NCBI RefSeq assembly: GCF_030295425.1 | Contig: NZ_AP027081.1 | Location: 1,860,001 to 1,924,000, forward strand | DNA from: Mesoterricola sediminis | GTDB taxonomy: Bacteria > Acidobacteriota > Holophagae > Holophagales > Holophagaceae | Reading direction: 5' to 3' | Length of the DNA stretch: 64,000 nt | Part shown: positions 1 to 64,000 of the stretch, one piece after another | How the letters are laid out: every line of letters begins with the position of its first letter | Position numbering within the stretch: position 1 is the stretch's first letter | The notes under the pieces: generated by a model | What the model saw: only the letters and a program-made list of their open reading frames with translations | What the model was told of the DNA's origin: nothing | Database searches by the model: none | Translations under genes and position numbers: made by a program

Positions 1-336
1 GAGCACCTGGCCGGGCTTCAGGGCCGCGGCCTGGGCCTCGACCTCGGGGCCGGTCACGCCGGAGGCCAGGGTCACGTCCAGGCCCAGGCCCTTCAGGTAG
101 GCGGCGACGGGGGCCATGCTGAACTCGGCCTCGAAGCCCTCTCCCTTGGGGCGGCCCAGGTGGGAGCAGAGGACGACGGAGGCGCCGTTGTCCAGCAGGT
201 GGCGGAGGGTGGCCAGGGTCTCGGTGATGCGGGTCGCGTCCTTGATGACGCCTTCCTTGAGGGGCACGTTCAGGTCGGCTCGGAGGAAGACCCTGTGGCC
301 TTTGACGTCAATGTCCCTGAGGGTTCGGAACGGCAT
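1..336 (-). CDS. pgk: Phosphoglycerate kinase, N-terminal part (cut by window edge)
   Basis: Glycolytic enzyme that transfers a phosphate from 1,3-bisphosphoglycerate to ADP in the cytoplasm. The first 112 residues are visible. They carry the substrate-binding motif RADLNVP at residues 19-25 (usually RVDLNVP) and SHLGRPKG at 58-65, both diagnostic of the N-domain. The ATG at 336 has a strong Shine-Dalgarno sequence (AGGAGG) just upstream. The gene runs off base 1 with no stop, so roughly 280 residues lie outside the window. It lies 32 bases downstream of the methyltransferase gene on the same strand and may be co-transcribed with it. The identification is firm. Confidence 0.95.
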   Translation of the reverse strand, partial: MPFRTLRDIDVKGHRVFLRADLNVPLKEGVIKDATRITETLATLRHLLDNGASVVLCSHLGRPKGEGFEAEFSMAPVAAYLKGLGLDVTLASGVTGPEVEAQAAALKPGQVL

Positions 337-368
337 GGGGCACCTCCTGATACAGTGTTCGCCCCAGT

Positions 369-1097
369 CTACACCACCTTCCGGAGGAAGCCGATCCAGC
401 GCGGGGAGCGCGCCGCGTCGAAGGCTCCGCCCGCGTAGGCGCCCACCCGCGCGAAGACCTCCAGGCCCGCGCCGGCGGCCAGGGCCTCCATCTCCGCCGG
501 CTCGTACAGGCGCACGGACTCCGTCACGGCGCGGGTCGCGCCGGTCTCCAGCCGAGTGAGCGTCATGCGCTTGATGACGCGCTGGCCTTCCAGGGTGCGC
601 CGGCTCCGCACGCGGATGCCGTCCGCCACCCGCTCGTCCTCGGGCACGAGGTGCTCGCGCAGGTGCCGCGCGTTCAGGTAGTCCAGGAGGATCACCCCGC
701 CGGGGGCGAGCAGGTCCCGGAGGCGCGCCAGGAGGGCGCGGTTCTCCGCGTCGGTGAAGTAGCCGAAGGGGGTGAACCACAGGCAGATGCCGGAAAGGCG
801 GCCGTCACGGACGGGCAGGGCCCGCATGTCGCCCCGCAGGAGCCAGGGGCGGAGGCCGGGGTCGGCCAGGCCCAGCAGGTCCCGGGAGAGATCGAGGCCG
901 AAGGCGAGGGGGTTGGACCTCCGGAGGGCGGCCAGGTGGCGCCCCGTGCCGCAGGCCAGGTCCAGGACGGGCCCGCGGCCCAGGGCCGGGGCGACCTGGA
1001 GGGCCATGGCCACGGCCTGGGCGGCCTCCTCGGCGTCCCGGGCCGCATAGATGGCCGCGTAGTCCCGGTCGAACCAGTCCTTGAACCACTCGTCCAC
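369..1097 (-). CDS. Class I SAM-dependent methyltransferase
   Basis: Predicted cytoplasmic methyltransferase of unknown substrate, about 242 residues. The glycine-rich SAM-binding motif I reads LDLACGTG (about residues 45-52), followed by an acidic GLDLS motif II and the LLAPGGVILLDYLN region typical of the Rossmann-like fold. I place the start at GTG 1097 because GGGAGG lies 5 bases before it. An ATG at 1115 would add six residues but has a poorer ribosome binding site. Nothing in the neighbourhood points to a substrate: pgk lies downstream and rbfA is divergent upstream. It could act on a small molecule, since no RNA- or DNA-binding extension is seen. Confidence 0.8.
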   Translation of the reverse strand: MDEWFKDWFDRDYAAIYAARDAEEAAQAVAMALQVAPALGRGPVLDLACGTGRHLAALRRSNPLAFGLDLSRDLLGLADPGLRPWLLRGDMRALPVRDGRLSGICLWFTPFGYFTDAENRALLARLRDLLAPGGVILLDYLNARHLREHLVPEDERVADGIRVRSRRTLEGQRVIKRMTLTRLETGATRAVTESVRLYEPAEMEALAAGAGLEVFARVGAYAGGAFDAARSPRWIGFLRKVV

Positions 1098-1159
1098 GCC
1101 CGCCTCCCCCCCCATCGTCTCACGGCCGCGCGGTTACACTATCCCTTCGAGGTACACCC

Positions 1160-1534
1160 ATGCTCCGCCCCCAGCAGCTTGAAGACCAGCTCCAGTTCAT
1201 GATCAGCACCCTCATCCAGCGCGAGCTCCGGGACCCGGACCTGGGCTTCCTCACCCTCACCGCCGTGCGCCTCACCGGGGACCGGAGCATCGCCCGGGTC
1301 TACTACACGGTCCTGGGCGACGAGGCCCAGACCGACCGGACCCGCAAGGCCCTGGGCCGCGCCGCGGGCTTCCTCCGGACGCACCTGGCCAAGAGCCTGA
1401 AGATGCGCCGGGTGCCCGAGCTGCAGTTCTTCCCGGACGCCACCCTGGAGGAGGGCAACAAGATCGAGGCCCTCTTCGCCCGGATCCACGAGGAGGAGGC
1501 CTCCCGGCCGCCCGTCCCCGAGGAGGAGGCTTGA
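1160..1534 (+). CDS. rbfA: Ribosome-binding factor A
   Basis: Late 30S assembly factor that binds the 5' end region of 16S rRNA during maturation and cold adaptation. The 124-residue product matches the family length and has the KH-like core, with the conserved RELRDPDLGF stretch (about residues 22-31) and the RIHEEE end region. GAGGT precedes the ATG. It overlaps truB by four bases (TTGA), which keeps the usual rbfA-truB pairing, although infB, often upstream in other genomes, is absent and a divergent methyltransferase is found instead. Acidic, proline-containing C-terminus. Confident call. Confidence 0.93.
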   Translation: MLRPQQLEDQLQFMISTLIQRELRDPDLGFLTLTAVRLTGDRSIARVYYTVLGDEAQTDRTRKALGRAAGFLRTHLAKSLKMRRVPELQFFPDATLEEGNKIEALFARIHEEEASRPPVPEEEA

Positions 1535-2418
1535 TCCCCGGCATCCGGCTGGTCCGCAAGGAGATCGGGCAGAGCAGCTTCGACGTCGTCCGGGGCTTCA
1601 AGGACCGGGCCCGGCAGGACGGGGAGCCGAAGCTCGCCCTGGGCCACGGCGGCACCCTGGACCCCTTCGCGGAGGGCCTCCTGGTGATCCTGGCGGGCCA
1701 GGCGACGCGGCTCATGGACCTGCTCCACCCCCTGCCCAAGACCTACGAGGCCGACATCGCCTGGGGGGAGGAGACGGACTCCTGCGACCACCTGGGCCTG
1801 CCCGTGGCCCAGGGCCCTGCCCCCGATCCCGCGCGCCTGGACGAGGCCCTCGCGGCCTTCCTGGGCTGGACGGACCAGGTGCCCCCGGCCACCTGCGCCA
1901 AGAAGATCGGCGGCGAGGCCGCCTACCGCAAGGCCCACCGCGGGGAGGAGGTCGTCCTGCCCCCGTCCCGGGTCTTCCTCCTCGAGGCGCGCTGGCTCGC
2001 CCACGACCTGCCCCGGACCTCCACCCTGCGCATCACCTGCCGGGGGGGCTACTACGTGCGGAGCCTGGCCAGGGACCTGGGCCGGGCCCTCGGGAGCCCC
2101 GCCCACCTGGCCCGGCTGCACCGCACGGCCATCGGACCCTGGACCGACCCCGGGCCGGGCGCCGAAGTGCTCGTCCAGGGCGCCGACCTGCTGCCCTGGT
2201 GCGCCGTCCGGGTCCTGGACGACGCGGACCAGGATCACCTGCTCCACGGCAGGCCCATCCCCCCCGGGGAGCTCCTGCCCCCGGCCTGGCCCCTCCCCCC
2301 GGGCTTCCCCGACCCCGGCGCCCCCGTCGCGGGCCTCCACGGCGGCCGCCTCACGGCCCTGCTCCGGGAGCGGGAAGGCCGCCTCTGGACCGCCGCGAAC
2401 CTCCGCGGAGGGCTCTAG
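1531..2418 (+). CDS. truB: tRNA pseudouridine(55) synthase
   Basis: Converts uridine 55 of the T-loop of tRNAs to pseudouridine. The catalytic aspartate lies in GGTLDPFAEGLL (Asp44). The KKIGGEAAYRKAHRGE and RGGYYVRSLARDLG segments are also family motifs. The product is 295 residues. The start is a TTG at 1531 that overlaps the rbfA stop codon (TTGA), so translation is probably coupled. The C-terminal ~50 residues are proline-rich and less conserved. The gene is followed by a 375-base non-coding stretch and then an insertion sequence. Confidence 0.93.
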   Translation: MIPGIRLVRKEIGQSSFDVVRGFKDRARQDGEPKLALGHGGTLDPFAEGLLVILAGQATRLMDLLHPLPKTYEADIAWGEETDSCDHLGLPVAQGPAPDPARLDEALAAFLGWTDQVPPATCAKKIGGEAAYRKAHRGEEVVLPPSRVFLLEARWLAHDLPRTSTLRITCRGGYYVRSLARDLGRALGSPAHLARLHRTAIGPWTDPGPGAEVLVQGADLLPWCAVRVLDDADQDHLLHGRPIPPGELLPPAWPLPPGFPDPGAPVAGLHGGRLTALLREREGRLWTAANLRGGL

Positions 2419-2793
2419 CGCTACCGGGTCGCCCGCTATAGCCCCGTCCCCACGGATGCTTGCTGGTTGAAAATCCCCAGACGGTGCGTCCGGACATGAG
2501 CCATCCGGCGGTACGCGAGCCGGTGTCCTGATCGGCCCCGGCACGGATGCCTTGCTTCCAATCTGCGGTGGGATCCCATTCATCCTGGCAATCCGATTCA
2601 TCCCTGTTGCCGCAGGGCCAACGAAGCATCGGGTCGGCGCGTCCATGGCCTGCATGCAGCGACCCATTGCGGCTTCAGCCCTGCGAGAACAGGGATGAAC
2701 TGGATTGCCGGGATGAATGGGATGAGGAGAACGGTCATGAGATCACATCAAGGATCCCAAGCGGGACGTGACCGGACGACCCGGTCGTACTAG
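2419..2793. other. Non-coding spacer between truB and IS copy A
   Basis: This 375-base stretch has no credible gene. Its composition is more AT-rich than the flanking genes. It contains a 43-base imperfect inverted repeat (described separately) and ends with the CTAG that borders the insertion sequence at 2790-2793. It may be the wreck of an older mobile or REP-like element, since the inverted repeat is unlike normal terminators. Confidence 0.6.
2573..2723. repeat. 43-base inverted repeat, REP-like
   Basis: The arms are 2573-2615 and 2681-2723, separated by 65 bases. They match at 38 of 43 positions when one is reversed. The core reads CAGGGATGAAC then TGGATTGCC in the right arm. The arms are too long and too far apart for a rho-independent terminator, and no T-run follows. 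The wording resembles dispersed short repeats that occur in many bacterial genomes. Whether it is repeated elsewhere in this genome cannot be seen here. Confidence 0.7.
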
Positions 2794-2906
2794 GGTGTGT
2801 TCGTAATCCAGGATAGTAATGGCTAATACCCATCCGTGCCGGAGCATGGAGGAGCTGGAATAGTGAGTCTGTGCTGCAGTGCCTGATGGCGCCGCGCATT
2901 CGCAGC

Positions 2907-3284
2907 ATCCTATTGGAACGCGGAGGCGCGGAGGATCTCGCTGAGGCTCGCGGAGAAAGGATCAAGCCCACAAGCCCCCTCCACTCGATATCCAGGAGAA
3001 CCTCCCGCTTCACCTTATGGCCGGCCAGTCTCAGGGAGTGCGCCAGACAGACCTTGTAGGGATCTTCCAGGAGTCCGTGCCCCAGAGCCTTCTGGATCTC
3101 GATGGCCTCCCCGATGATGGCCTGGGTGATCTCCTTGTGCGGATGATCCTCCCCGTCGACCTCTCCCCAATGCCTTCCCATCACGCCTCCCGTTGGGACG
3201 TGTCATTGGGAGGTGGCAGGTTCCAGGAGCGCTTTCCTCCGCGACCCTCTGCGAGATCCTCCGCGCCTCCGCGTTTCATAGGAT
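2907..3284. repeat. Inverted repeat bracketing the GxxExxY remnant, copy A
   Basis: The arms are 2907-2960 and 3232-3284. When one is reversed they agree at about 45 of 53 positions, including an uninterrupted 24-base core around GCGGAGGCGCGGAGGATC. They enclose the GxxExxY remnant, giving a cassette about 380 bases long nested inside the insertion sequence. The arms are distinct from the IS termini. In copy B the same arms are at 32200-32253 and 32449-32501. Confidence 0.8.
2970..3181 (-). pseudogene. GxxExxY-family protein, N-terminal half (remnant in IS copy A)
   Basis: Reading from ATG 3181 the frame gives about 70 residues ending at a deletion junction at 2969/2970. It contains the family signature GLLEDPY preceded by IQKALGHG, then a strand ending LLDIEWRGLV. 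GxxExxY proteins are small (~125 residues), of unknown function, often multicopy in a genome. The C-terminal half, present in copy B, is missing here: beyond the junction the frame runs into the left inverted-repeat arm. Not expected to make a working protein. Confidence 0.75.
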
Positions 3285-3317
3285 CAATGAGGATCCGGAA
3301 CGCTTGTCACCCTCCGC

Positions 3318-4072
3318 TCATAGCCTCAGCCAGATCACGATGCAGGCCAAAGCCACCTGGGCTGAGAAACTTCGCGCCGTTTTGTCGAACCTGGTGGCCA
3401 GCGCCCTGAACTGTTTGAGCTTGGCGAACCCATGCTCGATGGCATGGCGGGCCTTGTATAGGTGTGAGTCCCAGGCCGCCGGATTCTTGCGCCGGGGATG
3501 AGGTGGGATGACGGCTGTCGCACCCATGGCCTCGATCGCCTTCCTTACCGGGTTCCCATCGTAGGCCCGATCTCCGAACACGTACTCTGCCTGCCAACCG
3601 CACAGCAATCCTTCAGCAGACCGGCTTTCATGGGCTTGCCCCGGAGTGACCAGGAAATCCAAAGGATTACCGTGGGCATCGCAGATCAAATGGATCTTGG
3701 TCGAGCATCCACCCCGAGATCGTCCGAGCGCCTGGTTCCAGAGCCCCCCCTTTTGCCTGCTGAAGGTTGATGAGCGCGAAGGATGGTGCCATCCGGCATG
3801 ACCCACTCCAGGTCGGCTTCCTTGCGCAGGAACTCCAGGATCCTTTGCCACACGCCGCGCTTGGTCCAGGCCTCAAATCGCGTGTACACGCTTGTCCAAG
3901 GTCCAAATTCCTCCGGCAGGTCCCTCCACGGCGCCCCAGTCCTGTGCCTCCACAGGATCGCCTCCACCATGGGACGGTTGGGGTGACGGGATCGCCCCAT
4001 CCCTCCACGCTCTGGCGGAAGGAGCGGTTCAAGCTTTGCCCACATGGCATCGGTCAGGAAACTTCTCGGCAT
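3318..4072 (-). CDS. IS5-family transposase, two frames joined by -1 frameshift (intact copy)
   Basis: DDE transposase in two overlapping frames. The first frame starts at ATG 4072 and has DGTILRAHQ with the first catalytic Asp at residue 94. The second frame, reaching the stop at 3318, has FGDRAYD with the second Asp and IEHGFAKLKQF with the Glu. The frames overlap at a run that reads AAAAGGGGGGG on the coding strand (3744-3754), a plausible -1 slippage site. The fused product would be about 251 residues, the usual size. Both frames are open in this copy, so it may be active. Confidence 0.87.
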
Positions 4073-4160
4073 CGTTACCCCAGGAAAATTCGTGGTGTAC
4101 GAGCCTTTACGTATGAGTACAAGTTAACTATTTATCTAATCTATAGATTCCGAACACAGC

Positions 4161-5042
4161 CTAGACGCCGGACCAGTGCAGCTTCTGGGTCAGCAGGCCG
4201 AAGAAGGAGTGGTCCGGGTTCTGGAGCAGGGTGATGGCGCGGTCCGAGCGGGTCAGGCGGATCTGGTCCCCGGCCCTGACCTCGACCTCCAGCTGGCCGT
4301 CCAGGGTCAGGTGGGCGTCCTCGGCCCGGTCCATGAGGATGTCCACCGGCAGATGGCTGGGCACGACCATGGGGCGCAGGGTGAGGCTGTGGGGGCAGAT
4401 GGCGCAGATGGTCCAGGCGTCCACGGCGGGGTGCATGACGGGGCCGCCGGCGGAGAGGTTGTAGGCGGTGGAGCCGGTGGCGGTGGACACGATGAGGCCG
4501 TCGGCCTTGACCGTGGCGGCCTCGCGCCCGTCGATGCGGATGCGGAACTCCATGATCCGGGCCGTGATGCCCTTGTTCACGACGGCGTCGTTCAGGGCGG
4601 GGCGCCCGGCGAGGACCTGCCCGTCCCGCACGACCTCGGCGTGGAGCAGGGCGCGCATGTCCTTCCGGAAGGCCCCGTCGAAGAAGGCCTCCACCACCTG
4701 CCGGGCCTCGGTGGAGGGGTGGCAGGTCAGGAAGCCCAGGGAGCCCAGGTTGACGCCCAGGAGGGGGGCGCCCCGGACCCCCACGTGGCGGGCGGCCGTC
4801 AGGAGGGTGCCGTCCCCCCCCAGGGCCAGGCACAGGTCGGGAACGGGATTGGCGGCCCCGTAGGCGGGGTCCCCGTGGAAATCCCCCCCGGGGAGCCCGG
4901 CGGCGTCCCACGCGTTCCGGATCTTGGGGTGGGCCCAGATCTCCCAGCCCCGCTCCAGGAAGGAGGGGACCACGTCCGCGAGGCCCTTGGCGAGCCAGGG
5001 GGACCTGGATTTCGCGACGATGACAAGGGTGGGTCGGACCAT
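4161..5042 (-). CDS. nadK: NAD kinase
   Basis: Phosphorylates NAD to NADP, the only known route to NADP, in the cytoplasm. The 293-residue product has the nucleotide-binding GGDGT at 75-79, the ND motif at 151-152, and the glycine-rich TATGSTAYNLSAGGP at 188-201. Its TAG stop codon (4163-4161) lies within the CTAG that borders IS copy A, so the element inserted exactly at the end of the gene while leaving the protein intact. The start codon is only 23 bases from the divergent PBP1A gene, so the two promoters must overlap or lie inside coding sequence. Confidence 0.95.
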   Translation of the reverse strand: MVRPTLVIVAKSRSPWLAKGLADVVPSFLERGWEIWAHPKIRNAWDAAGLPGGDFHGDPAYGAANPVPDLCLALGGDGTLLTAARHVGVRGAPLLGVNLGSLGFLTCHPSTEARQVVEAFFDGAFRKDMRALLHAEVVRDGQVLAGRPALNDAVVNKGITARIMEFRIRIDGREAATVKADGLIVSTATGSTAYNLSAGGPVMHPAVDAWTICAICPHSLTLRPMVVPSHLPVDILMDRAEDAHLTLDGQLEVEVRAGDQIRLTRSDRAITLLQNPDHSFFGLLTQKLHWSGV

Positions 5043-5065
5043 AGCCCTTAGGTTACCCTGGGTGC

Positions 5066-7474
5066 ATGGCGACTAGACCCGATAACTCGCGAAAGCCGAG
5101 GAAGCTCTCCAGGCGGATCCCCTGGAAGGGATTGGCCTGGGCCTCCGGAATCCTGGCGGCGGTCCTCGTCGCCGTGTTCGCCGTCTCATGGTCCATCATG
5201 AGCCGCGACGTGGACAGCTTCCTGACCTACTTCGCCCTGCGCGTCCCCAAGACCATCACGAAGGTCCTGGACCGCAACGGCGACGTCATCGGCGTGTTCG
5301 CCGAGGAGAACCGCGTGGTGATCCCCTTCGGGGACATCCCGAGGGCCTTCGTCGGCGCCGTCATCGCCACGGAGGACGCCGACTTCATGAACCACGGCGG
5401 CGTCTCCGCCCGCGGCCTGTTCCGGGCCGGCTTCAACTTCGTCACCAGCTTCGGCCGGCGGCGGGAGGGGGCCTCCACCCTCACCATGCAGCTCGTGCGG
5501 ACCGTCACCGCCAAGCGCCAGCGGCGGCTGGACCGGAAGCTCAAGGAGATCATCCTCGCCCGCAAGCTCGAGAAGGCCTACACGAAGAAGCAGATCTTCG
5601 AGCAGTACGCCAACGAGGTCTACTTCGGCGGCGGCCGGTACGGCATCGAGGCGGCCAGCCAGTTCTACTTCGGCAAGAGCGCCCCCCAGCTCGCCGTCGA
5701 GGAGTGCGCCCTCCTGGCGGGCCTCGTCCAGAACCCCAACTGGTACAACCCCTACAACCCCGATCCCCGGGCCCGGGCCGCCGCCAAGGCGCGCCGCAAC
5801 CACGTCCTCCGGCGGATGGCCGCCGAGGGCTACCTCAAGGAGGCCGACGCCAAGGCCCTCAGTGAGCGCCCGGTCCGCCTCGCCCGCGAGAACGCCCGCG
5901 AGGAGGCCGTGGCCCCCTACCCGGTGGAGGAGGTGCGCCAGTACCTCTACCGCAAGTACGGCAAGGACAAGGTCCTGGAGGGCGGCCTGGAGGTCACCAC
6001 CACCATCGACTCGGTCTGGCAGGCCGCGGCCAACGAGGCCGTGCGCAACGGCCTGCGGGCCGTGGACCGCCGCCGGGGCTTCCGCAAGGAGGCCGTGCCG
6101 TTCGTCGGGGACCCCGAGAAGGCCACGCTCCCCGGCTGGAACCGGTTCTTCGAGGAGGGCGAGTCCGTGCGCGGGATCATCCTGGGCTGGAAGCCCGGGG
6201 GCGCGGAGGTCCGCATCGGGAAGCGGATCCTGGAGGTCCCCGACGCCGCCTTCGCCTGGGCGGGCAAGACCATCCGCACCCTGCTGGTCCGGGGCTCGGC
6301 GCCCCTGTTCATCGTCCGCGGGGCCAGCGAGGAGGGCGCGCCCACGCGCCTGGAGCTGGACCAGGAGCCCGACGTGGAGGGCGCCCTCCTCGCCGTGGAT
6401 CCCCCCACCGGGGAGATCCGGGCCATGGTGGGCGGCTACGACTTCAAGAAGTCCATGTTCAACCGCTCCTGGCAAGCCGAGCGGCAGGTCGGGTCCACCA
6501 TGAAGGCCTTCGTCTACGGGGCCGCCTTCGCCCGGGGCCTCACCCCCGCCACCCTGGTGGAGGACGTGCCCACCCGGTTCACCTTCGACATCCAGGTCTA
6601 CGAGCCCAAGAACTACGAGCGCGACTTCTGGGGCCCCATCACCATCTGGGAGGCCGTGCGGGATTCCCGCAACGTCGCGGCCGTCCGCACCCTGGAGGCC
6701 GCGGGCATCGACAACGTGGTCGCCCTCACCCGGGCCATGGGCGTCAGCGGCAGGCTGAATCCCTACCCCAGCCTGGCCCTGGGCGCCAGCGACCTCACGC
6801 TCAAGGACATGGTGCGCGGCTACGCCACCATCGCCAACGGCGGCAAGCAGGCGCCGCCCCCCTTCCTGATCAAGAAGATCGTGGACCGTTCCGGCCGGGT
6901 GCTCGAGCAGTACGACCAGGCCGTCGGCGAGCAGGTGCTGGATCCCATGAGCAACTACCAGCTCATCCAGGTCCTCCAGGGCGTGGCCCAGCGCGGCACC
7001 GGCGCGCGCACCAACGAGCTCAACTGGCCCGTGGCCGGCAAGACCGGCACCACGGACGAACACACCGACGGCTGGTTCCTCGGCTTCTCCACCCGCATCG
7101 CCTGCGGCGTGTGGGTGGGCCTGGACGCCAAGAAGACCATCTTCCGGGGCGCCGACGGCGCCAAGGTGGCCGTGCCCATCTGGACCGACTTCATGAAGGC
7201 GGCCCTCCCCTCCACCCCCAAGGAGGACTTCCCGGTCCCCGACGGCATGGAGTGGGCGGACATCGACCGCTACACGGGCCTCATCGCCACGAGCGCCACC
7301 CAGGCGACGGACCTGGTCCGCCTCGCCTTCAAGCCCGGCCAGGTCCCCAAGGGCGCCAGCACCGGCGAGGCCATCCAGAAGATCCGGGAGGCCCGGGAGA
7401 AGGCCCGCGCCCTGCCCCTGGAACACCGGGCCTGGGGCGCTTCCGCCCCCAAGGCCGAGGAGCCGCCGGCCTGA
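5066..7474 (+). CDS. mrcA: Penicillin-binding protein 1A (bifunctional transglycosylase/transpeptidase)
   Basis: Membrane-anchored class A PBP that polymerises lipid II and cross-links peptidoglycan. 802 residues: a basic N-terminus, a transmembrane helix at about 22-43, then the glycosyltransferase family 51 domain with the catalytic Glu103 in EDADF and GASTLTMQ at 135-142. The transpeptidase domain has S477xxK480, SRN at 534-536 and KTGT at 659-662, so all three penicillin-binding motifs are intact. No good Shine-Dalgarno sequence precedes ATG 5066. The gene converges with a HAD phosphatase gene, and a hairpin spans the two stop codons. Confidence 0.95.
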   Translation: MATRPDNSRKPRKLSRRIPWKGLAWASGILAAVLVAVFAVSWSIMSRDVDSFLTYFALRVPKTITKVLDRNGDVIGVFAEENRVVIPFGDIPRAFVGAVIATEDADFMNHGGVSARGLFRAGFNFVTSFGRRREGASTLTMQLVRTVTAKRQRRLDRKLKEIILARKLEKAYTKKQIFEQYANEVYFGGGRYGIEAASQFYFGKSAPQLAVEECALLAGLVQNPNWYNPYNPDPRARAAAKARRNHVLRRMAAEGYLKEADAKALSERPVRLARENAREEAVAPYPVEEVRQYLYRKYGKDKVLEGGLEVTTTIDSVWQAAANEAVRNGLRAVDRRRGFRKEAVPFVGDPEKATLPGWNRFFEEGESVRGIILGWKPGGAEVRIGKRILEVPDAAFAWAGKTIRTLLVRGSAPLFIVRGASEEGAPTRLELDQEPDVEGALLAVDPPTGEIRAMVGGYDFKKSMFNRSWQAERQVGSTMKAFVYGAAFARGLTPATLVEDVPTRFTFDIQVYEPKNYERDFWGPITIWEAVRDSRNVAAVRTLEAAGIDNVVALTRAMGVSGRLNPYPSLALGASDLTLKDMVRGYATIANGGKQAPPPFLIKKIVDRSGRVLEQYDQAVGEQVLDPMSNYQLIQVLQGVAQRGTGARTNELNWPVAGKTGTTDEHTDGWFLGFSTRIACGVWVGLDAKKTIFRGADGAKVAVPIWTDFMKAALPSTPKEDFPVPDGMEWADIDRYTGLIATSATQATDLVRLAFKPGQVPKGASTGEAIQKIREAREKARALPLEHRAWGASAPKAEEPPA

Positions 7475-7493
7475 TCCTCCCCGGTCAGGCCGG
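7466..7493. terminator. Hairpin over two convergent stop codons
   Basis: The arms CCGGCCTGA (7466-7474) and TCAGGCCGG (7485-7493) are perfect inverted repeats. Each arm contains the stop codon of one of the two convergent genes. There is no T-run, so it may slow Rho-dependent termination or protect 3' ends instead of acting as an intrinsic terminator. Confidence 0.5.
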
Positions 7494-8093
7494 GAAGCCC
7501 CGCCGCGCCAGGTCCGCCTGGAGGCGGCCGGGGTCCGTGAACAGCAGGGCGTCCATGCCCAGCGCCGCGGCGGCCGCCACGTTGCGGGGGGCGTCGTCGA
7601 TGAAGACCGTGCCCGCCAGGGGGATGCCCCAGCGGTCCGCGGCGAGGCGGAAGAAGGCGGGGTCCGGCTTCACCAGCCCGGCCTCCCCCGAAATGGCGAT
7701 GTCCCGGAAGGTGCGGAGGAAGGGATAGCGCGCGAGCGCCTCGGGGAAGGTCTCGGCGGACCAGTTGGAAAGGGCGTACGTGGGGTGGCCCGCGGCCTGG
7801 AGCCGGCCCAGGAGCGCCACGGTGCCGTCCAGGGGCCCGCCCAGCATCCCCGTCCAGCGGGTCTTCCACCAGCCGATGGCCTCGGCGTGCTCCGGCCATT
7901 CGCGCTGCTTCTCCGCGATGGCCTCGTCGAAGGGACGGCCCGCGTCCATGGCCAGGTTCCAGGTGTGCGTGCAGACCCGCTCCAGGAGGAAGGCGGCGGC
8001 CGCTTCCCCCAGGGCGGGGACGTAGATCCGGCGGGGGTCCCAGTCGATCAGGACGCCGCCGAGGTCGAAGACGAGGGGCAGGGGTTCGCTCAA
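7485..8093 (-). CDS. HAD-superfamily hydrolase (HAD-IA phosphatase-like)
   Basis: Predicted soluble phosphatase or dehalogenase-type hydrolase of 202 residues. Motif I reads FDLGGVL with the nucleophile Asp10, motif II lies in YALSNWS, motif III Lys is in GLVKPDP and motif IV is FIDDAPRNV. The DxGxV form of motif I and the SNWS motif are typical of the HAD-IA group that includes YihX-like glucose-1-phosphatases and haloacid dehalogenases. The start is TTG 8093 with GGAGG upstream. The substrate cannot be told from sequence. It lies 22 bases downstream of the RNA helicase gene and may be co-transcribed. Confidence 0.85.
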   Translation of the reverse strand: MSEPLPLVFDLGGVLIDWDPRRIYVPALGEAAAAFLLERVCTHTWNLAMDAGRPFDEAIAEKQREWPEHAEAIGWWKTRWTGMLGGPLDGTVALLGRLQAAGHPTYALSNWSAETFPEALARYPFLRTFRDIAISGEAGLVKPDPAFFRLAADRWGIPLAGTVFIDDAPRNVAAAAALGMDALLFTDPGRLQADLARRGFPA

Positions 8094-8115
8094 GGCATGC
8101 CTCCGCCTCCCAGTA

Positions 8116-9648
8116 TCAACCCTTCGGGCGCTTCTTCGGGAAGGGCTTGGGGCCGGCCGCGTCCTTGCGGAAGGGCTTCTTCCCGGGGACCCAGCCGCCC
8201 TTCTCGCCCTGGCGGGGCTTGAAGGGGCGATGCTCGCCGGCGCCTTCGGGACGGTCCTCCCTGCGGAAGGGCTTCTTGCCCGGGGTCCAGCCCGGCTTCT
8301 CCCCGGGACGGGGCTTGAAGGGGCGCTTCTCGGAGGCGTACTCCTGGCGGGGCGCGTCGGGGATGTCGAACCCGGCGTGCTCGGGGCCCTCGACCAGCGA
8401 CAGCAGCGCGGCCACGACCTGGACGGGCCCGCGGCCCTCCAGCAGCCGGGTGGCGGTCTCCTCCATGCCGGGGGCCTCCAGGGCGCCGACGCGGTCCAGG
8501 AGGGCCTGGGTGCGCTTCTCCCGGATCTCGGCCTGGGTCGGAACGGCGCGCCACTCGAGCTTCAGCCCGCCCCGGCGGGACCAGGCGAGGAGGATGCGCG
8601 ACTCCTTGAAGGTGACGAGGGCCAGGGAGGAGCCCTTGGATCCCGCGCGGCCGGTGCGGCCGGAGCGGTGGATGTAGCTCTCCATCTGGGTGGGGATGCC
8701 CAGGTGGACCACCAGGGGCATGCCTTCCACGTCGATGCCGCGGGCCGCCACGTCCGTGGCGACCAGGTAGCGCAGGCGGCCCTCCTTGAAGTTGCCCATG
8801 ATGCGGTTCCGGGCCTGCTGGCCCAGGTCGCCGTGGAGGCAGTCCGCGGCAAGCCCCGCGTCGCGCAGGGCCTGGGCGACCTCCTCCGTCTGGACCTTCA
8901 TCTTCGTGAAGATGAGCGCCGCGCTGGGCGCGTCGGCCAGGAGGAAGTTGACGAGGGCCTTCACCTGCAGGTGCTCGGGCACGATGCAGGGGGTGTGCGC
9001 GATGTCCGCGTGCTGGGAACCGCCTTCGGACGCCGCGTGGTTGATGCGGACGGGATCCTTCAGGAAGCGCCGGGCCAGGCTCGCGATGGGGGCGGGCAGG
9101 GTGGCCGAGAAGAGGTAGGTCTGGGGCGTGGGGGGCACGCCGGCGAGGATCTTCTCCACGTCCTCGAGGAAGCCCATGTTGAGCATCTCGTCGCACTCGT
9201 CCAGCACCACCATGCCCACTTCGGTCAGGTCGAGGGTCTGGCGGTCCAGGTGATCCTGGACGCGGCCCGGCGTGCCGACCACCACTTGGGCGCCGAACTT
9301 GAGGGCCTTGAGCTGGGGCACGTAGCTGAGGCCGCCCACCAGGAGGGCGACGTCCAGGCGGGGCATGACGCTCTGGAGCTCCTCGGCCACCTGCTGGGCC
9401 AGCTCCCGGGTGGGGGTCAGGATGATGGCCTGGGTCTTCCGCTCGTCCTTCAGGCGATGGAGGAGGGGCAGGCCGAAGGCCAGGGTCTTGCCGCTGCCCG
9501 TCCGGCTTTGCACCAGCAGGTCGCGGCCTTCCAGGCCCGGTTGGAACGTTTCCGCCTGGACGAGGGTCGGGGCGGTGAACCCCCTGCGCGCCAGCGCGGA
9601 CAGGAAAGGTTCGGTGCAGCCCAGGGCTGCGAAGGTCTCGTGGGTCAA
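8116..9648 (-). CDS. DEAD/DECD-box ATP-dependent RNA helicase
   Basis: RNA-unwinding ATPase of 510 residues. It has the Q-motif region at the N-terminus, Walker A SRTGSGKT at 48-55, DECD at 150-153 in place of the usual DEAD, SAT at 181-183 and HRSGRTGRAG in the second RecA domain. A ~100-residue linker follows, then a basic tail with two near-identical 21-residue units (RPFKPR-GEK-GW-PGKKPFR), probably an RNA-binding tail. I chose TTG 9648 because a GGGAG lies close upstream and the helicase homology begins there; an upstream ATG would add 62 unrelated residues. It may be a CsdA/RhlE-like factor for ribosome assembly or mRNA decay; which one is not clear. Confidence 0.9.
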   Translation of the reverse strand: MTHETFAALGCTEPFLSALARRGFTAPTLVQAETFQPGLEGRDLLVQSRTGSGKTLAFGLPLLHRLKDERKTQAIILTPTRELAQQVAEELQSVMPRLDVALLVGGLSYVPQLKALKFGAQVVVGTPGRVQDHLDRQTLDLTEVGMVVLDECDEMLNMGFLEDVEKILAGVPPTPQTYLFSATLPAPIASLARRFLKDPVRINHAASEGGSQHADIAHTPCIVPEHLQVKALVNFLLADAPSAALIFTKMKVQTEEVAQALRDAGLAADCLHGDLGQQARNRIMGNFKEGRLRYLVATDVAARGIDVEGMPLVVHLGIPTQMESYIHRSGRTGRAGSKGSSLALVTFKESRILLAWSRRGGLKLEWRAVPTQAEIREKRTQALLDRVGALEAPGMEETATRLLEGRGPVQVVAALLSLVEGPEHAGFDIPDAPRQEYASEKRPFKPRPGEKPGWTPGKKPFRREDRPEGAGEHRPFKPRQGEKGGWVPGKKPFRKDAAGPKPFPKKRPKG

Positions 9649-9778
9649 GCTGTCTCCCGGGGCGCTCGCCGGATCAAAAGAGGCTTTGACATCGCCCGCC
9701 GGACCTGGCCCAAACGGACAGTATCTCATGGAAAGCCCAGGATGGCCAGGAGCAATCCGGGTGTGGAATAATGTCGGA

Positions 9779-10264
9779 ATGATCACCATCCTCCTCATCC
9801 GCCACGGCATCGCCGAGGACCGGAGGCCCGGCATGCGGGACGCAGAGCGGGGCCTGACCGCGGAGGGCTGGGAGAAGACCCGCGCGGCGATGGCCGGCCT
9901 CGTGCGCCGGGGCTACGTGCCCGCCCGGGGCGTCTCCAGCCCCTACCGGCGCGCGGCGGAGACGATGGTCTGCCTGCGCGAGGCGACGCCCCAGGGCTTC
10001 CCCGTGGGCTGCTGGGAGGGCCTGGAGCCGGAGGCGAGCGTCGCCGCGGCGCGGGAGTGGCTCGACCTCATCGTCGGGCAGGCGCATCCCTTCGAGACCA
10101 TCGCCCTGGTGAGCCACAACCCCTTCTGTCCCGCCCTGGTGCGGGCCCTGACGGGCCAGGACGCCGCCTTCAAGAAGGCGGGCTGCGCCGTGCTCCACTG
10201 GACCGGCGGCCGCTTCCACCTGGCCGCGCTCTTCACCCCCGCCGAGCTCCGGGGGGACGCTTGA
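9779..10264 (+). CDS. sixA: SixA-type phosphohistidine phosphatase
   Basis: Small histidine-phosphatase-fold protein of 161 residues. The catalytic motif is LLIRHG at 5-10 (His9), with a second histidine in LVSHNPF. The length and arrangement match SixA, which removes phosphate from phosphohistidine on phosphotransferase proteins or HPt domains; a nucleotide- or sugar-phosphatase role is also possible. The preceding 130 bases separate it from the divergent helicase. The stop overlaps the TTG start of the next gene (TTGA), so the two are probably translated together. Confidence 0.85.
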   Translation: MITILLIRHGIAEDRRPGMRDAERGLTAEGWEKTRAAMAGLVRRGYVPARGVSSPYRRAAETMVCLREATPQGFPVGCWEGLEPEASVAAAREWLDLIVGQAHPFETIALVSHNPFCPALVRALTGQDAAFKKAGCAVLHWTGGRFHLAALFTPAELRGDA

Positions 10265-11073
10265 GGCCGGCGGGGCAGTTCGCGGACCTGCCGACCGGCG
10301 TGCGCCTCCACTACCGGGTCCAGGGTCCGCCCGGGGGACCCTGGCTGGTGCTCATCAACGGCCTCCTGTCGGACACCACCATGTGGGCGGGGGTGCTGCC
10401 CGGCCTGACGCGGCGCTTCCGGGTGCTCACCTTCGACTGCCGGGGGCAGGGCAAGTCCGAGGCCCCCCTGGACGGACCCTATCCCGTGTCGCTGATGGCC
10501 GCGGACCTCTGGGCCCTCCTGGAATCCCTGGACATCCGGTCACCCTGGCTGGCCGGGCTCTCCAACGGGAGTTCCATCGCCCTCCAGATCCTGGCCACCC
10601 ACCCCGGCTCCTTCCGGGGGGCGGTGCTGACCAGCGCCATGCCCCGCACCGACTTCTCGCTCCGTCTCCGCCTCGAGCACTGGGCGCGGTGCCTGGAGCT
10701 GGGGGGCACGGAGCTCCAGTTCGACGCCGTCGCGCCCTACCTCTGGGGGGACCGCTTCATCGAGGCGCGCTACCAGGTGCTGAAGGCCTACCACGCGTCC
10801 ACGCGGATATCCGATAAACCTTTCCATGGGTTGCGACACCAAATAGACGGTGCTCTCCCATGGGATATTCGTTCGCGTCTGTCGGCCATCCAGGAGCCGG
10901 TCCTTTGTTTGGCCGGAGCCGAGGACCTGCTCACGCCCCCGTGGAAATGCCTGGAAGTCGCGCAGGGATTGCCGAATGCCCGGTTCGAGGTGGTGCCCGG
11001 CGTCGGGCACGCCTACCCCGTGGAGGACCCCGTGGGTTATGTGGATAAAATCATGAATTTCATATCGAATTGA
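10261..11073 (+). CDS. Alpha/beta-fold hydrolase
   Basis: Predicted cytoplasmic serine hydrolase of 270 residues. The nucleophile elbow is GLSNG (Ser101), the likely acid is Asp222 in AGAEDLL, and the general base is His250 in VGHAYP. The sequence resembles 3-oxoadipate enol-lactonase-like and haloperoxidase-like hydrolases, but the substrate is unknown. TTG 10261 overlaps the sixA stop, and RBS-like bases are inside sixA. The last ~270 bases (10800-11073) are clearly more AT-rich than the rest of the gene, with codons such as ATA, TTT and AAT that are rare in neighbours. Confidence 0.82.
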   Translation: MRPAGQFADLPTGVRLHYRVQGPPGGPWLVLINGLLSDTTMWAGVLPGLTRRFRVLTFDCRGQGKSEAPLDGPYPVSLMAADLWALLESLDIRSPWLAGLSNGSSIALQILATHPGSFRGAVLTSAMPRTDFSLRLRLEHWARCLELGGTELQFDAVAPYLWGDRFIEARYQVLKAYHASTRISDKPFHGLRHQIDGALPWDIRSRLSAIQEPVLCLAGAEDLLTPPWKCLEVAQGLPNARFEVVPGVGHAYPVEDPVGYVDKIMNFISN

Positions 11074-11095
11074 CGTGAGCTTCCGCACGTTTCTT

Positions 11096-11125
11096 TTGCA
11101 TGACGGGCCCTTCCAGCGTTATGAT
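11096..11125 (+). promoter_or_regulatory. Sigma-70-type promoter for rho
   Basis: TTGCAT at 11096-11101 and TATGAT at 11120-11125 are separated by 18 bases, in a locally AT-rich stretch 50 bases before the rho start. Both hexamers are within one or two bases of consensus. The leader from here to the rho ATG is about 45 bases. Confidence 0.5.
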
Positions 11126-11175
11126 TCTCAATCCCAACTCTCTCTCATTCCACCGCTTTGCCCCAGGGGGACCGC

Positions 11176-12471
11176 ATGCCCAATGAGACCCAAGTCCCCG
11201 CGGTCCTCAGTCTGCAGGATCTGAAGGAGCAATCCATCGGCCGCCTCGCCGAAATGGGCAAGGCGTACGAGATCGAGAACCCGCTGTCCATGCGCAAGCA
11301 GGAGCTGATCTTCAGGCTCCTGGAGGCGCAGGCCCAGCGCGAGGGCCTCTTCTTCGCGGAAGGCGTGCTGGAGGTGCTGCCGGAGGGCTTCGGGTTCCTG
11401 CGCGCCCCCGAGCACAACTACCTGGCGGGTTCCGACGACATCTACGTCAGCCCCAGCCAGATCCGGAAGTTCGGGCTGCGCAGCGGCGATACCCTCTCGG
11501 GCATGATCCGCCCCCCGCGCGGGGACGAGAAGTTCTTCGCGATCATGCGCATCGACGCCATCAACTTCGACCCGCCCGCGGCGGCGAAGGAGCGCACCCA
11601 CTTCGACAACCTGGTGCCCCTGTACCCCACCCGGATGCTGAAGATGGAGCGGGATCCCCAGGAGCTGAGCACCCGGGTGATGGACCTCATGACGCCCCTG
11701 GGCAAGGGCCAGCGCGCCCTCATCGTGGCCCCCCCGCGCACCGGCAAGACGGTGCTGATGCAGAACATCGCCAACAGCATCACCCAGAACCACCCCGAGG
11801 TCTTCCTCATCGTGCTGCTCATCGACGAGCGCCCCGAGGAGGTCACCGACATGGAGCGGAACGTGAAGGGCGAGGTCGTCTCCTCCACCTTCGACGAGCC
11901 CGCCACGCGCCACGTGCAGGTGGCCGAGATGGTCATCGAGAAGGCCAAGCGCCTCGTGGAGCACAAGAAGGATGTCGTCATCCTCCTGGACAGCATCACC
12001 CGCCTCGCGCGCGCCTACAACACCGTGGTGCCCCTCTCGGGCAAGGTGCTCTCGGGCGGCGTCGACTCGAACGCCCTGCAGCGCCCCAAGCGGTTCTTCG
12101 GCGCGGCCCGCAACATCGAGGGCGGCGGCAGCCTGACCATCATCGCCACGGCCCTGATCGAGACCGGCTCCCGCATGGACGACGTGATCTTCGAGGAGTT
12201 CAAGGGCACCGGCAACAGCGAGATCGTGCTCGACCGCAAGCTGAGCGACAAGCGCATCTTCCCCGCCATGGACATCCAGAAGTCCGGCACCCGCAAGGAG
12301 GACCTCCTCATCGAGGCGCCCAAGCTCGCCAAGATCTGGGTGCTCCGCAAGATCCTCAGCACCAGCGGCCCCGTGGAGAGCATGGAGCTCCTCCTGGACC
12401 GCCTCGGGAAGTCCAAGAACAACGACGACTTCCTCGCGAACCTCCAGGACACCGGCGGCGGCCGGCGCTGA
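11176..12471 (+). CDS. rho: Transcription termination factor Rho
   Basis: Hexameric RNA-dependent ATPase that ends transcription of untranslated RNA. 431 residues: Rho_N helical domain (about 10-55), cold-shock RNA-binding domain with GFGFLR (71-76), and the ATPase with Walker A APPRTGKT (185-192), [11 protein letters not shown] and the C-terminal Q/R loops. ATG 11176 has AGGGGGA five bases before it; a TTG at 11158 would add six residues. The gene is followed by two strong hairpins and a convergent gene. Rho-dependence fits the scarcity of T-tailed terminators in this window. Confidence 0.96.
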
Positions 12472-12483
12472 AGGCTTCCGCAC

Positions 12484-12522
12484 CGCGGGCCTCCGCCGTC
12501 TTGGGGACGGCGGAGGCCCGCG
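12484..12522. terminator. Perfect 17-bp hairpin after rho
   Basis: The arms at 12484-12500 and 12506-12522 are exact inverted repeats (CGCGGGCCTCCGCCGTC and its complement) with a 5-base loop. It starts 13 bases after the rho stop. No T-run follows, so it is a very stable 3'-end hairpin; it could serve the convergent flavocytochrome gene as well. Confidence 0.65.
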
Positions 12523-12537
12523 TCGGTTCGTCGATCG

Positions 12538-12562
12538 CGGGCGCCCCGGTCCGGGGCGCCCG
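12538..12562. terminator. Second GC hairpin between convergent genes
   Basis: CGGGCGCCCCGG (12538-12549) is followed after one base by its exact complement (12551-12562). It lies 6 bases from the stop of the minus-strand flavocytochrome c gene and probably marks its 3' end. There is no T-run. Confidence 0.55.
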
Positions 12563-12567
12563 GGGGT

Positions 12568-14316
12568 TCAGGGCCTGGCGGCGGCTGCGGCGTTCCTGCC
12601 GGCGATGCGGCCGAAGGTGATGGTCTCCGAGATGGAGTTGCCGCCCAGGCGGTTCGCGCCGTGGACGCCGCCGGTGACCTCGCCGGCCGCGAAGAAGCCG
12701 GGGATGGCCTTGCCGTCCTTGGCGAGGACGCGGGTGCCGGGGTCGATGCGCAGGCCGCCCATGGTGTAGTGGACGCCGGGCTTCACCTCGATGGCGAAGA
12801 ACCGGGGCGTGCGCAGGGCCCGGGGCAGGTCGGGGCGGTTGAATTCGCCGTCCTGCTTGGCGTCGACGGCCGCGTTGTAGGCGTCCAGGGTGGCGCGGAG
12901 CGCCTGGGGCGGGACGCCGATGACCTGGGCGAGGGCCTCGGGGGTGTCGCCGGTCTTGACGAGGCCCAGGTGGAAGTAGCCGTCGATCTGCTTGAGGCTC
13001 TTGTGGACGCCCTCGTCGAAGACCATGAAGGCGCTCTGGCCGGTCTGGCGCAGGATGGCCTGGGACACGGCGTCCCGGGTGCCGATCTCGTTGAAGAAGC
13101 GGCGGCCCTCCTTGTTGACGAGGATGGCGCCGTTGCCCCGGACGGCCTCGGTGATGAGGATGCGGCTGCCCGCGGCGACGCTGGGGTGGATCTGGATCTG
13201 CGCCATGTCCTTGAGCTCGCCGCCGCGCTCGGCGCCCAGGTCCAGGCCGTCGCCGGTCGCGCCGGGCTGGTTGGAGCTCGTCATGCCCTTGAAGGCGGGC
13301 TGGTACTTGGCGACCCGCTCGGGGTTGGAGGAGAACCCGCCGGCCGCGAGGACCACGGCCCCGGCCTGCAGGGTGTAGCGGCCGCGGTGCCGGCCTTCCA
13401 CTTCGACGCCCGTGATCCGGCCGTCCTTGGATTCCAGGAGCCGCACGACGCGGGCGTTCACGCGGATGTCGAGCTTGCGCTTGGCGGCGGCGGCGCGGAG
13501 CACGCCCACGATGTGGGCGCCGACGGCGGCGCCTCCGGAGGGCCGGTGGGCCCGGGCGGCGCTGGCGCCGCCCATGCGGCCCACGTCGGAGAGATCGGCG
13601 CCCAGGGATTCCAGGTAGGCCACGGAAGCCGCGGATTCCCGGGCGAGGAGGGCCACCAGCTCCGGATCCCCCAGGCCCTTGCCGCCCTTGAAGGTGTCCT
13701 CGCGCATGGTCTCGACGCTGTCCTGGATGCCCTTCCGGGCCTGCTGGGGGGTGCCGGCCGCGTTCATGCCGCCGGCCGCCAGCATGGAGTTGCCGCCCGT
13801 GATGGGCTGCTTCTCCAGGATCACGACCCGGGCGCCGGCGTCGTGGGCGGTGATGGCCGCCACCATGCCGGCGGCGCCGCTGCCGATGACGACGACGTCG
13901 GCGCGGTCCGCCTTGGCCTTCCCGGCCGGCTTGGGCCGGGCCGGGGCGGGCTGGGCCGGGGCGGCGGCGAAGGGGATCTTGAGGTCGAAGCTGTGGCAAT
14001 TCATGCAGTAGGCCCGGGAGGCCTCGTGGCCGCGGTGGCACACGGTGCAGGCGATCTGGCCCAGGTGGGAGGCGTGGGCGTTGATGGCCTCCTTGGTTTT
14101 CGCGCCCAGGGAGGCCAGGTCCCCGTGGCACTTGACGCAGGCGGCGTTGGGGGCCGTCTCATTGTCGTCCACCCGGGCCTTCCCCTTCACGAGGGGATGG
14201 CACTGGGCGCAGGTGACGCCGGCCCGTCCATGGGCCGTGGCGAGGGAATCCGCGGGCGCAGCGGCGCCGAGGGCCGCCGCGAGGGCAAGCGAGGTCAGGA
14301 ACGGGCGTATGGGCAT
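12568..14316 (-). CDS. Tetraheme flavocytochrome c (fumarate reductase-type flavoprotein)
   Basis: Periplasmic electron-transfer reductase of 582 residues. A signal peptide (about 1-26, ends at APADSLA) is followed by four CxxCH heme sites at 36-40, 60-64, 90-94 and 104-108. An Ala/Pro linker leads to the FAD domain with GSGAAG (145-150). The fumarate reductase active-site region is present, with NGAILVNKEGRRFFNEIGTRD and GVHYTMGGL. This is the layout of soluble Shewanella FccA-type reductases; related proteins reduce urocanate or other enoates, so fumarate is the first guess only. A palindrome lies 78-109 bases before the start, and a C4-dicarboxylate-type two-component system lies upstream. 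Confidence 0.9.
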   Translation of the reverse strand: MPIRPFLTSLALAAALGAAAPADSLATAHGRAGVTCAQCHPLVKGKARVDDNETAPNAACVKCHGDLASLGAKTKEAINAHASHLGQIACTVCHRGHEASRAYCMNCHSFDLKIPFAAAPAQPAPARPKPAGKAKADRADVVVIGSGAAGMVAAITAHDAGARVVILEKQPITGGNSMLAAGGMNAAGTPQQARKGIQDSVETMREDTFKGGKGLGDPELVALLARESAASVAYLESLGADLSDVGRMGGASAARAHRPSGGAAVGAHIVGVLRAAAAKRKLDIRVNARVVRLLESKDGRITGVEVEGRHRGRYTLQAGAVVLAAGGFSSNPERVAKYQPAFKGMTSSNQPGATGDGLDLGAERGGELKDMAQIQIHPSVAAGSRILITEAVRGNGAILVNKEGRRFFNEIGTRDAVSQAILRQTGQSAFMVFDEGVHKSLKQIDGYFHLGLVKTGDTPEALAQVIGVPPQALRATLDAYNAAVDAKQDGEFNRPDLPRALRTPRFFAIEVKPGVHYTMGGLRIDPGTRVLAKDGKAIPGFFAAGEVTGGVHGANRLGGNSISETITFGRIAGRNAAAAARP

Positions 14317-14393
14317 ACTTCCTCCGGTTGGGCGCCAGGACAGGTACCGCCCGCCCGCATCCTACGCCCCGGGGGCGAAAGGCGGCCGCGCGG

Positions 14394-14425
14394 CCTCAAT
14401 CGATCATTTTTTCATGATATTGAGG
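14394..14425. promoter_or_regulatory. Palindrome upstream of flavocytochrome c (candidate operator)
   Basis: CCTCAAT (14394-14400) and ATTGAGG (14419-14425) are exact inverted arms, with a nested ATCAT (14403-14407) / ATGAT (14414-14418). The site is AT-rich in a GC-rich background and lies between the response regulator stop and the flavocytochrome start. It is not followed by a T-run in either direction, which favours a protein-binding site. The nearby response regulator is the obvious candidate to bind it. Confidence 0.5.
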
Positions 14426-14488
14426 TTCGGCCGGGGCGCAGGCTTTTGGAAGTAAGCATTCTTTTGAAACTAAAGGAAGCGCGGGGCC

Positions 14489-15211
14489 TCAGGCCTCCTC
14501 GCCCAGGTAGGGGCGCAGGGCGGCCACGTGGGCGCGCCGCACCTCGTACCGGTGGACGGGGCGGCCGATGCCCCCGGTGGCGGGCTCCCGGTGGAGCACC
14601 TGGAGGCCCCAGAGGAATTCCAGATACTTGCGCACGGAGACGCGGGTGATGCCCACCCGCACCGCCAGGTCCTCGCTCGTGAAGGGAGCCCCTTCGAAGG
14701 CCAAAATGGCCCGCCAGACGCTGGCCAGCCGCGCGGGGTCGAGGCCCTTGGGCAGGTCCGGGGCCGCCGGGGCCGGGGCCTTCGGCCGCGCGAAGACCCG
14801 GTCCACCTCGTCCTGGCTGGCCGCGTGGGGGTCCCGCATGAGGGCGTGGGCGTCCCGGTACCGCTCCAGGGCCTGCTTCATGCGCTCGAAGGCGAAGGGC
14901 TTGATGAGGTAGTCGACGGCGCCGAGTTTCACCGCCCGCCCGATGGTGGCGGTGTCCCGGGCGGCGGTGACCAGGATGACATCCACGTCCAGGCCGGCGG
15001 CGCGGATGCGGGCCAGCACCTCCAGGCCGTCGGGGCCGGGCATGGCGATGTCCAGCAGGAGGAGGTCGATGCCGCCGGCCCGCAGGGCCTCCAGGGCCCC
15101 GGCCCCGTCCCCGGCGGTGGCCGCCACCCGGAAGCCGTCCACCCGCTCCACGTAGAGGCGGTTGAGCTCGGCCACCATGGGATCGTCCTCGACGAGCAGC
15201 ACCTGGATCAT
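14489..15211 (-). CDS. Response regulator, DcuR/CitB type
   Basis: Cytoplasmic transcription regulator of 240 residues. The receiver domain (1-125) has the acidic pair at Asp9/Asp10, the phospho-acceptor Asp54 in LLLDIAMPG, and the Lys in LIKPF. A linker and a C-terminal winged-helix-like domain (about 155-235) with FTSEDLAVRVGITRVSVRKYLEFL follow, as in DcuR, CitB and DctR. It overlaps its kinase gene by four bases (ATGA). By analogy it would control anaerobic dicarboxylate or citrate genes; the adjacent flavocytochrome c is the likely target. Confidence 0.88.
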   Translation of the reverse strand: MIQVLLVEDDPMVAELNRLYVERVDGFRVAATAGDGAGALEALRAGGIDLLLLDIAMPGPDGLEVLARIRAAGLDVDVILVTAARDTATIGRAVKLGAVDYLIKPFAFERMKQALERYRDAHALMRDPHAASQDEVDRVFARPKAPAPAAPDLPKGLDPARLASVWRAILAFEGAPFTSEDLAVRVGITRVSVRKYLEFLWGLQVLHREPATGGIGRPVHRYEVRRAHVAALRPYLGEEA

Positions 15212-16806
15212 GGGGCGGTCTCCGGGGGCCAGAGGGGCAGGTCGGCCGTGAAGCGGGCGCCGCCCCCGGGGGCGTTCTCCAGGGCCACGGTGCCCCCCAG
15301 GGCCTCCGCGGCGCGCCGGGCGTTGAAGAGGCCGAAGCCCCGGCCGGGGCCCTTGGTGGACGCGCCCTTGGCGAAGCAGTCCACCGGGGGGAGGCCGGGG
15401 CCCGAATCCAGGACCGTCACGCGCAGGCGGCCGTCTTCCACGGCCAGGTCCACGGCGATCTCCCGGCGCGCGGCGCCCTCGAGGGCCTCCACCGCGTTCT
15501 CCAGGGCATTGCCCAGCAGGGTGACCAGGTGATGGGTGGCCTGGGGGGAGGGCAGGGCGGGCACCCGGGTGTCGCAGGCGAGGCGCATGGCCACGCCCCG
15601 CTCCCGGGCGGCGCTGAACCGGGCCAGAAGGAATCCGGCCAGAACCGGGTCCTTGATGGCCCCGGTGACCTCGCCCACCTCCCCCTGGAAGCGGTCGCCC
15701 AGGTCCGTGACGTAGGCGGCCAGACGATCATGCTCGCCCAGGCGCAGGAGCCCGAGAATGACATGCAGGCGGTTCATGAATTCATGGGTCTGGGCCCGGA
15801 GGGCATCGGCGTACAGGCGGGCCCCCGTGAGTTGCTCCGCGAGGCGCTGGGCCTCGGAGCGCTCCCGGAAGAGGGCCACGGCGCCGACCACCCGGCCCTC
15901 CACCGTCACCGGCGCCCGGTCCACCAGGAGGTCGAGGCCGTTCACCTGGAGATCGACGCCCCGTTCGGGCAGGCCCGTCGCCAGCACCCGGGCGAGGCCC
16001 CCGTCCTGGACCGTGTCCAGGCCCGCCAGGGCGAAGATGCGCTCGGCCTCCTCGTTCACCACCGTCGTCCGCATGTCCCGGTCCACGGCCAGGATGCCCT
16101 CCCGGGCGGACTGCACGATGGCGGTGCGCTGGTGCAGCAGGGCCGCGATCTCGGCGGGCTCCATGCCCAGCAGGATGCGCCGCACCTGGCCCGCCAGGAG
16201 GTAGGCCCCCGCGGCGCCGGCGGCGAAGCCGGCCGCCAACCCCGCGAGGATGAGGCGCCGGACCCCGTGCAGGTGGGTGTCCACCCCCCGCAGCAGGACC
16301 CCCGCGGCCACCGCCCCCACCTGGCGCCCGTCCCGGTCCCGCACGGGCGCGAAGACCCGCAGGGCCGGGCCCAGGGTGCCCTTGGCCACGGAGGCGTAGG
16401 TGCGGCCCTCGTAGACCCCCGCCTCGTCCCCGCCCTGGAAGCGGTCCCCGATGCGGGCCGGGTTGGGGTGGGAGACCCGGGTGTGGTTCATGTCCAGGAC
16501 CACGAGGTAGTCGATGCCCGTCTCCTGCCGGGTCCGGTCCGCGAAGGCCTGCACCGCGGCGCGGTCCCCCCGGCCCGCCAGGGCCTCCACCACGTCCCGG
16601 TTGCCGGCGGCGAGGAGGGCCACCATCCGGGCCTTCTCCGCGAGGGTCTCCCGGGTGCGGGCCTCGATGCGCCAGCTGACGAGCAGGCCTGTCACCAGGA
16701 GCGCCACCAGCACCGTGGCCCCGGCGAGGAGCAGGATGCGGGTGCGCAGGCGCAGGCTGGTCGGGAGAAGGGGCATGGGGGCCGGAAGCAGGGGCTTTCC
16801 GAGCAT
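15208..16806 (-). CDS. Sensor histidine kinase, DcuS/CitA type
   Basis: Membrane sensor kinase of about 532 residues. It has a first transmembrane helix (about 25-46) and a periplasmic PAS-like sensor domain with [18 protein letters not shown], a motif strongly typical of CitA/DcuS. A second helix, a cytoplasmic PAS domain, a SpoOB-like dimerisation helix with [13 protein letters not shown] and a HATPase domain with DSGPGLP follow. The exact start is uncertain: ATG 16806 or ATG 16776, neither with a clear ribosome site. It probably senses a C4-dicarboxylate or citrate and phosphorylates the overlapping response regulator. Confidence 0.88.
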
Positions 16807-16888
16807 ACCATCCGCCCGCGGCGGCCCCTTCACCCCTTCGTCACGCCGGCCGGACCCCGGCCATGGGATGATTTCCCTGGAGGCGCCC

Positions 16889-17350
16889 ATGGCCCAGACC
16901 GAGATCCCCCTTGGCAAACGCAAGCGGATCGCCCTCGTGGCCCACGATCACAAGAAGCCCGACCTGCTGGCCTGGGTGGAGTTCAACAAGGACCTGCTGC
17001 TGCGGCACGAGCTCTACGCCACGGGCACCACAGGCACCCTCCTGGAGGAGATGCTGGGCCCCGTGGTGACCAAGCTCTTCAGCGGCCCCCTGGGCGGCGA
17101 CCTCCAGATCGGCGCCAAGATCGCCGAGGGGGAGATCGATGTGCTGGTCTTCTTCTGGGACCCCCTGGAGCCCGCCCCCCACGATCCCGACGTCAAGGCC
17201 CTGCTGCGGGTCGCCGCGGTGTGGAACATCCCCGTGGCCTGCAACCGCACGAGCGCCGACTTCATCATCAGCTCGCCCCTCATGGACGAGACCTATGCCC
17301 GTCTCGTCCCCGACTACCAGGACCACCGGGACCGCCTCAAGCGGGGGTGA
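16889..17350 (+). CDS. mgsA: Methylglyoxal synthase
   Basis: Converts dihydroxyacetone phosphate to methylglyoxal and phosphate, a bypass of lower glycolysis. The 153-residue product has VAHDHKK (18-23), TGTTG (45-49), the catalytic Asp71 in [10 protein letters not shown] and His98 in PAPHDPD, all in family positions. GGAGG lies just before the ATG. It is divergent from the sensor kinase gene and stands alone on its strand. The identification is firm. Confidence 0.94.
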
Positions 17351-17355
17351 CGCCC

Positions 17356-17386
17356 CCGCCGGCCGGGAAGCCCTCAGGGCCGGCGG
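17356..17386. terminator. GC hairpin between mgsA and M28 peptidase
   Basis: CCGCCGGCC (17356-17364) and GGCCGGCGG (17378-17386) are exact inverted arms with a 13-base loop. It lies 5 bases after the mgsA stop and overlaps the end of the convergent gene. No T-run is present. Confidence 0.4.
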
Positions 17387-18930
17387 ACCCAGGTCGGGCG
17401 GGCGGGGGTGTCGGCCACGAGGCGGCCCAGGTCCAGGATGAACTGGGCCTGCTGGACCATGCCGCGCAGGTCCCAGGCGGGGTCGTAGCGGTCGGCGGGG
17501 CGATGGTAGCGGTCCAGGTAGGTCCGGGCCTTGGCGCGGGAGGCCTCCGGGTCGTGGACGTAGTCCCGCTGCCCGGCGAGGCTGAAGCCGGGGCTCAGGG
17601 CGGGGATGCCGGCGCGGACGAAGGGGTCGTGGTCGCTGCGGAAGAAGAGCCCCTGCACGTCGGGTTCGGGCGCGCGCAGGCGCATGCCCAGGCGGGCAGC
17701 GGCCCTGCGGCCCAGGTCCAGGAGGGTGCTGCGCTCGCCGCCCAGGAACTCGATGTCCCGGGCCGGGCCCACCCAGTTGAGGCTCTCCAGGTTCAGGTCG
17801 GCGACGGTGCGCTCCAGGGGCCACAGGGGCGCGCGCACGTAGCCTTCGGCGCCCAGGAGGCCCTGCTCCTCGCCGCAGGTGAAGAGGAAGATCTGGGTGC
17901 GCCGGGCGGGGTGGCCCACGGAGGCCTGGGCGATGGCCAGGAGGGCGCCGACGGCGCTGGCGTTGTCCACGGCGCCGTTGATGATGACGCCGTCCTGGAT
18001 GCCCAGGTGATCCCAGTGGGCGGAATAGACGACGGCCTCCTCCCGCAGGTCGGTGCCCGGGAGGCGGGCCGCCACGTTGTACTGGGGGAAGGTCCGGACC
18101 TGGGTCTCGAGGGTGGCGTCGGCCGTGGCGGCCAGGGCCACGGGCCGGAAGGCCCGGGTGGCGGCCGCGGCGCGGAGGGCGTCCAGATCCTGGCCGGCCG
18201 AGGCCAGGAGGCGGCGGGCGAAGGCCTCGGTGATCCAGCCCTGGACGGGGCAGCCCGGTTGGCCCGAAGCCACCCGGAACTTCTCCCCGCGGAAGCCGGC
18301 GGCGACCACGGACCAGTCGTAGGTGGCGCTCTCGGTGGTGTGGATGAGGAGGACGCCGGCGGCCCCGCGCCGGGCGGCCTGCTCGAACTTGGTGGTCCAG
18401 CGGCCGTGGCGGGTGAGCCCCGCGCCGTCGAAGCGCCCCGGCTCGCCGGCGGTGGGCGGGGGATCGTTGGCCAGCATCACCAGGAGCCGGCCCCGGCAAT
18501 CGGCGCCCTTGTAGTCGTCCCAGCGCTCCTCGGGGGCCTCGACGCCGTAGCCCACGAAGAGCACGGGGGCCGAGAAGGCCGCGCGGGCCGCGCCGTCGCC
18601 GCTGGCGAAGACGATGTCGGCGCCGGCCGCGGGGCGGAGGTCGGCTCCGCCGGCGCGGAAGGCGACGGAGCTGCGGTCCATGAGGGTGCGGGCGCCCAGC
18701 ACGTCGATGCGCTGGCGGTAGCCGTCGCCGGCCACGGGCCGCAGGCCCAGGGCCCGCAGCTGCGCCTCCAGGTAGGCCACGGCGAGGTCGCCCCCGCGCT
18801 GGCCGGTGCCGCGGCCCTCCAGGAGGTCGTCGGCGAGGAAGGCCATGTGGGCGCGGATGGGCGCCTCCTTCACCTCGGGCCGCGCCGCGGGGAGGAGGGC
18901 GCAGGCCAGGAGCGCCGCGAGGGCCCTCAC
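17374..18930 (-). CDS. M28-family zinc peptidase, secreted
   Basis: Exported aminopeptidase-like metallopeptidase of about 518 residues. A hydrophobic signal peptide is followed by a protease-associated (PA) domain insertion (about 110-250) and the M28 catalytic domain. Zinc ligands are visible in SAHWDHLG, AVDNAS and CGEEQG, with a late His in DRYHRPAD. The start at GTG 18930 overlaps the tsaC stop (GTGA); a GTG at 18939 is the alternative. It probably degrades peptides in the periplasm or outside. Its place at the end of the Nudix-tsaC run seems incidental. Confidence 0.87.
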   Translation of the reverse strand: MRALAALLACALLPAARPEVKEAPIRAHMAFLADDLLEGRGTGQRGGDLAVAYLEAQLRALGLRPVAGDGYRQRIDVLGARTLMDRSSVAFRAGGADLRPAAGADIVFASGDGAARAAFSAPVLFVGYGVEAPEERWDDYKGADCRGRLLVMLANDPPPTAGEPGRFDGAGLTRHGRWTTKFEQAARRGAAGVLLIHTTESATYDWSVVAAGFRGEKFRVASGQPGCPVQGWITEAFARRLLASAGQDLDALRAAAATRAFRPVALAATADATLETQVRTFPQYNVAARLPGTDLREEAVVYSAHWDHLGIQDGVIINGAVDNASAVGALLAIAQASVGHPARRTQIFLFTCGEEQGLLGAEGYVRAPLWPLERTVADLNLESLNWVGPARDIEFLGGERSTLLDLGRRAAARLGMRLRAPEPDVQGLFFRSDHDPFVRAGIPALSPGFSLAGQRDYVHDPEASRAKARTYLDRYHRPADRYDPAWDLRGMVQQAQFILDLGRLVADTPARPTWVRRP

Positions 18931-19529
18931 AGGGGCCACGCGCCCGCGCCCTGGCGCAGGAGGGCGGGCTCCTCGCCGGAGAGGTCCACCACGGTGGAGG
19001 CCAGGCCCGCGGGATCGCCGCAGTCCACCACCAGGTCGAGGAGGTGCCCCAGCTCCTCCTGGATCTCCCAGGAGGTCTGGAGGGGCTCCTGGCCGGCCAG
19101 GTTGCAGCTGGTGGTGATGATGGGCTCGCCCACGAGGCGGGTGATGGCCCGGCAGAAGGTGTGGTCGGGGATGCGCAGGCCCACCGTGTGCTTGTTCTGG
19201 AGGTAGCGCGGCACCTCCCGGCTGCAGGGGAGCACGGCGGTGTAGGGGCCCGGGAACATCTGCTTGAGGATGCGGAAGGTGGGCGTCTCCAGGTGGCGCG
19301 TGTAGCGGCAGAGCATCTCCATGTCGGAGCAGAGGATGCTCATGGGCTTCTTGGGATCGCGGCCCTTCATGGCGTGGATGCGGTCCACCGCCTTCTTCCG
19401 GCTCACGAGGCAGCCCAGGCCGTAGAGGGTGTCCGTGGGGTAGGCGATGACGCCGTCGCGGGAGAGGATCTCGGCCACCTGCTCCAGGTGGCGCTGCTGA
19501 GGGTTGACGGGGTGCAGGGAGAGGATCAT
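18927..19529 (-). CDS. tsaC: L-threonylcarbamoyladenylate synthase (Sua5/YciO/YrdC family)
   Basis: Makes threonylcarbamoyl-AMP for the t6A modification of tRNAs decoding ANN codons. The 200-residue product has the YrdC fold with YPTDTLYGLG near residue 31 and HAMKGRDPKKPMSIL, the nucleotide-binding motif. The length is that of the short TsaC/YciO form without the Sua5 C-terminal domain. YciO-like paralogues have weak activity, so the exact role depends on whether another tsaC exists. It overlaps the Nudix gene upstream (ATGA) and the M28 gene downstream (GTGA). Confidence 0.85.
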   Translation of the reverse strand: MILSLHPVNPQQRHLEQVAEILSRDGVIAYPTDTLYGLGCLVSRKKAVDRIHAMKGRDPKKPMSILCSDMEMLCRYTRHLETPTFRILKQMFPGPYTAVLPCSREVPRYLQNKHTVGLRIPDHTFCRAITRLVGEPIITTSCNLAGQEPLQTSWEIQEELGHLLDLVVDCGDPAGLASTVVDLSGEEPALLRQGAGAWPL

Positions 19530-20203
19530 GGCCTCTCCAGGTTACTCCAGCGGGCCCGGCCCGGGGCGGGGTCCCGGTCGGGGCGCTGGAAGAACCGCTC
19601 GGCGAGGGCCGGGTCCAGGGCGGCGGAAACGCCCGCCCGCCGGGCCTGGAGGGCCAGGATCGCGGTGACCGTGAGGCTGTCGCTGATCTCGCCGTGGAGG
19701 ATCCGCGCCGCGCAGGCCGCGAAGGGCTCGCGGACGCAGGCCAGCTCCTCGGTGTCGTCGAAATCCGTGCCCCCGGGGGCCGCGGAGAGGCCGGTGGCGA
19801 GGAAGAGGAAGGCCTCCTCGTCCGTGCAGGCGTTGCTCGTGTGGAGGAAGGCCAGGGGCTCCCATTGGGCGGCCTCGAGGCCGGCCTCCTCGCGGAGCTC
19901 CCTGCGGATGGCCTCGAAGGGGGTCTCCTCCTCGAGGCCGCCGCCCTCCACGATCTCCCAGCTGTAGCGCTCCAGGGGGTACCGCCACTGGCCCACGAGG
20001 ACGACGCGGTCCTCGTCGTCCAGGGCCAGCACGCCGCAGGCGGTGCGCCGGAAGCCCACGACGCCGTACTGGCTCTCGCCGCCGCTGCGGTGCCGCACGT
20101 GGTCCACGCGCAGGCGGACCCAGGGGGAGTCGAAGACCGGACGGCTGGATTCCCGGGTGAAGGGATTGGGCCGGGCGGGGACGGGCAGGGGCGGCAGGTG
20201 CAT
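19526..20203 (-). CDS. Nudix hydrolase (ADP-ribose pyrophosphatase-like)
   Basis: Predicted cytoplasmic diphosphatase of 225 residues. The Nudix box reads G-x5-E-x7-REL-x-EEAG within GGLEEETPFEAIRRELREEAG, fully canonical. The VGFRRTACGVLALD and QWRYPLERYSWEIVEGG strands before the box resemble ADP-ribose pyrophosphatases. ATG 20203 is preceded by GGGAG at proper spacing; a TTG at 20224 is the alternative. The C-terminal ~60 residues are longer than in typical ADPRases. Confidence 0.85.
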   Translation of the reverse strand: MHLPPLPVPARPNPFTRESSRPVFDSPWVRLRVDHVRHRSGGESQYGVVGFRRTACGVLALDDEDRVVLVGQWRYPLERYSWEIVEGGGLEEETPFEAIRRELREEAGLEAAQWEPLAFLHTSNACTDEEAFLFLATGLSAAPGGTDFDDTEELACVREPFAACAARILHGEISDSLTVTAILALQARRAGVSAALDPALAERFFQRPDRDPAPGRARWSNLERP

Positions 20204-20221
20204 GGGTGCTCCCTGAAACGG

Positions 20222-20250
20222 CAAGCGCCCGCTGCGAGAGCGGGCGCTTG
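20222..20250 (-). terminator. Hairpin after rpsO
   Basis: CAAGCGCCCGCT (20222-20233) and its exact complement (20239-20250) form a 12-bp stem with a 5-base loop, 21 bases after the rpsO stop. Only a short T-rich stretch follows on the minus strand (CCGTTTCAG), so it is a weak intrinsic terminator or a processing site before the Nudix gene. Confidence 0.6.
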
Positions 20251-20271
20251 GGCGATGAACCGGGTTTCAGC

Positions 20272-20541
20272 CTAGCGGCGGAGGCCCAGGCGCTCGATGA
20301 GCGAGGCGTAGCGGGCCTTGTCCTTGCGGCGGAGGTAGTCCAGCAGGCGGCGGCGCTGGCCGACCATGATCATGAGGCCGCGGCGGCTGTGGTAGTCCTT
20401 GGCGTGCACCTTGAAGTGCTCGGTCAGGTCGTTGATGCGCTTGGTCAGCAGGGCCACCTGCACCTCGGGCGAACCGGTGTCGGTGTCGTGCTGCTTGTAG
20501 TCTTCGATGATGATCTTCTTCTGCTCGATGTTCAGGGCCAT
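20272..20541 (-). CDS. rpsO: 30S ribosomal protein S15
   Basis: Primary 16S rRNA-binding protein of the small subunit platform. The 89-residue product is the exact family length, with [28 protein letters not shown] and the [11 protein letters not shown] segment. AAAGGAG lies a few bases before ATG 20541. In many genomes pnp follows rpsO; here a hairpin and a Nudix gene follow instead. The 94-base spacer to tRNA-Leu is likely to hold its leader. Confidence 0.97.
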
Positions 20542-20635
20542 GGCTGGCTCCTTTTGGGGAAGCGTCCCGTCACCTGCGAGCCAGCCCCCAGCCGGCTTCG
20601 CGGTCAAGTCCGGAAGACCCGGACGGTGTCAAGAT

Positions 20636-20722
20636 TGGTGCGGATAGAGGGACTCGAACCCCCACGACCGTAAAGCCACTAGTACCTGAAACTAGCGCGT
20701 CTACCAATTCCGCCATATCCGC
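20636..20722 (-). tRNA. tRNA-Leu (anticodon CAG)
   Basis: An 87-base class II tRNA on the minus strand with CCA encoded. The acceptor stem GCGGATA pairs with TATCCGC. The D-arm, the anticodon stem CTAGT/ACTAG with loop TTCAGGT (anticodon CAG), a variable arm around TGGCTTTACGGTCG and a T-arm with GGTTCGAGTCC are all present. It decodes CUG, by far the commonest leucine codon in this GC-rich window. No integrase gene or duplicated 3' end is next to it. Confidence 0.95.
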
Positions 20723-20810
20723 AGTGCGCTGTCCGCCCTCAAGCGTCCAATGTCGCGCGAAATTCAATGGTAGCCCGGGTTGCGCCCGGAGGCAAGCCAA
20801 AAAAAACGCC

Positions 20811-21269
20811 TCACCACTCCCGGTACGGCTTCCCGTTGGAGCCGGTGCCCGTGGAGAGGCTGTACACGTCGAAGACGTTGCCGCCGCCCCAGCTCGAGCT
20901 GCCGGGGTCGTCGGACAGGCTGCGCAGGCCCCACTCGGACTTGCCGGTCATGGGATCGACGGGGATCCGGCGCAGGAAGCGCATCTTGGCGTCCTTGCCC
21001 ATCACCGGCGCGCCTTCCACGAGGATCTCGAGGCTTTCGGGGTAGCCGTTGTTCTCCGCGGGGGGCGCCTTGATCTTCTTCTGGTCCGCCATGTCCTTGT
21101 AGGAGTCGATGGCGGTGCGCATCTCGCGCAGGGTCCGGCGCAGCTCCAGCTCCCGCTGGCGGCGGACGCCGTTCTTGGCCATGGGCACCACCGCGGAGGC
21201 GAGGATCACCAGCACGGTCGCGGTGACCAGCATCTCCAGGAGGGTGAAGCCGCGCTGACGGAGGGTCAT
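20811..21269 (-). CDS. Type II secretion/type IV pilus pseudopilin (GspG-like)
   Basis: Prepilin-like protein of 152 residues. The short leader ends at Gly7, followed by the mature N-terminus FTLLEMLVTATVLVILAS with Glu at mature position 5, the class III signal cleaved by prepilin peptidase. The later LRRIPVDPMTGKSEWGLRS segment is characteristic of GspG-type major pseudopilins. It is the last gene of the pilMNOPQ/gsp-like operon and overlaps the secretin stop (ATGA). Expected in the inner membrane and then a periplasmic pseudopilus. Confidence 0.85.
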   Translation of the reverse strand: MTLRQRGFTLLEMLVTATVLVILASAVVPMAKNGVRRQRELELRRTLREMRTAIDSYKDMADQKKIKAPPAENNGYPESLEILVEGAPVMGKDAKMRFLRRIPVDPMTGKSEWGLRSLSDDPGSSSWGGGNVFDVYSLSTGTGSNGKPYREW

Positions 21270-23680
21270 TGGATGGTGACGAGGGCGTTGACGACCCGGG
21301 CCGGGATCGGGTTGGTCCCGACCAGGTAGCGGCCCTCCTGGATGAGGACGGTGGCCTTGCCGGGCTCCAGGGCCTCCAGATCCAGGGTGGCGAAGGTGCC
21401 GCTGTCGGTGGCGCCGCCGGGCCGGGTGAAGGTGAGGGTGAGGGTCCCGTCCTGGCTGGCCTGCTGGAGCTTGCCGCCCTCGGCCGTGAGGAAGTCGCCG
21501 GCGGTGACGCCGAGAACCTTGAGGCGGGGGTCCACCTTGATGGAGAGGGTGCCGCTGGTGAGGCCCTGGGCCCCGCTCGCGAAGAGGGTGAGGCCCACCC
21601 GCTGGCCCTTGGTGGTGTCGGTGGAGAGGGGGGTCAGGAAGAACACCAGGGGGCTCTCCTGGGCGTCCGCCTGGGCCGCCGCGGGTTGGGCCGCCGGCTG
21701 GGCGGCGGGCGCGGGCGCCTCGGTGGGGGTCGGCTGCTGGGAGGCGGCCGGCTGCGGCGTGGCGGGCGGGGGCGTGGCGGGCTGGGGCGTGGCCGGCTGA
21801 GGCACCGCCGGCTTTGGCGCGGCCGGCTGGGGCGTCGGGGACGACGGGGCGGCGGGCGGCTGGGGCGCGGGCTTCACCGGGGCGGCCTCATCCACCAGGC
21901 CGGAGGGGAGGGGGCGCTTCTCGGGCTTGGGGGCGAAGGGCTTGGAGGCGCTGGGGGCCTGGTCCGGATCGAAGGGGCCGAAGTCCTCCTCGCCCAGGTC
22001 GGGCTTGCGCACGATCACGGCGCGCAGGGAGAGGATGACGTCCGTGCGGCTCTTGTCCTTCTTGTTGCTGCCCAGGAGCTTGCCGAGGATGGGGATGTCC
22101 GTGATGCCCCAGATGCCCTGGAGGCTCTTGGTCTCGTCCTCCTTGAGGAGGCCGCCGAACACCGCCGTCTCGCCGTCCCGCAGGCGGGCCGAAGTCTTGA
22201 TGATGCGCTGGCCCAGGTCGGGGCGGCCCGGGGTGGAGCCGGCCTTCAGGGTCTTGATCTCGGACTCGAGGTCCACGGTGATGTCGCCGTTGAAGTGGAC
22301 GCGGGGCTTCACCTTGATCTTCACGCCCACGTCCTCGTAGCTGTACTGGGTCTGGCTCGTGAGGTTGCCGCCCAGGCTCGCCAGGGCCGAGCTCGCGGCC
22401 GTGGCGGTCGAGGTGGTCGACGACCCCAGGCCGCCGATGGACGACTGGGTGGTGCTGATCTTCTCGCCGATGTTCACTTCGCCGGCCTCGCCGGAGACGA
22501 CGCGGACGTTGGGGCTCGCCAGCAGCTTGCCCTCGCCGGTGCTCTTGAGGGCGTCCAGGGCCAGGGGCGCGAACATGAACTGGAGGTCGTTCTTGGAGAT
22601 CTTGATGCCGCCCTTGTTCACGTTGGCGCCGGCGGAATTGATGTTGGTCGTGGTGGCGCCGATGCGGTAGAGGCCGCTGGCGGAGGTGTCCAGCGGGTTC
22701 ATCGTGGGCAGGAGGCCCACCTGCTCCTTGGCGGTCTCCGTCACCTCGACGAGCTCGATGTAGACGACGACCTCGGCCTTGGCCTTGTCCAGCTGGCTGA
22801 CGATGTGCTGGGCCACGGAGAGGTCGGAGGACTTGGCCTGGACGGTGATGGCGTTGAGGCGCTTGTCGATGAACACGCGCATGGTGGGCAGGATCGCGTT
22901 GAGGATCTGCCGGACGTTGTCCACCTCGGCGTTGGAGAGGTAGAAGGTCTGGATGAGCTTGTTCTCGTAGTCCGCCAGGTTCTGGGGCGTCTTCTTGAAG
23001 ACCATGATGGTGTTGGGGTCGAGCACCTTGTAGAACAGGTCGCTCTGCAGCATCAGGGTGTCCAGGATGCGCTGGAAGGTGAGGCCCCGGAGGTCGATGG
23101 AGACGCTCTGGTCCTGCGCGCTGGCGGAGCTGTGGAGGATGATGTTCACGCCGGAGTTCCTGCTGAGCTGCTGGAAGATCTCGCGCAGGCTCGTCTTGCG
23201 GGTGAAGTTCAGGTCCATGCCCTCGAGGGAGCGCGGGTTGATGGGCAGGGCGGGGCGGGTCTCGGCCTTCTGGCGCAGGGCCTCGACGCTCTCCTCCTGG
23301 GCCTCGATCTCCCGCTGGCGGGCCGCGGCCTCCTCGATGCGGTTCAGCCAGTCGACGGCCACGGCGTTGGAAGGGTCCAGGAGCACGGCGGCGGCGAGTT
23401 CGGTGCGCACCAGGGCCTCGCGGCCCTGCTTCTTGGCCTCCCGCGCCTTGGTCAGGTGGGCCTCGGCGGCCAGGGGCGCCGTCTTCCGGTAGCCGATCTT
23501 GGCCTGGTTGTTCCCGGGGTCCTTCTTCAGGATCTGGCGGTACTGGTCCAGGGCCTCCTCGTAGCGGCCCTCGTCGTAGGCCGCCTGGGCCTTGTGGAGG
23601 GCGCAGCCCAGGGCCAGGACGAGGGCCAGGGACGCCGCGAGGGACTTCGCCAGACGATCGAAGGTGGGGCGCATATGCAT
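21266..23680 (-). CDS. Secretin (GspD/PilQ-like) with C-terminal cohesin-like domain
   Basis: Outer-membrane channel subunit of about 804 residues. A lipoprotein signal ends with LALGC (Cys26). Then come TPR-like helices (about 31-135), an STN/N0-like domain (about 150-235), an N1 domain, and the secretin core with VRVVSGEAGEVNIGEKI and SARLRDGETAVFGGLLK. A proline/alanine-rich linker (about 590-680) precedes a ~120-residue cohesin-like beta domain (SGTLSIKVDPRLKVLGV). The start is ATG 23680 with GGAAGGA upstream; 23674 and 23695 are alternatives. It probably forms the outer-membrane pore for the adjoining PilMNO-like platform. Confidence 0.87.
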   Translation of the reverse strand: MHMRPTFDRLAKSLAASLALVLALGCALHKAQAAYDEGRYEEALDQYRQILKKDPGNNQAKIGYRKTAPLAAEAHLTKAREAKKQGREALVRTELAAAVLLDPSNAVAVDWLNRIEEAAARQREIEAQEESVEALRQKAETRPALPINPRSLEGMDLNFTRKTSLREIFQQLSRNSGVNIILHSSASAQDQSVSIDLRGLTFQRILDTLMLQSDLFYKVLDPNTIMVFKKTPQNLADYENKLIQTFYLSNAEVDNVRQILNAILPTMRVFIDKRLNAITVQAKSSDLSVAQHIVSQLDKAKAEVVVYIELVEVTETAKEQVGLLPTMNPLDTSASGLYRIGATTTNINSAGANVNKGGIKISKNDLQFMFAPLALDALKSTGEGKLLASPNVRVVSGEAGEVNIGEKISTTQSSIGGLGSSTTSTATAASSALASLGGNLTSQTQYSYEDVGVKIKVKPRVHFNGDITVDLESEIKTLKAGSTPGRPDLGQRIIKTSARLRDGETAVFGGLLKEDETKSLQGIWGITDIPILGKLLGSNKKDKSRTDVILSLRAVIVRKPDLGEEDFGPFDPDQAPSASKPFAPKPEKRPLPSGLVDEAAPVKPAPQPPAAPSSPTPQPAAPKPAVPQPATPQPATPPPATPQPAASQQPTPTEAPAPAAQPAAQPAAAQADAQESPLVFFLTPLSTDTTKGQRVGLTLFASGAQGLTSGTLSIKVDPRLKVLGVTAGDFLTAEGGKLQQASQDGTLTLTFTRPGGATDSGTFATLDLEALEPGKATVLIQEGRYLVGTNPIPARVVNALVTIQ

Positions 23681-23699
23681 CGTTTCCTTCCGCATGGGA

Positions 23700-24353
23700 T
23701 CAGAATTCATTGGCGGCGGTGCCGGACGCGCCGCCCCGGGGCTCGACGGCGTCGATCCGGTACTTCAGGTCGGGGAAGCGGATGTTCTGGAACTCCGCGG
23801 AGACGTCGGTGACCTTCACCAGCTTCCAGGTGGGGTTCGCCAGGGCGCCTTCGGCGAGGGTGACGGGGTCCTCGCCCTTCATGAAGGCGCCGAGCCGGCC
23901 GGCCTTCCGGGTGCCGAGGTAGCCCAGGAACCGGAGATCCTGGGGCTTGAGGGCGGTCTGCTGGGCCTTTTCCTGGGCCAGCTTGGCCGCGGCGATCTGC
24001 TCGGGCGTGGGCGGGGGGGGCGGCGGCGGCGGAGGGGGGGGAGGCGGGGGCGGCGGGGCCGGGCCATCGAAGAGGAAGAGGTCCCGGAGCATGCGCTCCT
24101 CGCTGGGGAGCTCGCCTGCCTTGTCCAGCTTGGCGAGGTCGGGCAGCTTCTGCAGTTCCCGGGCCTGCCGGTCCCCCAGGGGGATGGCGGCGCGGCGGCC
24201 CGCGGCCGGTCCGCGCCGGGGCCCCGGGCTCGCGGCGGGCCAGAGGTACCAGATCATGAGGGCCAGGGCCACCAGACCCACCTGGAGGCGGCGGTTGGTC
24301 TTGAGGTCCTGGAGCATGGCCTTGGGGTCGGTGCCCTTGATCTTCGTGCTCAT
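23700..24353 (-). CDS. GspC/PilP-like inner-membrane linker protein with polyproline run
   Basis: 217-residue protein with one transmembrane helix (about 25-40), a 16-proline run at about 104-119, and a C-terminal domain (about 140-205) of the small beta fold seen in GspC homology regions and PilP (RFLGYLG, FMKGEDPVTLAEGALANPTW). Such proteins join the inner-membrane assembly platform to the secretin. Its place between the PilO-like and secretin genes fits this. It overlaps the PilO-like gene by four bases (ATGA). Assignment rests on layout and position more than on strong motifs. Confidence 0.7.
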   Translation of the reverse strand: MSTKIKGTDPKAMLQDLKTNRRLQVGLVALALMIWYLWPAASPGPRRGPAAGRRAAIPLGDRQARELQKLPDLAKLDKAGELPSEERMLRDLFLFDGPAPPPPPPPPPPPPPPPPTPEQIAAAKLAQEKAQQTALKPQDLRFLGYLGTRKAGRLGAFMKGEDPVTLAEGALANPTWKLVKVTDVSAEFQNIRFPDLKYRIDAVEPRGGASGTAANEF

Positions 24354-24937
24354 GCGCCCTCCCCGGGTTCGGCGGCGGCGGCGCCGGGCGCCTGCCGGAA
24401 CGCCCTCAGGACCACGGTCAGGTGGCCGCCCTCGGGACTCTCGTCCAGCTTGGCGCTGGCCACGGCGAAGGGCAGGCGGCTGCCCTCCAGGGCGAGCATG
24501 AAGGGCTTCAGGTTCTGGAACACGCCGACGACGCTGAACTCCACGTCCAGGGCCTCCAGGAGGCTGCCCTTGGCGCCCTCCCGCGAGGGGGCGCCGTACT
24601 TGACGGAGACGAGGCGCACCTGGTGCTTGCGGGCCAGGTCGTAGAGCACCTGGCTGAGCTTCCAGTGGAGGCGGCCCACGGGCTCGGAGGGCATGGTGCG
24701 CAGGAGCTCGTCCAGGGCCTTGCGGTCGGCCCGGAGGCGTTCCGCCTCGTCCTGGTAGGCCTGGAGCTCCTCCTTCTGCCGGGCCAGGGCGGCGGCGGCC
24801 TCGCGCGCGGCCTTCTCGGCCTTCTCGCGCTTCTGGGCCGCGTCGGGCAGGGCGAAGGCGAAGACGCCCAGGGCGAGGACCGCCAGGATGGCGCCGGCCG
24901 CGAGGCGGTAGGTGCTGGAACGGAGGGAGGTGATCAT
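24350..24937 (-). CDS. PilO/GspM-like assembly platform protein
   Basis: 195-residue protein with an N-terminal transmembrane helix (about 11-31), an Ala/Glu/Arg-rich coiled coil (about 35-85), and a C-terminal ferredoxin-like domain (about 90-180). This is the layout of PilO and GspM, which dimerise with PilN/GspL in the inner membrane. The start ATG 24937 overlaps the stop of the PilN-like gene (ATGA). The identification depends on gene order and architecture. Confidence 0.72.
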   Translation of the reverse strand: MITSLRSSTYRLAAGAILAVLALGVFAFALPDAAQKREKAEKAAREAAAALARQKEELQAYQDEAERLRADRKALDELLRTMPSEPVGRLHWKLSQVLYDLARKHQVRLVSVKYGAPSREGAKGSLLEALDVEFSVVGVFQNLKPFMLALEGSRLPFAVASAKLDESPEGGHLTVVLRAFRQAPGAAAAEPGEGA

Positions 24938-25806
24938 TGGTCGCCCTCGCGGGTGGCGGGCCGGGGCCGGGGCTGGCGCCGGGGGGCCAGGAGGGGGTGG
25001 GGGTTCGTGGGCCCGAAGACCGTGCCCGGGGCCAGCTGGGGCTGGCTGGGCTGGGGGGCCGGGGCCTGGGCCTGGGGCGCCGGGGCGGGCTGGGGCCGGG
25101 CCGGCACCGCCGGCGCGACGGGGGCGGGCCGGGCCGGGGCCTGCGGGGCGGGGCGGGCCTGGGCGGGGCGCGCCGCGGCCGGAACGGGCTTGTCGGCCTT
25201 GCGCTGGGGTCCGTACTTGGGGAGCGGCGCGTAGGGGGGAGGCACGGGCGCCGCCGCGAGGGTGAACTCGAAGTCCACGCCGCCGCCGTTCCGCTCCCCC
25301 TCGCGCTCGAGGATGATCTGGTCGAAGCAGGGGTTCTTCTGGAGGGAGGCCATGAGGTCGGCCTCCGCGTCCCGGGAGCGGGCCTCGCCCTTGATCTTGA
25401 CCTGGACCTTCATGTCGGCGCCGCGGGTGCGCTGCAGGGACTTGTACCGCACGTCGGGCACCATGCTGCGCTCCAGCTCCGCGGTCAGCCGGGACCAGGG
25501 GAGGCTGCGCTCGGTGAAGATCCGCTCCGCGAGCCGCCACCGGGGCAGCTCCTTGGCCACGTCCACGGCGCGGAGCTCCTCCAGCACCCGCTGCTGGGCC
25601 TCCTCGGCCTGGCGGGTCTGGGCGGTGCGGGCGCCGGCGAGCTGGCCGGCCTTGGAGGCCAGGCGGTGGGCGCGGAAGGTCATGGTGAGGGAGACGGCCA
25701 GGAGCAGGGCGCCGCCGGCCAGGGCCCCCCAGCCGATGACGCCGTGGTGGAGGCGCCAGGGGGTGCTGGGCGGGGCCAGATCGAGCTTGAGGGTCGGAAC
25801 GCCCAT
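24934..25806 (-). CDS. PilN/GspL-like assembly platform protein with Pro/Ala-rich tail
   Basis: 290-residue protein beginning with LKLDLAPP, a transmembrane helix at about 24-43, a coiled coil (about 50-85) and a ferredoxin-like domain (about 95-170), as in PilN. The last ~115 residues are Pro/Ala/Gln-rich and low in complexity, which is unusual for PilN and could span the periplasm or bind a partner. Its ATG shares one base with the stop of the upstream gene (TGATG), so coupling is tight. Confidence 0.7.
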   Translation of the reverse strand: MGVPTLKLDLAPPSTPWRLHHGVIGWGALAGGALLLAVSLTMTFRAHRLASKAGQLAGARTAQTRQAEEAQQRVLEELRAVDVAKELPRWRLAERIFTERSLPWSRLTAELERSMVPDVRYKSLQRTRGADMKVQVKIKGEARSRDAEADLMASLQKNPCFDQIILEREGERNGGGVDFEFTLAAAPVPPPYAPLPKYGPQRKADKPVPAAARPAQARPAPQAPARPAPVAPAVPARPQPAPAPQAQAPAPQPSQPQLAPGTVFGPTNPHPLLAPRRQPRPRPATREGDQ

Positions 25807-26537
25807 CAGAGGGCCTCCTGGGCGGGGATGTCCGGCGGGAGGATGCGCGCGGGGACGGGGCCTTCGGGCCAGGCGGGGGCGCCCCACACCACGAGCTCCT
25901 GGGGCGGGCGGGATTCTCGCTGGAGGTAGGCGGCGCTGGGCAGCACGCGCTCCTGGATCCACACCTCGGGCGGGGCCGGGTCGGCCCACTGGCGGAGGAG
26001 GGCCAGGTTGCGGCCCCAGGCGGCCAGGGAACCGGTGTAGCCGCCGTTCCCGTCGGGGCAGAGGGAGAGGAGCATGCCCGGCACCTCCCGGGTGGGGGCC
26101 AGGCGGTTGTAGAGCCAGAGCCAGCGGGGCACCAGCCGGCGCATGGGGCGGCCGAGGGTCATGCTGGTCTGGATCCAGCTTTCCCGGGTGGCCTCGGCGA
26201 CGCCGGCCAGCAGCCAGGCCTGCTCCCCCAGGTCCAGGGCCTGGACGGACTGGGGGGCCTCCAGGGCCAGGGTCTGGGCGAAGCGCCACTTGAAGAAGGC
26301 GTCCCGGGCCTCAGCGCCCGCGGGCACTTCGACGATGTCCCGGAGCAGGATCGAGGGGATCCAGGCGTCGTCCACCACCCAGTGGGTCGGTCCCGCGGGG
26401 AGCCCCTCCAGGGCCATCGCGAGCACGTCGGGGGTCAGGTCCCCCCGGAGGGCGCGGGCGTGGCCTCCGGCATGGACGCGGTGGGGCTCAAGCCATACCA
26501 TGGAAGCTTGTTTGGTGCCCAGCCTCGCAGCGCTCAT
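25806..26537 (-). CDS. PilM/GspL-cytoplasmic-domain-like protein, first gene of secretion operon
   Basis: 243-residue protein without signal peptide or obvious membrane helix. No clear actin-type ATP motifs are seen, so the PilM/GspL link is made from its place ahead of PilN-, PilO- and GspC-like genes. GGAGA precedes ATG 26537. The sequence has many Trp residues (for example LVPRWLWLYNRL). The 187 bases to the divergent smc gene must hold the promoters of both. Could be a degenerate PilM that lost nucleotide binding. Confidence 0.55.
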   Translation of the reverse strand: MSAARLGTKQASMVWLEPHRVHAGGHARALRGDLTPDVLAMALEGLPAGPTHWVVDDAWIPSILLRDIVEVPAGAEARDAFFKWRFAQTLALEAPQSVQALDLGEQAWLLAGVAEATRESWIQTSMTLGRPMRRLVPRWLWLYNRLAPTREVPGMLLSLCPDGNGGYTGSLAAWGRNLALLRQWADPAPPEVWIQERVLPSAAYLQRESRPPQELVVWGAPAWPEGPVPARILPPDIPAQEAL

Positions 26538-26724
26538 CTTGATCGTCTCCCGGGGCGGGGTCCAGGAAGGGGTAGGGTGGTTCCATGGCAGATCGACAAG
26601 GGCTCTCCGGCTGAGATCGATGCGGACATGTAGTCTATCGTCCAGTTCCGCCTTTCCCAAGGGTGTGGTTTCAGAGGATGTGTGGAGTGATGAGCCAGGT
26701 AGTTCCCCGACATAGAGGCCCCTG

Positions 26725-29700
26725 TTGCGTCTGATCGCCCTTGAAGTCAATGGATTCAAGTCCTTCGCGGACCCCCAGAAGCTCACATTCCCGGTGGGGA
26801 TGACCGCCGTGGTGGGCCCCAACGGCTGCGGGAAGTCCAACATCTCCGATTCCCTGGCCTGGGTCCTGGGGGAACAGCGGGCGACCCTCCTGCGGGGCAC
26901 CGAGATGGCGGACGTCATCTTCGCGGGGACGGGGCAGCGGCGGCCCATGGGGCTGGCCGAGGTCAAGCTCACCCTGGAGATGCCCGACCCGGCCCTGCCC
27001 GGGTCCACCCGGGAGGTGGTCATCTCCCGGCGCCTCTACCGGGACACGGGCAGCGAGTACCGCATCAACGGCCGGGAATGCCGCCTCAAGGACGTCCAGG
27101 ACCTCCTGATGGACACGGGCATGGGCACCCGGGCCTACTCCTTCATCCAGCAGGGCCAGATCGACCTCATCCTCTCCACCAAGCCCAAGGACCGGCGCAG
27201 CCTCCTGGAGGAGGCCGCCGGCATCACCCGCTACAAGGTCCGGCGCACGGACGCTGAACGGCGCCTGGAGGAGACCCGGGCCAACCTCCTGCGGCTGGAC
27301 GACATTCTTTTCGAACTCAACAAGCAGCTGGAATCCCTCAAGCGCCAGGCCGCCAAGGCCCGGCGGGCCCAGGAGCTGGACGCCGCCATCAAGGCCACCC
27401 AGCGCATCCTCCTGGCCGGCAAGGCCACGGAACTGGAGGCCGCCAAGGAGCGCATCATCGAGCACCTGGACCAGCTGGAGCGGAACATCGCCGCCCTCAC
27501 GGCCCAGGGGTCCGAGAAGTCCTCCGAGGTGGAGGCCCTCCGCCTGGCCCTGGACGAGCTCAACCACCAGCAGGAGCGCCGGAGCCGGGCCATCCTGGGC
27601 CTGGACCAGCGCCTGAGCCTGCTGGACCAGGACCGGGGCTTCCAGGGGGAGCGCATCCGGGAGGCGGCCGAGGCCGAGGCGACGCTGCAGGCCCGGCTGG
27701 AGGAGCTGGCTGCTCGTTCGGGTGACTCCCAGGCCGAGACCGAGCGGCTCCAGGCGGCCCTCGCCGAGGCGGAGAAGGCCCTGGAGGCCCGGGACGCCCT
27801 GGTGGCCGGGTCCGAGGAGGCGGTGGTCCTCGCCGGGGGCGCCCTGCGGAAGGTGGAAGCCGAGATCAAGGCCCTGCGGGAACGGCGGCTGGAACTGGAG
27901 CGGGAGGCCCTGGCGGTCCAGAAGCGGCGCCAGGCCCTGCACCAGGAGGTCGCTCAGCGGTCTGGTCGCCTGGATGCCCTCAACCACGAGGAGGCCGTGC
28001 GGGCCCCCCGCCTGGAGGCGCTCGAGGAGGAGGCGCGCCGCCTGGCCCGGGAGGAGGAGGGGGCTGCCGCCCGGCTGGAGGAGATGGCCGAGGCCGTCCA
28101 GGTCCAGGCCCGCATCCGGGAGGAGACCGCCGAGGCCCACCGGGCCGCCGGCGCCGCCCTGCGGGAGGCCGAAGGGGCCCTGGAGACCCAGGAGCGCCGG
28201 ATGAAGCAGCTGGGGGACCTCCTGCGGGAGGCCACCGGCAGCGCGGAGCAGCAGAAGGCCCTGGCGTGGCTCCGGGAGCGGGGGGAGGCCCCCCAGTCCC
28301 TGGTGGACGCCCTGGACGTGGACGACGCCCACCTGGCGGCCCTGGAGCGCCTGCTCGGTGGCTGGATCCAGACCGTCGCCCTGTCCGGCGCGGGGGCGCC
28401 CTGGGAGGCCCCCGGCCAGCTCCTGTACGAACCGGGCGCGGCCCCGGCCTCCGGCGAGACGCCCGCCGGCTGCGAGCCCCTCCGGGACCACCTGCGGTGG
28501 CGCCCCGGCCGGCCCCGGCCCCTGGCCGCGCTCCTGGACCGGGCCTACCTGTGCGCGGACGCGGACCTGGCCGGCCTGGCCCAGGCCCACCCCGACCTCG
28601 CCTTCGTGTCGCCGTCCCTCGTGCGCCTGCCTTTTGGTCCGGCCCAGGCGGGGGTGGCCGCGCCGGCGGCGTCCCCCCTCAAGCTCAAGCACGAGCACGA
28701 GGCGGCCAAGGCGGCCCGGGAGACCCTGCTGGACGAGCTGGAGACCCGGGAAAACGCCGTCCGGGCCGCGGACTACCGCATGCGGGAAGCCGCCGAGCGA
28801 TTCAAGGAGATGGACGAGGATCACCTGGCCGCGCGCCGGTCCCTGGAGGGGGTCCGGGGGCGGAAGGCGTCCAACACCGGACAGCTCAAGGAGATCCGCG
28901 AGGCCCAAACCCGGGCTGACGAGCAGTGGGAGCGCCTGGAGCAGGAGATCGCCGCCTTCAACGCCCAGCTCCGCGAACTGGAGATGCCCGAGGCCCACCC
29001 GGAGGAGGCCGCCGTCGTGGAGGCCATCGCCGCCGCCGAGGGGCGCCGGGCGGAGGCCCAGCGGGAGCTGGACGACCGCCGGGAGCACCTGGTGGAGGCC
29101 TCGCGCATGCGCAGCTCCGCCTGGGCGGAGCGGGACGCGCTCCAGCGCCACCTCCAGCAGCTCCAGCGGGGCGCGTACGACCTGGAGGCGGAGCGCTCGC
29201 GCGTGCAGTACGACCTGCGCCAGAACGCCGAGAAGGCCGAGGCCGCCCAGGCCCGCCTGGCGGAGATGGATGTGGAGACCGCCCAGCTGCTGGACCAGCG
29301 GCAGGAGCTCGTGGAGGCGCATGCCGAGGCCCTGCCGGGCATCGAGCAGGCCCAGGAATTCCTGCGGGTGCAGGAGCGGGTCGCCCGCGAACTGGCCCAG
29401 GCCCTGGAGAACGCCCGCCAGCTCCACCAGGAGAGCCTGCTCCAGGGCGCCCAGGTGCAGGGCAGCATGGAGGCCCTGGCCCGCGAGATCGAGCTGGCCC
29501 TGGGCTTCACCGTGCCCGACTTCCTGGCCTCCATCTCCCCCGAGGAGGCCGAGGCCTGGACCGAGGGCGAGCTCGTCCACCAGACCCGCATGCAGGAGCT
29601 GCAGGGCAAGCGCATGGACCTGGGCGGGGTGAACCCCCTGGCCATCCAGGAACTCCAGGAGGCCGAGGAGCGCATGGCCTTCATGAACCAGCAGCGGGAC

Positions 29701-30231
29701 GACGTGACGGAGGCCATCGGCAACCTGGAGGCCACCATCCGCGAGATCAACGCCACCAGCGAGGAGCGCTTCAAGGAGGCCTTCGAGTTCATCAACGCCC
29801 GGTTCAACGAGGTGTTCCGGGAGGCCTTCGGCGGCGGCGCGGCCACCCTGATCCTCCAGGACCCCAAGGACCTGCTGGAGTGCGGCATCGAGATCACCGC
29901 CCAGCCGCCCGGGAAGAGCGCCAAGGCCCTGACCCTCCTGTCCGGCGGCGAGAAGGCCCTGACGGCCATCTCCCTCCTCTTCGCCATCTTCCACTACAAG
30001 CCCAGCCCCTTCTGCGTCCTGGACGAGGTGGACGCGCCCCTGGACGAGGCCAACGTCGGGCGGTTCGCCGCCATGGTCCAGAAAATGAAGGAAGGGACGC
30101 AGTTCATCGTCATCACCCACCAGAAGCCCACGATGGTCGCCGCCGACACCCTCTACGGGGTGACCATGGAGGAGATGGGGGTGTCGCGCCTGGTGAGCGT
30201 CCAGCTGAGGGAAGCCGCCCAGTTGGTGTGA
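26725..30231 (+). CDS. smc: Chromosome segregation protein SMC
   Basis: Condensin ATPase of 1168 residues that compacts and aligns sister chromosomes. Walker A GPNGCGKSN is at about 32-40 and the C-terminal head has the signature LSGGEKAL and Walker B CVLDEVDAPLDEAN. Long Glu/Arg/Ala-rich coiled coils surround a hinge near residues 490-640. The start is a TTG at 26725; the conserved LIALEVNGFKSFAD begins three residues in. Upstream lies the divergent secretion operon. ScpA/ScpB are not in the window. Confidence 0.95.
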   Translation: MRLIALEVNGFKSFADPQKLTFPVGMTAVVGPNGCGKSNISDSLAWVLGEQRATLLRGTEMADVIFAGTGQRRPMGLAEVKLTLEMPDPALPGSTREVVISRRLYRDTGSEYRINGRECRLKDVQDLLMDTGMGTRAYSFIQQGQIDLILSTKPKDRRSLLEEAAGITRYKVRRTDAERRLEETRANLLRLDDILFELNKQLESLKRQAAKARRAQELDAAIKATQRILLAGKATELEAAKERIIEHLDQLERNIAALTAQGSEKSSEVEALRLALDELNHQQERRSRAILGLDQRLSLLDQDRGFQGERIREAAEAEATLQARLEELAARSGDSQAETERLQAALAEAEKALEARDALVAGSEEAVVLAGGALRKVEAEIKALRERRLELEREALAVQKRRQALHQEVAQRSGRLDALNHEEAVRAPRLEALEEEARRLAREEEGAAARLEEMAEAVQVQARIREETAEAHRAAGAALREAEGALETQERRMKQLGDLLREATGSAEQQKALAWLRERGEAPQSLVDALDVDDAHLAALERLLGGWIQTVALSGAGAPWEAPGQLLYEPGAAPASGETPAGCEPLRDHLRWRPGRPRPLAALLDRAYLCADADLAGLAQAHPDLAFVSPSLVRLPFGPAQAGVAAPAASPLKLKHEHEAAKAARETLLDELETRENAVRAADYRMREAAERFKEMDEDHLAARRSLEGVRGRKASNTGQLKEIREAQTRADEQWERLEQEIAAFNAQLRELEMPEAHPEEAAVVEAIAAAEGRRAEAQRELDDRREHLVEASRMRSSAWAERDALQRHLQQLQRGAYDLEAERSRVQYDLRQNAEKAEAAQARLAEMDVETAQLLDQRQELVEAHAEALPGIEQAQEFLRVQERVARELAQALENARQLHQESLLQGAQVQGSMEALAREIELALGFTVPDFLASISPEEAEAWTEGELVHQTRMQELQGKRMDLGGVNPLAIQELQEAEERMAFMNQQRDDVTEAIGNLEATIREINATSEERFKEAFEFINARFNEVFREAFGGGAATLILQDPKDLLECGIEITAQPPGKSAKALTLLSGGEKALTAISLLFAIFHYKPSPFCVLDEVDAPLDEANVGRFAAMVQKMKEGTQFIVITHQKPTMVAADTLYGVTMEEMGVSRLVSVQLREAAQLV

Positions 30232-30602
30232 TTGGTCACGCCTTTGTCACGCGCCGGTCACGCCCCATTCGGCTTGTCAACGCGAAAGAAACCGGAAACG
30301 TGTGGAAAACTATGTAATGTTTTATTTATTGTAATCACGAATGGCATGTGCTTTAAAGATTGATATCAAAGCAGCTTGTCGTTATATTCTGCCAAGTGGC
30401 ATTTCACGATTTCCTCGGCCGGTCGAAGGGAATCCCGCCTGACCCGGATGGAAATCCACAAGGTTTTCCACAAAGGGGGGGGGAGGCCGGGGGGAAATGG
30501 GGGAAAAGGGGTTGAGAATGCTGAATTTGTTAAGATCCCGCGGGCTGCGGAACCGATTTCGCCTTGACGGGGCGTATGCGGAAAACCGGGTAGAGTGACT
30601 CC
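30232..30602. other. Intergenic region with phased 9-mers and DnaA-box-like sites (oriC or regulatory candidate)
   Basis: This 371-base non-coding gap between smc and radA is much more AT-rich than its surroundings. Three 9-mers, GGTCACGCC (30234-30242), TGTCACGCG (30245-30253) and GGTCACGCC (30256-30264), are spaced 11 bases apart, one helical turn. TGTGGAAAA (30301-30309) and TTTTCCACA (30464-30472) are one base from the DnaA box TTATCCACA, in opposite orientation; AAATCCACA (30452-30460) is two bases away. An AT tract (TTTTATTTATTGTAATC) lies at 30320-30336. These fit a replication origin or DnaA-controlled site, but dnaA or dnaN is not nearby. Confidence 0.4.
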
Positions 30603-31988
30603 ATGGCCAGGACCACGTCCCATTACGAATGCACCGCCTGCGGCGCCCGCCATGCCCAGCCCCTGGGCAAGTGCGGGGCCTGCGGGTCCTTCGGCACCAT
30701 CGAGGAGGTGCGGGGGGCCATGAAGAAGGACCTGGCCCGGGCCCGGAGCGCCTTCTCCGAGAGCAACTACCAGGACCCCGTGCCCCTCCTCTCCGTGGAG
30801 ATCAGCGAGACCCAGCGGACCCCCACGGGCCTGGACGAACTCGACCGGGTGCTGGGCGGCGGGGTGGTTCCGGGCATGGTGGTGCTCCTGGGCGGGGAGC
30901 CCGGCATCGGCAAGTCCACCCTGGTGCTCCAGTGGGCCGCCGCCTGCGCCGGGGATGTGCTCTACGCCAGCGGCGAGGAGAGTGAGCGGCAGATCAAGCT
31001 GAGGGCCCAGCGCCTGGGGGCCGAGAACCCCCGCATCCACCTGTTCGCCGAGACGGACGTGCGCCGCATCCTCGAGGCGGCGGACCGCATGAAGCCGGCC
31101 CTCCTCCTGGTGGATTCCATCCAGACCCTCTTCGACCCCGAGTTCGAGGCCTCCTCCGGGTCCGTCAGCCAGGTCCGGGGGTGCGCCACCCTCCTCGCCC
31201 GGTGGGCCAAGGCCACGGGGACCCCCCTGGTCCTGGTGGGCCACGTCACCAAGGACGGCAGCCTCGCCGGGCCCAAGGTGCTGGAGCACCTGGTGGACAC
31301 CGTCCTGGCCTTCGAGGGGGACCGGCACCACCACCACCGCCTCCTCCGCGCCCTCAAGAACCGCTTCGGCGCCGCCTTCGAACTGGGCGTCTTCGCCATG
31401 ACCGAGCGGGGCCTCGTGCCCGCCGAAGGGAACCCCTTCTTCCTGGAAGCCGAGCCGAGGCCCGGCTGCGCGGCCACGGTCGTTCTCTCCGGCACCCGGC
31501 CGGTCATCGTGGAAATCCAGGCCCTCGTCGCCTCGGCCGGCCTCGGCATTCCGCGCCGGACGGCCCTCGGCATCGACGGCCAGCGGCTGTCCATGCTCTG
31601 CGCCGTGGCGGAACGCCGGGGGGGCATCCAGCTCCATGACCGGGACGTGTACCTGAACGTGGCCGGGGGCCTGGAGGTGGAGGACCCCGCGGCCGACTTG
31701 GCCGTCGTCGCCGCCCTGGCCAGCAGCGCCACGGGACGCCTCCTGGCCGACCGCTGTCTCTTCCTGGGCGAGGTGGGCCTCACCGGCGAGGTGCGCCCCG
31801 TCTCCCAGCTGCCCCTGCGCCTCCAGGAAGGCCGCCGCCTGGGCTTCCACGCGGCCGCGGTGCCCCGCCTGGGCATGGACCCCGGCCTGGACGCTCCGCT
31901 GGAGCTCCACCCCGAACGGGGCCTCGAACGGCTCCGGGCCAAGCCCTGGCTCCGGGGGCGTCCGGAGGGCGCGGACGAGGAGGGGTGA
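30603..31988 (+). CDS. radA: DNA repair protein RadA
   Basis: DNA branch-migration ATPase of 461 residues used in recombination repair. It has the N-terminal zinc finger with Cys10, Cys13, Cys24 and Cys27, Walker A GEPGIGKST at 98-106, and the RadA-specific KNRFG at 252-256. A C-terminal Lon-like domain follows (VAGGLEVEDPAADLAVVAALAS). A natural run of four histidines precedes the KNRFG motif. The gene is followed by 98 bases and then IS copy B. Confidence 0.95.
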   Translation: MARTTSHYECTACGARHAQPLGKCGACGSFGTIEEVRGAMKKDLARARSAFSESNYQDPVPLLSVEISETQRTPTGLDELDRVLGGGVVPGMVVLLGGEPGIGKSTLVLQWAAACAGDVLYASGEESERQIKLRAQRLGAENPRIHLFAETDVRRILEAADRMKPALLLVDSIQTLFDPEFEASSGSVSQVRGCATLLARWAKATGTPLVLVGHVTKDGSLAGPKVLEHLVDTVLAFEGDRHHHHRLLRALKNRFGAAFELGVFAMTERGLVPAEGNPFFLEAEPRPGCAATVVLSGTRPVIVEIQALVASAGLGIPRRTALGIDGQRLSMLCAVAERRGGIQLHDRDVYLNVAGGLEVEDPAADLAVVAALASSATGRLLADRCLFLGEVGLTGEVRPVSQLPLRLQEGRRLGFHAAAVPRLGMDPGLDAPLELHPERGLERLRAKPWLRGRPEGADEEG

Positions 31989-32199
31989 CGCGGGTTGGGC
32001 GGCGGCGTCCGGATGCCCGAAGGTCCGCGTCCCTTCCGTTCGCCACGGGATTCCGGCCCGGGAATGGCGCCGACCCTGTCCCCTAGGGTGTGTTCGTAAT
32101 CTAGGATAGTAATGGCTAATACCCATCCGTGCCGGAGCATGGAGGAGCTGGAATAGTGAGTCTGTGCTGCAGTGCCTGATGGCGCCGCGCATTCGCAGC

Positions 32200-32501
32200 A
32201 TCCTATTGGAACGCGGAGGCGCGGAGGATCTCGCTGAGGCTCGCGGAGAAAGGATCAAGCCCTTGTATGTATCACCCGCTTGATTCCACCGTCTTTGAAA
32301 GGCCACTGACGGAAATTGAGGAGCAGGCCGACCTCCATTCCGCCTTAGCCTCCACGACCACGAGGTCGTCAACCAGCAAATCCAGCCGGTAGGCCCGCTC
32401 AACCACAAGCCCCCTCCACTCGATATCCAGGGGCAGGTTCCAGGAGCGCTTTCCTCCGCGACCCTCTGCGAGATCCTCCGCGCCTCCGCGTTTCATAGGA
32501 T
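32200..32501. repeat. Inverted repeat bracketing the GxxExxY remnant, copy B
   Basis: The arms are 32200-32253 and 32449-32501, identical to those in copy A. They enclose the C-terminal GxxExxY remnant. The distance between arms is 195 bases here and 271 in copy A because different parts have been lost. Confidence 0.8.
32255..32431 (-). pseudogene. GxxExxY-family protein, central and C-terminal remnant (IS copy B)
   Basis: Reading leftwards from 32431 the frame gives LDIEWRGLVVERAYRLDLL then VDDLVVVEAKAEW, the central strands of GxxExxY proteins, directly continuing the fragment left in copy A. A -1 or +1 shift then gives MEVGLLLNFRQWPFKDGG and a TGA at 32255-32257, matching the normal family C-terminus. 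About 20 residues that usually lie between these parts (the QLLTYL-type segment) are absent, so the ancestral gene was already damaged. Confidence 0.72.
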
Positions 32502-32534
32502 CAATGAGGATCCGGAACGCTTGTCACCCTCCGC

Positions 32535-33288
32535 TCATAGCCTCAGCCAGATCACGATGCAGGCCAAAGCCACCTGGGCTGAGAAACTTCGCGCCGTTTT
32601 GTCGAACCTGGTGGCCAGCGCCCTGAACTGTTTGAGCTTGGCGAACCCATGCTCGATGGCATGGCGGGCCTTGTATAGGTGTGAGACCCAGGCCGCCGGA
32701 TTCTTGCGCCGGGGATGAGGTGGGATGACGGCTGTCGCACCATGGCCTCGATCGCCTTCCATACCGGGTTCCCATCGTAGGCCCGATCTCCGAACCCGTA
32801 CTCTGCCTGCCAACCGCACAGCAATCCTTCAGCAGACCGGCTTTCATGGGCTTGCCCCGGAGTGACCAGGAAATCCAAAGGATTACCGTGGGCATCGCAG
32901 ATCAAATGGATCTTGGTCGAGCATCCACCCCGAGATCGTCCGAGCGCCTGGTTCCAGAGCCCCCCCTTTTGCCTGCTGAAGGTTGATGAGCGCGAAGGAT
33001 GGTGCCATCCGGCATGACCCACTCCAGGTCGGCTTCCTTGCGCAGGAACTCCAGGATCCTTTGCCACACGCCGCGCTTGGTCCAGGCCTCAAATCGCGTG
33101 TACACGCTTGTCCAAGGTCCAAATTCCTCCGGCAGGTCCCTCCACGGCGCCCCAGTCCTGTGCCTCCACAGGATCGCCTCCACCATGGGACGGTTGGGGT
33201 GACGGGATCGCCCCATCCCTCCACGCTCTGGCGGAAGGAGCGGTTCAAGCTTTGCCCACATGGCATCGGTCAGGAAACTTCTCGGCAT
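32535..33288 (-). pseudogene. IS5-family transposase, frameshifted (copy B)
   Basis: Same gene as the copy A transposase. The first frame (33288-32902) is intact. In the second frame one C is missing near 32741 compared with 3521-3525, so the reading frame breaks after IEAM and the catalytic Glu segment (AIEHGFAKLKQF) is out of frame. Three substitutions also change residues, including Val to Gly just before the catalytic FGDRAYD. It is not expected to be active by itself, but its ends could be moved by the copy A transposase. Confidence 0.85.
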
Positions 33289-33463
33289 CGTTACCCCAGG
33301 AAAATTCGTGGTGTACGAGCCTTTACGTATGAGTACAAGTTAACTATTTATCTAATCTATAGATTCCGAACACAGCCTAGAAGCGCAGCCCGGGGGGGGC
33401 GAAAAGCCGATTCGGGATCTACGGGCGGCCTGCACTAGGATGGAAGGATCCCCGAGGATGCCC

Positions 33464-34339
33464 ATGCGTTCCATGACCGCCTACGCCGAGACCGTCCTGC
33501 CCCTGGAGCGGGGCTCCCTCCGGCTCTCCCTGCGCTCCGTCAATCACAAGGCCCTGGACCTGAACCTGCGGATCCACCCGAGCCTCTTTCCGCTGGAGGC
33601 GGCCATCCGCGCCAAGGTGCGGGAGGCCGCCCAGCGCGGGAAGCTGGACCTCACCGTGGAGGTGCAGGACGAGCCGAGCTTGGAGCCCCAGCTCAACCGG
33701 CCCCTGCTGCGGGCCCTGGCCAAGGCCTGGCAGGAGGACGCCGAGTGGCTGAACCTGCCGCCCCTCAGCGCCGAGGCCTTCTTCCGGGTGCCCGGCGCCT
33801 GGCTCCCCCCGTCGGCGGATCTGGCCGAGCGCCTGGAGGCGAGCCTCCTGGAGGGCCTGGACCGCCTGCTGGCGGCCTGGAACGCGGGCCGGGCGGAGGA
33901 AGGGGCCCGGCTGCGCCCCGCCTTCGAAGCGGGCGCCCACCAGCTGGAGGCCCTGCGGGCGCGCCTGCAGGCCGAGAGCGAGGCCCAGGCCCAGGAACTG
34001 CCGGAGCAGTACCGCAAGCGCCTGGACCAGGTGCTGGAGGACGCGCGCCTCAGCGGCCAGCTGCCCGCGGAGCGGGTGGTGGCGGAGGCCGCCGCCCTGG
34101 CCGAGCGTCAGGACGTGCGCGAGGAACTGGTGCGCCTGGGGGCCCACCTGGAGGACTTCAGCGCCCGCCTCAAGCGGGGCGTCCTGGGGGGCAAGGCCCT
34201 GGACGTGTGGAGCCAGGAGGTGCTGCGCGAGCTCAACACCTGCGGCAGCAAGTGCAAGCGCCTGGCCATGACCCGCGCGGTCATGGAGGCCAAGGGCGTC
34301 CTCGACCAGATCCGCGAGCAGGGCGCCAACCTGGAGTGA
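33464..34339 (+). CDS. yicC: YicC family protein (endoribonuclease-type stress protein)
   Basis: 291-residue protein of the YicC/YloC family, reported in E. coli and Bacillus as an endoribonuclease linked to stationary-phase survival and sRNA decay. It begins MRSMTAYAE and has the family N-terminal strand SVNHKALDLNLRIHPSL and the C-terminal LGGKALDVWSQEVLRELNTCGSK with the EANT-like region. ATG 33464 has AGGA at proper spacing; upstream ATGs at 33440 and 33458 are less likely because homologues start at MxSMT. It stands alone, directly after IS copy B. Confidence 0.9.
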   Translation: MRSMTAYAETVLPLERGSLRLSLRSVNHKALDLNLRIHPSLFPLEAAIRAKVREAAQRGKLDLTVEVQDEPSLEPQLNRPLLRALAKAWQEDAEWLNLPPLSAEAFFRVPGAWLPPSADLAERLEASLLEGLDRLLAAWNAGRAEEGARLRPAFEAGAHQLEALRARLQAESEAQAQELPEQYRKRLDQVLEDARLSGQLPAERVVAEAAALAERQDVREELVRLGAHLEDFSARLKRGVLGGKALDVWSQEVLRELNTCGSKCKRLAMTRAVMEAKGVLDQIREQGANLE

Positions 34340-34348
34340 GGGGCGGCC

Positions 34349-34741
34349 TCAGCCGCGGGGCTCCACCAGGTTGATGAGGTTGCCGCAGCCGTCCTCGAAC
34401 ACCACGGCGAGGATGCTGCCCAGGTCCTTGGGCTCGCTCCGGAAGACGACCCCGGCGGCCTTCATGCGCGCGTAGTCGGCCATGAGGTCCCGGGTCATGA
34501 AGGCCGTGGCGGGGACCCCCGCCTCGAAGAGGGCCTTCTGGTAGACCTGGGCCGGGGGGAAGGCCATGGGCTCCAGCACGAGCTCCACGCCCTCCACCCC
34601 GTCGGGGGATTCCACCGTGAGCCAGCGGAGGAAGGGGCCCAGGGGCACGTCGACCTTTTTCCGGAAGCCGAGCTTCCCGGTGTAGAAGGCGAGGGCCTTC
34701 TCCTGGTCGTCCACCATCACGCTGGCCAGCTTGATCTGCAT
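34349..34741 (-). CDS. VOC-family (glyoxalase/bleomycin-resistance fold) protein
   Basis: 130-residue single VOC domain. It starts with KLASVMVDDQEKALAFYTGKLGF, typical of the first beta-alpha-beta-beta-beta unit, and ends with FEDGCGNLINLVEP, which carries the usual metal-ligand position. Function may be a lyase, dioxygenase or binding protein; the sequence does not decide. The start lies 1 base from the gpsA stop, so it is co-translated with plsY-gpsA, though a link to lipid synthesis is only positional. Confidence 0.82.
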   Translation of the reverse strand: MQIKLASVMVDDQEKALAFYTGKLGFRKKVDVPLGPFLRWLTVESPDGVEGVELVLEPMAFPPAQVYQKALFEAGVPATAFMTRDLMADYARMKAAGVVFRSEPKDLGSILAVVFEDGCGNLINLVEPRG

Positions 34742-34742
34742 G

Positions 34743-35747
34743 TCAGTCCCTTTCCGGGCGAAGGTCGCGCTGCATGAGGCGCTCCACGGACGCGCGGGGA
34801 TCCTCGCCGGCCAGGAGGCGCACCACCTCGCGGGTGATGGGCAGGTCGACGCCCATGGTCTCGGCCATGCCCAGGGCGGCCTCGGCCGTGAAGACGCCCT
34901 CCACCACCTGGTTGCCCAGGGAGGCGGCGGCGGCCTCGACGGTCATGCCCTTGCCCACGAGGGCGCCGAAGGTGCGGTTGCGGCTCTGGGGCCCCGTGGC
35001 GGTGAGCACCAGGTCGCCCAGGCCCGCCAGGCCCATCAGGGTGTCCCGGCTCCCGCCCATGGCCTCCACGAGCCGGGCCATCTCGGCCAGCCCGCGGGTG
35101 ATGAGGGCGGCCCGGGCGTTGTTGCCCAGGCCCAGGGACTCCACCAGGCCCGCGGCGATGGAGAGGACGTTCTTGAAGGCCCCGCAGAGCTCCACGCCCG
35201 TCACGTCCCGGCTCAGGTAGACCCGGAGGTTGGGGGTGGCCAGCTGGGCCTGGAGGGCCTCGGCCCGGCCGTCGGGGACGGCGGCGGGGAGGGCCAGGAC
35301 GATGGCCGAAGGCCGGCTGCGGGAGACCTCGTCGGCGAAGGTGGGGCCGGAGAAGGCGCCCACGGGCACGCCCAGGATGGGCTCCAGGGTCTCGGAGACG
35401 CGGCGGAAGGTGTGCTGGAGGATGCCCTTGCTCACCGAGACCACCAGCTCGGGCCGGCGCGGGGTGCGGGAGGCCAGGTCCCGCCAGACCTCGGGGGCGA
35501 CCTGGGTGGGCAGGGCGCTCACCCAGAGGGGGGCTCCGAAGAGGTCGGCGGGGTCGTGCCGGGGGGTCACGCCCGCCGGCAGCTCCACGTCGGCCAGGGA
35601 GGGATGGCGGCGGGTCTGGACGAGCTGGTCCACCAGGCTGGGGGGGTGCCCCCACAGGTCGACCCGGGCGCCCTGGCGGGCCCAGGCCATGGCCAGGGCG
35701 GTGCCCCAGGCTCCGGCTCCGAAGACGGCGATGTCGGTGGCGGCCAT
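34743..35747 (-). CDS. gpsA: Glycerol-3-phosphate dehydrogenase [NAD(P)+]
   Basis: Reduces dihydroxyacetone phosphate to sn-glycerol 3-phosphate for phospholipid synthesis. The 334-residue product has GAGAWGTALA (10-19), the NAD(P) motif, SVSKGI in the middle, GPTFADEV, and the substrate-site region ELCGAFKNVLSIAAG with its conserved Lys. It directly follows plsY, whose enzyme uses its product, so the two form a functional unit. Confidence 0.95.
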   Translation of the reverse strand: MAATDIAVFGAGAWGTALAMAWARQGARVDLWGHPPSLVDQLVQTRRHPSLADVELPAGVTPRHDPADLFGAPLWVSALPTQVAPEVWRDLASRTPRRPELVVSVSKGILQHTFRRVSETLEPILGVPVGAFSGPTFADEVSRSRPSAIVLALPAAVPDGRAEALQAQLATPNLRVYLSRDVTGVELCGAFKNVLSIAAGLVESLGLGNNARAALITRGLAEMARLVEAMGGSRDTLMGLAGLGDLVLTATGPQSRNRTFGALVGKGMTVEAAAASLGNQVVEGVFTAEAALGMAETMGVDLPITREVVRLLAGEDPRASVERLMQRDLRPERD

Positions 35748-35748
35748 G

Positions 35749-36390
35749 CTACTTGGCCCCCCAGAGGCGGTGCTCCTGCCCGTGCAGGAGCCGGTTCAGG
35801 TTCTCGGCGTGCTTGCGGATGACGAGGCCCACCAGGAGGGTCCAGGCCAGGATCGGCCACTGGGCCATGCCCTCGTGCACGGGCAGGCGGGCCCAGGTGC
35901 CCAGGAAGCCCATGGCCGTGAGGAGCAGGACCACGGCCGCGGCGACGCTGCCCAGGCTCACGTAGCGGAAGATGGCCACGAGGACGAGGAAGGTCCCCAG
36001 GGCGGGGAGCACCATCGGCGCGTGGTAGCCCAGGACGGCGCCCAGGGCCGTCGCCACGCCCTTGCCGCCCTTGAAGCGGAGCCAGGGGGTGAACACGTGC
36101 CCGACCACGGAGGCCAGGGCCACGAAGGCGAGGAACTCGGCCGAATAGCCGGCCTGCTTGGCGATGAACACGGGCAGGAAGCCCTTCAGGGCGTCCAGGA
36201 CCAGGGTGGCGATGCCCAGGCCCTTGCCCCCGGCCCGCATGACGTTGGTGGCGCCGATGTTGCCGGACCCCTGGGTCCGGACGTCCCCCTTGCCGGCCAG
36301 CTTCACGAGGACGAGCCCGAAGGGGATGGACCCGGCCAGGAAGGCCGCGCCGCACCAGAGGAGGTAGTGCTTGAGGATGGGAATCAGCAT
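35749..36390 (-). CDS. plsY: Glycerol-3-phosphate acyltransferase PlsY
   Basis: Inner-membrane acyltransferase that uses acyl-phosphate to acylate glycerol 3-phosphate. The 213-residue product has about five hydrophobic helices, the family signature GSGNIGATNVMRAGGKG (41-57) and RFKGGKGVATALG. It starts the plsY-gpsA-VOC unit, with one base between its stop and the gpsA start. Confidence 0.94.
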   Translation of the reverse strand: MLIPILKHYLLWCGAAFLAGSIPFGLVLVKLAGKGDVRTQGSGNIGATNVMRAGGKGLGIATLVLDALKGFLPVFIAKQAGYSAEFLAFVALASVVGHVFTPWLRFKGGKGVATALGAVLGYHAPMVLPALGTFLVLVAIFRYVSLGSVAAAVVLLLTAMGFLGTWARLPVHEGMAQWPILAWTLLVGLVIRKHAENLNRLLHGQEHRLWGAK

Positions 36391-36426
36391 GGGGAAAGGG
36401 TACCCGAAAACGGGCCCCGCGTGCGC

Positions 36427-37017
36427 CTAGGGCCGCGCCCAGGCCGTCACGGCCAGGTGGACCTCGCCGCCCTGGTCCGCGGAGGCCGCGCCGGTGTCCA
36501 CGTGGCCCAGGAGCAGGATGGGGCCGGGGACCGGGGCGGGGCCGGGCAGGCCGAGCAGGACGTACGACGCGGCCTCCGGCGCCGGCGCGGGGCCGCCGGG
36601 CTCGGGGACCTCCAGGGGCGGGGATCCCGCCCGCCCCGGCGGGGTCGCGGCGTCCCGGACCAGCCTCCAGCGCCGGCCGGACCGGGCCAGGGTCCCCGCG
36701 TACAGGCGGTCCTCCTTGGGGCGGGGCAGGGGATGGGTCCTCAGGTGCGCCGAGAGGGCCTTCCAGGACACGGTGGCGGCCCCGTCCCGGGTGCGGCAGG
36801 GAAGGGCGTCCCGGGCCGGGGCGGGGAGGTCCGCGGCGTCCACGGGGACGGGACCCGCCGGGGTCATCTCGTAGGGCAGGAGGCCGCCCTGGAAGGCGAA
36901 GATCCGGATCTCCCGCGCCCCGGCCTGGAAGGCGGTGACCCGCGAGGGGTGGGCGCCCTTCGCCGCCGCGGGGTCCAGGGCGGCGGCCGCCAGAAGGAGC
37001 AGGGACAAGGCGCGCAT
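36427..37017 (-). CDS. Secreted protein of unknown function
   Basis: 196-residue protein that I do not recognise. It begins MRALSLLLLAAAALDPAAA, a plausible signal peptide, so it is likely periplasmic. The rest is rich in Pro, Ala and Gly, with possible beta-rich parts (REIRIFAFQGGLLPYEM, EAASYVLLGLPG). No catalytic motif is seen. GAGGAGG precedes ATG 37017. It lies between the terminator of the lipoprotein operon and plsY, and is probably transcribed from its own promoter. Confidence 0.7.
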   Translation of the reverse strand: MRALSLLLLAAAALDPAAAKGAHPSRVTAFQAGAREIRIFAFQGGLLPYEMTPAGPVPVDAADLPAPARDALPCRTRDGAATVSWKALSAHLRTHPLPRPKEDRLYAGTLARSGRRWRLVRDAATPPGRAGSPPLEVPEPGGPAPAPEAASYVLLGLPGPAPVPGPILLLGHVDTGAASADQGGEVHLAVTAWARP

Positions 37018-37043
37018 GGGGCCTCCTCGGGTTCCAGCGTACG

Positions 37044-37076
37044 AAAAAAGGGGTGGAGCGCAAGGCTCCACCCCTT
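37044..37076 (-). terminator. Rho-independent terminator of the lipoprotein operon
   Basis: On the minus strand a 12-bp stem (arms 37065-37076 and 37048-37059, AAGGGGTGGAGC type) with a 5-base loop is followed by a run of six T (37049-37044). It lies 16 bases after the subtilase stop. It is the clearest intrinsic terminator in the window. Confidence 0.85.
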
Positions 37077-37092
37077 CGGGCGCGCGGGGCGC

Positions 37093-39255
37093 TCAGGGAA
37101 CGATGAAACTGTAGTAGTTGCCGGCGGTCGTCAGCAGGCAATTGTAGAGCTGGTTCAGGTTGATCGCCTGGGGTGTCGCCTGGACCTGGCTCTGGCTTCC
37201 GGCCAGCGCCCCCGTGGCCGGGGCCGCGTAGGTGCCGGGCGCCGTGTCGGCGCCGTAGGAGCCGTTGGAGACGTACAGGGCGTGCTCGCCGATCGTGCTG
37301 GTGGTGTAGGGGCCGATCTTGAACGTGTAGGTGCCCGAGGTGGTCAGCAGGAGCTGGGCCGAGTCCAGGTTGCCGCTGTCGACGGTGGCGATCTTCGTGC
37401 CGGCCGGGTTCCAGACGGTGATGATGTCGTCCTCGACGCCCGTGCTGCCCGCGTCGGGGAGGGTCTGGATGTTGTAGATCGGCAGGGCGAAGGTCACGGT
37501 CAGGTCGGGGATGCTGGTGGCGCCGGCCGCGACGGTGAAGACGGGGCTGGTGCCCAGGGCGCCGCTGAAGAGGCCCTTGGCCACGTAGGTCCCGGGCTTG
37601 AGCAGGTTGAAGAAGCAGACGCCATCCTCGGGGACGGGGTTGCCGGACCCGAGGGTGCCGGCCAAACTGCCCGCCATGGAGATGGAGCTGCCCACGTAGT
37701 TGGCGATCTTGCCGGCCGCGTCGCAGCTGTAGAGGTGGACGGGGACCCCGGTGAGGGTGAGGGTCCCCCCGTTCAGGGTGTTGACGGTCTTGACCTTGAG
37801 CTCGGCGTTGATGTAGTTGGACGCCGGCGCCTTGCTGGCGTTGACGTCGGCGACGACGGCGCCGATGGTCTTCAGGACGTTGACGCGGCCCCAGCCCGTG
37901 GTCTCGGTGAAGCCGGTGGCGCCCTCGATGAGGTCGGTGTTGGACTCCAGGTAGGTCTTGATCTGGGCCGGCGTGAGGTCGGGGGCGAAGGTCAGCATGT
38001 AGGTGACGAGGCCGGTGACGAAGGGGGCCGCCTGGCTCGTGCCGGATTCGGACGCGTAGCTCCCGTCGTCGAAGGCGTCGCAGGAGAGGATGTTGTAGCC
38101 CGGGGCGCAGACGGAGATGTGGCGCCCGGAGGTGGAGAAGTGCACCTTCTTGTCCGCGCCGTTGGTGGCGCCGACGGCGATGACGCCCGAGTAGGCGGCG
38201 GGATACTGGGCCATGTTCTGGCCCGTGTTGCCCATGGAGGCGATGACCACGACGTTGTTCCGCAGGCCGGCCTCGATCATGTCGATGGCGAACTGGTTGG
38301 CCGAGGTGCCGCCCAGGGACATGTTCACGGGGATGGTGTGGTTGTAGTTGGCCTTCTTCCACTGGATGAGGTGGTAGAGGGAGCCGTAGATGGCCCAGGT
38401 GCCGCCGCTGCCGGCGTCGGAGAGCCCCTTGTAGCTGACGAGGTTCGCCTGCCAGCAGACGCCGGCCACGCCCTTCCCGTTGTTGCCGGTGGCGACGATG
38501 GTGCCGGCCGTGTGGGTGCCGTGCCCGTTGCCGTCCGTGTTCGTCTGGGTGGTCCCGATCAGGTCGACGGGATCGCTGTAGGCGGCCAGGGCCGTGGTCG
38601 TCGTGGTGGGGTTGTACCACGAGAAGGCGTGGGTGACGTTGCCGGTCAGGTCCTCATGGGCGTAGTTGATGCCGGTGTCCACGTCCACGACGGTGGGCTT
38701 GTTGGGCCCGAAGCCGAAGGTGGTCCAGGCGTCCTTGGCGTGGGTGAGGAAGATGCTGTATTCCTCGGAGAGGGCCCGGGGGTCGGGATGGTCGTAGACG
38801 ATCCCCGCCGTGGTCTTCTCCATGAGCTCGGGCTCGGCGAAGATCACGCCCCGCGTCGTCTTGAGGTCGGCCAGGGCGTTCATGATCCCGGCCTCCTTGT
38901 GGAGCCGGTAGTAGTTGTAGCCGTCGAGGGTGAACTTCCCGACGATCTCGAGGCCCTGGGCGGTGAAGAGGCCCTCCTTGAAGGTCGTCGGGGTCTTGGC
39001 GATGAGGTAGCCGTAGTTGGTGTCGGCCTTCAGGCCCTCCTCGGAGACCGGGGTGTAGAAGTCGTACTGGAGGAGGGGGGCCGTGGAGGCGGCGGTGTCG
39101 GTCGTTCCGGTCGTGCCGGTGGTTCCGGTGCCGGGCGTGGTTGTGGTCGCGGTGGCGCCCGGGGCGGCGGGGCTGGACTTGCCGCAGCCGAGGCCGGCCA
39201 GGCCGAGGCCGACCGCGAGGGCGAAGAGGATGTTTCCGTAACGTGGCATTCGCAT
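37093..39255 (-). CDS. S8-family serine peptidase (subtilase) lipoprotein
   Basis: Surface or periplasmic protease of about 720 residues. A lipobox LAGLGC gives a lipidated Cys24. After a Thr/Gly-rich tether and a propeptide-like domain (about 65-160), the subtilase domain carries Asp193 in DVDTG, His245 in GHGTHTAG, Asn343 in SMGNTG and Ser407 in GTSQAAP, so the triad is complete. Two beta-rich regions follow (about 490-720), the last like pre-peptidase C-terminal domains. ATG 39255 has AGGAAGG upstream. It is 10 bases after the cadherin-like lipoprotein gene and ends with a strong terminator. Confidence 0.9.
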   Translation of the reverse strand: MRMPRYGNILFALAVGLGLAGLGCGKSSPAAPGATATTTTPGTGTTGTTGTTDTAASTAPLLQYDFYTPVSEEGLKADTNYGYLIAKTPTTFKEGLFTAQGLEIVGKFTLDGYNYYRLHKEAGIMNALADLKTTRGVIFAEPELMEKTTAGIVYDHPDPRALSEEYSIFLTHAKDAWTTFGFGPNKPTVVDVDTGINYAHEDLTGNVTHAFSWYNPTTTTTALAAYSDPVDLIGTTQTNTDGNGHGTHTAGTIVATGNNGKGVAGVCWQANLVSYKGLSDAGSGGTWAIYGSLYHLIQWKKANYNHTIPVNMSLGGTSANQFAIDMIEAGLRNNVVVIASMGNTGQNMAQYPAAYSGVIAVGATNGADKKVHFSTSGRHISVCAPGYNILSCDAFDDGSYASESGTSQAAPFVTGLVTYMLTFAPDLTPAQIKTYLESNTDLIEGATGFTETTGWGRVNVLKTIGAVVADVNASKAPASNYINAELKVKTVNTLNGGTLTLTGVPVHLYSCDAAGKIANYVGSSISMAGSLAGTLGSGNPVPEDGVCFFNLLKPGTYVAKGLFSGALGTSPVFTVAAGATSIPDLTVTFALPIYNIQTLPDAGSTGVEDDIITVWNPAGTKIATVDSGNLDSAQLLLTTSGTYTFKIGPYTTSTIGEHALYVSNGSYGADTAPGTYAAPATGALAGSQSQVQATPQAINLNQLYNCLLTTAGNYYSFIVP

Positions 39256-39265
39256 GGTCACCTTC

Positions 39266-41551
39266 CTACTGGGCGGCGGGATCAAGGGTGAGGGTGAAGA
39301 AGCCGTTCACGGCGCCGTAGGACTTCTCGTACACGCTGCCGTAGGAGCGCGCGCGGCCCTGGGTGTTGGTGCCCGGCACATAGTGGAGGAAGTAGGCCGA
39401 GTCGGAGGTCGTGTAGCTGGCGCTGCCCTTGGTGCCGAAGATGCTCCACTCGTAGGTGTTGCCGGGCAGCAGCGTGGTGGCGTTGGGGAACTGGATGCTG
39501 ACCTGGGTCTTGTCGGTGCTGATGGCGCAGTCCGCGGTGGCGTCGATCCAGGAGGAACCGCTGGCCTTCTCGAACTTCAGGGACGCGAAGTTGTAGCGGT
39601 AGGCCTGGCCGAAGATGCCGGACCCGACCTTGTCCTTGATGTAGAGGTAGAAGTAGAAGTAGTCGGAGACGGCGGGGTCCCACAGGACCGGGTTGGTGAT
39701 GCCGAAGGTGAACTTGGGCGCCCGGGTGGTGGTGACGGCGCTCATGGCCGGGGAGACCAGGGGCGTGGTGAAGGGGGGCATGAACTGGCTGGGAATGGCC
39801 GCGGAATCGAGGCTGTAGCCGCCGTTCGTGGCCGTGTTCGCGGTGAAGGCCCGGACCTTGTAGTAGTAGGTCACGCCTTCCTTGAGGCTGGGGTCGGCGT
39901 CATAGACCGAGTAGATGCCGCTGCTGCCCTTGTTGAGGCTGGAGTAGTGGGTGGTCGAGACCTTCGTGAAGTTGGTCCCGTCCGTGGAGCGGTAGAGCTC
40001 CACGCCCCGGATGCCGGGGGCCGTGGTCCCGGAGAGGACGCTGAACTGGACCAGGGGGAGATAGAAGACGCCGTTGTTGTCGATGGGCGTGACGGCGAAG
40101 ATCTCGCGGGTGATGCCGTAGGTGTTCAGGACGTTGAACACGCTCGTGGGCTGGAGGGCGGAGATGTCGGGGTCCGCGGGCACCGTCACGGGGTTGGTCA
40201 CGGTGACGTACAGCTTCTGCTCGGCGCGGTTGTTGGCCACGTCGTAGACGACGACGTCGATGGTGTGCTGGCCGGCCGCCGTGAGGTTGTTGAAGGCCAC
40301 CTGGAAGATGTAGGTGCTCTGGTAGTAGGGCTGGCCGTCCACGACGACCGGGACCGAATTCTCGACCTCGGCGACGGGGGAGAGCATGGCGTTGGACCAG
40401 GCGGCCGCGTCCACGTTGATGCCCATGCCGAACCCGGACCAGGCGGTGGGGCTGATGCCGGCGGTCCCGATGGCGGTGACCTTCAGGTACTTGATATTGG
40501 AGACGAGGGTCTCGAAGTTGGTGCCCACGGGCGTCCACGTGGCGGCGTCGGAGCTGGTGGAGATGGCCGTGATCTTCGGCGCGGAGGCCGGGAAGCTGGT
40601 CATGCCCAGGTTGAAGCAGTACATGTTCGCGGAGGTCTCCTTGGAGGCGTCCAGGGCCAGCGAGGCCTGCGCGGTCCCGGTGCCCTTGGCGAACAGGGTG
40701 TACTTGCCCGCGGGATCGAGGCAGAGCTTGGCGTAGCCGGTGGCGTCGACGGGGATGCCGGACTCGAGCACGTCGCCCTGGTCGTTCAGGAGGGTCAGCA
40801 GGGCGCTCGGGACGGCGGCGCCGTTCAGGGAGCTGGTGACCCACACGGGCATGTTGGCGGCCAGCTGGCGGACCGCGACGGTGGTGGTGGACACGGTGGT
40901 GCCGTCCTCGGCGGTGACGACCACGAGGATCGGGGTGGTGCCCACGGCGAGGGGGATGGGGGCGCTGCTGGCGCCGTTGGTGACGGCCTGGCCGTTCACG
41001 CTGACCTTGGCCCGGGGGTGATTGGGAATGGCCAGGACGGAGACGCTGGGCTGGTTGCTGTACAGGCCGACGTTGTACGTCTTGACCGCGGTGGAGAAGC
41101 CGGGCGACAGCATGCCCTTGGAGAGGGCCAGGCTGGACAGGGTGGCGTCCGTGCTCAGCACGCGCGTGATGGTGACGGTGTAGGTGTGGGCCACGCCGTT
41201 CTCGGCGGTGACCGTGACCGGGATCGCGGTGGCGCCCGCGGGCAGGGGGATGGCCGCGGAGGCCTGCCCGCTGACGGCGGCGGCGCCGTTGATCTGGAGG
41301 GTCGCCGACGGGTGGTCCACGGTGGCCGTCACCGTCGTCGAGGTGACCGAGCCGTCCACCGTCAACCGGTAGCTGTCCGTACTGATGTTGAAGGCGGGGG
41401 TCAGGGCGCCGGCGGAAACGGAGAGGGCGCTGAGGCGGTTGTCGGAGTTCGGCTGGTGCTGGGTCGAGGAGGAACACCCGACCGACACGATCAGTGTGCC
41501 GAAGACCAGAAGTCCGGATAGGGCAAGCCGTTTGGGAATAGAGAATGGCAT
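39266..41551 (-). CDS. Large lipoprotein with cadherin-like beta-sandwich and Fn3-like domains
   Basis: 761-residue exported protein. The lipobox IVSVGC places a lipidated Cys26. Two tandem cadherin-like beta-sandwich repeats (about 40-125 and 130-215) share the pattern LSPGFSTAVKTYNV and VTAEDGTT. A middle region (about 330-450) is Ig-like, followed by an Fn3-like domain with ELYRSTDGTNFTKV and GVTYYYKVRAFT. No enzyme motif is seen. AGGAGG precedes ATG 41551. It is the first gene of an operon with a subtilase lipoprotein, suggesting a cell-surface pair, perhaps an adhesin or structural protein and a protease that trims it. Confidence 0.8.
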   Translation of the reverse strand: MPFSIPKRLALSGLLVFGTLIVSVGCSSSTQHQPNSDNRLSALSVSAGALTPAFNISTDSYRLTVDGSVTSTTVTATVDHPSATLQINGAAAVSGQASAAIPLPAGATAIPVTVTAENGVAHTYTVTITRVLSTDATLSSLALSKGMLSPGFSTAVKTYNVGLYSNQPSVSVLAIPNHPRAKVSVNGQAVTNGASSAPIPLAVGTTPILVVVTAEDGTTVSTTTVAVRQLAANMPVWVTSSLNGAAVPSALLTLLNDQGDVLESGIPVDATGYAKLCLDPAGKYTLFAKGTGTAQASLALDASKETSANMYCFNLGMTSFPASAPKITAISTSSDAATWTPVGTNFETLVSNIKYLKVTAIGTAGISPTAWSGFGMGINVDAAAWSNAMLSPVAEVENSVPVVVDGQPYYQSTYIFQVAFNNLTAAGQHTIDVVVYDVANNRAEQKLYVTVTNPVTVPADPDISALQPTSVFNVLNTYGITREIFAVTPIDNNGVFYLPLVQFSVLSGTTAPGIRGVELYRSTDGTNFTKVSTTHYSSLNKGSSGIYSVYDADPSLKEGVTYYYKVRAFTANTATNGGYSLDSAAIPSQFMPPFTTPLVSPAMSAVTTTRAPKFTFGITNPVLWDPAVSDYFYFYLYIKDKVGSGIFGQAYRYNFASLKFEKASGSSWIDATADCAISTDKTQVSIQFPNATTLLPGNTYEWSIFGTKGSASYTTSDSAYFLHYVPGTNTQGRARSYGSVYEKSYGAVNGFFTLTLDPAAQ

Positions 41552-41700
41552 CTGCAGGCCTCCTGTCAGAAGCGTTGGGTTGTGAAGGTGTAGTTGATGA
41601 AGTATTCCAAAGTACGGGGCGGAGATACAGTCTTATCCGCGCGGAGGGACAGATTTCCCGGCCCCGTGCAGCGAGGTGCAGGATCCGCGGGGGGAACTGC

Positions 41701-44259
41701 TCAGCTATGACCCGGCCGGCCCTCCAGGACCAGTTCCACCATTTTTTCCAGCTCTCCGGCCTTGAATGGCTTCTGGAGGAACCGGGCGGGAGCCGTGCCC
41801 AGGGGGGCCTGGGCCACCTCCCGGCTCGTGAAGCCGCTCACGAGGATCACCGGGACCTGGGGCGCGAGGGCGCGGATCCGGCGGAAGGCCTCGTTCCCGT
41901 CCATGCGGGGCATGGTGATGTCCAGGAGCACGACGTCGAAGCGGCCATGTCCGGCCTGGAACAGCTCGACGGCCTCCAGGCCGTCCACGGCCTCCGTCAC
42001 CTCCAGGCCCCGCCCCGCGAGAATGCCGGAGAGGACGCTGCGCACCATGGGATCGTCGTCGGCCACCAGGGCGTGCCCCGCCAGGCGGTGAGGGACCTGG
42101 GCGCGGCCCGGTTCGGGGGCGTCCTCCGCCGAGCCGGCGCCGGACGGCGGCAGGAGGATCTCGAAGGTGGTGCCCTGGCCGGGGCGGCTGGAGATCCGCA
42201 CCCCGCCCCCGTGGCCCTTGATGATGCCCAGGAGGGCGGAGAGGCCCAGGCCCCTGCCCGTGGCCTTGGTGGTGAAGAAGGGGTCGAAGATCCGCTTGAG
42301 GGTCTCCGCGTCCATGCCGCAGCCCGTGTCCGTCACCCGCAGCCGCACGTAGGGACCCGGGGCCAGGCCCTGGCCGGGGTAGCCGGCCTCCAGGGCCCGC
42401 GCGTCCAGGTCCGCGGAAGCCGTCTCGATGGTGATGCCGCCGGGGGTGTCGCCCAGGGCGTCGGAGGCGTTGGTCACGAGGTTCATGACCACCTGCTGCA
42501 GCTGGGCGGCGTCGGCCAGGACGGGGGGGAGGACCGGGGCCAGCCGCAGGTCCAGGGCCGCCTTCTTGGAGATGGAGACCGACAGCAGCTCCGCCATGTC
42601 CGCCACGACGCGGTTGAGGTCCAGGTGCTCCACCTTGAAGCTGCCCCGGCCGGAATAGGCCAGCATCTGGTGGGCCAGCTCCGCGGCGCGGAGGATGCTC
42701 GACTCGGCGCGGCGGAGCAGGGGCTGGGCCTCGCTGCCGGCGGGGATGCTCTCCTGCGCCAGGTTCACGTGGCCCAGGATGGCCGAGAGGAAGTTGTTGA
42801 AGTCGTGGGCGATGCCCCCGGCCAGGACACCCAGGCTCTCGAGCTTCTGCCGGTTGCGCACCGCCTCCTCGGACCGGAGGCGCTCGGTGATGTCCCGCAG
42901 GGACACGACGACGCAGTCCTGGCCCTCGATGGGCTGGGCCATGGCCAGCATGCGGGCTTCCACGTGGATGTCCCCCTCCGCCCGGAAGACCACCGTCTGG
43001 AGGCGGTGGGTGGCCAGGGCCTGGTGGATGCCGGCGAGGAAGGCCGAGGCGGATTCGGGGGGGAGGGCGTCGCCGGCGCGGGCGCCGGGAAGCAGGGCCC
43101 GGTCCAGGCCCAGGACCGTGCTGTGCCGCCCGTACAGGGTCAGGATGCGCCCCTGGGCGTCCACCACGGCGAGGGGGTCCGGCGCCGCCAGCGCCATGGC
43201 CTCGGTGCGGGATTCCTGCTCCCGGAGCTGGTCCGTCATGCGGAGCGCCATGAGGCGGGCCCGCTGGCCGGTCTGGGCCAGGGAGGTCATGAGGCCCCAG
43301 AGCAGCAGGCTGATGAGAGCGCCGCTGAGGAATACGCCCGAAGGGATGATCCACCTCTGGCTGCCGAGCCAGGGGGGCCGGGCCCGCAGTTCCAGGAGCC
43401 AGGTGCGGCCGCCGACGGGGATCTGGATCGAGGTCCGGGTGCCGCCCGGGGACAGGTCGCCGCCGTACACGACCTGGGGGGCCTCGCCCGGCCCGCCGAG
43501 GTCCAGGATGCGCACTTCGACGTGGCGGAGCAGCCGCCGGCCCAGGGATTCCTCGACCAGTCCCCGGGCGCGGAAGACCCCCGTGATGCAGCCCAGGAAG
43601 GCCGCCCTGCGCGCCTCGAGGGTCTCCGGCGATCCCCGGTAGATGGGCACGCGCATGAGCAGGCCCAGGTCGGGCCCCGGATATTGGAGCACCTTCATGG
43701 GCCCGGTCAGCACCAGGTCCCCGGCGTCCCGGGCCCGGTCGATGGTGGCGGCCTGGAGGGGCAGGACCCGGGTGTCCATGCCCACGGAGGTGAGGTTGGT
43801 CTCCCGCGGCTCGGCGAAGAGGATCACGAAGTGGCGGTCCCGGTCCCCGGGTGGGCGGATGGCGAAGCCGGGGTCGCCCATCTCCTTCCGCAGCCGGGTC
43901 TCGGTGGCGGTCCGGTCCGCGCCGGGGACCTCGATGGCGTAGGTGACCGCGAGGAGGCCCGGGTGGCGGGACCGGAGGTCGAGGGAGGCGAAGTACTGGC
44001 GGAACTGCTCCCGGCTCAGGTTGAGGCTGGCGTGGGTGTGGGCCCGGAAGCCCAGGAGCAGGTCCCGGTAGGCCAGCATCGTGTCGTCCAGGTCCTCCCG
44101 GGCGTTGGCGGCCTCCGCCTCCAGCCGGGCCGCGGTCTGGCGCACCAGGAAGGCGCGCACCCCCAGGGCGCTCGCGAGGGCGGCGCCCAGGCCCAGGGCC
44201 AGCACCAGGCCGGCGATGCCGGGCCTCCGGTGCAGGACACGCTGGTCGAGGGGGTTCAC
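41701..44259 (-). CDS. CHASE-domain hybrid sensor histidine kinase with receiver
   Basis: 852-residue membrane kinase. A first helix (about 14-36) is followed by a periplasmic CHASE-type domain (about 75-290), a second helix, a PAS domain, HisKA with GIAHDFNN, HATPase with DTGCGMD and GLGLSALLG, and a C-terminal receiver with VVLLDITMPRMDG. GTG 44259 overlaps the cinA stop (GTGA). The built-in receiver lets it phosphorylate itself; no output gene is adjacent, so the partner is elsewhere. The ligand of the CHASE domain is unknown. Confidence 0.88.
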   Translation of the reverse strand: MNPLDQRVLHRRPGIAGLVLALGLGAALASALGVRAFLVRQTAARLEAEAANAREDLDDTMLAYRDLLLGFRAHTHASLNLSREQFRQYFASLDLRSRHPGLLAVTYAIEVPGADRTATETRLRKEMGDPGFAIRPPGDRDRHFVILFAEPRETNLTSVGMDTRVLPLQAATIDRARDAGDLVLTGPMKVLQYPGPDLGLLMRVPIYRGSPETLEARRAAFLGCITGVFRARGLVEESLGRRLLRHVEVRILDLGGPGEAPQVVYGGDLSPGGTRTSIQIPVGGRTWLLELRARPPWLGSQRWIIPSGVFLSGALISLLLWGLMTSLAQTGQRARLMALRMTDQLREQESRTEAMALAAPDPLAVVDAQGRILTLYGRHSTVLGLDRALLPGARAGDALPPESASAFLAGIHQALATHRLQTVVFRAEGDIHVEARMLAMAQPIEGQDCVVVSLRDITERLRSEEAVRNRQKLESLGVLAGGIAHDFNNFLSAILGHVNLAQESIPAGSEAQPLLRRAESSILRAAELAHQMLAYSGRGSFKVEHLDLNRVVADMAELLSVSISKKAALDLRLAPVLPPVLADAAQLQQVVMNLVTNASDALGDTPGGITIETASADLDARALEAGYPGQGLAPGPYVRLRVTDTGCGMDAETLKRIFDPFFTTKATGRGLGLSALLGIIKGHGGGVRISSRPGQGTTFEILLPPSGAGSAEDAPEPGRAQVPHRLAGHALVADDDPMVRSVLSGILAGRGLEVTEAVDGLEAVELFQAGHGRFDVVLLDITMPRMDGNEAFRRIRALAPQVPVILVSGFTSREVAQAPLGTAPARFLQKPFKAGELEKMVELVLEGRPGHS

Positions 44260-45515
44260 GGTGAGGTGGGCTCTGCCTGGTTGGGAAGCAGCATACGCCG
44301 GAGCAGGTCCAAAGCCCAGGCCGCGCCGCGGTTCTGGAGTTCGAATCGTCCGCCTGCCAGGTTGAACCGCCGGCATTCGGTGCCGGCGGCCCCGGCCACG
44401 GCCACGAAGCAGGTGCCGATGGGGGCGGGCCCGTCCTTGTCCTCGGTGGGACCGGCGTTGCCGGTGACGGCCAGGCCCCAGTCGGCGCCCAGGCGGGCCC
44501 GGATGCCCTCGGCGAGGGCCCGGGTGACGGGCTCGCCCACGGTGCCGTGGGCCTGGATGAAGGCGGGATCCAGGCCGGCGAGGGCGGCCTTGGAGGCGGC
44601 GGTGTACACCGTGGCGCCGCCCAGGAAGGCGGTGCCGGCGCCCGGCACGGCGGTGATCCGGGCCGCGAGGTTGCCCCCGGGCATGCTCTCCGCCACCGCG
44701 AGGGTCTCGCCGCGCGCCAGCAGCAGGTCCAGGACCGCGTTCTCGATGCCGCCCTCGGGGCCGACGAAGGCCAGGTCCGGCCCCAGGTCCCGCCGGAAGT
44801 CGGCCAGGGCCGCCTCCAGGGCGGCGGGGTCGGGGCCGCTGGCCAGCAGCTCCACATGGTGGAGGCCCGCCAGGATGGTCCAGGCCAGGTCGCCGTGGCG
44901 TTCCCGCGCGGGGCGCGTGCGCTCCTCGAGGGCGCTCTCGGGCACCGAGCCGAACACCATGCGCAGGGTCCGCCGGGGCTGGCTGGCCCAGGGCGCGAGC
45001 CGGGCGGCCACGTGGTTCTCCCACATGATCTTCATTTCCCGGGGCACGCCAGGGAAGAGGATGATCCGGCGGCCGGGGTGGCCCGGCGGGTCCTCCCAGT
45101 AGACGCCGGGGGCGGTGCCCGCGGGGTTGTGCAGGGGCACGGCTCCGAGGGGGATGAGGGCCTGCTTGAAGTTCGCCGCGGGCGGCACCCGGTTCCGGGC
45201 GGCGTAGAAGTCCAGGATGGCCTGGCGGGAGGCGGGGTCCTCCACGAGGGGGGCGCCCAGGATCTCCGCCCACACCTCCTTGGTGAAGTCGTCGAAGGTG
45301 GGCCCGAGGCCGCCGGTGCAGAGGATGACGTCGGAGCGCTCCAGGGCCTCCAGGAAGAGGGCGCGCAGGTCCTCGCGGTCGTCGCCCACGGCGGTCTTGC
45401 GGTGGAGCCCCAGCCCCATCTCCGCCAGCCTCTGGGCGAGCCAGACGGAATTCGTGTCGAGGCGCGGGGTCTCGAGCAGTTCGGAGCCGATGGCGAGGGT
45501 CTCGATGCGGAGCAT
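44256..45515 (-). CDS. cinA: CinA-family protein (ADP-ribose/NMN-related)
   Basis: 419-residue protein with the N-terminal MoCF-like domain (TGGLGPTFDDFTKEV near 67-81) and the C-terminal CinA domain (ESMPGGNLAARIT, TGNAGP). Full-length CinA proteins hydrolyse ADP-ribose and the C-terminal domain can deamidate nicotinamide mononucleotide, helping to recycle NAD. The name comes from competence-induced expression in streptococci, which need not apply here. The sequence is complete and of normal length. Confidence 0.9.
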   Translation of the reverse strand: MLRIETLAIGSELLETPRLDTNSVWLAQRLAEMGLGLHRKTAVGDDREDLRALFLEALERSDVILCTGGLGPTFDDFTKEVWAEILGAPLVEDPASRQAILDFYAARNRVPPAANFKQALIPLGAVPLHNPAGTAPGVYWEDPPGHPGRRIILFPGVPREMKIMWENHVAARLAPWASQPRRTLRMVFGSVPESALEERTRPARERHGDLAWTILAGLHHVELLASGPDPAALEAALADFRRDLGPDLAFVGPEGGIENAVLDLLLARGETLAVAESMPGGNLAARITAVPGAGTAFLGGATVYTAASKAALAGLDPAFIQAHGTVGEPVTRALAEGIRARLGADWGLAVTGNAGPTEDKDGPAPIGTCFVAVAGAAGTECRRFNLAGGRFELQNRGAAWALDLLRRMLLPNQAEPTSP

Positions 45516-45623
45516 GGCCCTAGCCTAGCGCCAACGCGGGGCCTCCGGGCCGCCGCCGGATGTTTTTTTCCCCGGCCCGGGCGGGGTGCGCCTGGACCGG
45601 GGAAAAGGACGAACGTCTGGCTT

Positions 45624-47657
45624 CTAGGCTTCAGCCAGGGCCTTCTTGCGGGCCTCGACCACCTTGTCGGCGTCCCGGCCTTCCAGTTCCTGGAGGTGGT
45701 GGAACGCCCAGGTGAAGGAGCCGACGCCCTGGGTCTGGCTGCGCAGTTCGACGATGATGCCCTGCAGCTCGGACTGGGGCAGGTAGCCGTCCACCACGTC
45801 CCAGCCTTCCCAGCCGGCCTTGGCGTCGAAGCCCAGGATCTGGCCGGCGCGGTGGCTGGTGATGATCTTCTGGGCCTTGCTGGTGTGCTCGGAGGGCACG
45901 GAGATGTGGATCTCCACGATGGGCTCGAGGAGGACCGGGTTGCACTGGGGCAGGCCCTCGACCATGGCCACGCGGGTGGCGGCCTTGAAGGCCATTTCGG
46001 AGGAGTCGACGGTGTGGAAGCTGCCGAAGAAGAGCACCGCCTCGACGTCGACCATGGGGAACCCGAGCGGGCCCTGCTTGGCGAATTCGAGGAAGCCGTT
46101 CTCCACGGCGGGGATGTACTGCTTGGGCACGACGCCGCCCACGATGGTGTCGCTGAACTTCAGGCCCTCGCCGCGGGCGAGGGGCTTGAACTCGATGTGG
46201 ACGTCGCCGAAGGCGCCGTGGCCGCCGGACTGGTGCTTGTAGCGGCCGTGCTGCTTGATGGGCTTGCGGATGGTCTCGCGGTAGGGGATCGTCGGCTGGG
46301 AGGAGGTCACCTCCACGCCCCAGCGGCGGATGCGGTCCAGGGCCACCTTGAGGTGGATCTCGCCCTGGCCCCAGATCACGCGCTCCTGGGTCTCGGCGTT
46401 CTGCTCGAGGGCGAAGGAGGGATCCTCGTCCAGGAGGCGCTGGATGGCGGTGGAGAGCTTCACCTCGTCGCCGCTCTTGGCGCACTTCACGGCCAGGGCG
46501 GTCATGGCCTGCATGGGGGCGGGCCAGGCGATCTCCGGCGGGTTGCCCACGGCCAGGACGGCCCCGGTCTTCACGCCCTCCATGCGGCCCAGGGCCACGA
46601 TCTCGCCGGGGCCTGCCTTGAGGACCTTCTCCTGCTTCGCGCCGAAGGGCTTGGTGATGCTGCTGGGGCGGCCGGCGGAGAACGTCATGCCTTCCGACAC
46701 CTCGCCGCTCCAGACGCGGGCCAGGCTCTGCTTGCCCACGTGCTGGCCGTAGACGGTCTTCCACACCTGCACCACCGCGTCCTTGCCGGGGACGATGCCC
46801 AGGCGCCGGGCGGTCTCGCCGGCCTCGGGGGCCTCGTGGCGGAGGAGCTTGAGGAGGCGGCGGACGCCGAGGTCCTTGTCGGCGGAGCCCAGGAGGACGG
46901 GGACGATCTGGTCGCCCTTGAAGCCCTTGGTGAGGGTCGCGTAGACCTCCTCGCGGGTGGGGACCTGCTCCTCCAGGAGCTTCTCCATGAGGGCGTCGTC
47001 CAGGGAGCTGATGGCCTCGAGCATCTCCTGGCGGGCGATCATCGCCTCGTCCTTGATGGTGTCGGGGATGGGGATCTGCTCGGAGGGGTGGCCGGGGTTG
47101 GCCTTGAAGGCGCGCTCCAGGCTGAGGTCCTCGTAGCCGGTGATGAAGGAGCCGGCGTGGATCGGGTACTCGCGCAGGACGAGGGGGTGGGGGCTCATGG
47201 GCTGCAGCGCGCGCAGGGTCTCCGCGATCTTGCCGGGGTCCGTGAGGTTGTCCACCTTGTTGAGGAAGATGGTGTGGGGAATGCCGTGGTCGTCCAGGAA
47301 CTTGAGGATGGGGGCGGCCATGGGCGCGCGGGTCGGGTCGGCCTCCACCACGACGACGGCGGCGTCGGCCACCATCAGGGCGTTGGCGGATTCCTGGCTG
47401 AACTCGACGGAGCCGGGGCAATCGATGAAGGTCCAGGTCTCGTCCAGGTAGGTGGTGGCGGCGACCGAGGCCTCGACGCTCATCTGCCGGGCGCGGGCCT
47501 CGGGGGCTGCATCGCCCACGGTGTTGCCCTCCTTCACCGTCCCCTTGCGGGGGATGGCGCCGGCGGCGTGGAGCAGGGATTCAAGAAGGGTGGTCTTTCC
47601 GGACATGTACGGCCCGACGATGGCCGCGACCCGGGGTGCTGAGGGGGGCTTTGACAC
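45624..47657 (-). CDS. Elongation factor G-like GTPase (divergent EF-G paralogue)
   Basis: 677-residue translational GTPase with EF-G domain order. The P-loop is GPYMSGKT (15-22), G3 is DCPGSVEF (79-86) and G4 NKVD (133-136). In canonical EF-G the G3 motif is DTPGHVDF; here Ser83 replaces the catalytic His, and the switch I ERGITI motif is absent. Domains II-V are present (for example RYKHQSGGHGAFGDV in domain IV). A family of EF-G-like proteins with this GPY-SGKT and DCPGSVEF wording is known, so it is not decay. GTG 47657 has AGGAGA upstream. Likely a recycling or stress factor rather than the main EF-G. Confidence 0.88.
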   Translation of the reverse strand: MSKPPSAPRVAAIVGPYMSGKTTLLESLLHAAGAIPRKGTVKEGNTVGDAAPEARARQMSVEASVAATTYLDETWTFIDCPGSVEFSQESANALMVADAAVVVVEADPTRAPMAAPILKFLDDHGIPHTIFLNKVDNLTDPGKIAETLRALQPMSPHPLVLREYPIHAGSFITGYEDLSLERAFKANPGHPSEQIPIPDTIKDEAMIARQEMLEAISSLDDALMEKLLEEQVPTREEVYATLTKGFKGDQIVPVLLGSADKDLGVRRLLKLLRHEAPEAGETARRLGIVPGKDAVVQVWKTVYGQHVGKQSLARVWSGEVSEGMTFSAGRPSSITKPFGAKQEKVLKAGPGEIVALGRMEGVKTGAVLAVGNPPEIAWPAPMQAMTALAVKCAKSGDEVKLSTAIQRLLDEDPSFALEQNAETQERVIWGQGEIHLKVALDRIRRWGVEVTSSQPTIPYRETIRKPIKQHGRYKHQSGGHGAFGDVHIEFKPLARGEGLKFSDTIVGGVVPKQYIPAVENGFLEFAKQGPLGFPMVDVEAVLFFGSFHTVDSSEMAFKAATRVAMVEGLPQCNPVLLEPIVEIHISVPSEHTSKAQKIITSHRAGQILGFDAKAGWEGWDVVDGYLPQSELQGIIVELRSQTQGVGSFTWAFHHLQELEGRDADKVVEARKKALAEA

Positions 47658-47823
47658 GGGTGTCTCCTTGGTATGTCACAGAGGTAGGGATTTCCAGCCA
47701 GTGTCCCTACTCGGACCCGGAATGGCAACCCAAAATCCCCGGGCCCGCGCCCCCCTTGGAGACAGGCCTCCGGCGGGGCTGGAGAGCCCGTCTCAACAGG
47801 GCTTCAGGCGCCCGGATGGACCT

Positions 47824-48507
47824 TCATTCGCTCAGTGAGAAGGCGTCGCGGATCTCCGCGCCGGGGTAGCGGGTCCGGAACCAGGCGTCCAGCTCCGCGG
47901 GGCTGTTGAAGAGGTGCTCGGCCCCCGCCGCCTTCAGCTCCGCGGGGCCGCCGTACCCGTAGGTGACGCCCACGGGAATGAGGCCGGCGCCGCGGCCGGC
48001 CGTCATGTCGTCGCCCCGGTCGCCCACCATGTAGCCCCCGTCCAGCGCCACGCCCTGGGTGCGGAGCTGGGCCAGCACGTCGGCCTTCCGGGCCTGGGGC
48101 GCCTGGGGCGTGGTCCCGCAGACGGCCTCGAAGCAGAGGAGGAGGTCGAACTCGTGGAGCACGCGGCGCGCGAACTTCGTGGGCTGGACGGTCACGAGGT
48201 AGAGGCTGTGCCCCTGGCGCTTCAGCCGGGTGAGCATGAGGGGGATGCCCTCGTACTCCCGCTGCTTGGCGATGCCGTCCGCCTCCACATGGGCCCAGTA
48301 GCGGGCGAAGGCTTCGTCCACCCGGGCCGGCGCCAGGCCGGGGAGGCTGGCGACCAGTTCGCGGGGGGGGTGGCCGATGAACCGGGCCACGTCGGCGCGG
48401 GCGGGGACGTCCAGGCCCAGCTCGGCGCAGGTCCTGCCCAGGCAGTGCTCCATCGCCCTGAGGGGATCGACCAGGGTGCCGAAGAGATCGAAACAGATCA
48501 AACCCAT
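47824..48507 (-). CDS. HAD-superfamily phosphatase (phosphoglycolate phosphatase-like)
   Basis: 227-residue HAD-IA hydrolase. Motif I is CFDLFGTLVD (Asp7 nucleophile, Asp7-x-Phe-x-Thr form), motif II TVQPTK, and motif IV VGDRGDDMTAGRGAG. The cap domain lies between about residues 16 and 85. It resembles Gph/PpaX proteins but the substrate is not determined. It lies 43 bases after the pyrophosphatase gene, so the two may be co-transcribed. Confidence 0.85.
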   Translation of the reverse strand: MGLICFDLFGTLVDPLRAMEHCLGRTCAELGLDVPARADVARFIGHPPRELVASLPGLAPARVDEAFARYWAHVEADGIAKQREYEGIPLMLTRLKRQGHSLYLVTVQPTKFARRVLHEFDLLLCFEAVCGTTPQAPQARKADVLAQLRTQGVALDGGYMVGDRGDDMTAGRGAGLIPVGVTYGYGGPAELKAAGAEHLFNSPAELDAWFRTRYPGAEIRDAFSLSE

Positions 48508-48550
48508 GCACGTCCTCCTTTGGGATGGGGCCGCCGGGTTCGCCGCTTGG

Positions 48551-49066
48551 CTAGTGCCGGTAGGCCTGGATGCACTCCTCGATGAACTCTAGGGCTTCTT
48601 CCTTCCCCTGCCACCCCCGGCTGACGACATCTTTCGCCTCGAGGTTCTTGTAGGTCAGGAAGAAGTGCTCCACCTCGCGCAGCAGGTGGGGCGGCAGATC
48701 GGCCAGGTTCTGCACGTGCATGTAGTTGGGATCGGTGAGGGCGACGCTCAGGATCTTGTCGTCCTGGCCCTTGTCGTCGGACATGCGCAGGATGCCGATG
48801 GGCCGGGCCTCGATGATGGTCCCGGGATAGGTGGCGCCCACGATGAGGACGAGGATGTCGCAGGGGTCGCCGTCGGGGGCCAGGGTGTGGGGGATGAAGC
48901 CGTACTCGGCGGGGTAGTGCAGGGGCGAATAGAGGACGCGGTCGACCTTCACGAGGCTGGTCACATGATCGATCTCATACTTCACGCGGGACCCGTAGGG
49001 AATCTCGACGACGGCGTTCACCACGTTGGGCGAGAGTTTCCCGGGTCCGATCATGTGCAACGACAT
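48551..49066 (-). CDS. ppa: Inorganic pyrophosphatase, family I
   Basis: Hydrolyses pyrophosphate in the cytoplasm and pulls biosynthesis forward. The 171-residue product has the signature DGDPCDILVL (65-74) with metal-binding aspartates, EIPYGSRVKYE at 21-31 and YGFIPHTL. The length is normal for the hexameric enzyme. It lies 32 bases after a histidine kinase gene. Confidence 0.95.
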   Translation of the reverse strand: MSLHMIGPGKLSPNVVNAVVEIPYGSRVKYEIDHVTSLVKVDRVLYSPLHYPAEYGFIPHTLAPDGDPCDILVLIVGATYPGTIIEARPIGILRMSDDKGQDDKILSVALTDPNYMHVQNLADLPPHLLREVEHFFLTYKNLEAKDVVSRGWQGKEEALEFIEECIQAYRH

Positions 49067-49098
49067 GGAGCCTCCAATGCTGAATCATGGTCTCACAT

Positions 49099-50166
49099 TC
49101 AGAGACCGGCGGGGAGGCGCAGGTGGACCTTGGTTCCCTGGCCCTGGCGGCTTTCGATGTTCATGAGCCCCGAATGAGCCATCAGGATGCGATGGCTGAC
49201 CGCCAGGCCCAGGCCCGTGCCGCCCCCGAACGTGGTGTAGAACGGGTCGAAGATCCGGGCCAGGGCCTCGGCCGCGATGCCGCAGCCGTTGTCCTCCAGG
49301 GTGAGCCGCCAGTGGGCGCGGCCCTCCAGGGTCTCCTGGGCGGCGCGGAGCACGAGGCGGGGGGCCTCCCGCCCCTCCAGGGCCCGCAGGCTGTTCTGCA
49401 CGAGGTTCACCCCCACCTGGCGGAGCAGGTCGGGGTCGGCCGTCCAGGAGGCCCGGGCGGGGATGCGGTTCTCCCATCCGACGTCCTCGGGCAGGCCGCT
49501 GGCCTTGCGGATCTCCTCCCAGAACTCCGCCAGCGCGAAGGGCCGGGCCTTGGGCACAATGTCGCGGGAGAAGGTCAGGGTGTTGGCCACCAGGGTGTTC
49601 AGGCGCTCCACGCTGGCCTGGATGTGCTGGGCCAGCTCGGCCTGCGCCGGCATGTGGGCCAGGTCCTCCACCAGCATGCCCGCGAAGAGGCTCAGGCTGC
49701 CCAGGGGGTTCCGGATCTCGTGGGCCAGTTCCGCCGCCATGAGGCCCATGGCCTGGAGGCGCTCCTCCCGGGTGGCCTGCTGGGCCTTGAGGTGGGCCTC
49801 GGTGACGTCCCGGAGGGTGATGATCTGGCCGGTGTCGGTGGGGCGGTTCTCCTGCTCCATGAACCGGTCCTCGCCGTCCTGGGTGCGGAAGCGCCGCAGG
49901 CCCTCGGGGGCCTGGGGCTCCCAGGGGGCGGGGCCGTCCAGGAAGACGCCGTCCAGGCCGCGGTTGCGGTTGGTGAACCGCAGCTCCCCGTGGACCCCCA
50001 GCACCCAGATGGCGTAGGGCACCGTCTCCAGGACGGTCTGGAGCTCGTTGCCCAGCTGCTGGAGCTGGCCCTGGAGCGACTCGTACTTCTGCTGGAGCTG
50101 CTCCGAAGCCTGGGTGAAGGCCGCGAAGGCCTCCATCAGCTGCTGGGGCTCGGGCAGGACGCTCAC
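49099..50166 (-). CDS. Soluble PAS-domain sensor histidine kinase
   Basis: 355-residue kinase without membrane helices. A short coiled coil (about 10-45) and a PAS domain (about 45-125) precede HisKA with ELAHEIRNPLGSLSLF and HATPase with DNGCGIA and GTGLGLAVSHRI. GTG 50166 overlaps the stop of the HEAT-repeat gene (GTGA). There is no receiver and no response regulator gene nearby. Its coupling to HEAT and HD genes suggests they act in one signalling pathway. Confidence 0.85.
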   Translation of the reverse strand: MSVLPEPQQLMEAFAAFTQASEQLQQKYESLQGQLQQLGNELQTVLETVPYAIWVLGVHGELRFTNRNRGLDGVFLDGPAPWEPQAPEGLRRFRTQDGEDRFMEQENRPTDTGQIITLRDVTEAHLKAQQATREERLQAMGLMAAELAHEIRNPLGSLSLFAGMLVEDLAHMPAQAELAQHIQASVERLNTLVANTLTFSRDIVPKARPFALAEFWEEIRKASGLPEDVGWENRIPARASWTADPDLLRQVGVNLVQNSLRALEGREAPRLVLRAAQETLEGRAHWRLTLEDNGCGIAAEALARIFDPFYTTFGGGTGLGLAVSHRILMAHSGLMNIESRQGQGTKVHLRLPAGL

Positions 50167-52904
50167 GGCCGGGCCTGTTCCAGGACCTGCTGGAGGAGGG
50201 GGCGGTCCGCGCTGCGGGGCTCCCGCTCCACGAAGGCCCGGAGGGCGCCGAGGGCCTGGGGGGTGCCCAGGGACAGGAGGCCCTTGGCGGCGCCCAGGCG
50301 CACCTCGGTGGGTTCGGCCGTGGTGAAGATGCGGCCCTTCCGGCGGAGGAGGTCCTCAAGGACCGCCTGGGCCTTCGGTTCGCCGATGAGCCCCAGGGTC
50401 TCGGCCGCCCGGGCCCGGAGCTTCTCGGGCATGCGGCCGTCCAGGGCGAACTGGCCCAGGAGGGGGATGGCGGTGGCGGCGCGGATCTGGCCGAAGGCGA
50501 ACATGATCTCCAGGAGTGTTTCCGCGTCCGCCTGGCCAAAGGCGGCCAGGAGGGCGGGAACGGCGTTCGCGCCGCCCAGCTTCCAAACGGTCCGGACTGC
50601 CGCCCGCCGAACCCGCCCGTCGGGGTGGGAGAGGCAGGCCTCGGCGGGCCGGAGGGCGCTGGCGTCCCCCAGGTCGGTGAGGATGTTCAGGGTGTTCCGC
50701 ACGAGGAACCACTTGTCCGATTCCAGGGCCTCGTGCATGGCCGGGAGGGCGAGATGGCCCAGGCCGCGGATGACCTCCACGAGGCGGACCCGGCGCTTGC
50801 GGTCCTCCTCCACGCCCAGCACCGCCACGAGGGCCCGCGCCGCGGGCGCGCCCACGGCTTCGAGGTAGGGGATCAGCTCCGTGAGGAGGGTCTCGGGATT
50901 GGCGGTGTGGAGCAGCTCGAAGACCCGGGCGAGGGCCTCGGGCTGGCCGAGCCGGGCCTTCAGCCATGCGAGGGCCTCCAGGCGCATGGGATCGCCGCCG
51001 CCGGCCAGGGGCCGGGCCAGGGCATCCACCAGGGTGTGGGCCCGCCCAGGCTCGCCGCGGGCGATCAGCTCCCACATCGTGATGCCCAGGGCCTCCACCG
51101 TGGCCTTGTGGACCTGGAGGCTGGATTCCCGCAGGAAATGGCCGCCCAGGCCCTGGACCAGGTCCTCCTCGGCCTCGTGGGGCAGGCCGGGGACCCCCAG
51201 CCAGTTGGCCACCCCCGCCAGGGTGCGGGCGGCGGCCTCCCGGCGGTGGACGTCGGGGGCTTCCAGCCCCTGGATGACCTGGGCCTGGACCTGGCGGTAC
51301 GTGGTGACCCGGCCCTCGTCCAGGAGGCGCCGGAGGAAGGCGAGGCGCTGGTGGTGGGTCAGGGCCCACAGGTTGCCCCGGGTCTCCAGCGCCCGGACCT
51401 GGTCGTCCACCGTCATGTTGTCCCATTCCAGGAGGGCCACCAGTTCCCGGATGTTCTCCAGGCCCAGGCCGCGGCTCCGCAGCTCCTGCTCGAGGGCGCC
51501 CAGGAGGCTCGCCGCCGGGCCCGCGGCCCCGTCGTGGAGGATGCCGTGGAGGCGGTCCCGCAGGTTGGGCCAGCGCTGGTCCTGGCCGGCGCCCCTGGCC
51601 AGGAGGGAGGCCGTGGCGCGCGCGAAGGCTTCGGGCGACAGGGCCGAGAAGGCCAACCGGAGCCCGCCGGGGCTCCGGGGCAGGGTGTCCATGCCCTCCA
51701 CCACCGAGAGCAGCACGCCCGCGGGGAGTTCGTGCATCGCCTTCCGGAGCGCGTCGAGGGCCTGGGGCTCCGGGAAGCCCTCGCCGATGCCCGCGCCGGC
51801 CAGGGTGGCGCCCAGGACGGAGAGGTCCGCCGGCTGGGGTGGCAGCCCTTCGATCCGCGCGTCGGGCAACGGTTCGGGGGCCGTCGCCCCCCAGCCGCCG
51901 GAGCCTTCGCCGCCTTCGCCCGCGCCGGGACCGCCCGCGCCGGGACCGCCCGCGCCGGGACCGCCCGCGCCGGGACCGCCCAGACCGGGGCCGCCCAGGC
52001 CGGAACCGCCCGCGCCGGGACCGCCCAGACCGGGACCGCCCGCGCCGGGGCCGCCCAGGCCGGGACCGCCGAGGCCTGCATCGCCCGCGGCGGAACCGCC
52101 CGCGCCGGGGCCGGCCGACCCGGAACCGTCGGAACCCCAGCCGCTTCCTTCCAGGGGGCCCGGCCCGGTCCCGCCGGGTCCCTCCGTGCCGGAGGGCGCG
52201 GGGAACCGGCCGCTGCCCCCGCCCCCGGCGACATCGAGGGCGATGCCGGTGCTGGCCCGGAAGGGGGTGTCGGCACCGGCGCGGTCGGCGGGCCTGGGGC
52301 CGCTTTCGAGGACGTTGCGGAAGGCCTGCCGCCAATGGTCCACCAGGGTCCGGAGGGCGTCCATGGACGGCTGGGGGGCTCCGGCGCCGGTCCGGGCCTC
52401 GGCCCCGAGGGGTGCGGCCCCGAGCCCGATGGTCACGGGCTTGATGGCGGGGGCGTGCTCGGCCTCCTCCAGTTCGCCCTCCCGCACCTCCCGGTACTGG
52501 ACCTGGCCGATCTCCACGTGGGTGAGGCCCAGTTCGGCCATGGCGCGGAGGGCGCCGCCCTTCTCCTCGATGCGGCTGGGCTTGAGGATGAGCAGGCCCA
52601 GGGTCCGCTCCAGTTCCTCCTCGGTGAGGCCCCGGGTGAGGATGAGGCCGCTGATCTGCCGTTCCGTCAGGAGCCGGGCGAACCCGGCCATGTGCACGCT
52701 CTGGCCCTCGAAGGGCTGGCCATCCAGGAACATGCGGCCATTGGAGGCGGCCAAATGGACGGAAGGGGCGTCCGCCAGCCATGCCTGCAGGTACTCCGTC
52801 GCCCCGGCGACGGCCGCCCGGGCCCTGGGATGGGCCCCCGTGTACATGGTGAGGGACTTGAGGGCGAGGGACAGACGCTGGACGAGCTCTTGGAAGTCCT
52901 TCAT
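50163..52904 (-). CDS. HEAT-repeat protein with glycine-rich central repeat
   Basis: 913-residue cytoplasmic protein. The N-terminal ~150 residues have the LTMYTGAHPRARAAV motif and a small mixed domain, seen ahead of HEAT or HD domains in other bacteria. A low-complexity Gly/Pro/Ala segment (about 250-335) follows. The rest is alpha-helical, with HEAT-type repeats clear at about 610-910 (for example DASALRPAEACLSHPDGRVRRAAV). HEAT repeats usually bind proteins. ATG 52904 overlaps the HD gene stop and the stop overlaps the kinase start, so the three are coupled. Function is unknown. Confidence 0.8.
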   Translation of the reverse strand: MKDFQELVQRLSLALKSLTMYTGAHPRARAAVAGATEYLQAWLADAPSVHLAASNGRMFLDGQPFEGQSVHMAGFARLLTERQISGLILTRGLTEEELERTLGLLILKPSRIEEKGGALRAMAELGLTHVEIGQVQYREVREGELEEAEHAPAIKPVTIGLGAAPLGAEARTGAGAPQPSMDALRTLVDHWRQAFRNVLESGPRPADRAGADTPFRASTGIALDVAGGGGSGRFPAPSGTEGPGGTGPGPLEGSGWGSDGSGSAGPGAGGSAAGDAGLGGPGLGGPGAGGPGLGGPGAGGSGLGGPGLGGPGAGGPGAGGPGAGGPGAGEGGEGSGGWGATAPEPLPDARIEGLPPQPADLSVLGATLAGAGIGEGFPEPQALDALRKAMHELPAGVLLSVVEGMDTLPRSPGGLRLAFSALSPEAFARATASLLARGAGQDQRWPNLRDRLHGILHDGAAGPAASLLGALEQELRSRGLGLENIRELVALLEWDNMTVDDQVRALETRGNLWALTHHQRLAFLRRLLDEGRVTTYRQVQAQVIQGLEAPDVHRREAAARTLAGVANWLGVPGLPHEAEEDLVQGLGGHFLRESSLQVHKATVEALGITMWELIARGEPGRAHTLVDALARPLAGGGDPMRLEALAWLKARLGQPEALARVFELLHTANPETLLTELIPYLEAVGAPAARALVAVLGVEEDRKRRVRLVEVIRGLGHLALPAMHEALESDKWFLVRNTLNILTDLGDASALRPAEACLSHPDGRVRRAAVRTVWKLGGANAVPALLAAFGQADAETLLEIMFAFGQIRAATAIPLLGQFALDGRMPEKLRARAAETLGLIGEPKAQAVLEDLLRRKGRIFTTAEPTEVRLGAAKGLLSLGTPQALGALRAFVEREPRSADRPLLQQVLEQARP
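51926..52110. repeat. 15-bp tandem repeat inside the HEAT-repeat gene
   Basis: About a dozen copies of a 15-base unit (CCGCCCGCGCCGGGA and close variants such as CCGCCCAGACCGGGA) follow one another. On the coding strand each gives a five-residue unit of the GPGAG or GPGLG kind. The repeats at the ends are more diverged. Copy number is likely to vary between strains. Confidence 0.85.
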
Positions 52905-53572
52905 GGCGCGGCGGGCTCCATGGGATCGCTCCACTCGCGGCGGAGCTGGTCATAGTGGGCCTCCAGGAAGGCGAGGCGGCGCAGCGCCTCCTCCCGGCCC
53001 GGGTCGGTGTTCATGCTGTCCGCGATGCCCCGCGCCAGGTCCACCCAGCGGAGGCCCCGCTCCAGGATCGCGGCGGTGTCCGTGGGGCGGAAGCCCGGCG
53101 CGATGCAGGTGAAGTGGACCAGGCTGGCGGCCCCCAGCTTGCTGAGCTTGTCCGCATCCCAGAGGCAGGCCGTCTCCAGGGGTTCGAGGCGCCGGGTGAG
53201 CCGGAGGCCCACGTGGTGCTCGATGGCGTGCCGCACCGCCGGGATCTTCTCCGGGGGGAAGTCCGTGCCGGCCAGGATGTCCGCCACGGCGGCGCTGGCG
53301 TCCTGGGCATGGTGATCCTTGGCCTCGGGGGCGTTGAGGCGCTTGCGGCAGTCGTGGAGCCAGGCCGCGCACTCCACCACCTGCAGGTCGGCCCCCACGC
53401 GGGGGGCCAGCCAGCGCGCGAGCTTCACCGCGGCGAAGGTGTGCTCGAACCGGTAGTCGAAAAGGGGGCGCTCACCCTCCGGTCCGGCGTGGGCCACACG
53501 CCAGAACCGGAGGGCGTCGGCCTCCGTCCATGCCTTGAGGGCCTCCTCGCACCGCTGCCGCCAGGGGATCAT
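52901..53572 (-). CDS. HD-domain metal-dependent phosphohydrolase
   Basis: 223-residue protein with an HD fold: His44 in RFEHT, His73-Asp74 in WLHD, His87/His88 in DHHAQD, His116/His117 in IEHHVG and an Asp in WDADKLSKLG. Such enzymes cleave phosphoesters, often nucleotides or signalling nucleotides, but the GYP motif of cyclic-di-GMP enzymes is absent. It overlaps hutH upstream and the HEAT gene downstream by four bases each. The substrate is unknown. Confidence 0.8.
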   Translation of the reverse strand: MIPWRQRCEEALKAWTEADALRFWRVAHAGPEGERPLFDYRFEHTFAAVKLARWLAPRVGADLQVVECAAWLHDCRKRLNAPEAKDHHAQDASAAVADILAGTDFPPEKIPAVRHAIEHHVGLRLTRRLEPLETACLWDADKLSKLGAASLVHFTCIAPGFRPTDTAAILERGLRWVDLARGIADSMNTDPGREEALRRLAFLEAHYDQLRREWSDPMEPAAP

Positions 53573-55062
53573 GCCAGGGATTGTCGCACATGCTCCCTGA
53601 GGGCGTCAGCGGTTCCGGAAATCTCGGCGTACATCGGCCGGTCGTGCCAGGGGGGGCAGGCGCGGTCCAGGCGCTCCAGCAGGGGGCGCAGGCCCTCGGC
53701 GGGGGCCATGCCCAGGATCCGGACGCCTTCCAGGGCCATGCGGGCCTCCAGGGCCAGCACCTGCTCCAGGGCGTCCACGGCCTTCCAGAGCTTGCGCGCG
53801 GCGATGGGGCCCATGCTCACGTGGTCCTCCTTCCCGGCGCTGGTGGGGATGGTGTCCACGCAGGCGGGGTGCGCCAGGAGCTTCATCTCGGACACGAGGG
53901 CGGCGGAGGTGACGTGGGCCATCATGAAGCCGGACTCCAGGCCGCCCTCCCGGGTTAGGAAGGCCGGCAGGTCGGAGTAGGCGGGGTTCACCAGGCGCTC
54001 CTGGCGCCGCTCCGAGATGCTGGCCAGGTCGCAGGCGGCGATGGCGAGGAGGTCGCAGGCGAAGGCGGGGTACTGGCCGTGGAAGTTCCCGCCGCTCCGG
54101 CTCTCCTGGGTGTCGGTGAAGATCATCGGGTTGTCGGTGGCGCTGTTCAGCTCGCGCTGGAGGATCTCCCCCGCGAAGCGCAGGGCGTCCCGGGCCACGC
54201 CGTGGACCTGGGGGATGCACCTGAGGCTGTAGGCGTCCTGCACCCGGTGGCAGTCCCGGTGGCTCTCGGCGATCTCGCTGGTGGGGCCGAGGATCTCCAG
54301 CATCCGCGCGGCCACCTCGATCTGGCCGGGGTGGGGCCGGGCCTTGTGGATGCGGGGGTCGTAGGGGGCCCGGGTGCCGCGGAGGGCCTCCAGGGAGAGG
54401 GCGGCGACCTCGTCCGCCAGGGGGATCAGGTCCATGAGGCGGGCCGCGGCCAGGTTGCCCAGGGCGGTGATGAGCTGGGTGCCGTTGATGAGGGCGAGGC
54501 CCTCCTTGGGCTCCAGGGTGATGGGGGTCAGGCCGGCGCGGGCCAGGGCCTCCCCGCCGGGGACGTGCCGGTCGCCCTCCCAGGCCAGGCCTTCGCCCAC
54601 CAGGAGCAGGGCCATGTGGGCCAGGGGGGCCAGGTCGCCGGAGGCGCCGACGCTGCCCTGGCTGGGGACGACGGGGAGCACGCCGCGGTTCAGGCATTCC
54701 GCCAGGAGCCGGATGGGCTCGGGCCGGATGCCCGAATGGGCCTTGAGCAGGCAGTTGATGCGGGCCGCCATGAGGGCCCGGGTCTGGTCCTGGGGGAGGG
54801 GCTCGCCCACGCCGGCGGCGTGGCTGCGGACCAGGTTGAGCTGGAGCTGGGCCAGCTGGGAGGGGGGGATGACGACGGTGGCGAACTGGCCGAAGCCGGT
54901 GTTGATGCCGTAGACGGTGCGCCCCTCGTCGAGGATGCGCTGGATCACGGCGCGGTTCTCCGCGACGCGGGCCAGGGCGGCCTCGTCCAGGGCCACGGGC
55001 GCGCCCGCGGCGATCCTGGCCAGGGCGCGGGCGTCCAGGTCGTTTCCTGTGAGTTGGATCAT
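53569..55062 (-). CDS. hutH: Histidine ammonia-lyase
   Basis: Deaminates L-histidine to urocanate, the first step of histidine use. The 497-residue product has the Ala140-Ser141-Gly142 triad that forms the MIO cofactor (GSVGASGDLAPLAHM), YGINTGFG at 51-58, and SATDNPMIF later. The usual hutU, hutI and hutG genes are not in the window, so this may be an isolated copy with another role; related MIO enzymes act on Tyr or Phe. The upstream MFS gene could supply a substrate. It overlaps the HD gene by four bases. Confidence 0.88.
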   Translation of the reverse strand: MIQLTGNDLDARALARIAAGAPVALDEAALARVAENRAVIQRILDEGRTVYGINTGFGQFATVVIPPSQLAQLQLNLVRSHAAGVGEPLPQDQTRALMAARINCLLKAHSGIRPEPIRLLAECLNRGVLPVVPSQGSVGASGDLAPLAHMALLLVGEGLAWEGDRHVPGGEALARAGLTPITLEPKEGLALINGTQLITALGNLAAARLMDLIPLADEVAALSLEALRGTRAPYDPRIHKARPHPGQIEVAARMLEILGPTSEIAESHRDCHRVQDAYSLRCIPQVHGVARDALRFAGEILQRELNSATDNPMIFTDTQESRSGGNFHGQYPAFACDLLAIAACDLASISERRQERLVNPAYSDLPAFLTREGGLESGFMMAHVTSAALVSEMKLLAHPACVDTIPTSAGKEDHVSMGPIAARKLWKAVDALEQVLALEARMALEGVRILGMAPAEGLRPLLERLDRACPPWHDRPMYAEISGTADALREHVRQSLA

Positions 55063-55079
55063 GCTGTCTCCTGGGAAGT

Positions 55080-56357
55080 TCAGATGGGATCTTCCTCGGG
55101 CATCTGCGCGGGGGGCTTCAGCAGGCCGGCGGCCAGGAGCAGACCGATGGCGACAAGGCCAGCGGCGATCCAGTACGGAGCCGCGTAGCCCCAGCGGGCG
55201 AAGCTGAGGGTGCCGATCAGGGGGCCGACGATGCGTCCCATGCCGCTCATGGCGCTGAGCACGCCGAAAAGGCCGCCCTGCTCATCCGCGGGGGTGAGCT
55301 GGCTGGCCAGGGCCGAGGTGGCGGTGGTGTTCATGCCCGAGCCCCAGGCCAGCGGGATCATCACCAGCAGGAAGGGCGCCTCCCAGGGGGCGTAGGGGAT
55401 CAGGGGCAGGGCGAGGGTCATCAGGGCGAGGCCGGCCAGCTGCGCCACCCGCTCGGGGACGCGCTTGGCCACGACCCGCACCAGGCCGCCCTGGTAGAGG
55501 ACGATGAGGATGCCGACGTAGACGAAGATGTAGCCCACCTCGCGCTGGCCGAAGAGGAAGCGCTCGTTGCAGAGCAGGCTGTAGGTCCCCTCCATCATGG
55601 AGAAGCCGGTCATGGCGAGGAAGGCGATCAGGAGGATGCGGGCCATGCCGGGCCGGCGCAGCACGTGGGCCAGGGCGTGGCCGCGGCTCTGGACCTTGCG
55701 GGCGTGGACCCGGGCGGAGGCCTCCAGGGTCTCGGGGACCCAGATGAGGACGAGGAGGGAGGCCAGGAGGCTCATGCCCGAGGCCACGAAGAAGGGCAGG
55801 TGCCAGCCGTGCTGGGCCAGCATGGCCTGGCCGCGGACGGACCCGGACAGGATGCCGGCCAGGGCGGGACCCAGGACGAAGCCCAGGCCGAAGGCCGCGC
55901 CGATCATGCCCAGGGCCTTGGAGCGGTCCTCGGGGCGGGAGGCGTCGGCCATGGCCGCCTGGGCCACGGAGATGTTCCCGCCCGTGATGCCCTCCAGGAC
56001 GCGGGCCGCCAGGACCCACTCGAACCGCCCCGTGAACGCCATGAGGAGGTAGGCCAGGCACGTGCCCATGAGGGAGATCCACAGCACCGGCCTGCGTCCC
56101 ACCAGGTCGGAAATGCGCCCGAGGATCGGCGTGGCGATGAACTGGCTGATGGAGAAGGAGACCAGGGCCACCCCCGCCCACGCGGCGCCGGGGTCCACCA
56201 GGTTCAGGGCCTGGTTGACCCAGGTCATCCAGCCCGAGGGGTGGGAGGCCAGCGACTTGGCATAGAGGGGCAGGATGGGGATGACGATCCCGAAACCCAG
56301 CAGATCGACGAATACGGTGAAGAAAATGGCCGTTTGGGCCCGCTTTGATGGCTGCAT
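55080..56357 (-). CDS. MFS transporter, TCR/Tet-like (DHA1) subfamily
   Basis: Inner-membrane secondary transporter of 425 residues with about 12 hydrophobic helices. Helix 1 reads FFTVFVDLLGFGIVIPILPLYA and the loop 2-3 motif GRISDLVGRRPVL is canonical for MFS antiporters. RVLEGITGGNISVAQAAMAD and GLGFVLGPALAG fit the TetA-like drug:H+ group, but this subfamily also includes non-drug exporters. ATG 56357 has GGAGA just before it; a GTG at 56372 is the alternative. It is first in the run that leads to hutH. Confidence 0.87.
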   Translation of the reverse strand: MQPSKRAQTAIFFTVFVDLLGFGIVIPILPLYAKSLASHPSGWMTWVNQALNLVDPGAAWAGVALVSFSISQFIATPILGRISDLVGRRPVLWISLMGTCLAYLLMAFTGRFEWVLAARVLEGITGGNISVAQAAMADASRPEDRSKALGMIGAAFGLGFVLGPALAGILSGSVRGQAMLAQHGWHLPFFVASGMSLLASLLVLIWVPETLEASARVHARKVQSRGHALAHVLRRPGMARILLIAFLAMTGFSMMEGTYSLLCNERFLFGQREVGYIFVYVGILIVLYQGGLVRVVAKRVPERVAQLAGLALMTLALPLIPYAPWEAPFLLVMIPLAWGSGMNTTATSALASQLTPADEQGGLFGVLSAMSGMGRIVGPLIGTLSFARWGYAAPYWIAAGLVAIGLLLAAGLLKPPAQMPEEDPI

Positions 56358-56456
56358 GACTTCTCCAACCACCTACCATACCGAAGCGAGGCTTGGCTTT
56401 CACCTTCGGGGATTTTCCTTACACACACGTCCTCTTTCGTGGTTACCTGAAAGTTG

Positions 56457-56490
56457 GATGAATGAGCGGTTTTGTCATTTATCATTCATT
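56457..56490. promoter_or_regulatory. Inverted repeat between MFS and SRPBCC genes
   Basis: GATGAATGA (56457-56465) and TCATTCATT (56482-56490) pair at 8 of 9 positions with a 16-base spacer in an AT-rich divergent intergenic region. It is placed where an operator could act on the MFS promoter. No regulator gene is adjacent. Confidence 0.35.
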
Positions 56491-56516
56491 CCAGAGGGAC
56501 CCCCCGAAGGATGCCG

Positions 56517-56942
56517 ATGACCCTGTGGCGAGCCGAGCACACCCTGGACACGTCCGCCGAACCCGGCGAGGTCTGGCGGAGGCTCTCCGAGGTGTCCTGC
56601 TGGTCCGAATGGGAACCCGGGGTGCAGTGGGCCGAACTGCGGGGCCCCTTCGCCTCCGGCACCCAGGGCCGTCTCAAGCTCCGGGGCGAGGGCGCCCGCA
56701 CCTTCCGCCTGGCCCGGGTGGAGGACCAGACGACCTTCACCGCCCTGGTCCGCCTCCCCCTGGCGGAGATCCGGCACATCCATGCCCAGGCGGCTTCGGC
56801 CATGGGCACCCGGGTGACCCACCGCATCGAGATCTCCGGCCCCCTGTCCTGGTTCTTCGGGCTCACCCGGGGCCGCCGCCTCCGGGAAGGCCTGGCCCCC
56901 GGCCTGCGACGCCTGGCCCGCCTGGCCAGCGCCCAGGACTGA
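56517..56942 (+). CDS. SRPBCC-family (START-like) protein
   Basis: 141-residue protein with the fold used to bind hydrophobic ligands. The AEHTLDTSAEPGEVWRRLSEVSCWSEWEPGVQWAEL start is typical of polyketide cyclase/dehydrase-like SRPBCC members. No catalytic residues can be assigned. I use ATG 56517, since AAGG lies 6 bases before it; ATG 56511 is the alternative. It converges with the aminotransferase gene. Confidence 0.78.
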   Translation: MTLWRAEHTLDTSAEPGEVWRRLSEVSCWSEWEPGVQWAELRGPFASGTQGRLKLRGEGARTFRLARVEDQTTFTALVRLPLAEIRHIHAQAASAMGTRVTHRIEISGPLSWFFGLTRGRRLREGLAPGLRRLARLASAQD

Positions 56943-56963
56943 GGTTCGCGGAGGACGCCGGGG

Positions 56964-58127
56964 TCAGCGCGCCCGGGCGTCCAGGAGGGCTGCAGCCCGT
57001 TCGATCCCCTCGGGAAAGGGCTCGGGCAGGAGGCTGACGACGAGATGGCCGTCCCCGGGGATATCGAAGAAGTGCCCGGGATGGACGAGGACCCCGGCCT
57101 CCCGCAGGAGGCGGAGGGCGCAGGCCTCGCCCGGCTCCAGCGCGGGGATGCGGAGGACGGCGGCCCAGCCGCCTTCCACGGGCGCCCGGGTCAGGGCGGG
57201 GCGGCCGGCGAGGGCCGCGTCCAGGGCCGCCAGGTTCCGGCGGAGGCGGGCCTTGAGGCCGGCCTGGATGCCGGGCGCCAGGCGGAGGAGGTCCGCCGCG
57301 GCCGCCTGGGCGGAGGCCGAGACGGACAAGTACTGGTCCGCCAGGAAGGTGAGGGGTTCCAGCAGGGCCCGGGCTCCGGCCCCCCGGGCGGCGACCCAGC
57401 CCAGTTTGATCTGGGGCAGGGCGGCGATCTTGCTTAGGCCGGACAGCACGAAGACCGGGCAGGGCGGGGCGGGGGTGCCCAGGGCGGACCCCAGCCGGTC
57501 CGCGGGCGGCTCCAGGGCGTAGTCAACGAAGACCTCGTCCACCAGGAGGGCCAGTCCCCGGGCCGCGCAGAAGGCCAGGAGCCCCTCCCATTCGGAGGTG
57601 GTGAGGAACTGGCCCGTGGGGTTGTTGGGATGGACGACCACCACGGCGCGGGTGCGGGGTCCGGCGGCCGCCTCCAGGGCCTGGAAGTCCACCTGCCACC
57701 GGCCGAAGGCCAGGGCCGGGACGGGCCGGGCCTCGACCCCCTCCAGGGTCGCCAGCCAGTGGAAGAGGGGATAGCTCGGCGACGGGACCAGCACCTCGTC
57801 CCCCGGGTCGCAGAGCAGCTTGAAGAGCCACCCGTAGGCCTCCGACGTGGAGGCCGCAAGCACCAGGTCCTCGGGATCCAGGCCCTGGCCGTGCCAGGCG
57901 GCGACGGCCTCCCGGGCCGTCCGGGACCCCCGGGGGTCCGGGTGGTAGGCCAGGGTGCCGGGGGCGGCGAGGGCCGCCAGGATCTCCGCCTCCGGATAGG
58001 CGAAGCCGCAGCGGGTGGGGTTCGTGGCCGTCAGGTCGATGAAGGGGAGGCCCTCCCGGCGGAACCGGTCCACCTCCTGGGACAGGGCGTTGGGTTCCAG
58101 GGACGGGGGCAGGCGGTGCGACGGCAT
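56964..58127 (-). CDS. Pyridoxal phosphate-dependent aminotransferase, class I/II
   Basis: 387-residue fold-type I aminotransferase. It has the NNPTG motif (168-172), Asp197 for the PLP ring nitrogen, and the PLP lysine Lys233 in LSGLSKIAALPQIKLGW. The substrate amino acid is not obvious; the sequence resembles AlaA/AspC-like enzymes of general amino acid metabolism. It is divergent from elbB with a 38-base gap. Confidence 0.87.
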   Translation of the reverse strand: MPSHRLPPSLEPNALSQEVDRFRREGLPFIDLTATNPTRCGFAYPEAEILAALAAPGTLAYHPDPRGSRTAREAVAAWHGQGLDPEDLVLAASTSEAYGWLFKLLCDPGDEVLVPSPSYPLFHWLATLEGVEARPVPALAFGRWQVDFQALEAAAGPRTRAVVVVHPNNPTGQFLTTSEWEGLLAFCAARGLALLVDEVFVDYALEPPADRLGSALGTPAPPCPVFVLSGLSKIAALPQIKLGWVAARGAGARALLEPLTFLADQYLSVSASAQAAAADLLRLAPGIQAGLKARLRRNLAALDAALAGRPALTRAPVEGGWAAVLRIPALEPGEACALRLLREAGVLVHPGHFFDIPGDGHLVVSLLPEPFPEGIERAAALLDARAR

Positions 58128-58165
58128 GGGACCAGGATAGGGGATAATGGGGGCCGGAGGTGGAT

Positions 58166-58843
58166 ATGGCTCGTGTTCCCAACGTCGCGGTACTCCTGGC
58201 CGGATGCGGCCACATGGACGGCGCGGAGATCCGCGAGTCCGTCTTCGCCCTGCTGGCCCTGGACCAGGCCGGGGCCCGGGTGCAGTGCCTGGCGCCGGAC
58301 GGGGACCAGGCCTCCGTCGTGGATCACCGCACCGGCAGGCCCGGCGCCGGGACCCGCAACATCCTGGAAGAGGCCTCCCGCATCGCCCGCTTCGGCAAGT
58401 GCGCCGACGTGGCCAAGGCCGACCCCGCCGCCTTCGACGCCCTGGTCCTTCCCGGCGGCTTCGGCGTCGCCAAGAACCTCTGCACCTTCGCCGCGCAGGG
58501 GGCGGCGGCCTCGGTGCGCGGCGACGTGCTGGCCTTCGTGAAGGCCTTCTTCGAGGCCGGCAAGCCCGTGGGCGCCATCTGCATCGCCCCGGCCCTCGTG
58601 GCCCTGGCGCTCCACGCCACCGGCCGCCGGGGGCGCCTCACCCTCGGCTCCGGCCAGGGGGTGGAGGGCGCCATGGCGCAGCTCGGCATCGAGCACGTCG
58701 CCGTCCCCGGCGCCCGGGAGATCGTCGTGGACGAGGCCCTGAAGCTCGTCACCACCCCGGCCTACATGTTCGACGACGCCCGCCTCAGCGACGTGTGGAC
58801 CGGCATCGAACGCTGCGTGGCCGAGGTGATCGCCCGGATCTGA
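58166..58843 (+). CDS. elbB: ElbB-like DJ-1/PfpI protein (glyoxalase III-type)
   Basis: 225-residue member of the DJ-1/PfpI superfamily. It has VAVLLAGCGHMDGAEIRES at the N-terminus, LVLPGGFGVAKNL, and the nucleophile Cys139 in GAICIAPAL. The E. coli homologue was called isoprenoid biosynthesis protein with amidotransferase-like domain and has glyoxalase activity. With mgsA in the same window a methylglyoxal link is tempting but not shown. GGAGG sits 5 bases before ATG 58166. Confidence 0.9.
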   Translation: MARVPNVAVLLAGCGHMDGAEIRESVFALLALDQAGARVQCLAPDGDQASVVDHRTGRPGAGTRNILEEASRIARFGKCADVAKADPAAFDALVLPGGFGVAKNLCTFAAQGAAASVRGDVLAFVKAFFEAGKPVGAICIAPALVALALHATGRRGRLTLGSGQGVEGAMAQLGIEHVAVPGAREIVVDEALKLVTTPAYMFDDARLSDVWTGIERCVAEVIARI

Positions 58844-58846
58844 GCC

Positions 58847-59290
58847 TCAGTCGTGGCCGTGGCCGCGGTGCTCGCCGTGGTCATGGCCGGGACCGCGGCC
58901 CCGGTCCTCGCGCCGGTCCTCGCGCCGGTCCTCCCGACGCTCCTCCCGGCGCCATTCACGCCGTTCCTCCCGGCGCTCCTCCCGGTGCCAGTTGCGGTAC
59001 CGGCCGGGAGGGAGCCGCACCAGGTCGCGGGGGACGCGGCGGACCTCCACGAAGGCGAAGCGCTCGCGAGGCGTCCGGGCCCTGAACCAACCGTCCGGGC
59101 GCCGGCACCAGTACCAGCCGCCATAGAAGAAGACCTCGTCGCCGAAGCCCTCCACCACCTGGACCCGGGGCGCCACGGCGACGAGGGGCGGGGCGGCGGG
59201 CAGGCCGATGTCGATATGAAGGCTGATCTGGGCCTCCGCCGGGGCCGCGGCCAGGGCGGCGACGAACGCGAGGGTGAGCGGGGTGCGCAT
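58847..59290 (-). CDS. Small secreted protein with Arg/Glu-rich tail, unknown function
   Basis: 147-residue exported protein. A signal peptide (MRTPLTLAFVAALAAAPAEA) is followed by a core with VQVVEGFGDEVFFYGGWYWCRRPDGWFRA, resembling small periplasmic proteins of unknown function that share YGGWYWCRRPDGWF-like wording. The last ~50 residues are a charged REERREDRRED repeat ending in a Gly/His-rich stretch that could bind metal. The gene converges with elbB, 3 bases between stops. Confidence 0.7.
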   Translation of the reverse strand: MRTPLTLAFVAALAAAPAEAQISLHIDIGLPAAPPLVAVAPRVQVVEGFGDEVFFYGGWYWCRRPDGWFRARTPRERFAFVEVRRVPRDLVRLPPGRYRNWHREERREERREWRREERREDRREDRREDRGRGPGHDHGEHRGHGHD

Positions 59291-59345
59291 GGGGAACCTC
59301 CGGTTGTTCACTTGGATTCCGGCCAGGGGCCGGTGGTTTAAAAAA

Positions 59346-60020
59346 TCATAGTCCTTCTTCCACCGGGGGGGCGGCCCAGGCCCGGGCCATGCGGCGCAAG
59401 GCCGGATAACGCAGGCGGGAAGCGGCAACCAAACGTTCGGTTTCTGGCAGGGCCTTGATCCAGGGGGAGGCCATGCCGAGCACCAGGCCGCTGCCGGGAT
59501 CGGCCAGGCCGGCGTCCAACGCCACCAGGACCTGGTGGGCGATGGGCACCAGGTCCAGCCACCGGGAGGCCTGGAGGGCCTCCGCCTGGGCCGGGCGCAG
59601 CGGCGGCAGGATCAGGCCCGCCAGCACCTCGGGCGAAAGCCGGGGGTGCTGCAGGAAGGCCGCCAGCACCCGCGCGTCGGGCTGCTTCCAGATGAGGGGC
59701 CATAAAGGACGGGGGGCCAGGGGCGCGAGGCTCCGCCGCTCGCCACCGGTGAGGCCCGTCCACAGGAAGACGAGGCGCTCCGTGGCGTGGGCCCGGGCCT
59801 GGGGGTGGGCGGAGGCGTCCTGGGCGATGGCCGCCAGCGTGCGCCAGGGCAGGGTGGGCAGGAGCCGGGCCCGCACGTGGGCCGGGGTCCTCGGATGCTG
59901 CGCGATCCAGCGGAGGAGGGGCGGCCGCCGGGCCACCTCCTCCAGGGCCGCGGCCGCCTCCAGCCAGCCCGGGGGCGGAGAGGGATGCCTCAGGCGCCGG
60001 AGGAACTGGGGCCAGGGCAT
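59346..60020 (-). CDS. Hypothetical helical repeat-like protein
   Basis: About 224 residues that I do not recognise. The sequence is rich in Leu, Ala, Arg and Pro, with segments such as IAQHPRTPAHVRARLLPTLPW and FLQHPRLSPEVLAGLI that look like short helical (LRV/HEAT-like) repeats. No signal peptide is seen. ATG 60020 is taken as the start, but GTG 60044 is equally possible; neither has a clear ribosome site. It is divergent from the DUF2520 gene with a ~60-base gap. Confidence 0.6.
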   Translation of the reverse strand: MPWPQFLRRLRHPSPPPGWLEAAAALEEVARRPPLLRWIAQHPRTPAHVRARLLPTLPWRTLAAIAQDASAHPQARAHATERLVFLWTGLTGGERRSLAPLAPRPLWPLIWKQPDARVLAAFLQHPRLSPEVLAGLILPPLRPAQAEALQASRWLDLVPIAHQVLVALDAGLADPGSGLVLGMASPWIKALPETERLVAASRLRYPALRRMARAWAAPPVEEGL

Positions 60021-60080
60021 TTCGGGCGGGAGGGGCCAGGTCACGGACCCATTCTGGGACGAATCGGGCAAACTTGGTAC

Positions 60081-60716
60081 ATGGATGCCTTCCGCACCTT
60101 CTCCGTTCTGGGCCGGGGCCGGGCCGGCCGGGCCCTGGCGGAAGCCTGGGCGGGACGGCACCCCCTCCTGCCGGGATCGGCCCGGCCCGGGGGCCTCGTG
60201 CTCCTGGCCCTGCCGGACCGGGCCCTGGCCGAGGCCGCCGCGGCCTTCCCGGGCCGCTGCGTCCATCTGTCGGGGAGCCTCCACCTGCCGGGGGTGCCCT
60301 GCGCCCATCCGCTCGTTAGTTTTGATGGCCGGCCGGCGGATTGGCACGGCGCCCCCCTGGCCCTGACCGGCGAGGTGCCCGCGGTGATCCTGGAGGCCTT
60401 CACGGGCCTCGGCTTCGCCCCCTTCCAGCTCCCGCCGGACCTGAAACCCCTCTACCACGCCTGCGCGGTGCTGGCCTCGGGCCACGTGGCCACGCTCTGG
60501 CTGGGGGCCCGGGCCCGTCTGGCCGAGGCGGGGGTGGACCTGCCCGGCCGGGCCTACGCCCCCCTCGCCGAGTCCACCCTCCGGAACATCGAGGCCCACG
60601 GAGCCGGGGGCCGCACCGGCCCCTTCGTCCGGGGGGACCGGGAGACCATCGAACGTGACGCGGCCGCGCTGGGCGAACCCTGGCGCAGCCTCTTCCTCCA
60701 GCTCGGATCCATGTGA
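60081..60716 (+). CDS. Rossmann-like and DUF2520 domain protein
   Basis: 211-residue protein with an N-terminal NAD(P)-type Rossmann motif (FSVLGRGRAGRALAEAW, about 7-23) and a C-terminal helical DUF2520-like domain (about 115-205, LYHACAVLASGHVATLW). Family members resemble ketopantoate/pyrroline-carboxylate-type reductases but their reaction is unknown. It leads the run DUF2520-M61-rnhB-mutT, 13 bases before the M61 gene. Confidence 0.8.
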   Translation: MDAFRTFSVLGRGRAGRALAEAWAGRHPLLPGSARPGGLVLLALPDRALAEAAAAFPGRCVHLSGSLHLPGVPCAHPLVSFDGRPADWHGAPLALTGEVPAVILEAFTGLGFAPFQLPPDLKPLYHACAVLASGHVATLWLGARARLAEAGVDLPGRAYAPLAESTLRNIEAHGAGGRTGPFVRGDRETIERDAAALGEPWRSLFLQLGSM

Positions 60717-60729
60717 ACCAGGAGTCGCC

Positions 60730-62526
60730 ATGCCCCCCCGCAGCACCCCGCCAGCCCCGGTGACCGCCGTCCTCCGGCCGCTGAGCCTGTCCATGCACGA
60801 ACTCGAAGTGGAACTCACCTTCCCGCCGGAGGCCGTGGCCAAGCCCACCGTGGCCGCGTTGCCAGCCTGGACGCCCGGGTCCTACCTGGTGCGGGACTAC
60901 GCCCGGTTCCTGGACCGGCTAAGGGTGGAGGACGGGGAGGGCCGGCCCCTGGCCGCGGAGAAGCTCGACAAGCAGCGCTGGCGGCTTCCCGCCAGCCCCG
61001 GCGGGCTCCGCGTCACCTACCGCCTCTTCTGCAACGAGCTCACCGTCCGCACCAACCACATGGACGCCGCCCATGCCCACCTGGTGGGGGCCGCGACCTT
61101 CCTCTACCTGGAAGGGCAGACTTCGCGCCCCTGGGAGGTCCGCTTCGAGGGCTGGCCCAAGGCCTGGCGCGTGGCGACCGCCCTCCCCCGGCGGGAGCGC
61201 GGCTACGCGGCCCAGGACCACGACACGCTCGTGGACAGCCCCTTCGAGCTCGGCACCTTCCGAACCCACGGCTTCCGCGTCCGGGGCTGCGAGTTCCAGG
61301 TGGCGATCACCGGCGCCCATCCCGGGGACGAGAACCGGATCGTGGAGGGCACCGAGGCCATCGTCGCCGCCTGCGCCCGGATCTTCGGGGGCTTCCCCTT
61401 CAAGCGCTACCTCTTCCTCCTCACGTTCAGCCCCAAGGCCAGGGGCGGCCTGGAGCATCGGGACTCCACCTCCCTGCTCGCGGACCCCCACCAGCTGGAG
61501 CGGGCCGAGGGCTACTGGGACCTCTTCCTCCTGATCGCCCACGAGTTCTTCCACGTCTGGAACGTGAAGCGGCTCCGGGACGCGGCCCTGGGGCCCTTCG
61601 ACTACGGATCCGAGACCTACACCCGCCTGCTCTGGTTCCACGAGGGCTTCACCAGCTTCATGCAGTTCGCCATCGCCCTGCGGGCCGGCGTGGTTCCCTG
61701 GCCCTGGGTCGCCCGGAAGCTCTCCGCCTCCTGGACGGACAACACCACGCGCCCCGGGCGCCACGAGCAGGACCTGGAGGCCTCCAGCTTCGACGCCTGG
61801 ATCCGCCACTACAAGCCGACCGAATTCTCCACGAACGGCACCGTGAGCTACTACGACAAGGGCTCCATGGTGGGCTGGATGATGGACGCCGAGATCCGCC
61901 TCGCCTCCGGCGGCGCCTCGGGCCTGGACGCGCTCTTCGCCCTCCTCTGGGCCCGCAACGGGGACGGGCACCTGTCCGACGCCGACATCCGCGCCGCCTA
62001 CCGCGAGCTCGCCGGGAAGGACCCCGGTCCCTTCTGGAGCCGCTGGATCCAGGGGTGCGCCGAGCTCGACGCCGAGGCCATCTCCCGGGCCTACGGCCTC
62101 ACCTTCACCGTGCGGTCCCCCTGGGAGGCCCTGCCCGCCGGGGAGGCCGGGGATCCCGACGCCCAGCGGCGCGCCCGCACCTGGGCCGGCCTGGCCTTCC
62201 AGGGCGCGTCGCCCTCCGTCCAGAACGTCCTGCCCGGCTCGCCCGCGGCCCGGGCCGGCCTGGGCTACGGCATGGAGATCCTCGCGGTGGACGGGTGGCG
62301 CACCGCCACCGCCCAGGAGGTCCAGGGCCGCATCGGCGACTTCGCCCCCGGGGACCGCGTGCGCGTCCTCGCCACCGACCGGGGCCGGGTGGAGGCCTAC
62401 GACCTGATCCTCTCCGAGAGCCCCCACCGGACCACGTCCATCGGCGCGGATCCCCGCGCCGGCGCCGCCCAGCGGGCCGCCTTCGAGGCCTGGACGGGGC
62501 AGCCCTTCCCGGGGAAGCGCCCATGA
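60730..62526 (+). CDS. M61-family metallopeptidase (glycyl aminopeptidase-like) with PDZ domain
   Basis: 598-residue zinc aminopeptidase. The N-terminal beta domain (about 15-165) is followed by the gluzincin catalytic domain with HEFFH at 271-275 and the downstream Glu305 in WFHEGFTS. The C-terminal ~100 residues (LAFQGASPSVQNVLPGSPAARAG) form a PDZ domain. No signal peptide is present, so it is probably cytoplasmic. AGGAG precedes ATG 60730. It overlaps rnhB by four bases (ATGA). Confidence 0.9.
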   Translation: MPPRSTPPAPVTAVLRPLSLSMHELEVELTFPPEAVAKPTVAALPAWTPGSYLVRDYARFLDRLRVEDGEGRPLAAEKLDKQRWRLPASPGGLRVTYRLFCNELTVRTNHMDAAHAHLVGAATFLYLEGQTSRPWEVRFEGWPKAWRVATALPRRERGYAAQDHDTLVDSPFELGTFRTHGFRVRGCEFQVAITGAHPGDENRIVEGTEAIVAACARIFGGFPFKRYLFLLTFSPKARGGLEHRDSTSLLADPHQLERAEGYWDLFLLIAHEFFHVWNVKRLRDAALGPFDYGSETYTRLLWFHEGFTSFMQFAIALRAGVVPWPWVARKLSASWTDNTTRPGRHEQDLEASSFDAWIRHYKPTEFSTNGTVSYYDKGSMVGWMMDAEIRLASGGASGLDALFALLWARNGDGHLSDADIRAAYRELAGKDPGPFWSRWIQGCAELDAEAISRAYGLTFTVRSPWEALPAGEAGDPDAQRRARTWAGLAFQGASPSVQNVLPGSPAARAGLGYGMEILAVDGWRTATAQEVQGRIGDFAPGDRVRVLATDRGRVEAYDLILSESPHRTTSIGADPRAGAAQRAAFEAWTGQPFPGKRP

Positions 62527-63329
62527 ACCCGCTCGACTGGGATCTGGGCAACCTCCCCCCGGGCCTGCCCTGGGGGGGCGTCGACGAGGCCGGCCGCGGG
62601 GCCTGGGCCGGACCGGTGGTGGCGGCATGCGCCGTCCTCGACCCGGCCGCGGCCGCCAAGTGGGGCCATGTCCTGAGGGAGGCCAGGGACAGCAAGCTGG
62701 TGCCTCCGGACAAGCGCAAGGCCCTGGCCGAGGAGCTCAAGATGGTGCTCCCCGCCTGGGGCGTCGCCGAGGTGGACAACCTCGCCATCGACCGGGACAA
62801 CATCCTCGAGGCCTCCCTCCAGGCCATGCGGCTCGCCGTGGGGCGATGCGGCGTGAAGCCCCGGATCCTCCTCGTGGACGGCAACCGGGCCCCCCGGACC
62901 GGGCTCCCGGAGCGCCTCGTGGTGGACGGGGACGCGCTCAGCTGCGCCGTGGCCTGCGCCTCCATCCTCGCCAAGGCCCACCGGGACGCCCTCATGGAGG
63001 CCCTCGACCAGGAGCACCCGGGCTACGCCTTCGCCGCCAACAAGGGCTACGGCACCCCCGCCCACCGGAAGGCCCTGGCCGGCCTCGGCGCCTCGCCCCT
63101 CCACCGCGTCAGCTACGCCCCCGTGGCCGCGCTCCTGAGGCCGGACGAGGATCTGCCCGCGGCCCTCTCGGCCGCGCTCGAGGCCTGCGCCACCGTCGCC
63201 GACCTGCAGGCCTGGGTCGAGGCCCGCCTGAGGCCCGCCTACGGCCGGCTCCGGCCGGCCTGGGTCGAGAGCCTCCGCTCCCGCTACGCGGAGCGCCTGG
63301 CCGTGCTCGCCGCGGAGGACCTCGGATGA
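62523..63329 (+). CDS. rnhB: Ribonuclease HII
   Basis: Cuts the RNA strand of RNA:DNA hybrids and removes single ribonucleotides from DNA. The 268-residue product has VDEAGRGAWAGPVVAAC with catalytic Asp21 and Glu22, plus LLVDGN and the SILAKAHRD segment. The C-terminal ~60 residues extend past the usual length of about 200-210 and are Ala/Arg-rich. It sits between the M61 peptidase and mutT genes with 4-base overlaps on both sides. Confidence 0.92.
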   Translation: MNPLDWDLGNLPPGLPWGGVDEAGRGAWAGPVVAACAVLDPAAAAKWGHVLREARDSKLVPPDKRKALAEELKMVLPAWGVAEVDNLAIDRDNILEASLQAMRLAVGRCGVKPRILLVDGNRAPRTGLPERLVVDGDALSCAVACASILAKAHRDALMEALDQEHPGYAFAANKGYGTPAHRKALAGLGASPLHRVSYAPVAALLRPDEDLPAALSAALEACATVADLQAWVEARLRPAYGRLRPAWVESLRSRYAERLAVLAAEDLG

Positions 63330-63751
63330 CGCCCCTCCAGGTCTCCCTCGCCCTCGTCATCGACGGCGGGCGCTTCTTCGTGCAGCGCAGGGATCCCGCC
63401 GCCAGGCGGTTCCCGGGCCTCTGGGAATTCCCCGGCGGCAAGGCCGAGCCCGGCGAGACCCCCCGCGAGGCCCTCCTGCGGGAGCTCCGGGAGGAGCTGG
63501 ACTGGGAGCCGGCGGCCGTCGCGCCCCTGCCCACCGTCACCTACACCTACCCGGGCCTCCGGGTCGTCTTCAGCGTGTTCGCCTGCGCCGGGCCGGGAAG
63601 CCCCGCCACCCACCTCGGCTGGGCACGCCTGACGCGGGCCCAGGTGGCGGCCCTGCCCATGCCCGAGGCCAACCGGAACCTGCTCCCGCTGCTGGACCGC
63701 GCCGAGCAGGAGCTCCGGAAAATCTCGGCCGGCGCGGAAAATTGGCCCTGA
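63326..63751 (+). CDS. Nudix hydrolase, MutT/8-oxo-dGTP diphosphatase-like
   Basis: 141-residue Nudix protein. The box runs from Gly38 (GGKAEPGETPREALLRELREELDW), with Glu44 and REL-x-EE at 52-57; the final Gly of the consensus is Asp59 here. The strand LVIDGGRFFVQRRDPAARRFPGLWEFPGG is very close to MutT. It probably clears oxidised nucleotides. Its ATG overlaps the rnhB stop, so repair of ribonucleotides and oxidised bases share a transcript. Confidence 0.87.
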   Translation: MTPLQVSLALVIDGGRFFVQRRDPAARRFPGLWEFPGGKAEPGETPREALLRELREELDWEPAAVAPLPTVTYTYPGLRVVFSVFACAGPGSPATHLGWARLTRAQVAALPMPEANRNLLPLLDRAEQELRKISAGAENWP

Positions 63752-63779
63752 ACGCCGTTCCCGGGCGTATAGTGGGGGC

Positions 63780-64000
63780 ATGGCCGTTCCGGGTTTGATT
63801 GGAAACGTTGCAGGACGCGCACTCCTCGGGCTGATGCTCATGGCGGCACCGGTCCTCTGCGCACCCGCCCCGCAGAGCCAGGAGGTGGTGCTCGAGGCCT
63901 CCCTGGGCGCGAAGCTCGCCATCGCGGTGCCGCGCCCCGCCGCCAACGGCGTTCCGGAGGCGAAGGTCAGCGGGGACTTCCACGCCGTCCTGGCCCGGGA
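63780..64000 (+). CDS. TolB-like exported protein, N-terminal part (cut by window edge)
   Basis: The first 73 residues are visible. A signal peptide (about 1-30, ending near VLCAPA) is followed by VVLEASLGAKLAIAVPRP and a stretch resembling the TolB N-terminal domain. TolB is the periplasmic propeller of the Tol-Pal system. The assignment is tentative because the beta-propeller lies beyond base 64000. Confidence 0.5.
   Translation, partial: MAVPGLIGNVAGRALLGLMLMAAPVLCAPAPQSQEVVLEASLGAKLAIAVPRPAANGVPEAKVSGDFHAVLAR

Follow-up and report, generated by a model that had tools for sequence, protein, structure and literature searches.

A conserved non-coding element with predicted DnaA boxes behind smc in Holophagaceae, a candidate remote DnaA-control locus

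The genes smc and radA of Mesoterricola sediminis (Acidobacteriota, Holophagaceae) are separated by a gap of 371 bases, in which a first-pass annotation of the sequence had noted an architecture like that of a replication origin. The locus raises the question of whether this gap holds a chromosome origin, a DnaA-controlled promoter or a DnaA-binding site with some other role. We addressed it in the window, by which we mean the whole stretch of DNA analyzed (64,000 bases; positions 1,860,001–1,924,000 of the single 4,524,604-base contig of the 4.52-Mb genome, labeled G000), and by comparison with related genomes.

Anatomy and conservation of the element

As listed in Table 1, the gap holds a non-coding element composed of a DnaA-type box on the minus strand (box A), AT-rich DNA and two tandem boxes on the plus strand (B1 and B2), the boxes being predicted from their sequences. 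Box A and B2, which had been described as two DnaA-box-like sites in opposite orientation, both read TTTTCCACA and lie 163 bp apart, and the weaker third box mentioned in the annotation is probably B1, AAATCCACA. The AT tract was confirmed as well: the AT content of the best 80 bp of the gap was reached by 0.025% of 59,760 sampled 80-bp windows (median 29% AT). The motif TTWTCCACA occurs 17 times in the 4.52-Mb genome (13 times as TTTTCCACA; 9 times for the reversed control), and two of these occurrences fall in the gap. Further, the gap is the sole place in the 1.2 Mb sampled from M. sediminis where three boxes (TTWTCCRCA or AATCCRCA) lie within 300 bp, and the element is the only three-box cluster of the oriC type in the sampled DNA of this genome and three relatives (G013, G035 and G004; in G013, dnaA lies outside the sample).

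Table 1. Features of the smc-radA region, numbered from the first base of the window
Feature	Position	Strand	Remarks
smc (chromosome condensin)	26725..30231	+	SMC_N match (1.2e-66) and open reading frame; left neighbour here and in the 44 compared flanks
Left phased array, three 11-bp units	30232..30264	-	GTGAC starts at 30261, 30250 and 30239
Conserved block TTGTCAACGCGAAAGAAACCGGAAACGTGTGGAAAAC, terminating in box A	30274..30310	+	contains minus-strand TTGAC
Predicted DnaA box A	30301..30309	-	TTTTCCACA
AT-rich centre	30311..30390	.	71% AT; candidate bend or unwinding region; length fixed, sequence diverged
DnaA-like box B1	30452..30460	+	AAATCCACA
Predicted DnaA box B2	30464..30472	+	TTTTCCACA; 12 bp start to start from B1; directed away from box A
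Right-array place	30473..30532	+	GTRAC array here in 30 of 44 flanks; G-rich stretch in this genome
Extra box-like TTTTCCGCA near radA	30577..30585	-	not conserved in the seven-sequence alignment
radA	30603..31988	+	open reading frame; right neighbour here, not adjoining the element in Geothrix loci

The comparison used 44 smc 3' flanks with box B, all distinct after removal of sequences identical over 300 bases. The distance from box A to the start of the tandem pair was 152 bp in 30 flanks and 150, 151, 153 and 154 bp in 1, 7, 5 and 1 flanks, respectively, and mean pairwise identity was 93% in the boxes and 39% in the spacer. Because the element is conserved in relatives, it is not a product of chance. 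Box A reads TTTTCCACA in 40 flanks, TTATCCACA in 3 and GTTTCCACA in 1, and B2 reads TTTTCCACA in 37, TTTTCCGCA in 5 and TTATCCACA in 2. As far as sequence goes, DnaA is best supported by the flanks that have the classic box TTATCCACA at one end or the other; they lend further weight to the DnaA-box reading of the annotation, the rows concerned (three at box A and two at B2) being related to each other and not representing five events. Six box changes depart from the E. coli consensus (TTTTCCGCA five times and GTTTCCACA once in the 44 rows), and the occurrence of TTTTCCGCA in B2 would count against DnaA unless the local DnaA accepts that sequence.

The recognition segment of DnaA domain IV, read in ten proteins (L006:101-1477 and L206–L214), is MHHST in eight, LHHST in one and MHYST in one, and it has one residue fewer in L209 and the Geothrix rows; the segment of the solved DnaA 8btg is RDHTT, as in E. 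coli DnaA. A segment of the MHHST type may go with relaxed TCC(A/G)CA boxes. Nine weak Bac_DnaA matches in M. sediminis (C1:1930614, 2809265 and seven more, several of them with equal scores) are presumably IstB-type transposon ATPases.

Because 29 of the 44 rows were retrieved through a box-B pattern, the conservation of box B is in part the result of selection; box A, the spacing and the arrays played no part in selecting these rows, and the 15 flanks found through RadA or Smc have the same spacing. Most of the 44 rows come from Geothrix (genus g4, which we infer to be Geothrix because one locus has matching contig coordinates in G036 and G. oryzisoli), and the counts are therefore not independent. 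Twenty-two elements, all from g4, also carry TCAAT-N6-ATTGA (up to one mismatch) at a nearly fixed central place ∼48 bp inward of box A; shuffled sequences gave an average of 0.3.

Across the family, a search for the tandem pair (AATCCRCRAGGTTTTCCRCA, up to two mismatches) gave matches in 63 of 77 genomes (51 once and 12 twice) and in 1 of 77 for the reversed control, with a subset of the matches read and some of the second matches being other loci, seven of them before a pyruvate-kinase-like gene. At these seven loci (L296–L302, from G023, G034, G026, G031, G019, G010 and G003), another conserved group of DnaA-like boxes in tandem (CTATCCACAGGTATTCCACAGGGTTTTCCGCA in L302) lies 0.65 to 1.5 kb into each locus, just upstream of an opposite-strand gene that encodes pyruvate kinase in L302 (PK, 2.5e-91) and looks alike by eye in the other six. 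Eight of the 14 non-matching genomes were read: five (G064, G072, G085, G011 and G022) have variants of the element behind smc, and three (G012, G020 and G016) have no element there. Two further families of the class contributed nine smc flanks, and none of the nine has the element in its first 520 bases. These absences indicate that replication control does not generally depend on it.

The neighbours of the element change. All five flanks of genus g1 that were read have the order smc, element, radA, and in Geothrix the element is followed by a convergent gene (a TPR protein in L182 and an open reading frame in L203, the two loci checked). At two loci without detected smc, the element precedes radA with 150 bp from A to B (L121) or lies ∼0.9 kb before radA with 151 bp from A to B (L097). 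Because the element is kept without radA in Geothrix and without detected smc in L121 and L097, it is neither a radA promoter nor a tail of smc. Elsewhere in the window (32524–33288), between radA and the next gene, overlapping minus-strand open reading frames with transposase-like fragments resemble an insertion sequence remnant by eye.

Outward of the boxes lie direct repeats in 11-bp phase. The three 9-mers at 11-base spacing noted in the annotation are the three units of the left array in M. sediminis, and the right array is not recognizable in this genome. In relatives, right-hand GTRAC motifs on the plus strand mostly follow B2 at offsets of 18, 29, 40 and 51. The distances within pairs are 11, 22 or 33 bp on the right (68 of 68) and, for GTCAC/GTCAT, 11 or 22 bp on the left (10 of 11); such GTRAC pairs were present on the right in 30 of the 44 rows, on the left in 8, on both sides in 1 and on neither side in 7. 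The triple GTRAC-N6-GTRAC-N6-GTRAC was found in two of nine genomes searched, once each in M. sediminis and G030 and both times within the element (reversed control, 0 of 9). In the 1.2 Mb of M. sediminis, just two GTRAC pairs at 11 bp were detected, both in the left array, and none was present in the 0.4-Mb samples of G013, G035 and G004, which include the elements of these genomes. Further, in 39 of 44 flanks a minus-strand TTGAC lies 18–20 bp beyond box A on its outer side, and in 35 of 44 a GTRAC lies 18–21 bp beyond B2 on its outer side; this placement makes the element a rough dyad of two half-sites. Low-affinity DnaA sites are set at 11-bp steps in E. coli oriC, and 11-bp direct repeats of the TGTCA/GTCAC type suit OmpR-family dimers; judging from the repeat pattern, either low-affinity DnaA sites or an OmpR-type regulator such as MtrA may account for the arrays. 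The MtrA boxes in the Mycobacterium tuberculosis oriC are two direct repeats of GTCACAgcg, according to the available excerpts of PMC4285127.

The element and the chromosome origin

The oriC-like architecture claimed in the annotation is real as anatomy and conserved in the family, but the element is probably not the chromosome origin, as indicated by GC skew in M. sediminis, G013 and G035 and by the direction of rRNA genes. In M. sediminis, dnaA lies at the start of the contig. We fitted two-segment models of GC skew to 20-kb samples of four genomes and compared the fits in which the origin is placed at dnaA or at the element; 10-kb pieces were treated as independent, and the differences in log-likelihood are therefore overstated. 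In M. sediminis, the fitted origin was at 25 kb (R2 0.22), and moving it to dnaA or to the element cost 2.0 or 13.3 lnL units, respectively. The fitted origin of G013 was at 400 kb (R2 0.57), with dnaA at 416 kb and costs of 0.0 for dnaA and 13.0 for the element, and that of G035 was at 0 (R2 0.39), with costs of 1.9 and 7.9. In G004, the costs of 3.2 for dnaA and 4.2 for the element do not discriminate between the two. Thus, three of the four genomes have their skew origin at dnaA or close to it, and the element is disfavored in these three.

At least five genes for small-subunit rRNA, from three of six genomes (none came from M. sediminis, G004 and G013, perhaps because the scoring took in just 20 of the initial candidates), were also considered. 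With the terminus taken as opposite to the origin, five of five run with replication if the origin is at dnaA and three of five if it is at the element. Crude gene-strand bias was too noisy to place the origin. On the basis of skew and rRNA orientation, a main oriC at the element is disfavored. The annotation had named in advance, as what would speak against it, a skew minimum and a box cluster elsewhere with none here; the skew minimum does lie elsewhere, but the box cluster does exist in the gap. Measured from dnaA in the reading direction as a fraction of the circle, the element lies at 0.42 in M. sediminis, 0.42 in G001, 0.39 in G004, 0.38 in G008, 0.36 in G035 and 0.73 in G013 (the values for G001 and G008 use rounded lengths), so that it is found at 0.36–0.42 in five of six genomes and 0.27 away on the other side in the sixth.

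That the element is an origin after all, either the main one or a conditional second one as in origins far from dnaA, is a reading that we consider unlikely. Its anatomy of three boxes, AT-rich centre and phased arrays would suit such a role, and so would the surroundings of dnaA: in M. sediminis, the 12 kb around the contig junction at dnaA (6 kb each way) have no site within one mismatch of TTATCCACA, a lack shared by 46 of the 60 12-kb pieces sampled, and three boxes within 300 bp were not found in the dnaA samples of M. sediminis, G035 and G004. The lack of a TTATCCACA-like site in the dnaA region of M. sediminis keeps this rival alive and means that the true origin is not pinned down. However, the skew fits at the element are the worse ones in three genomes, the rRNA genes agree better with dnaA, and the dnaA-dnaN gap carries 3 to 7 TCC(A/G)CA cores in each of ten genomes, although strict boxes number just 0 to 3.

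A proposed role in the control of DnaA

The reading that we prefer, tentatively and with a probability of roughly 40%, is that the element is a dedicated non-coding DnaA-binding locus outside the origin, which, in the manner of datA or DARS, would tune the activity of DnaA and thereby adjust when replication initiates at an origin near dnaA. DnaA would bind box A together with the tandem pair B1-B2, judging from the box sequences. The AT-rich spacer of 152 bp would let the two outward-pointing groups of boxes meet through bending or looping, because its length is fixed and its sequence is free. The outward 11-bp GTRAC arrays would hold either DnaA protomers, bound with low affinity, or another protein, in both cases on a single helix face, and DnaA in the resulting complex would exchange or hydrolyze its nucleotide or would simply be held back. 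A more far-reaching and doubtful reading is that the element acts as a second, conditional DnaA-dependent start site or represents a new class of dyad nucleoprotein switch. In such a switch, two half-sites built from DnaA boxes, both capable of bearing a phased array of 11-bp units, would be separated by a constant 14.5 helical turns, the arrangement being kept across much of the family and mostly in the terminus-proximal half of the chromosome.

A DnaA-dependent promoter, serving radA in this genome or an unannotated small RNA in the AT-rich centre, appears distinctly unlikely. A sigma-70-like site with 10 of 12 matching positions lies at 30360–30388, and two such sites were found in the 1-kb region against 0.2 expected. 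However, radA does not adjoin the element in Geothrix, where both loci checked have a convergent gene next to it; this goes against radA as the target of the DnaA-controlled promoter that the annotation had named as an alternative to an origin, and the poor conservation of the spacer speaks against either form of the proposal. The sole consensus fold is a pairing of box A with box B, which the one-sided TTATCCACA variants break, and Rfam gave no match in the gap. A structured RNA was rejected as a separate candidate: 39 rows scored -5.47 compared with 0.0 for column shuffles, but the signal is just that of the inverted boxes and has no compensatory support.

It is similarly improbable that another protein, such as an OmpR/PhoB-type regulator or a segregation factor, binds the boxes and arrays, and that their likeness to DnaA boxes is secondary. 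The 11-bp repeats of the TGTCA/GTCAC type, together with the MtrA and CtrA sites described in the available excerpts of PMC4285127, agree with this proposal, as do the six box changes away from the E. coli consensus. The parS core GTTTCACGTGAAAC was not found with up to one mismatch in seven genomes (M. sediminis, G001, G004, G008, G013, G025 and G035), so that segregation may depend on different sites, the centromere of the family being perhaps divergent or missing altogether. Against another protein stand the five rows with TTATCCACA at box A or B2 and the absence of the array elsewhere, as a triple in nine genomes or as an 11-bp GTRAC pair in the sampled DNA of four, which is unlike a regulon site. 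Finally, a mobile-element remnant with inverted ends (MITE) is hardly credible: box A and B2 do fall within an inverted repeat whose 15-base arms are 87% complementary and 142 bp apart, but 51 of the 63 matching genomes have a single match, and surroundings are similar and the length is the same across genera.

Comparison with known DnaA-binding loci

Dispersed clusters of DnaA boxes far from oriC hold DnaA in B. subtilis and Streptomyces. The element differs from these clusters in its strict geometry and flanking arrays, which simple titration would not be expected to need. Origins with response-regulator sites, such as the M. tuberculosis oriC with its MtrA boxes and the Caulobacter oriC with its CtrA sites, resemble the element in that DnaA boxes and short direct repeats (of the GTCAC type and TTAA-N7-TTAA, respectively) occur in one region, as described in the available excerpts of PMC4285127. 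Unlike them, the element has its repeats outside the boxes and, in three of four genomes, does not coincide with the skew minimum. In a literature search on DnaA boxes or origins in Acidobacteria, Holophaga or Geothrix, or downstream of smc, which mostly excluded subscription journals, none of the titles or openings of abstracts listed concerned such an element.

The closest parallels are datA and DARS, for which conserved position and spacing are reported in the excerpts available from PMC5010248 and PMC4585315. Two of their characteristics were found here, namely a non-coding locus of predicted DnaA boxes that, in three of four genomes, lies outside the origin defined by skew, and a conserved box spacing (150–154 bp in 44 of 44 flanks). 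Like the element, datA of E. coli is a non-coding DnaA-box locus outside oriC whose box spacing is kept, and its proposed mechanism includes bending of the DNA between boxes (PMC10380432 and PMC4585315, in excerpts). However, datA is located close to oriC and depends on an IHF site, whereas the IHF consensus WATCAANNNNTTR was found between box A and box B in none of the 44 elements, and the element, which we liken to datA by its architecture, has its box groups 152 bp apart and in many cases flanking 11-bp arrays. DARS1 and DARS2 of E. coli are also non-coding, with a core of three DnaA boxes and a conserved relative distance from oriC (PMC5010248 and PMC4245941, in excerpts). Compared by description, DARS has boxes I–III in one core region, whereas in the element one box and a pair of tandem boxes point away from each other on the two sides of AT-rich DNA. 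Further, DARS2 needs IHF and Fis, and Fis is confined to gamma-proteobacterial relatives of E. coli, according to the available excerpts of PMC4245941. Because its parts differ from those of datA and DARS, our claim for the element is limited to a similar mode of action and does not extend to identity with such a locus.

In E. coli, the DNA sites datA and DARS, which set the activity of DnaA, have been studied in depth, and many proteobacteria are reported to have DARS-like sequences (PMC10380432, in excerpts). If the preferred reading of the element as a remote DnaA-control locus is true, a family-wide element of Acidobacteriota that is built from other parts would suggest that remote control of DnaA by DNA sites arose or persists outside the proteobacteria, and the element would offer a compact, testable sequence.
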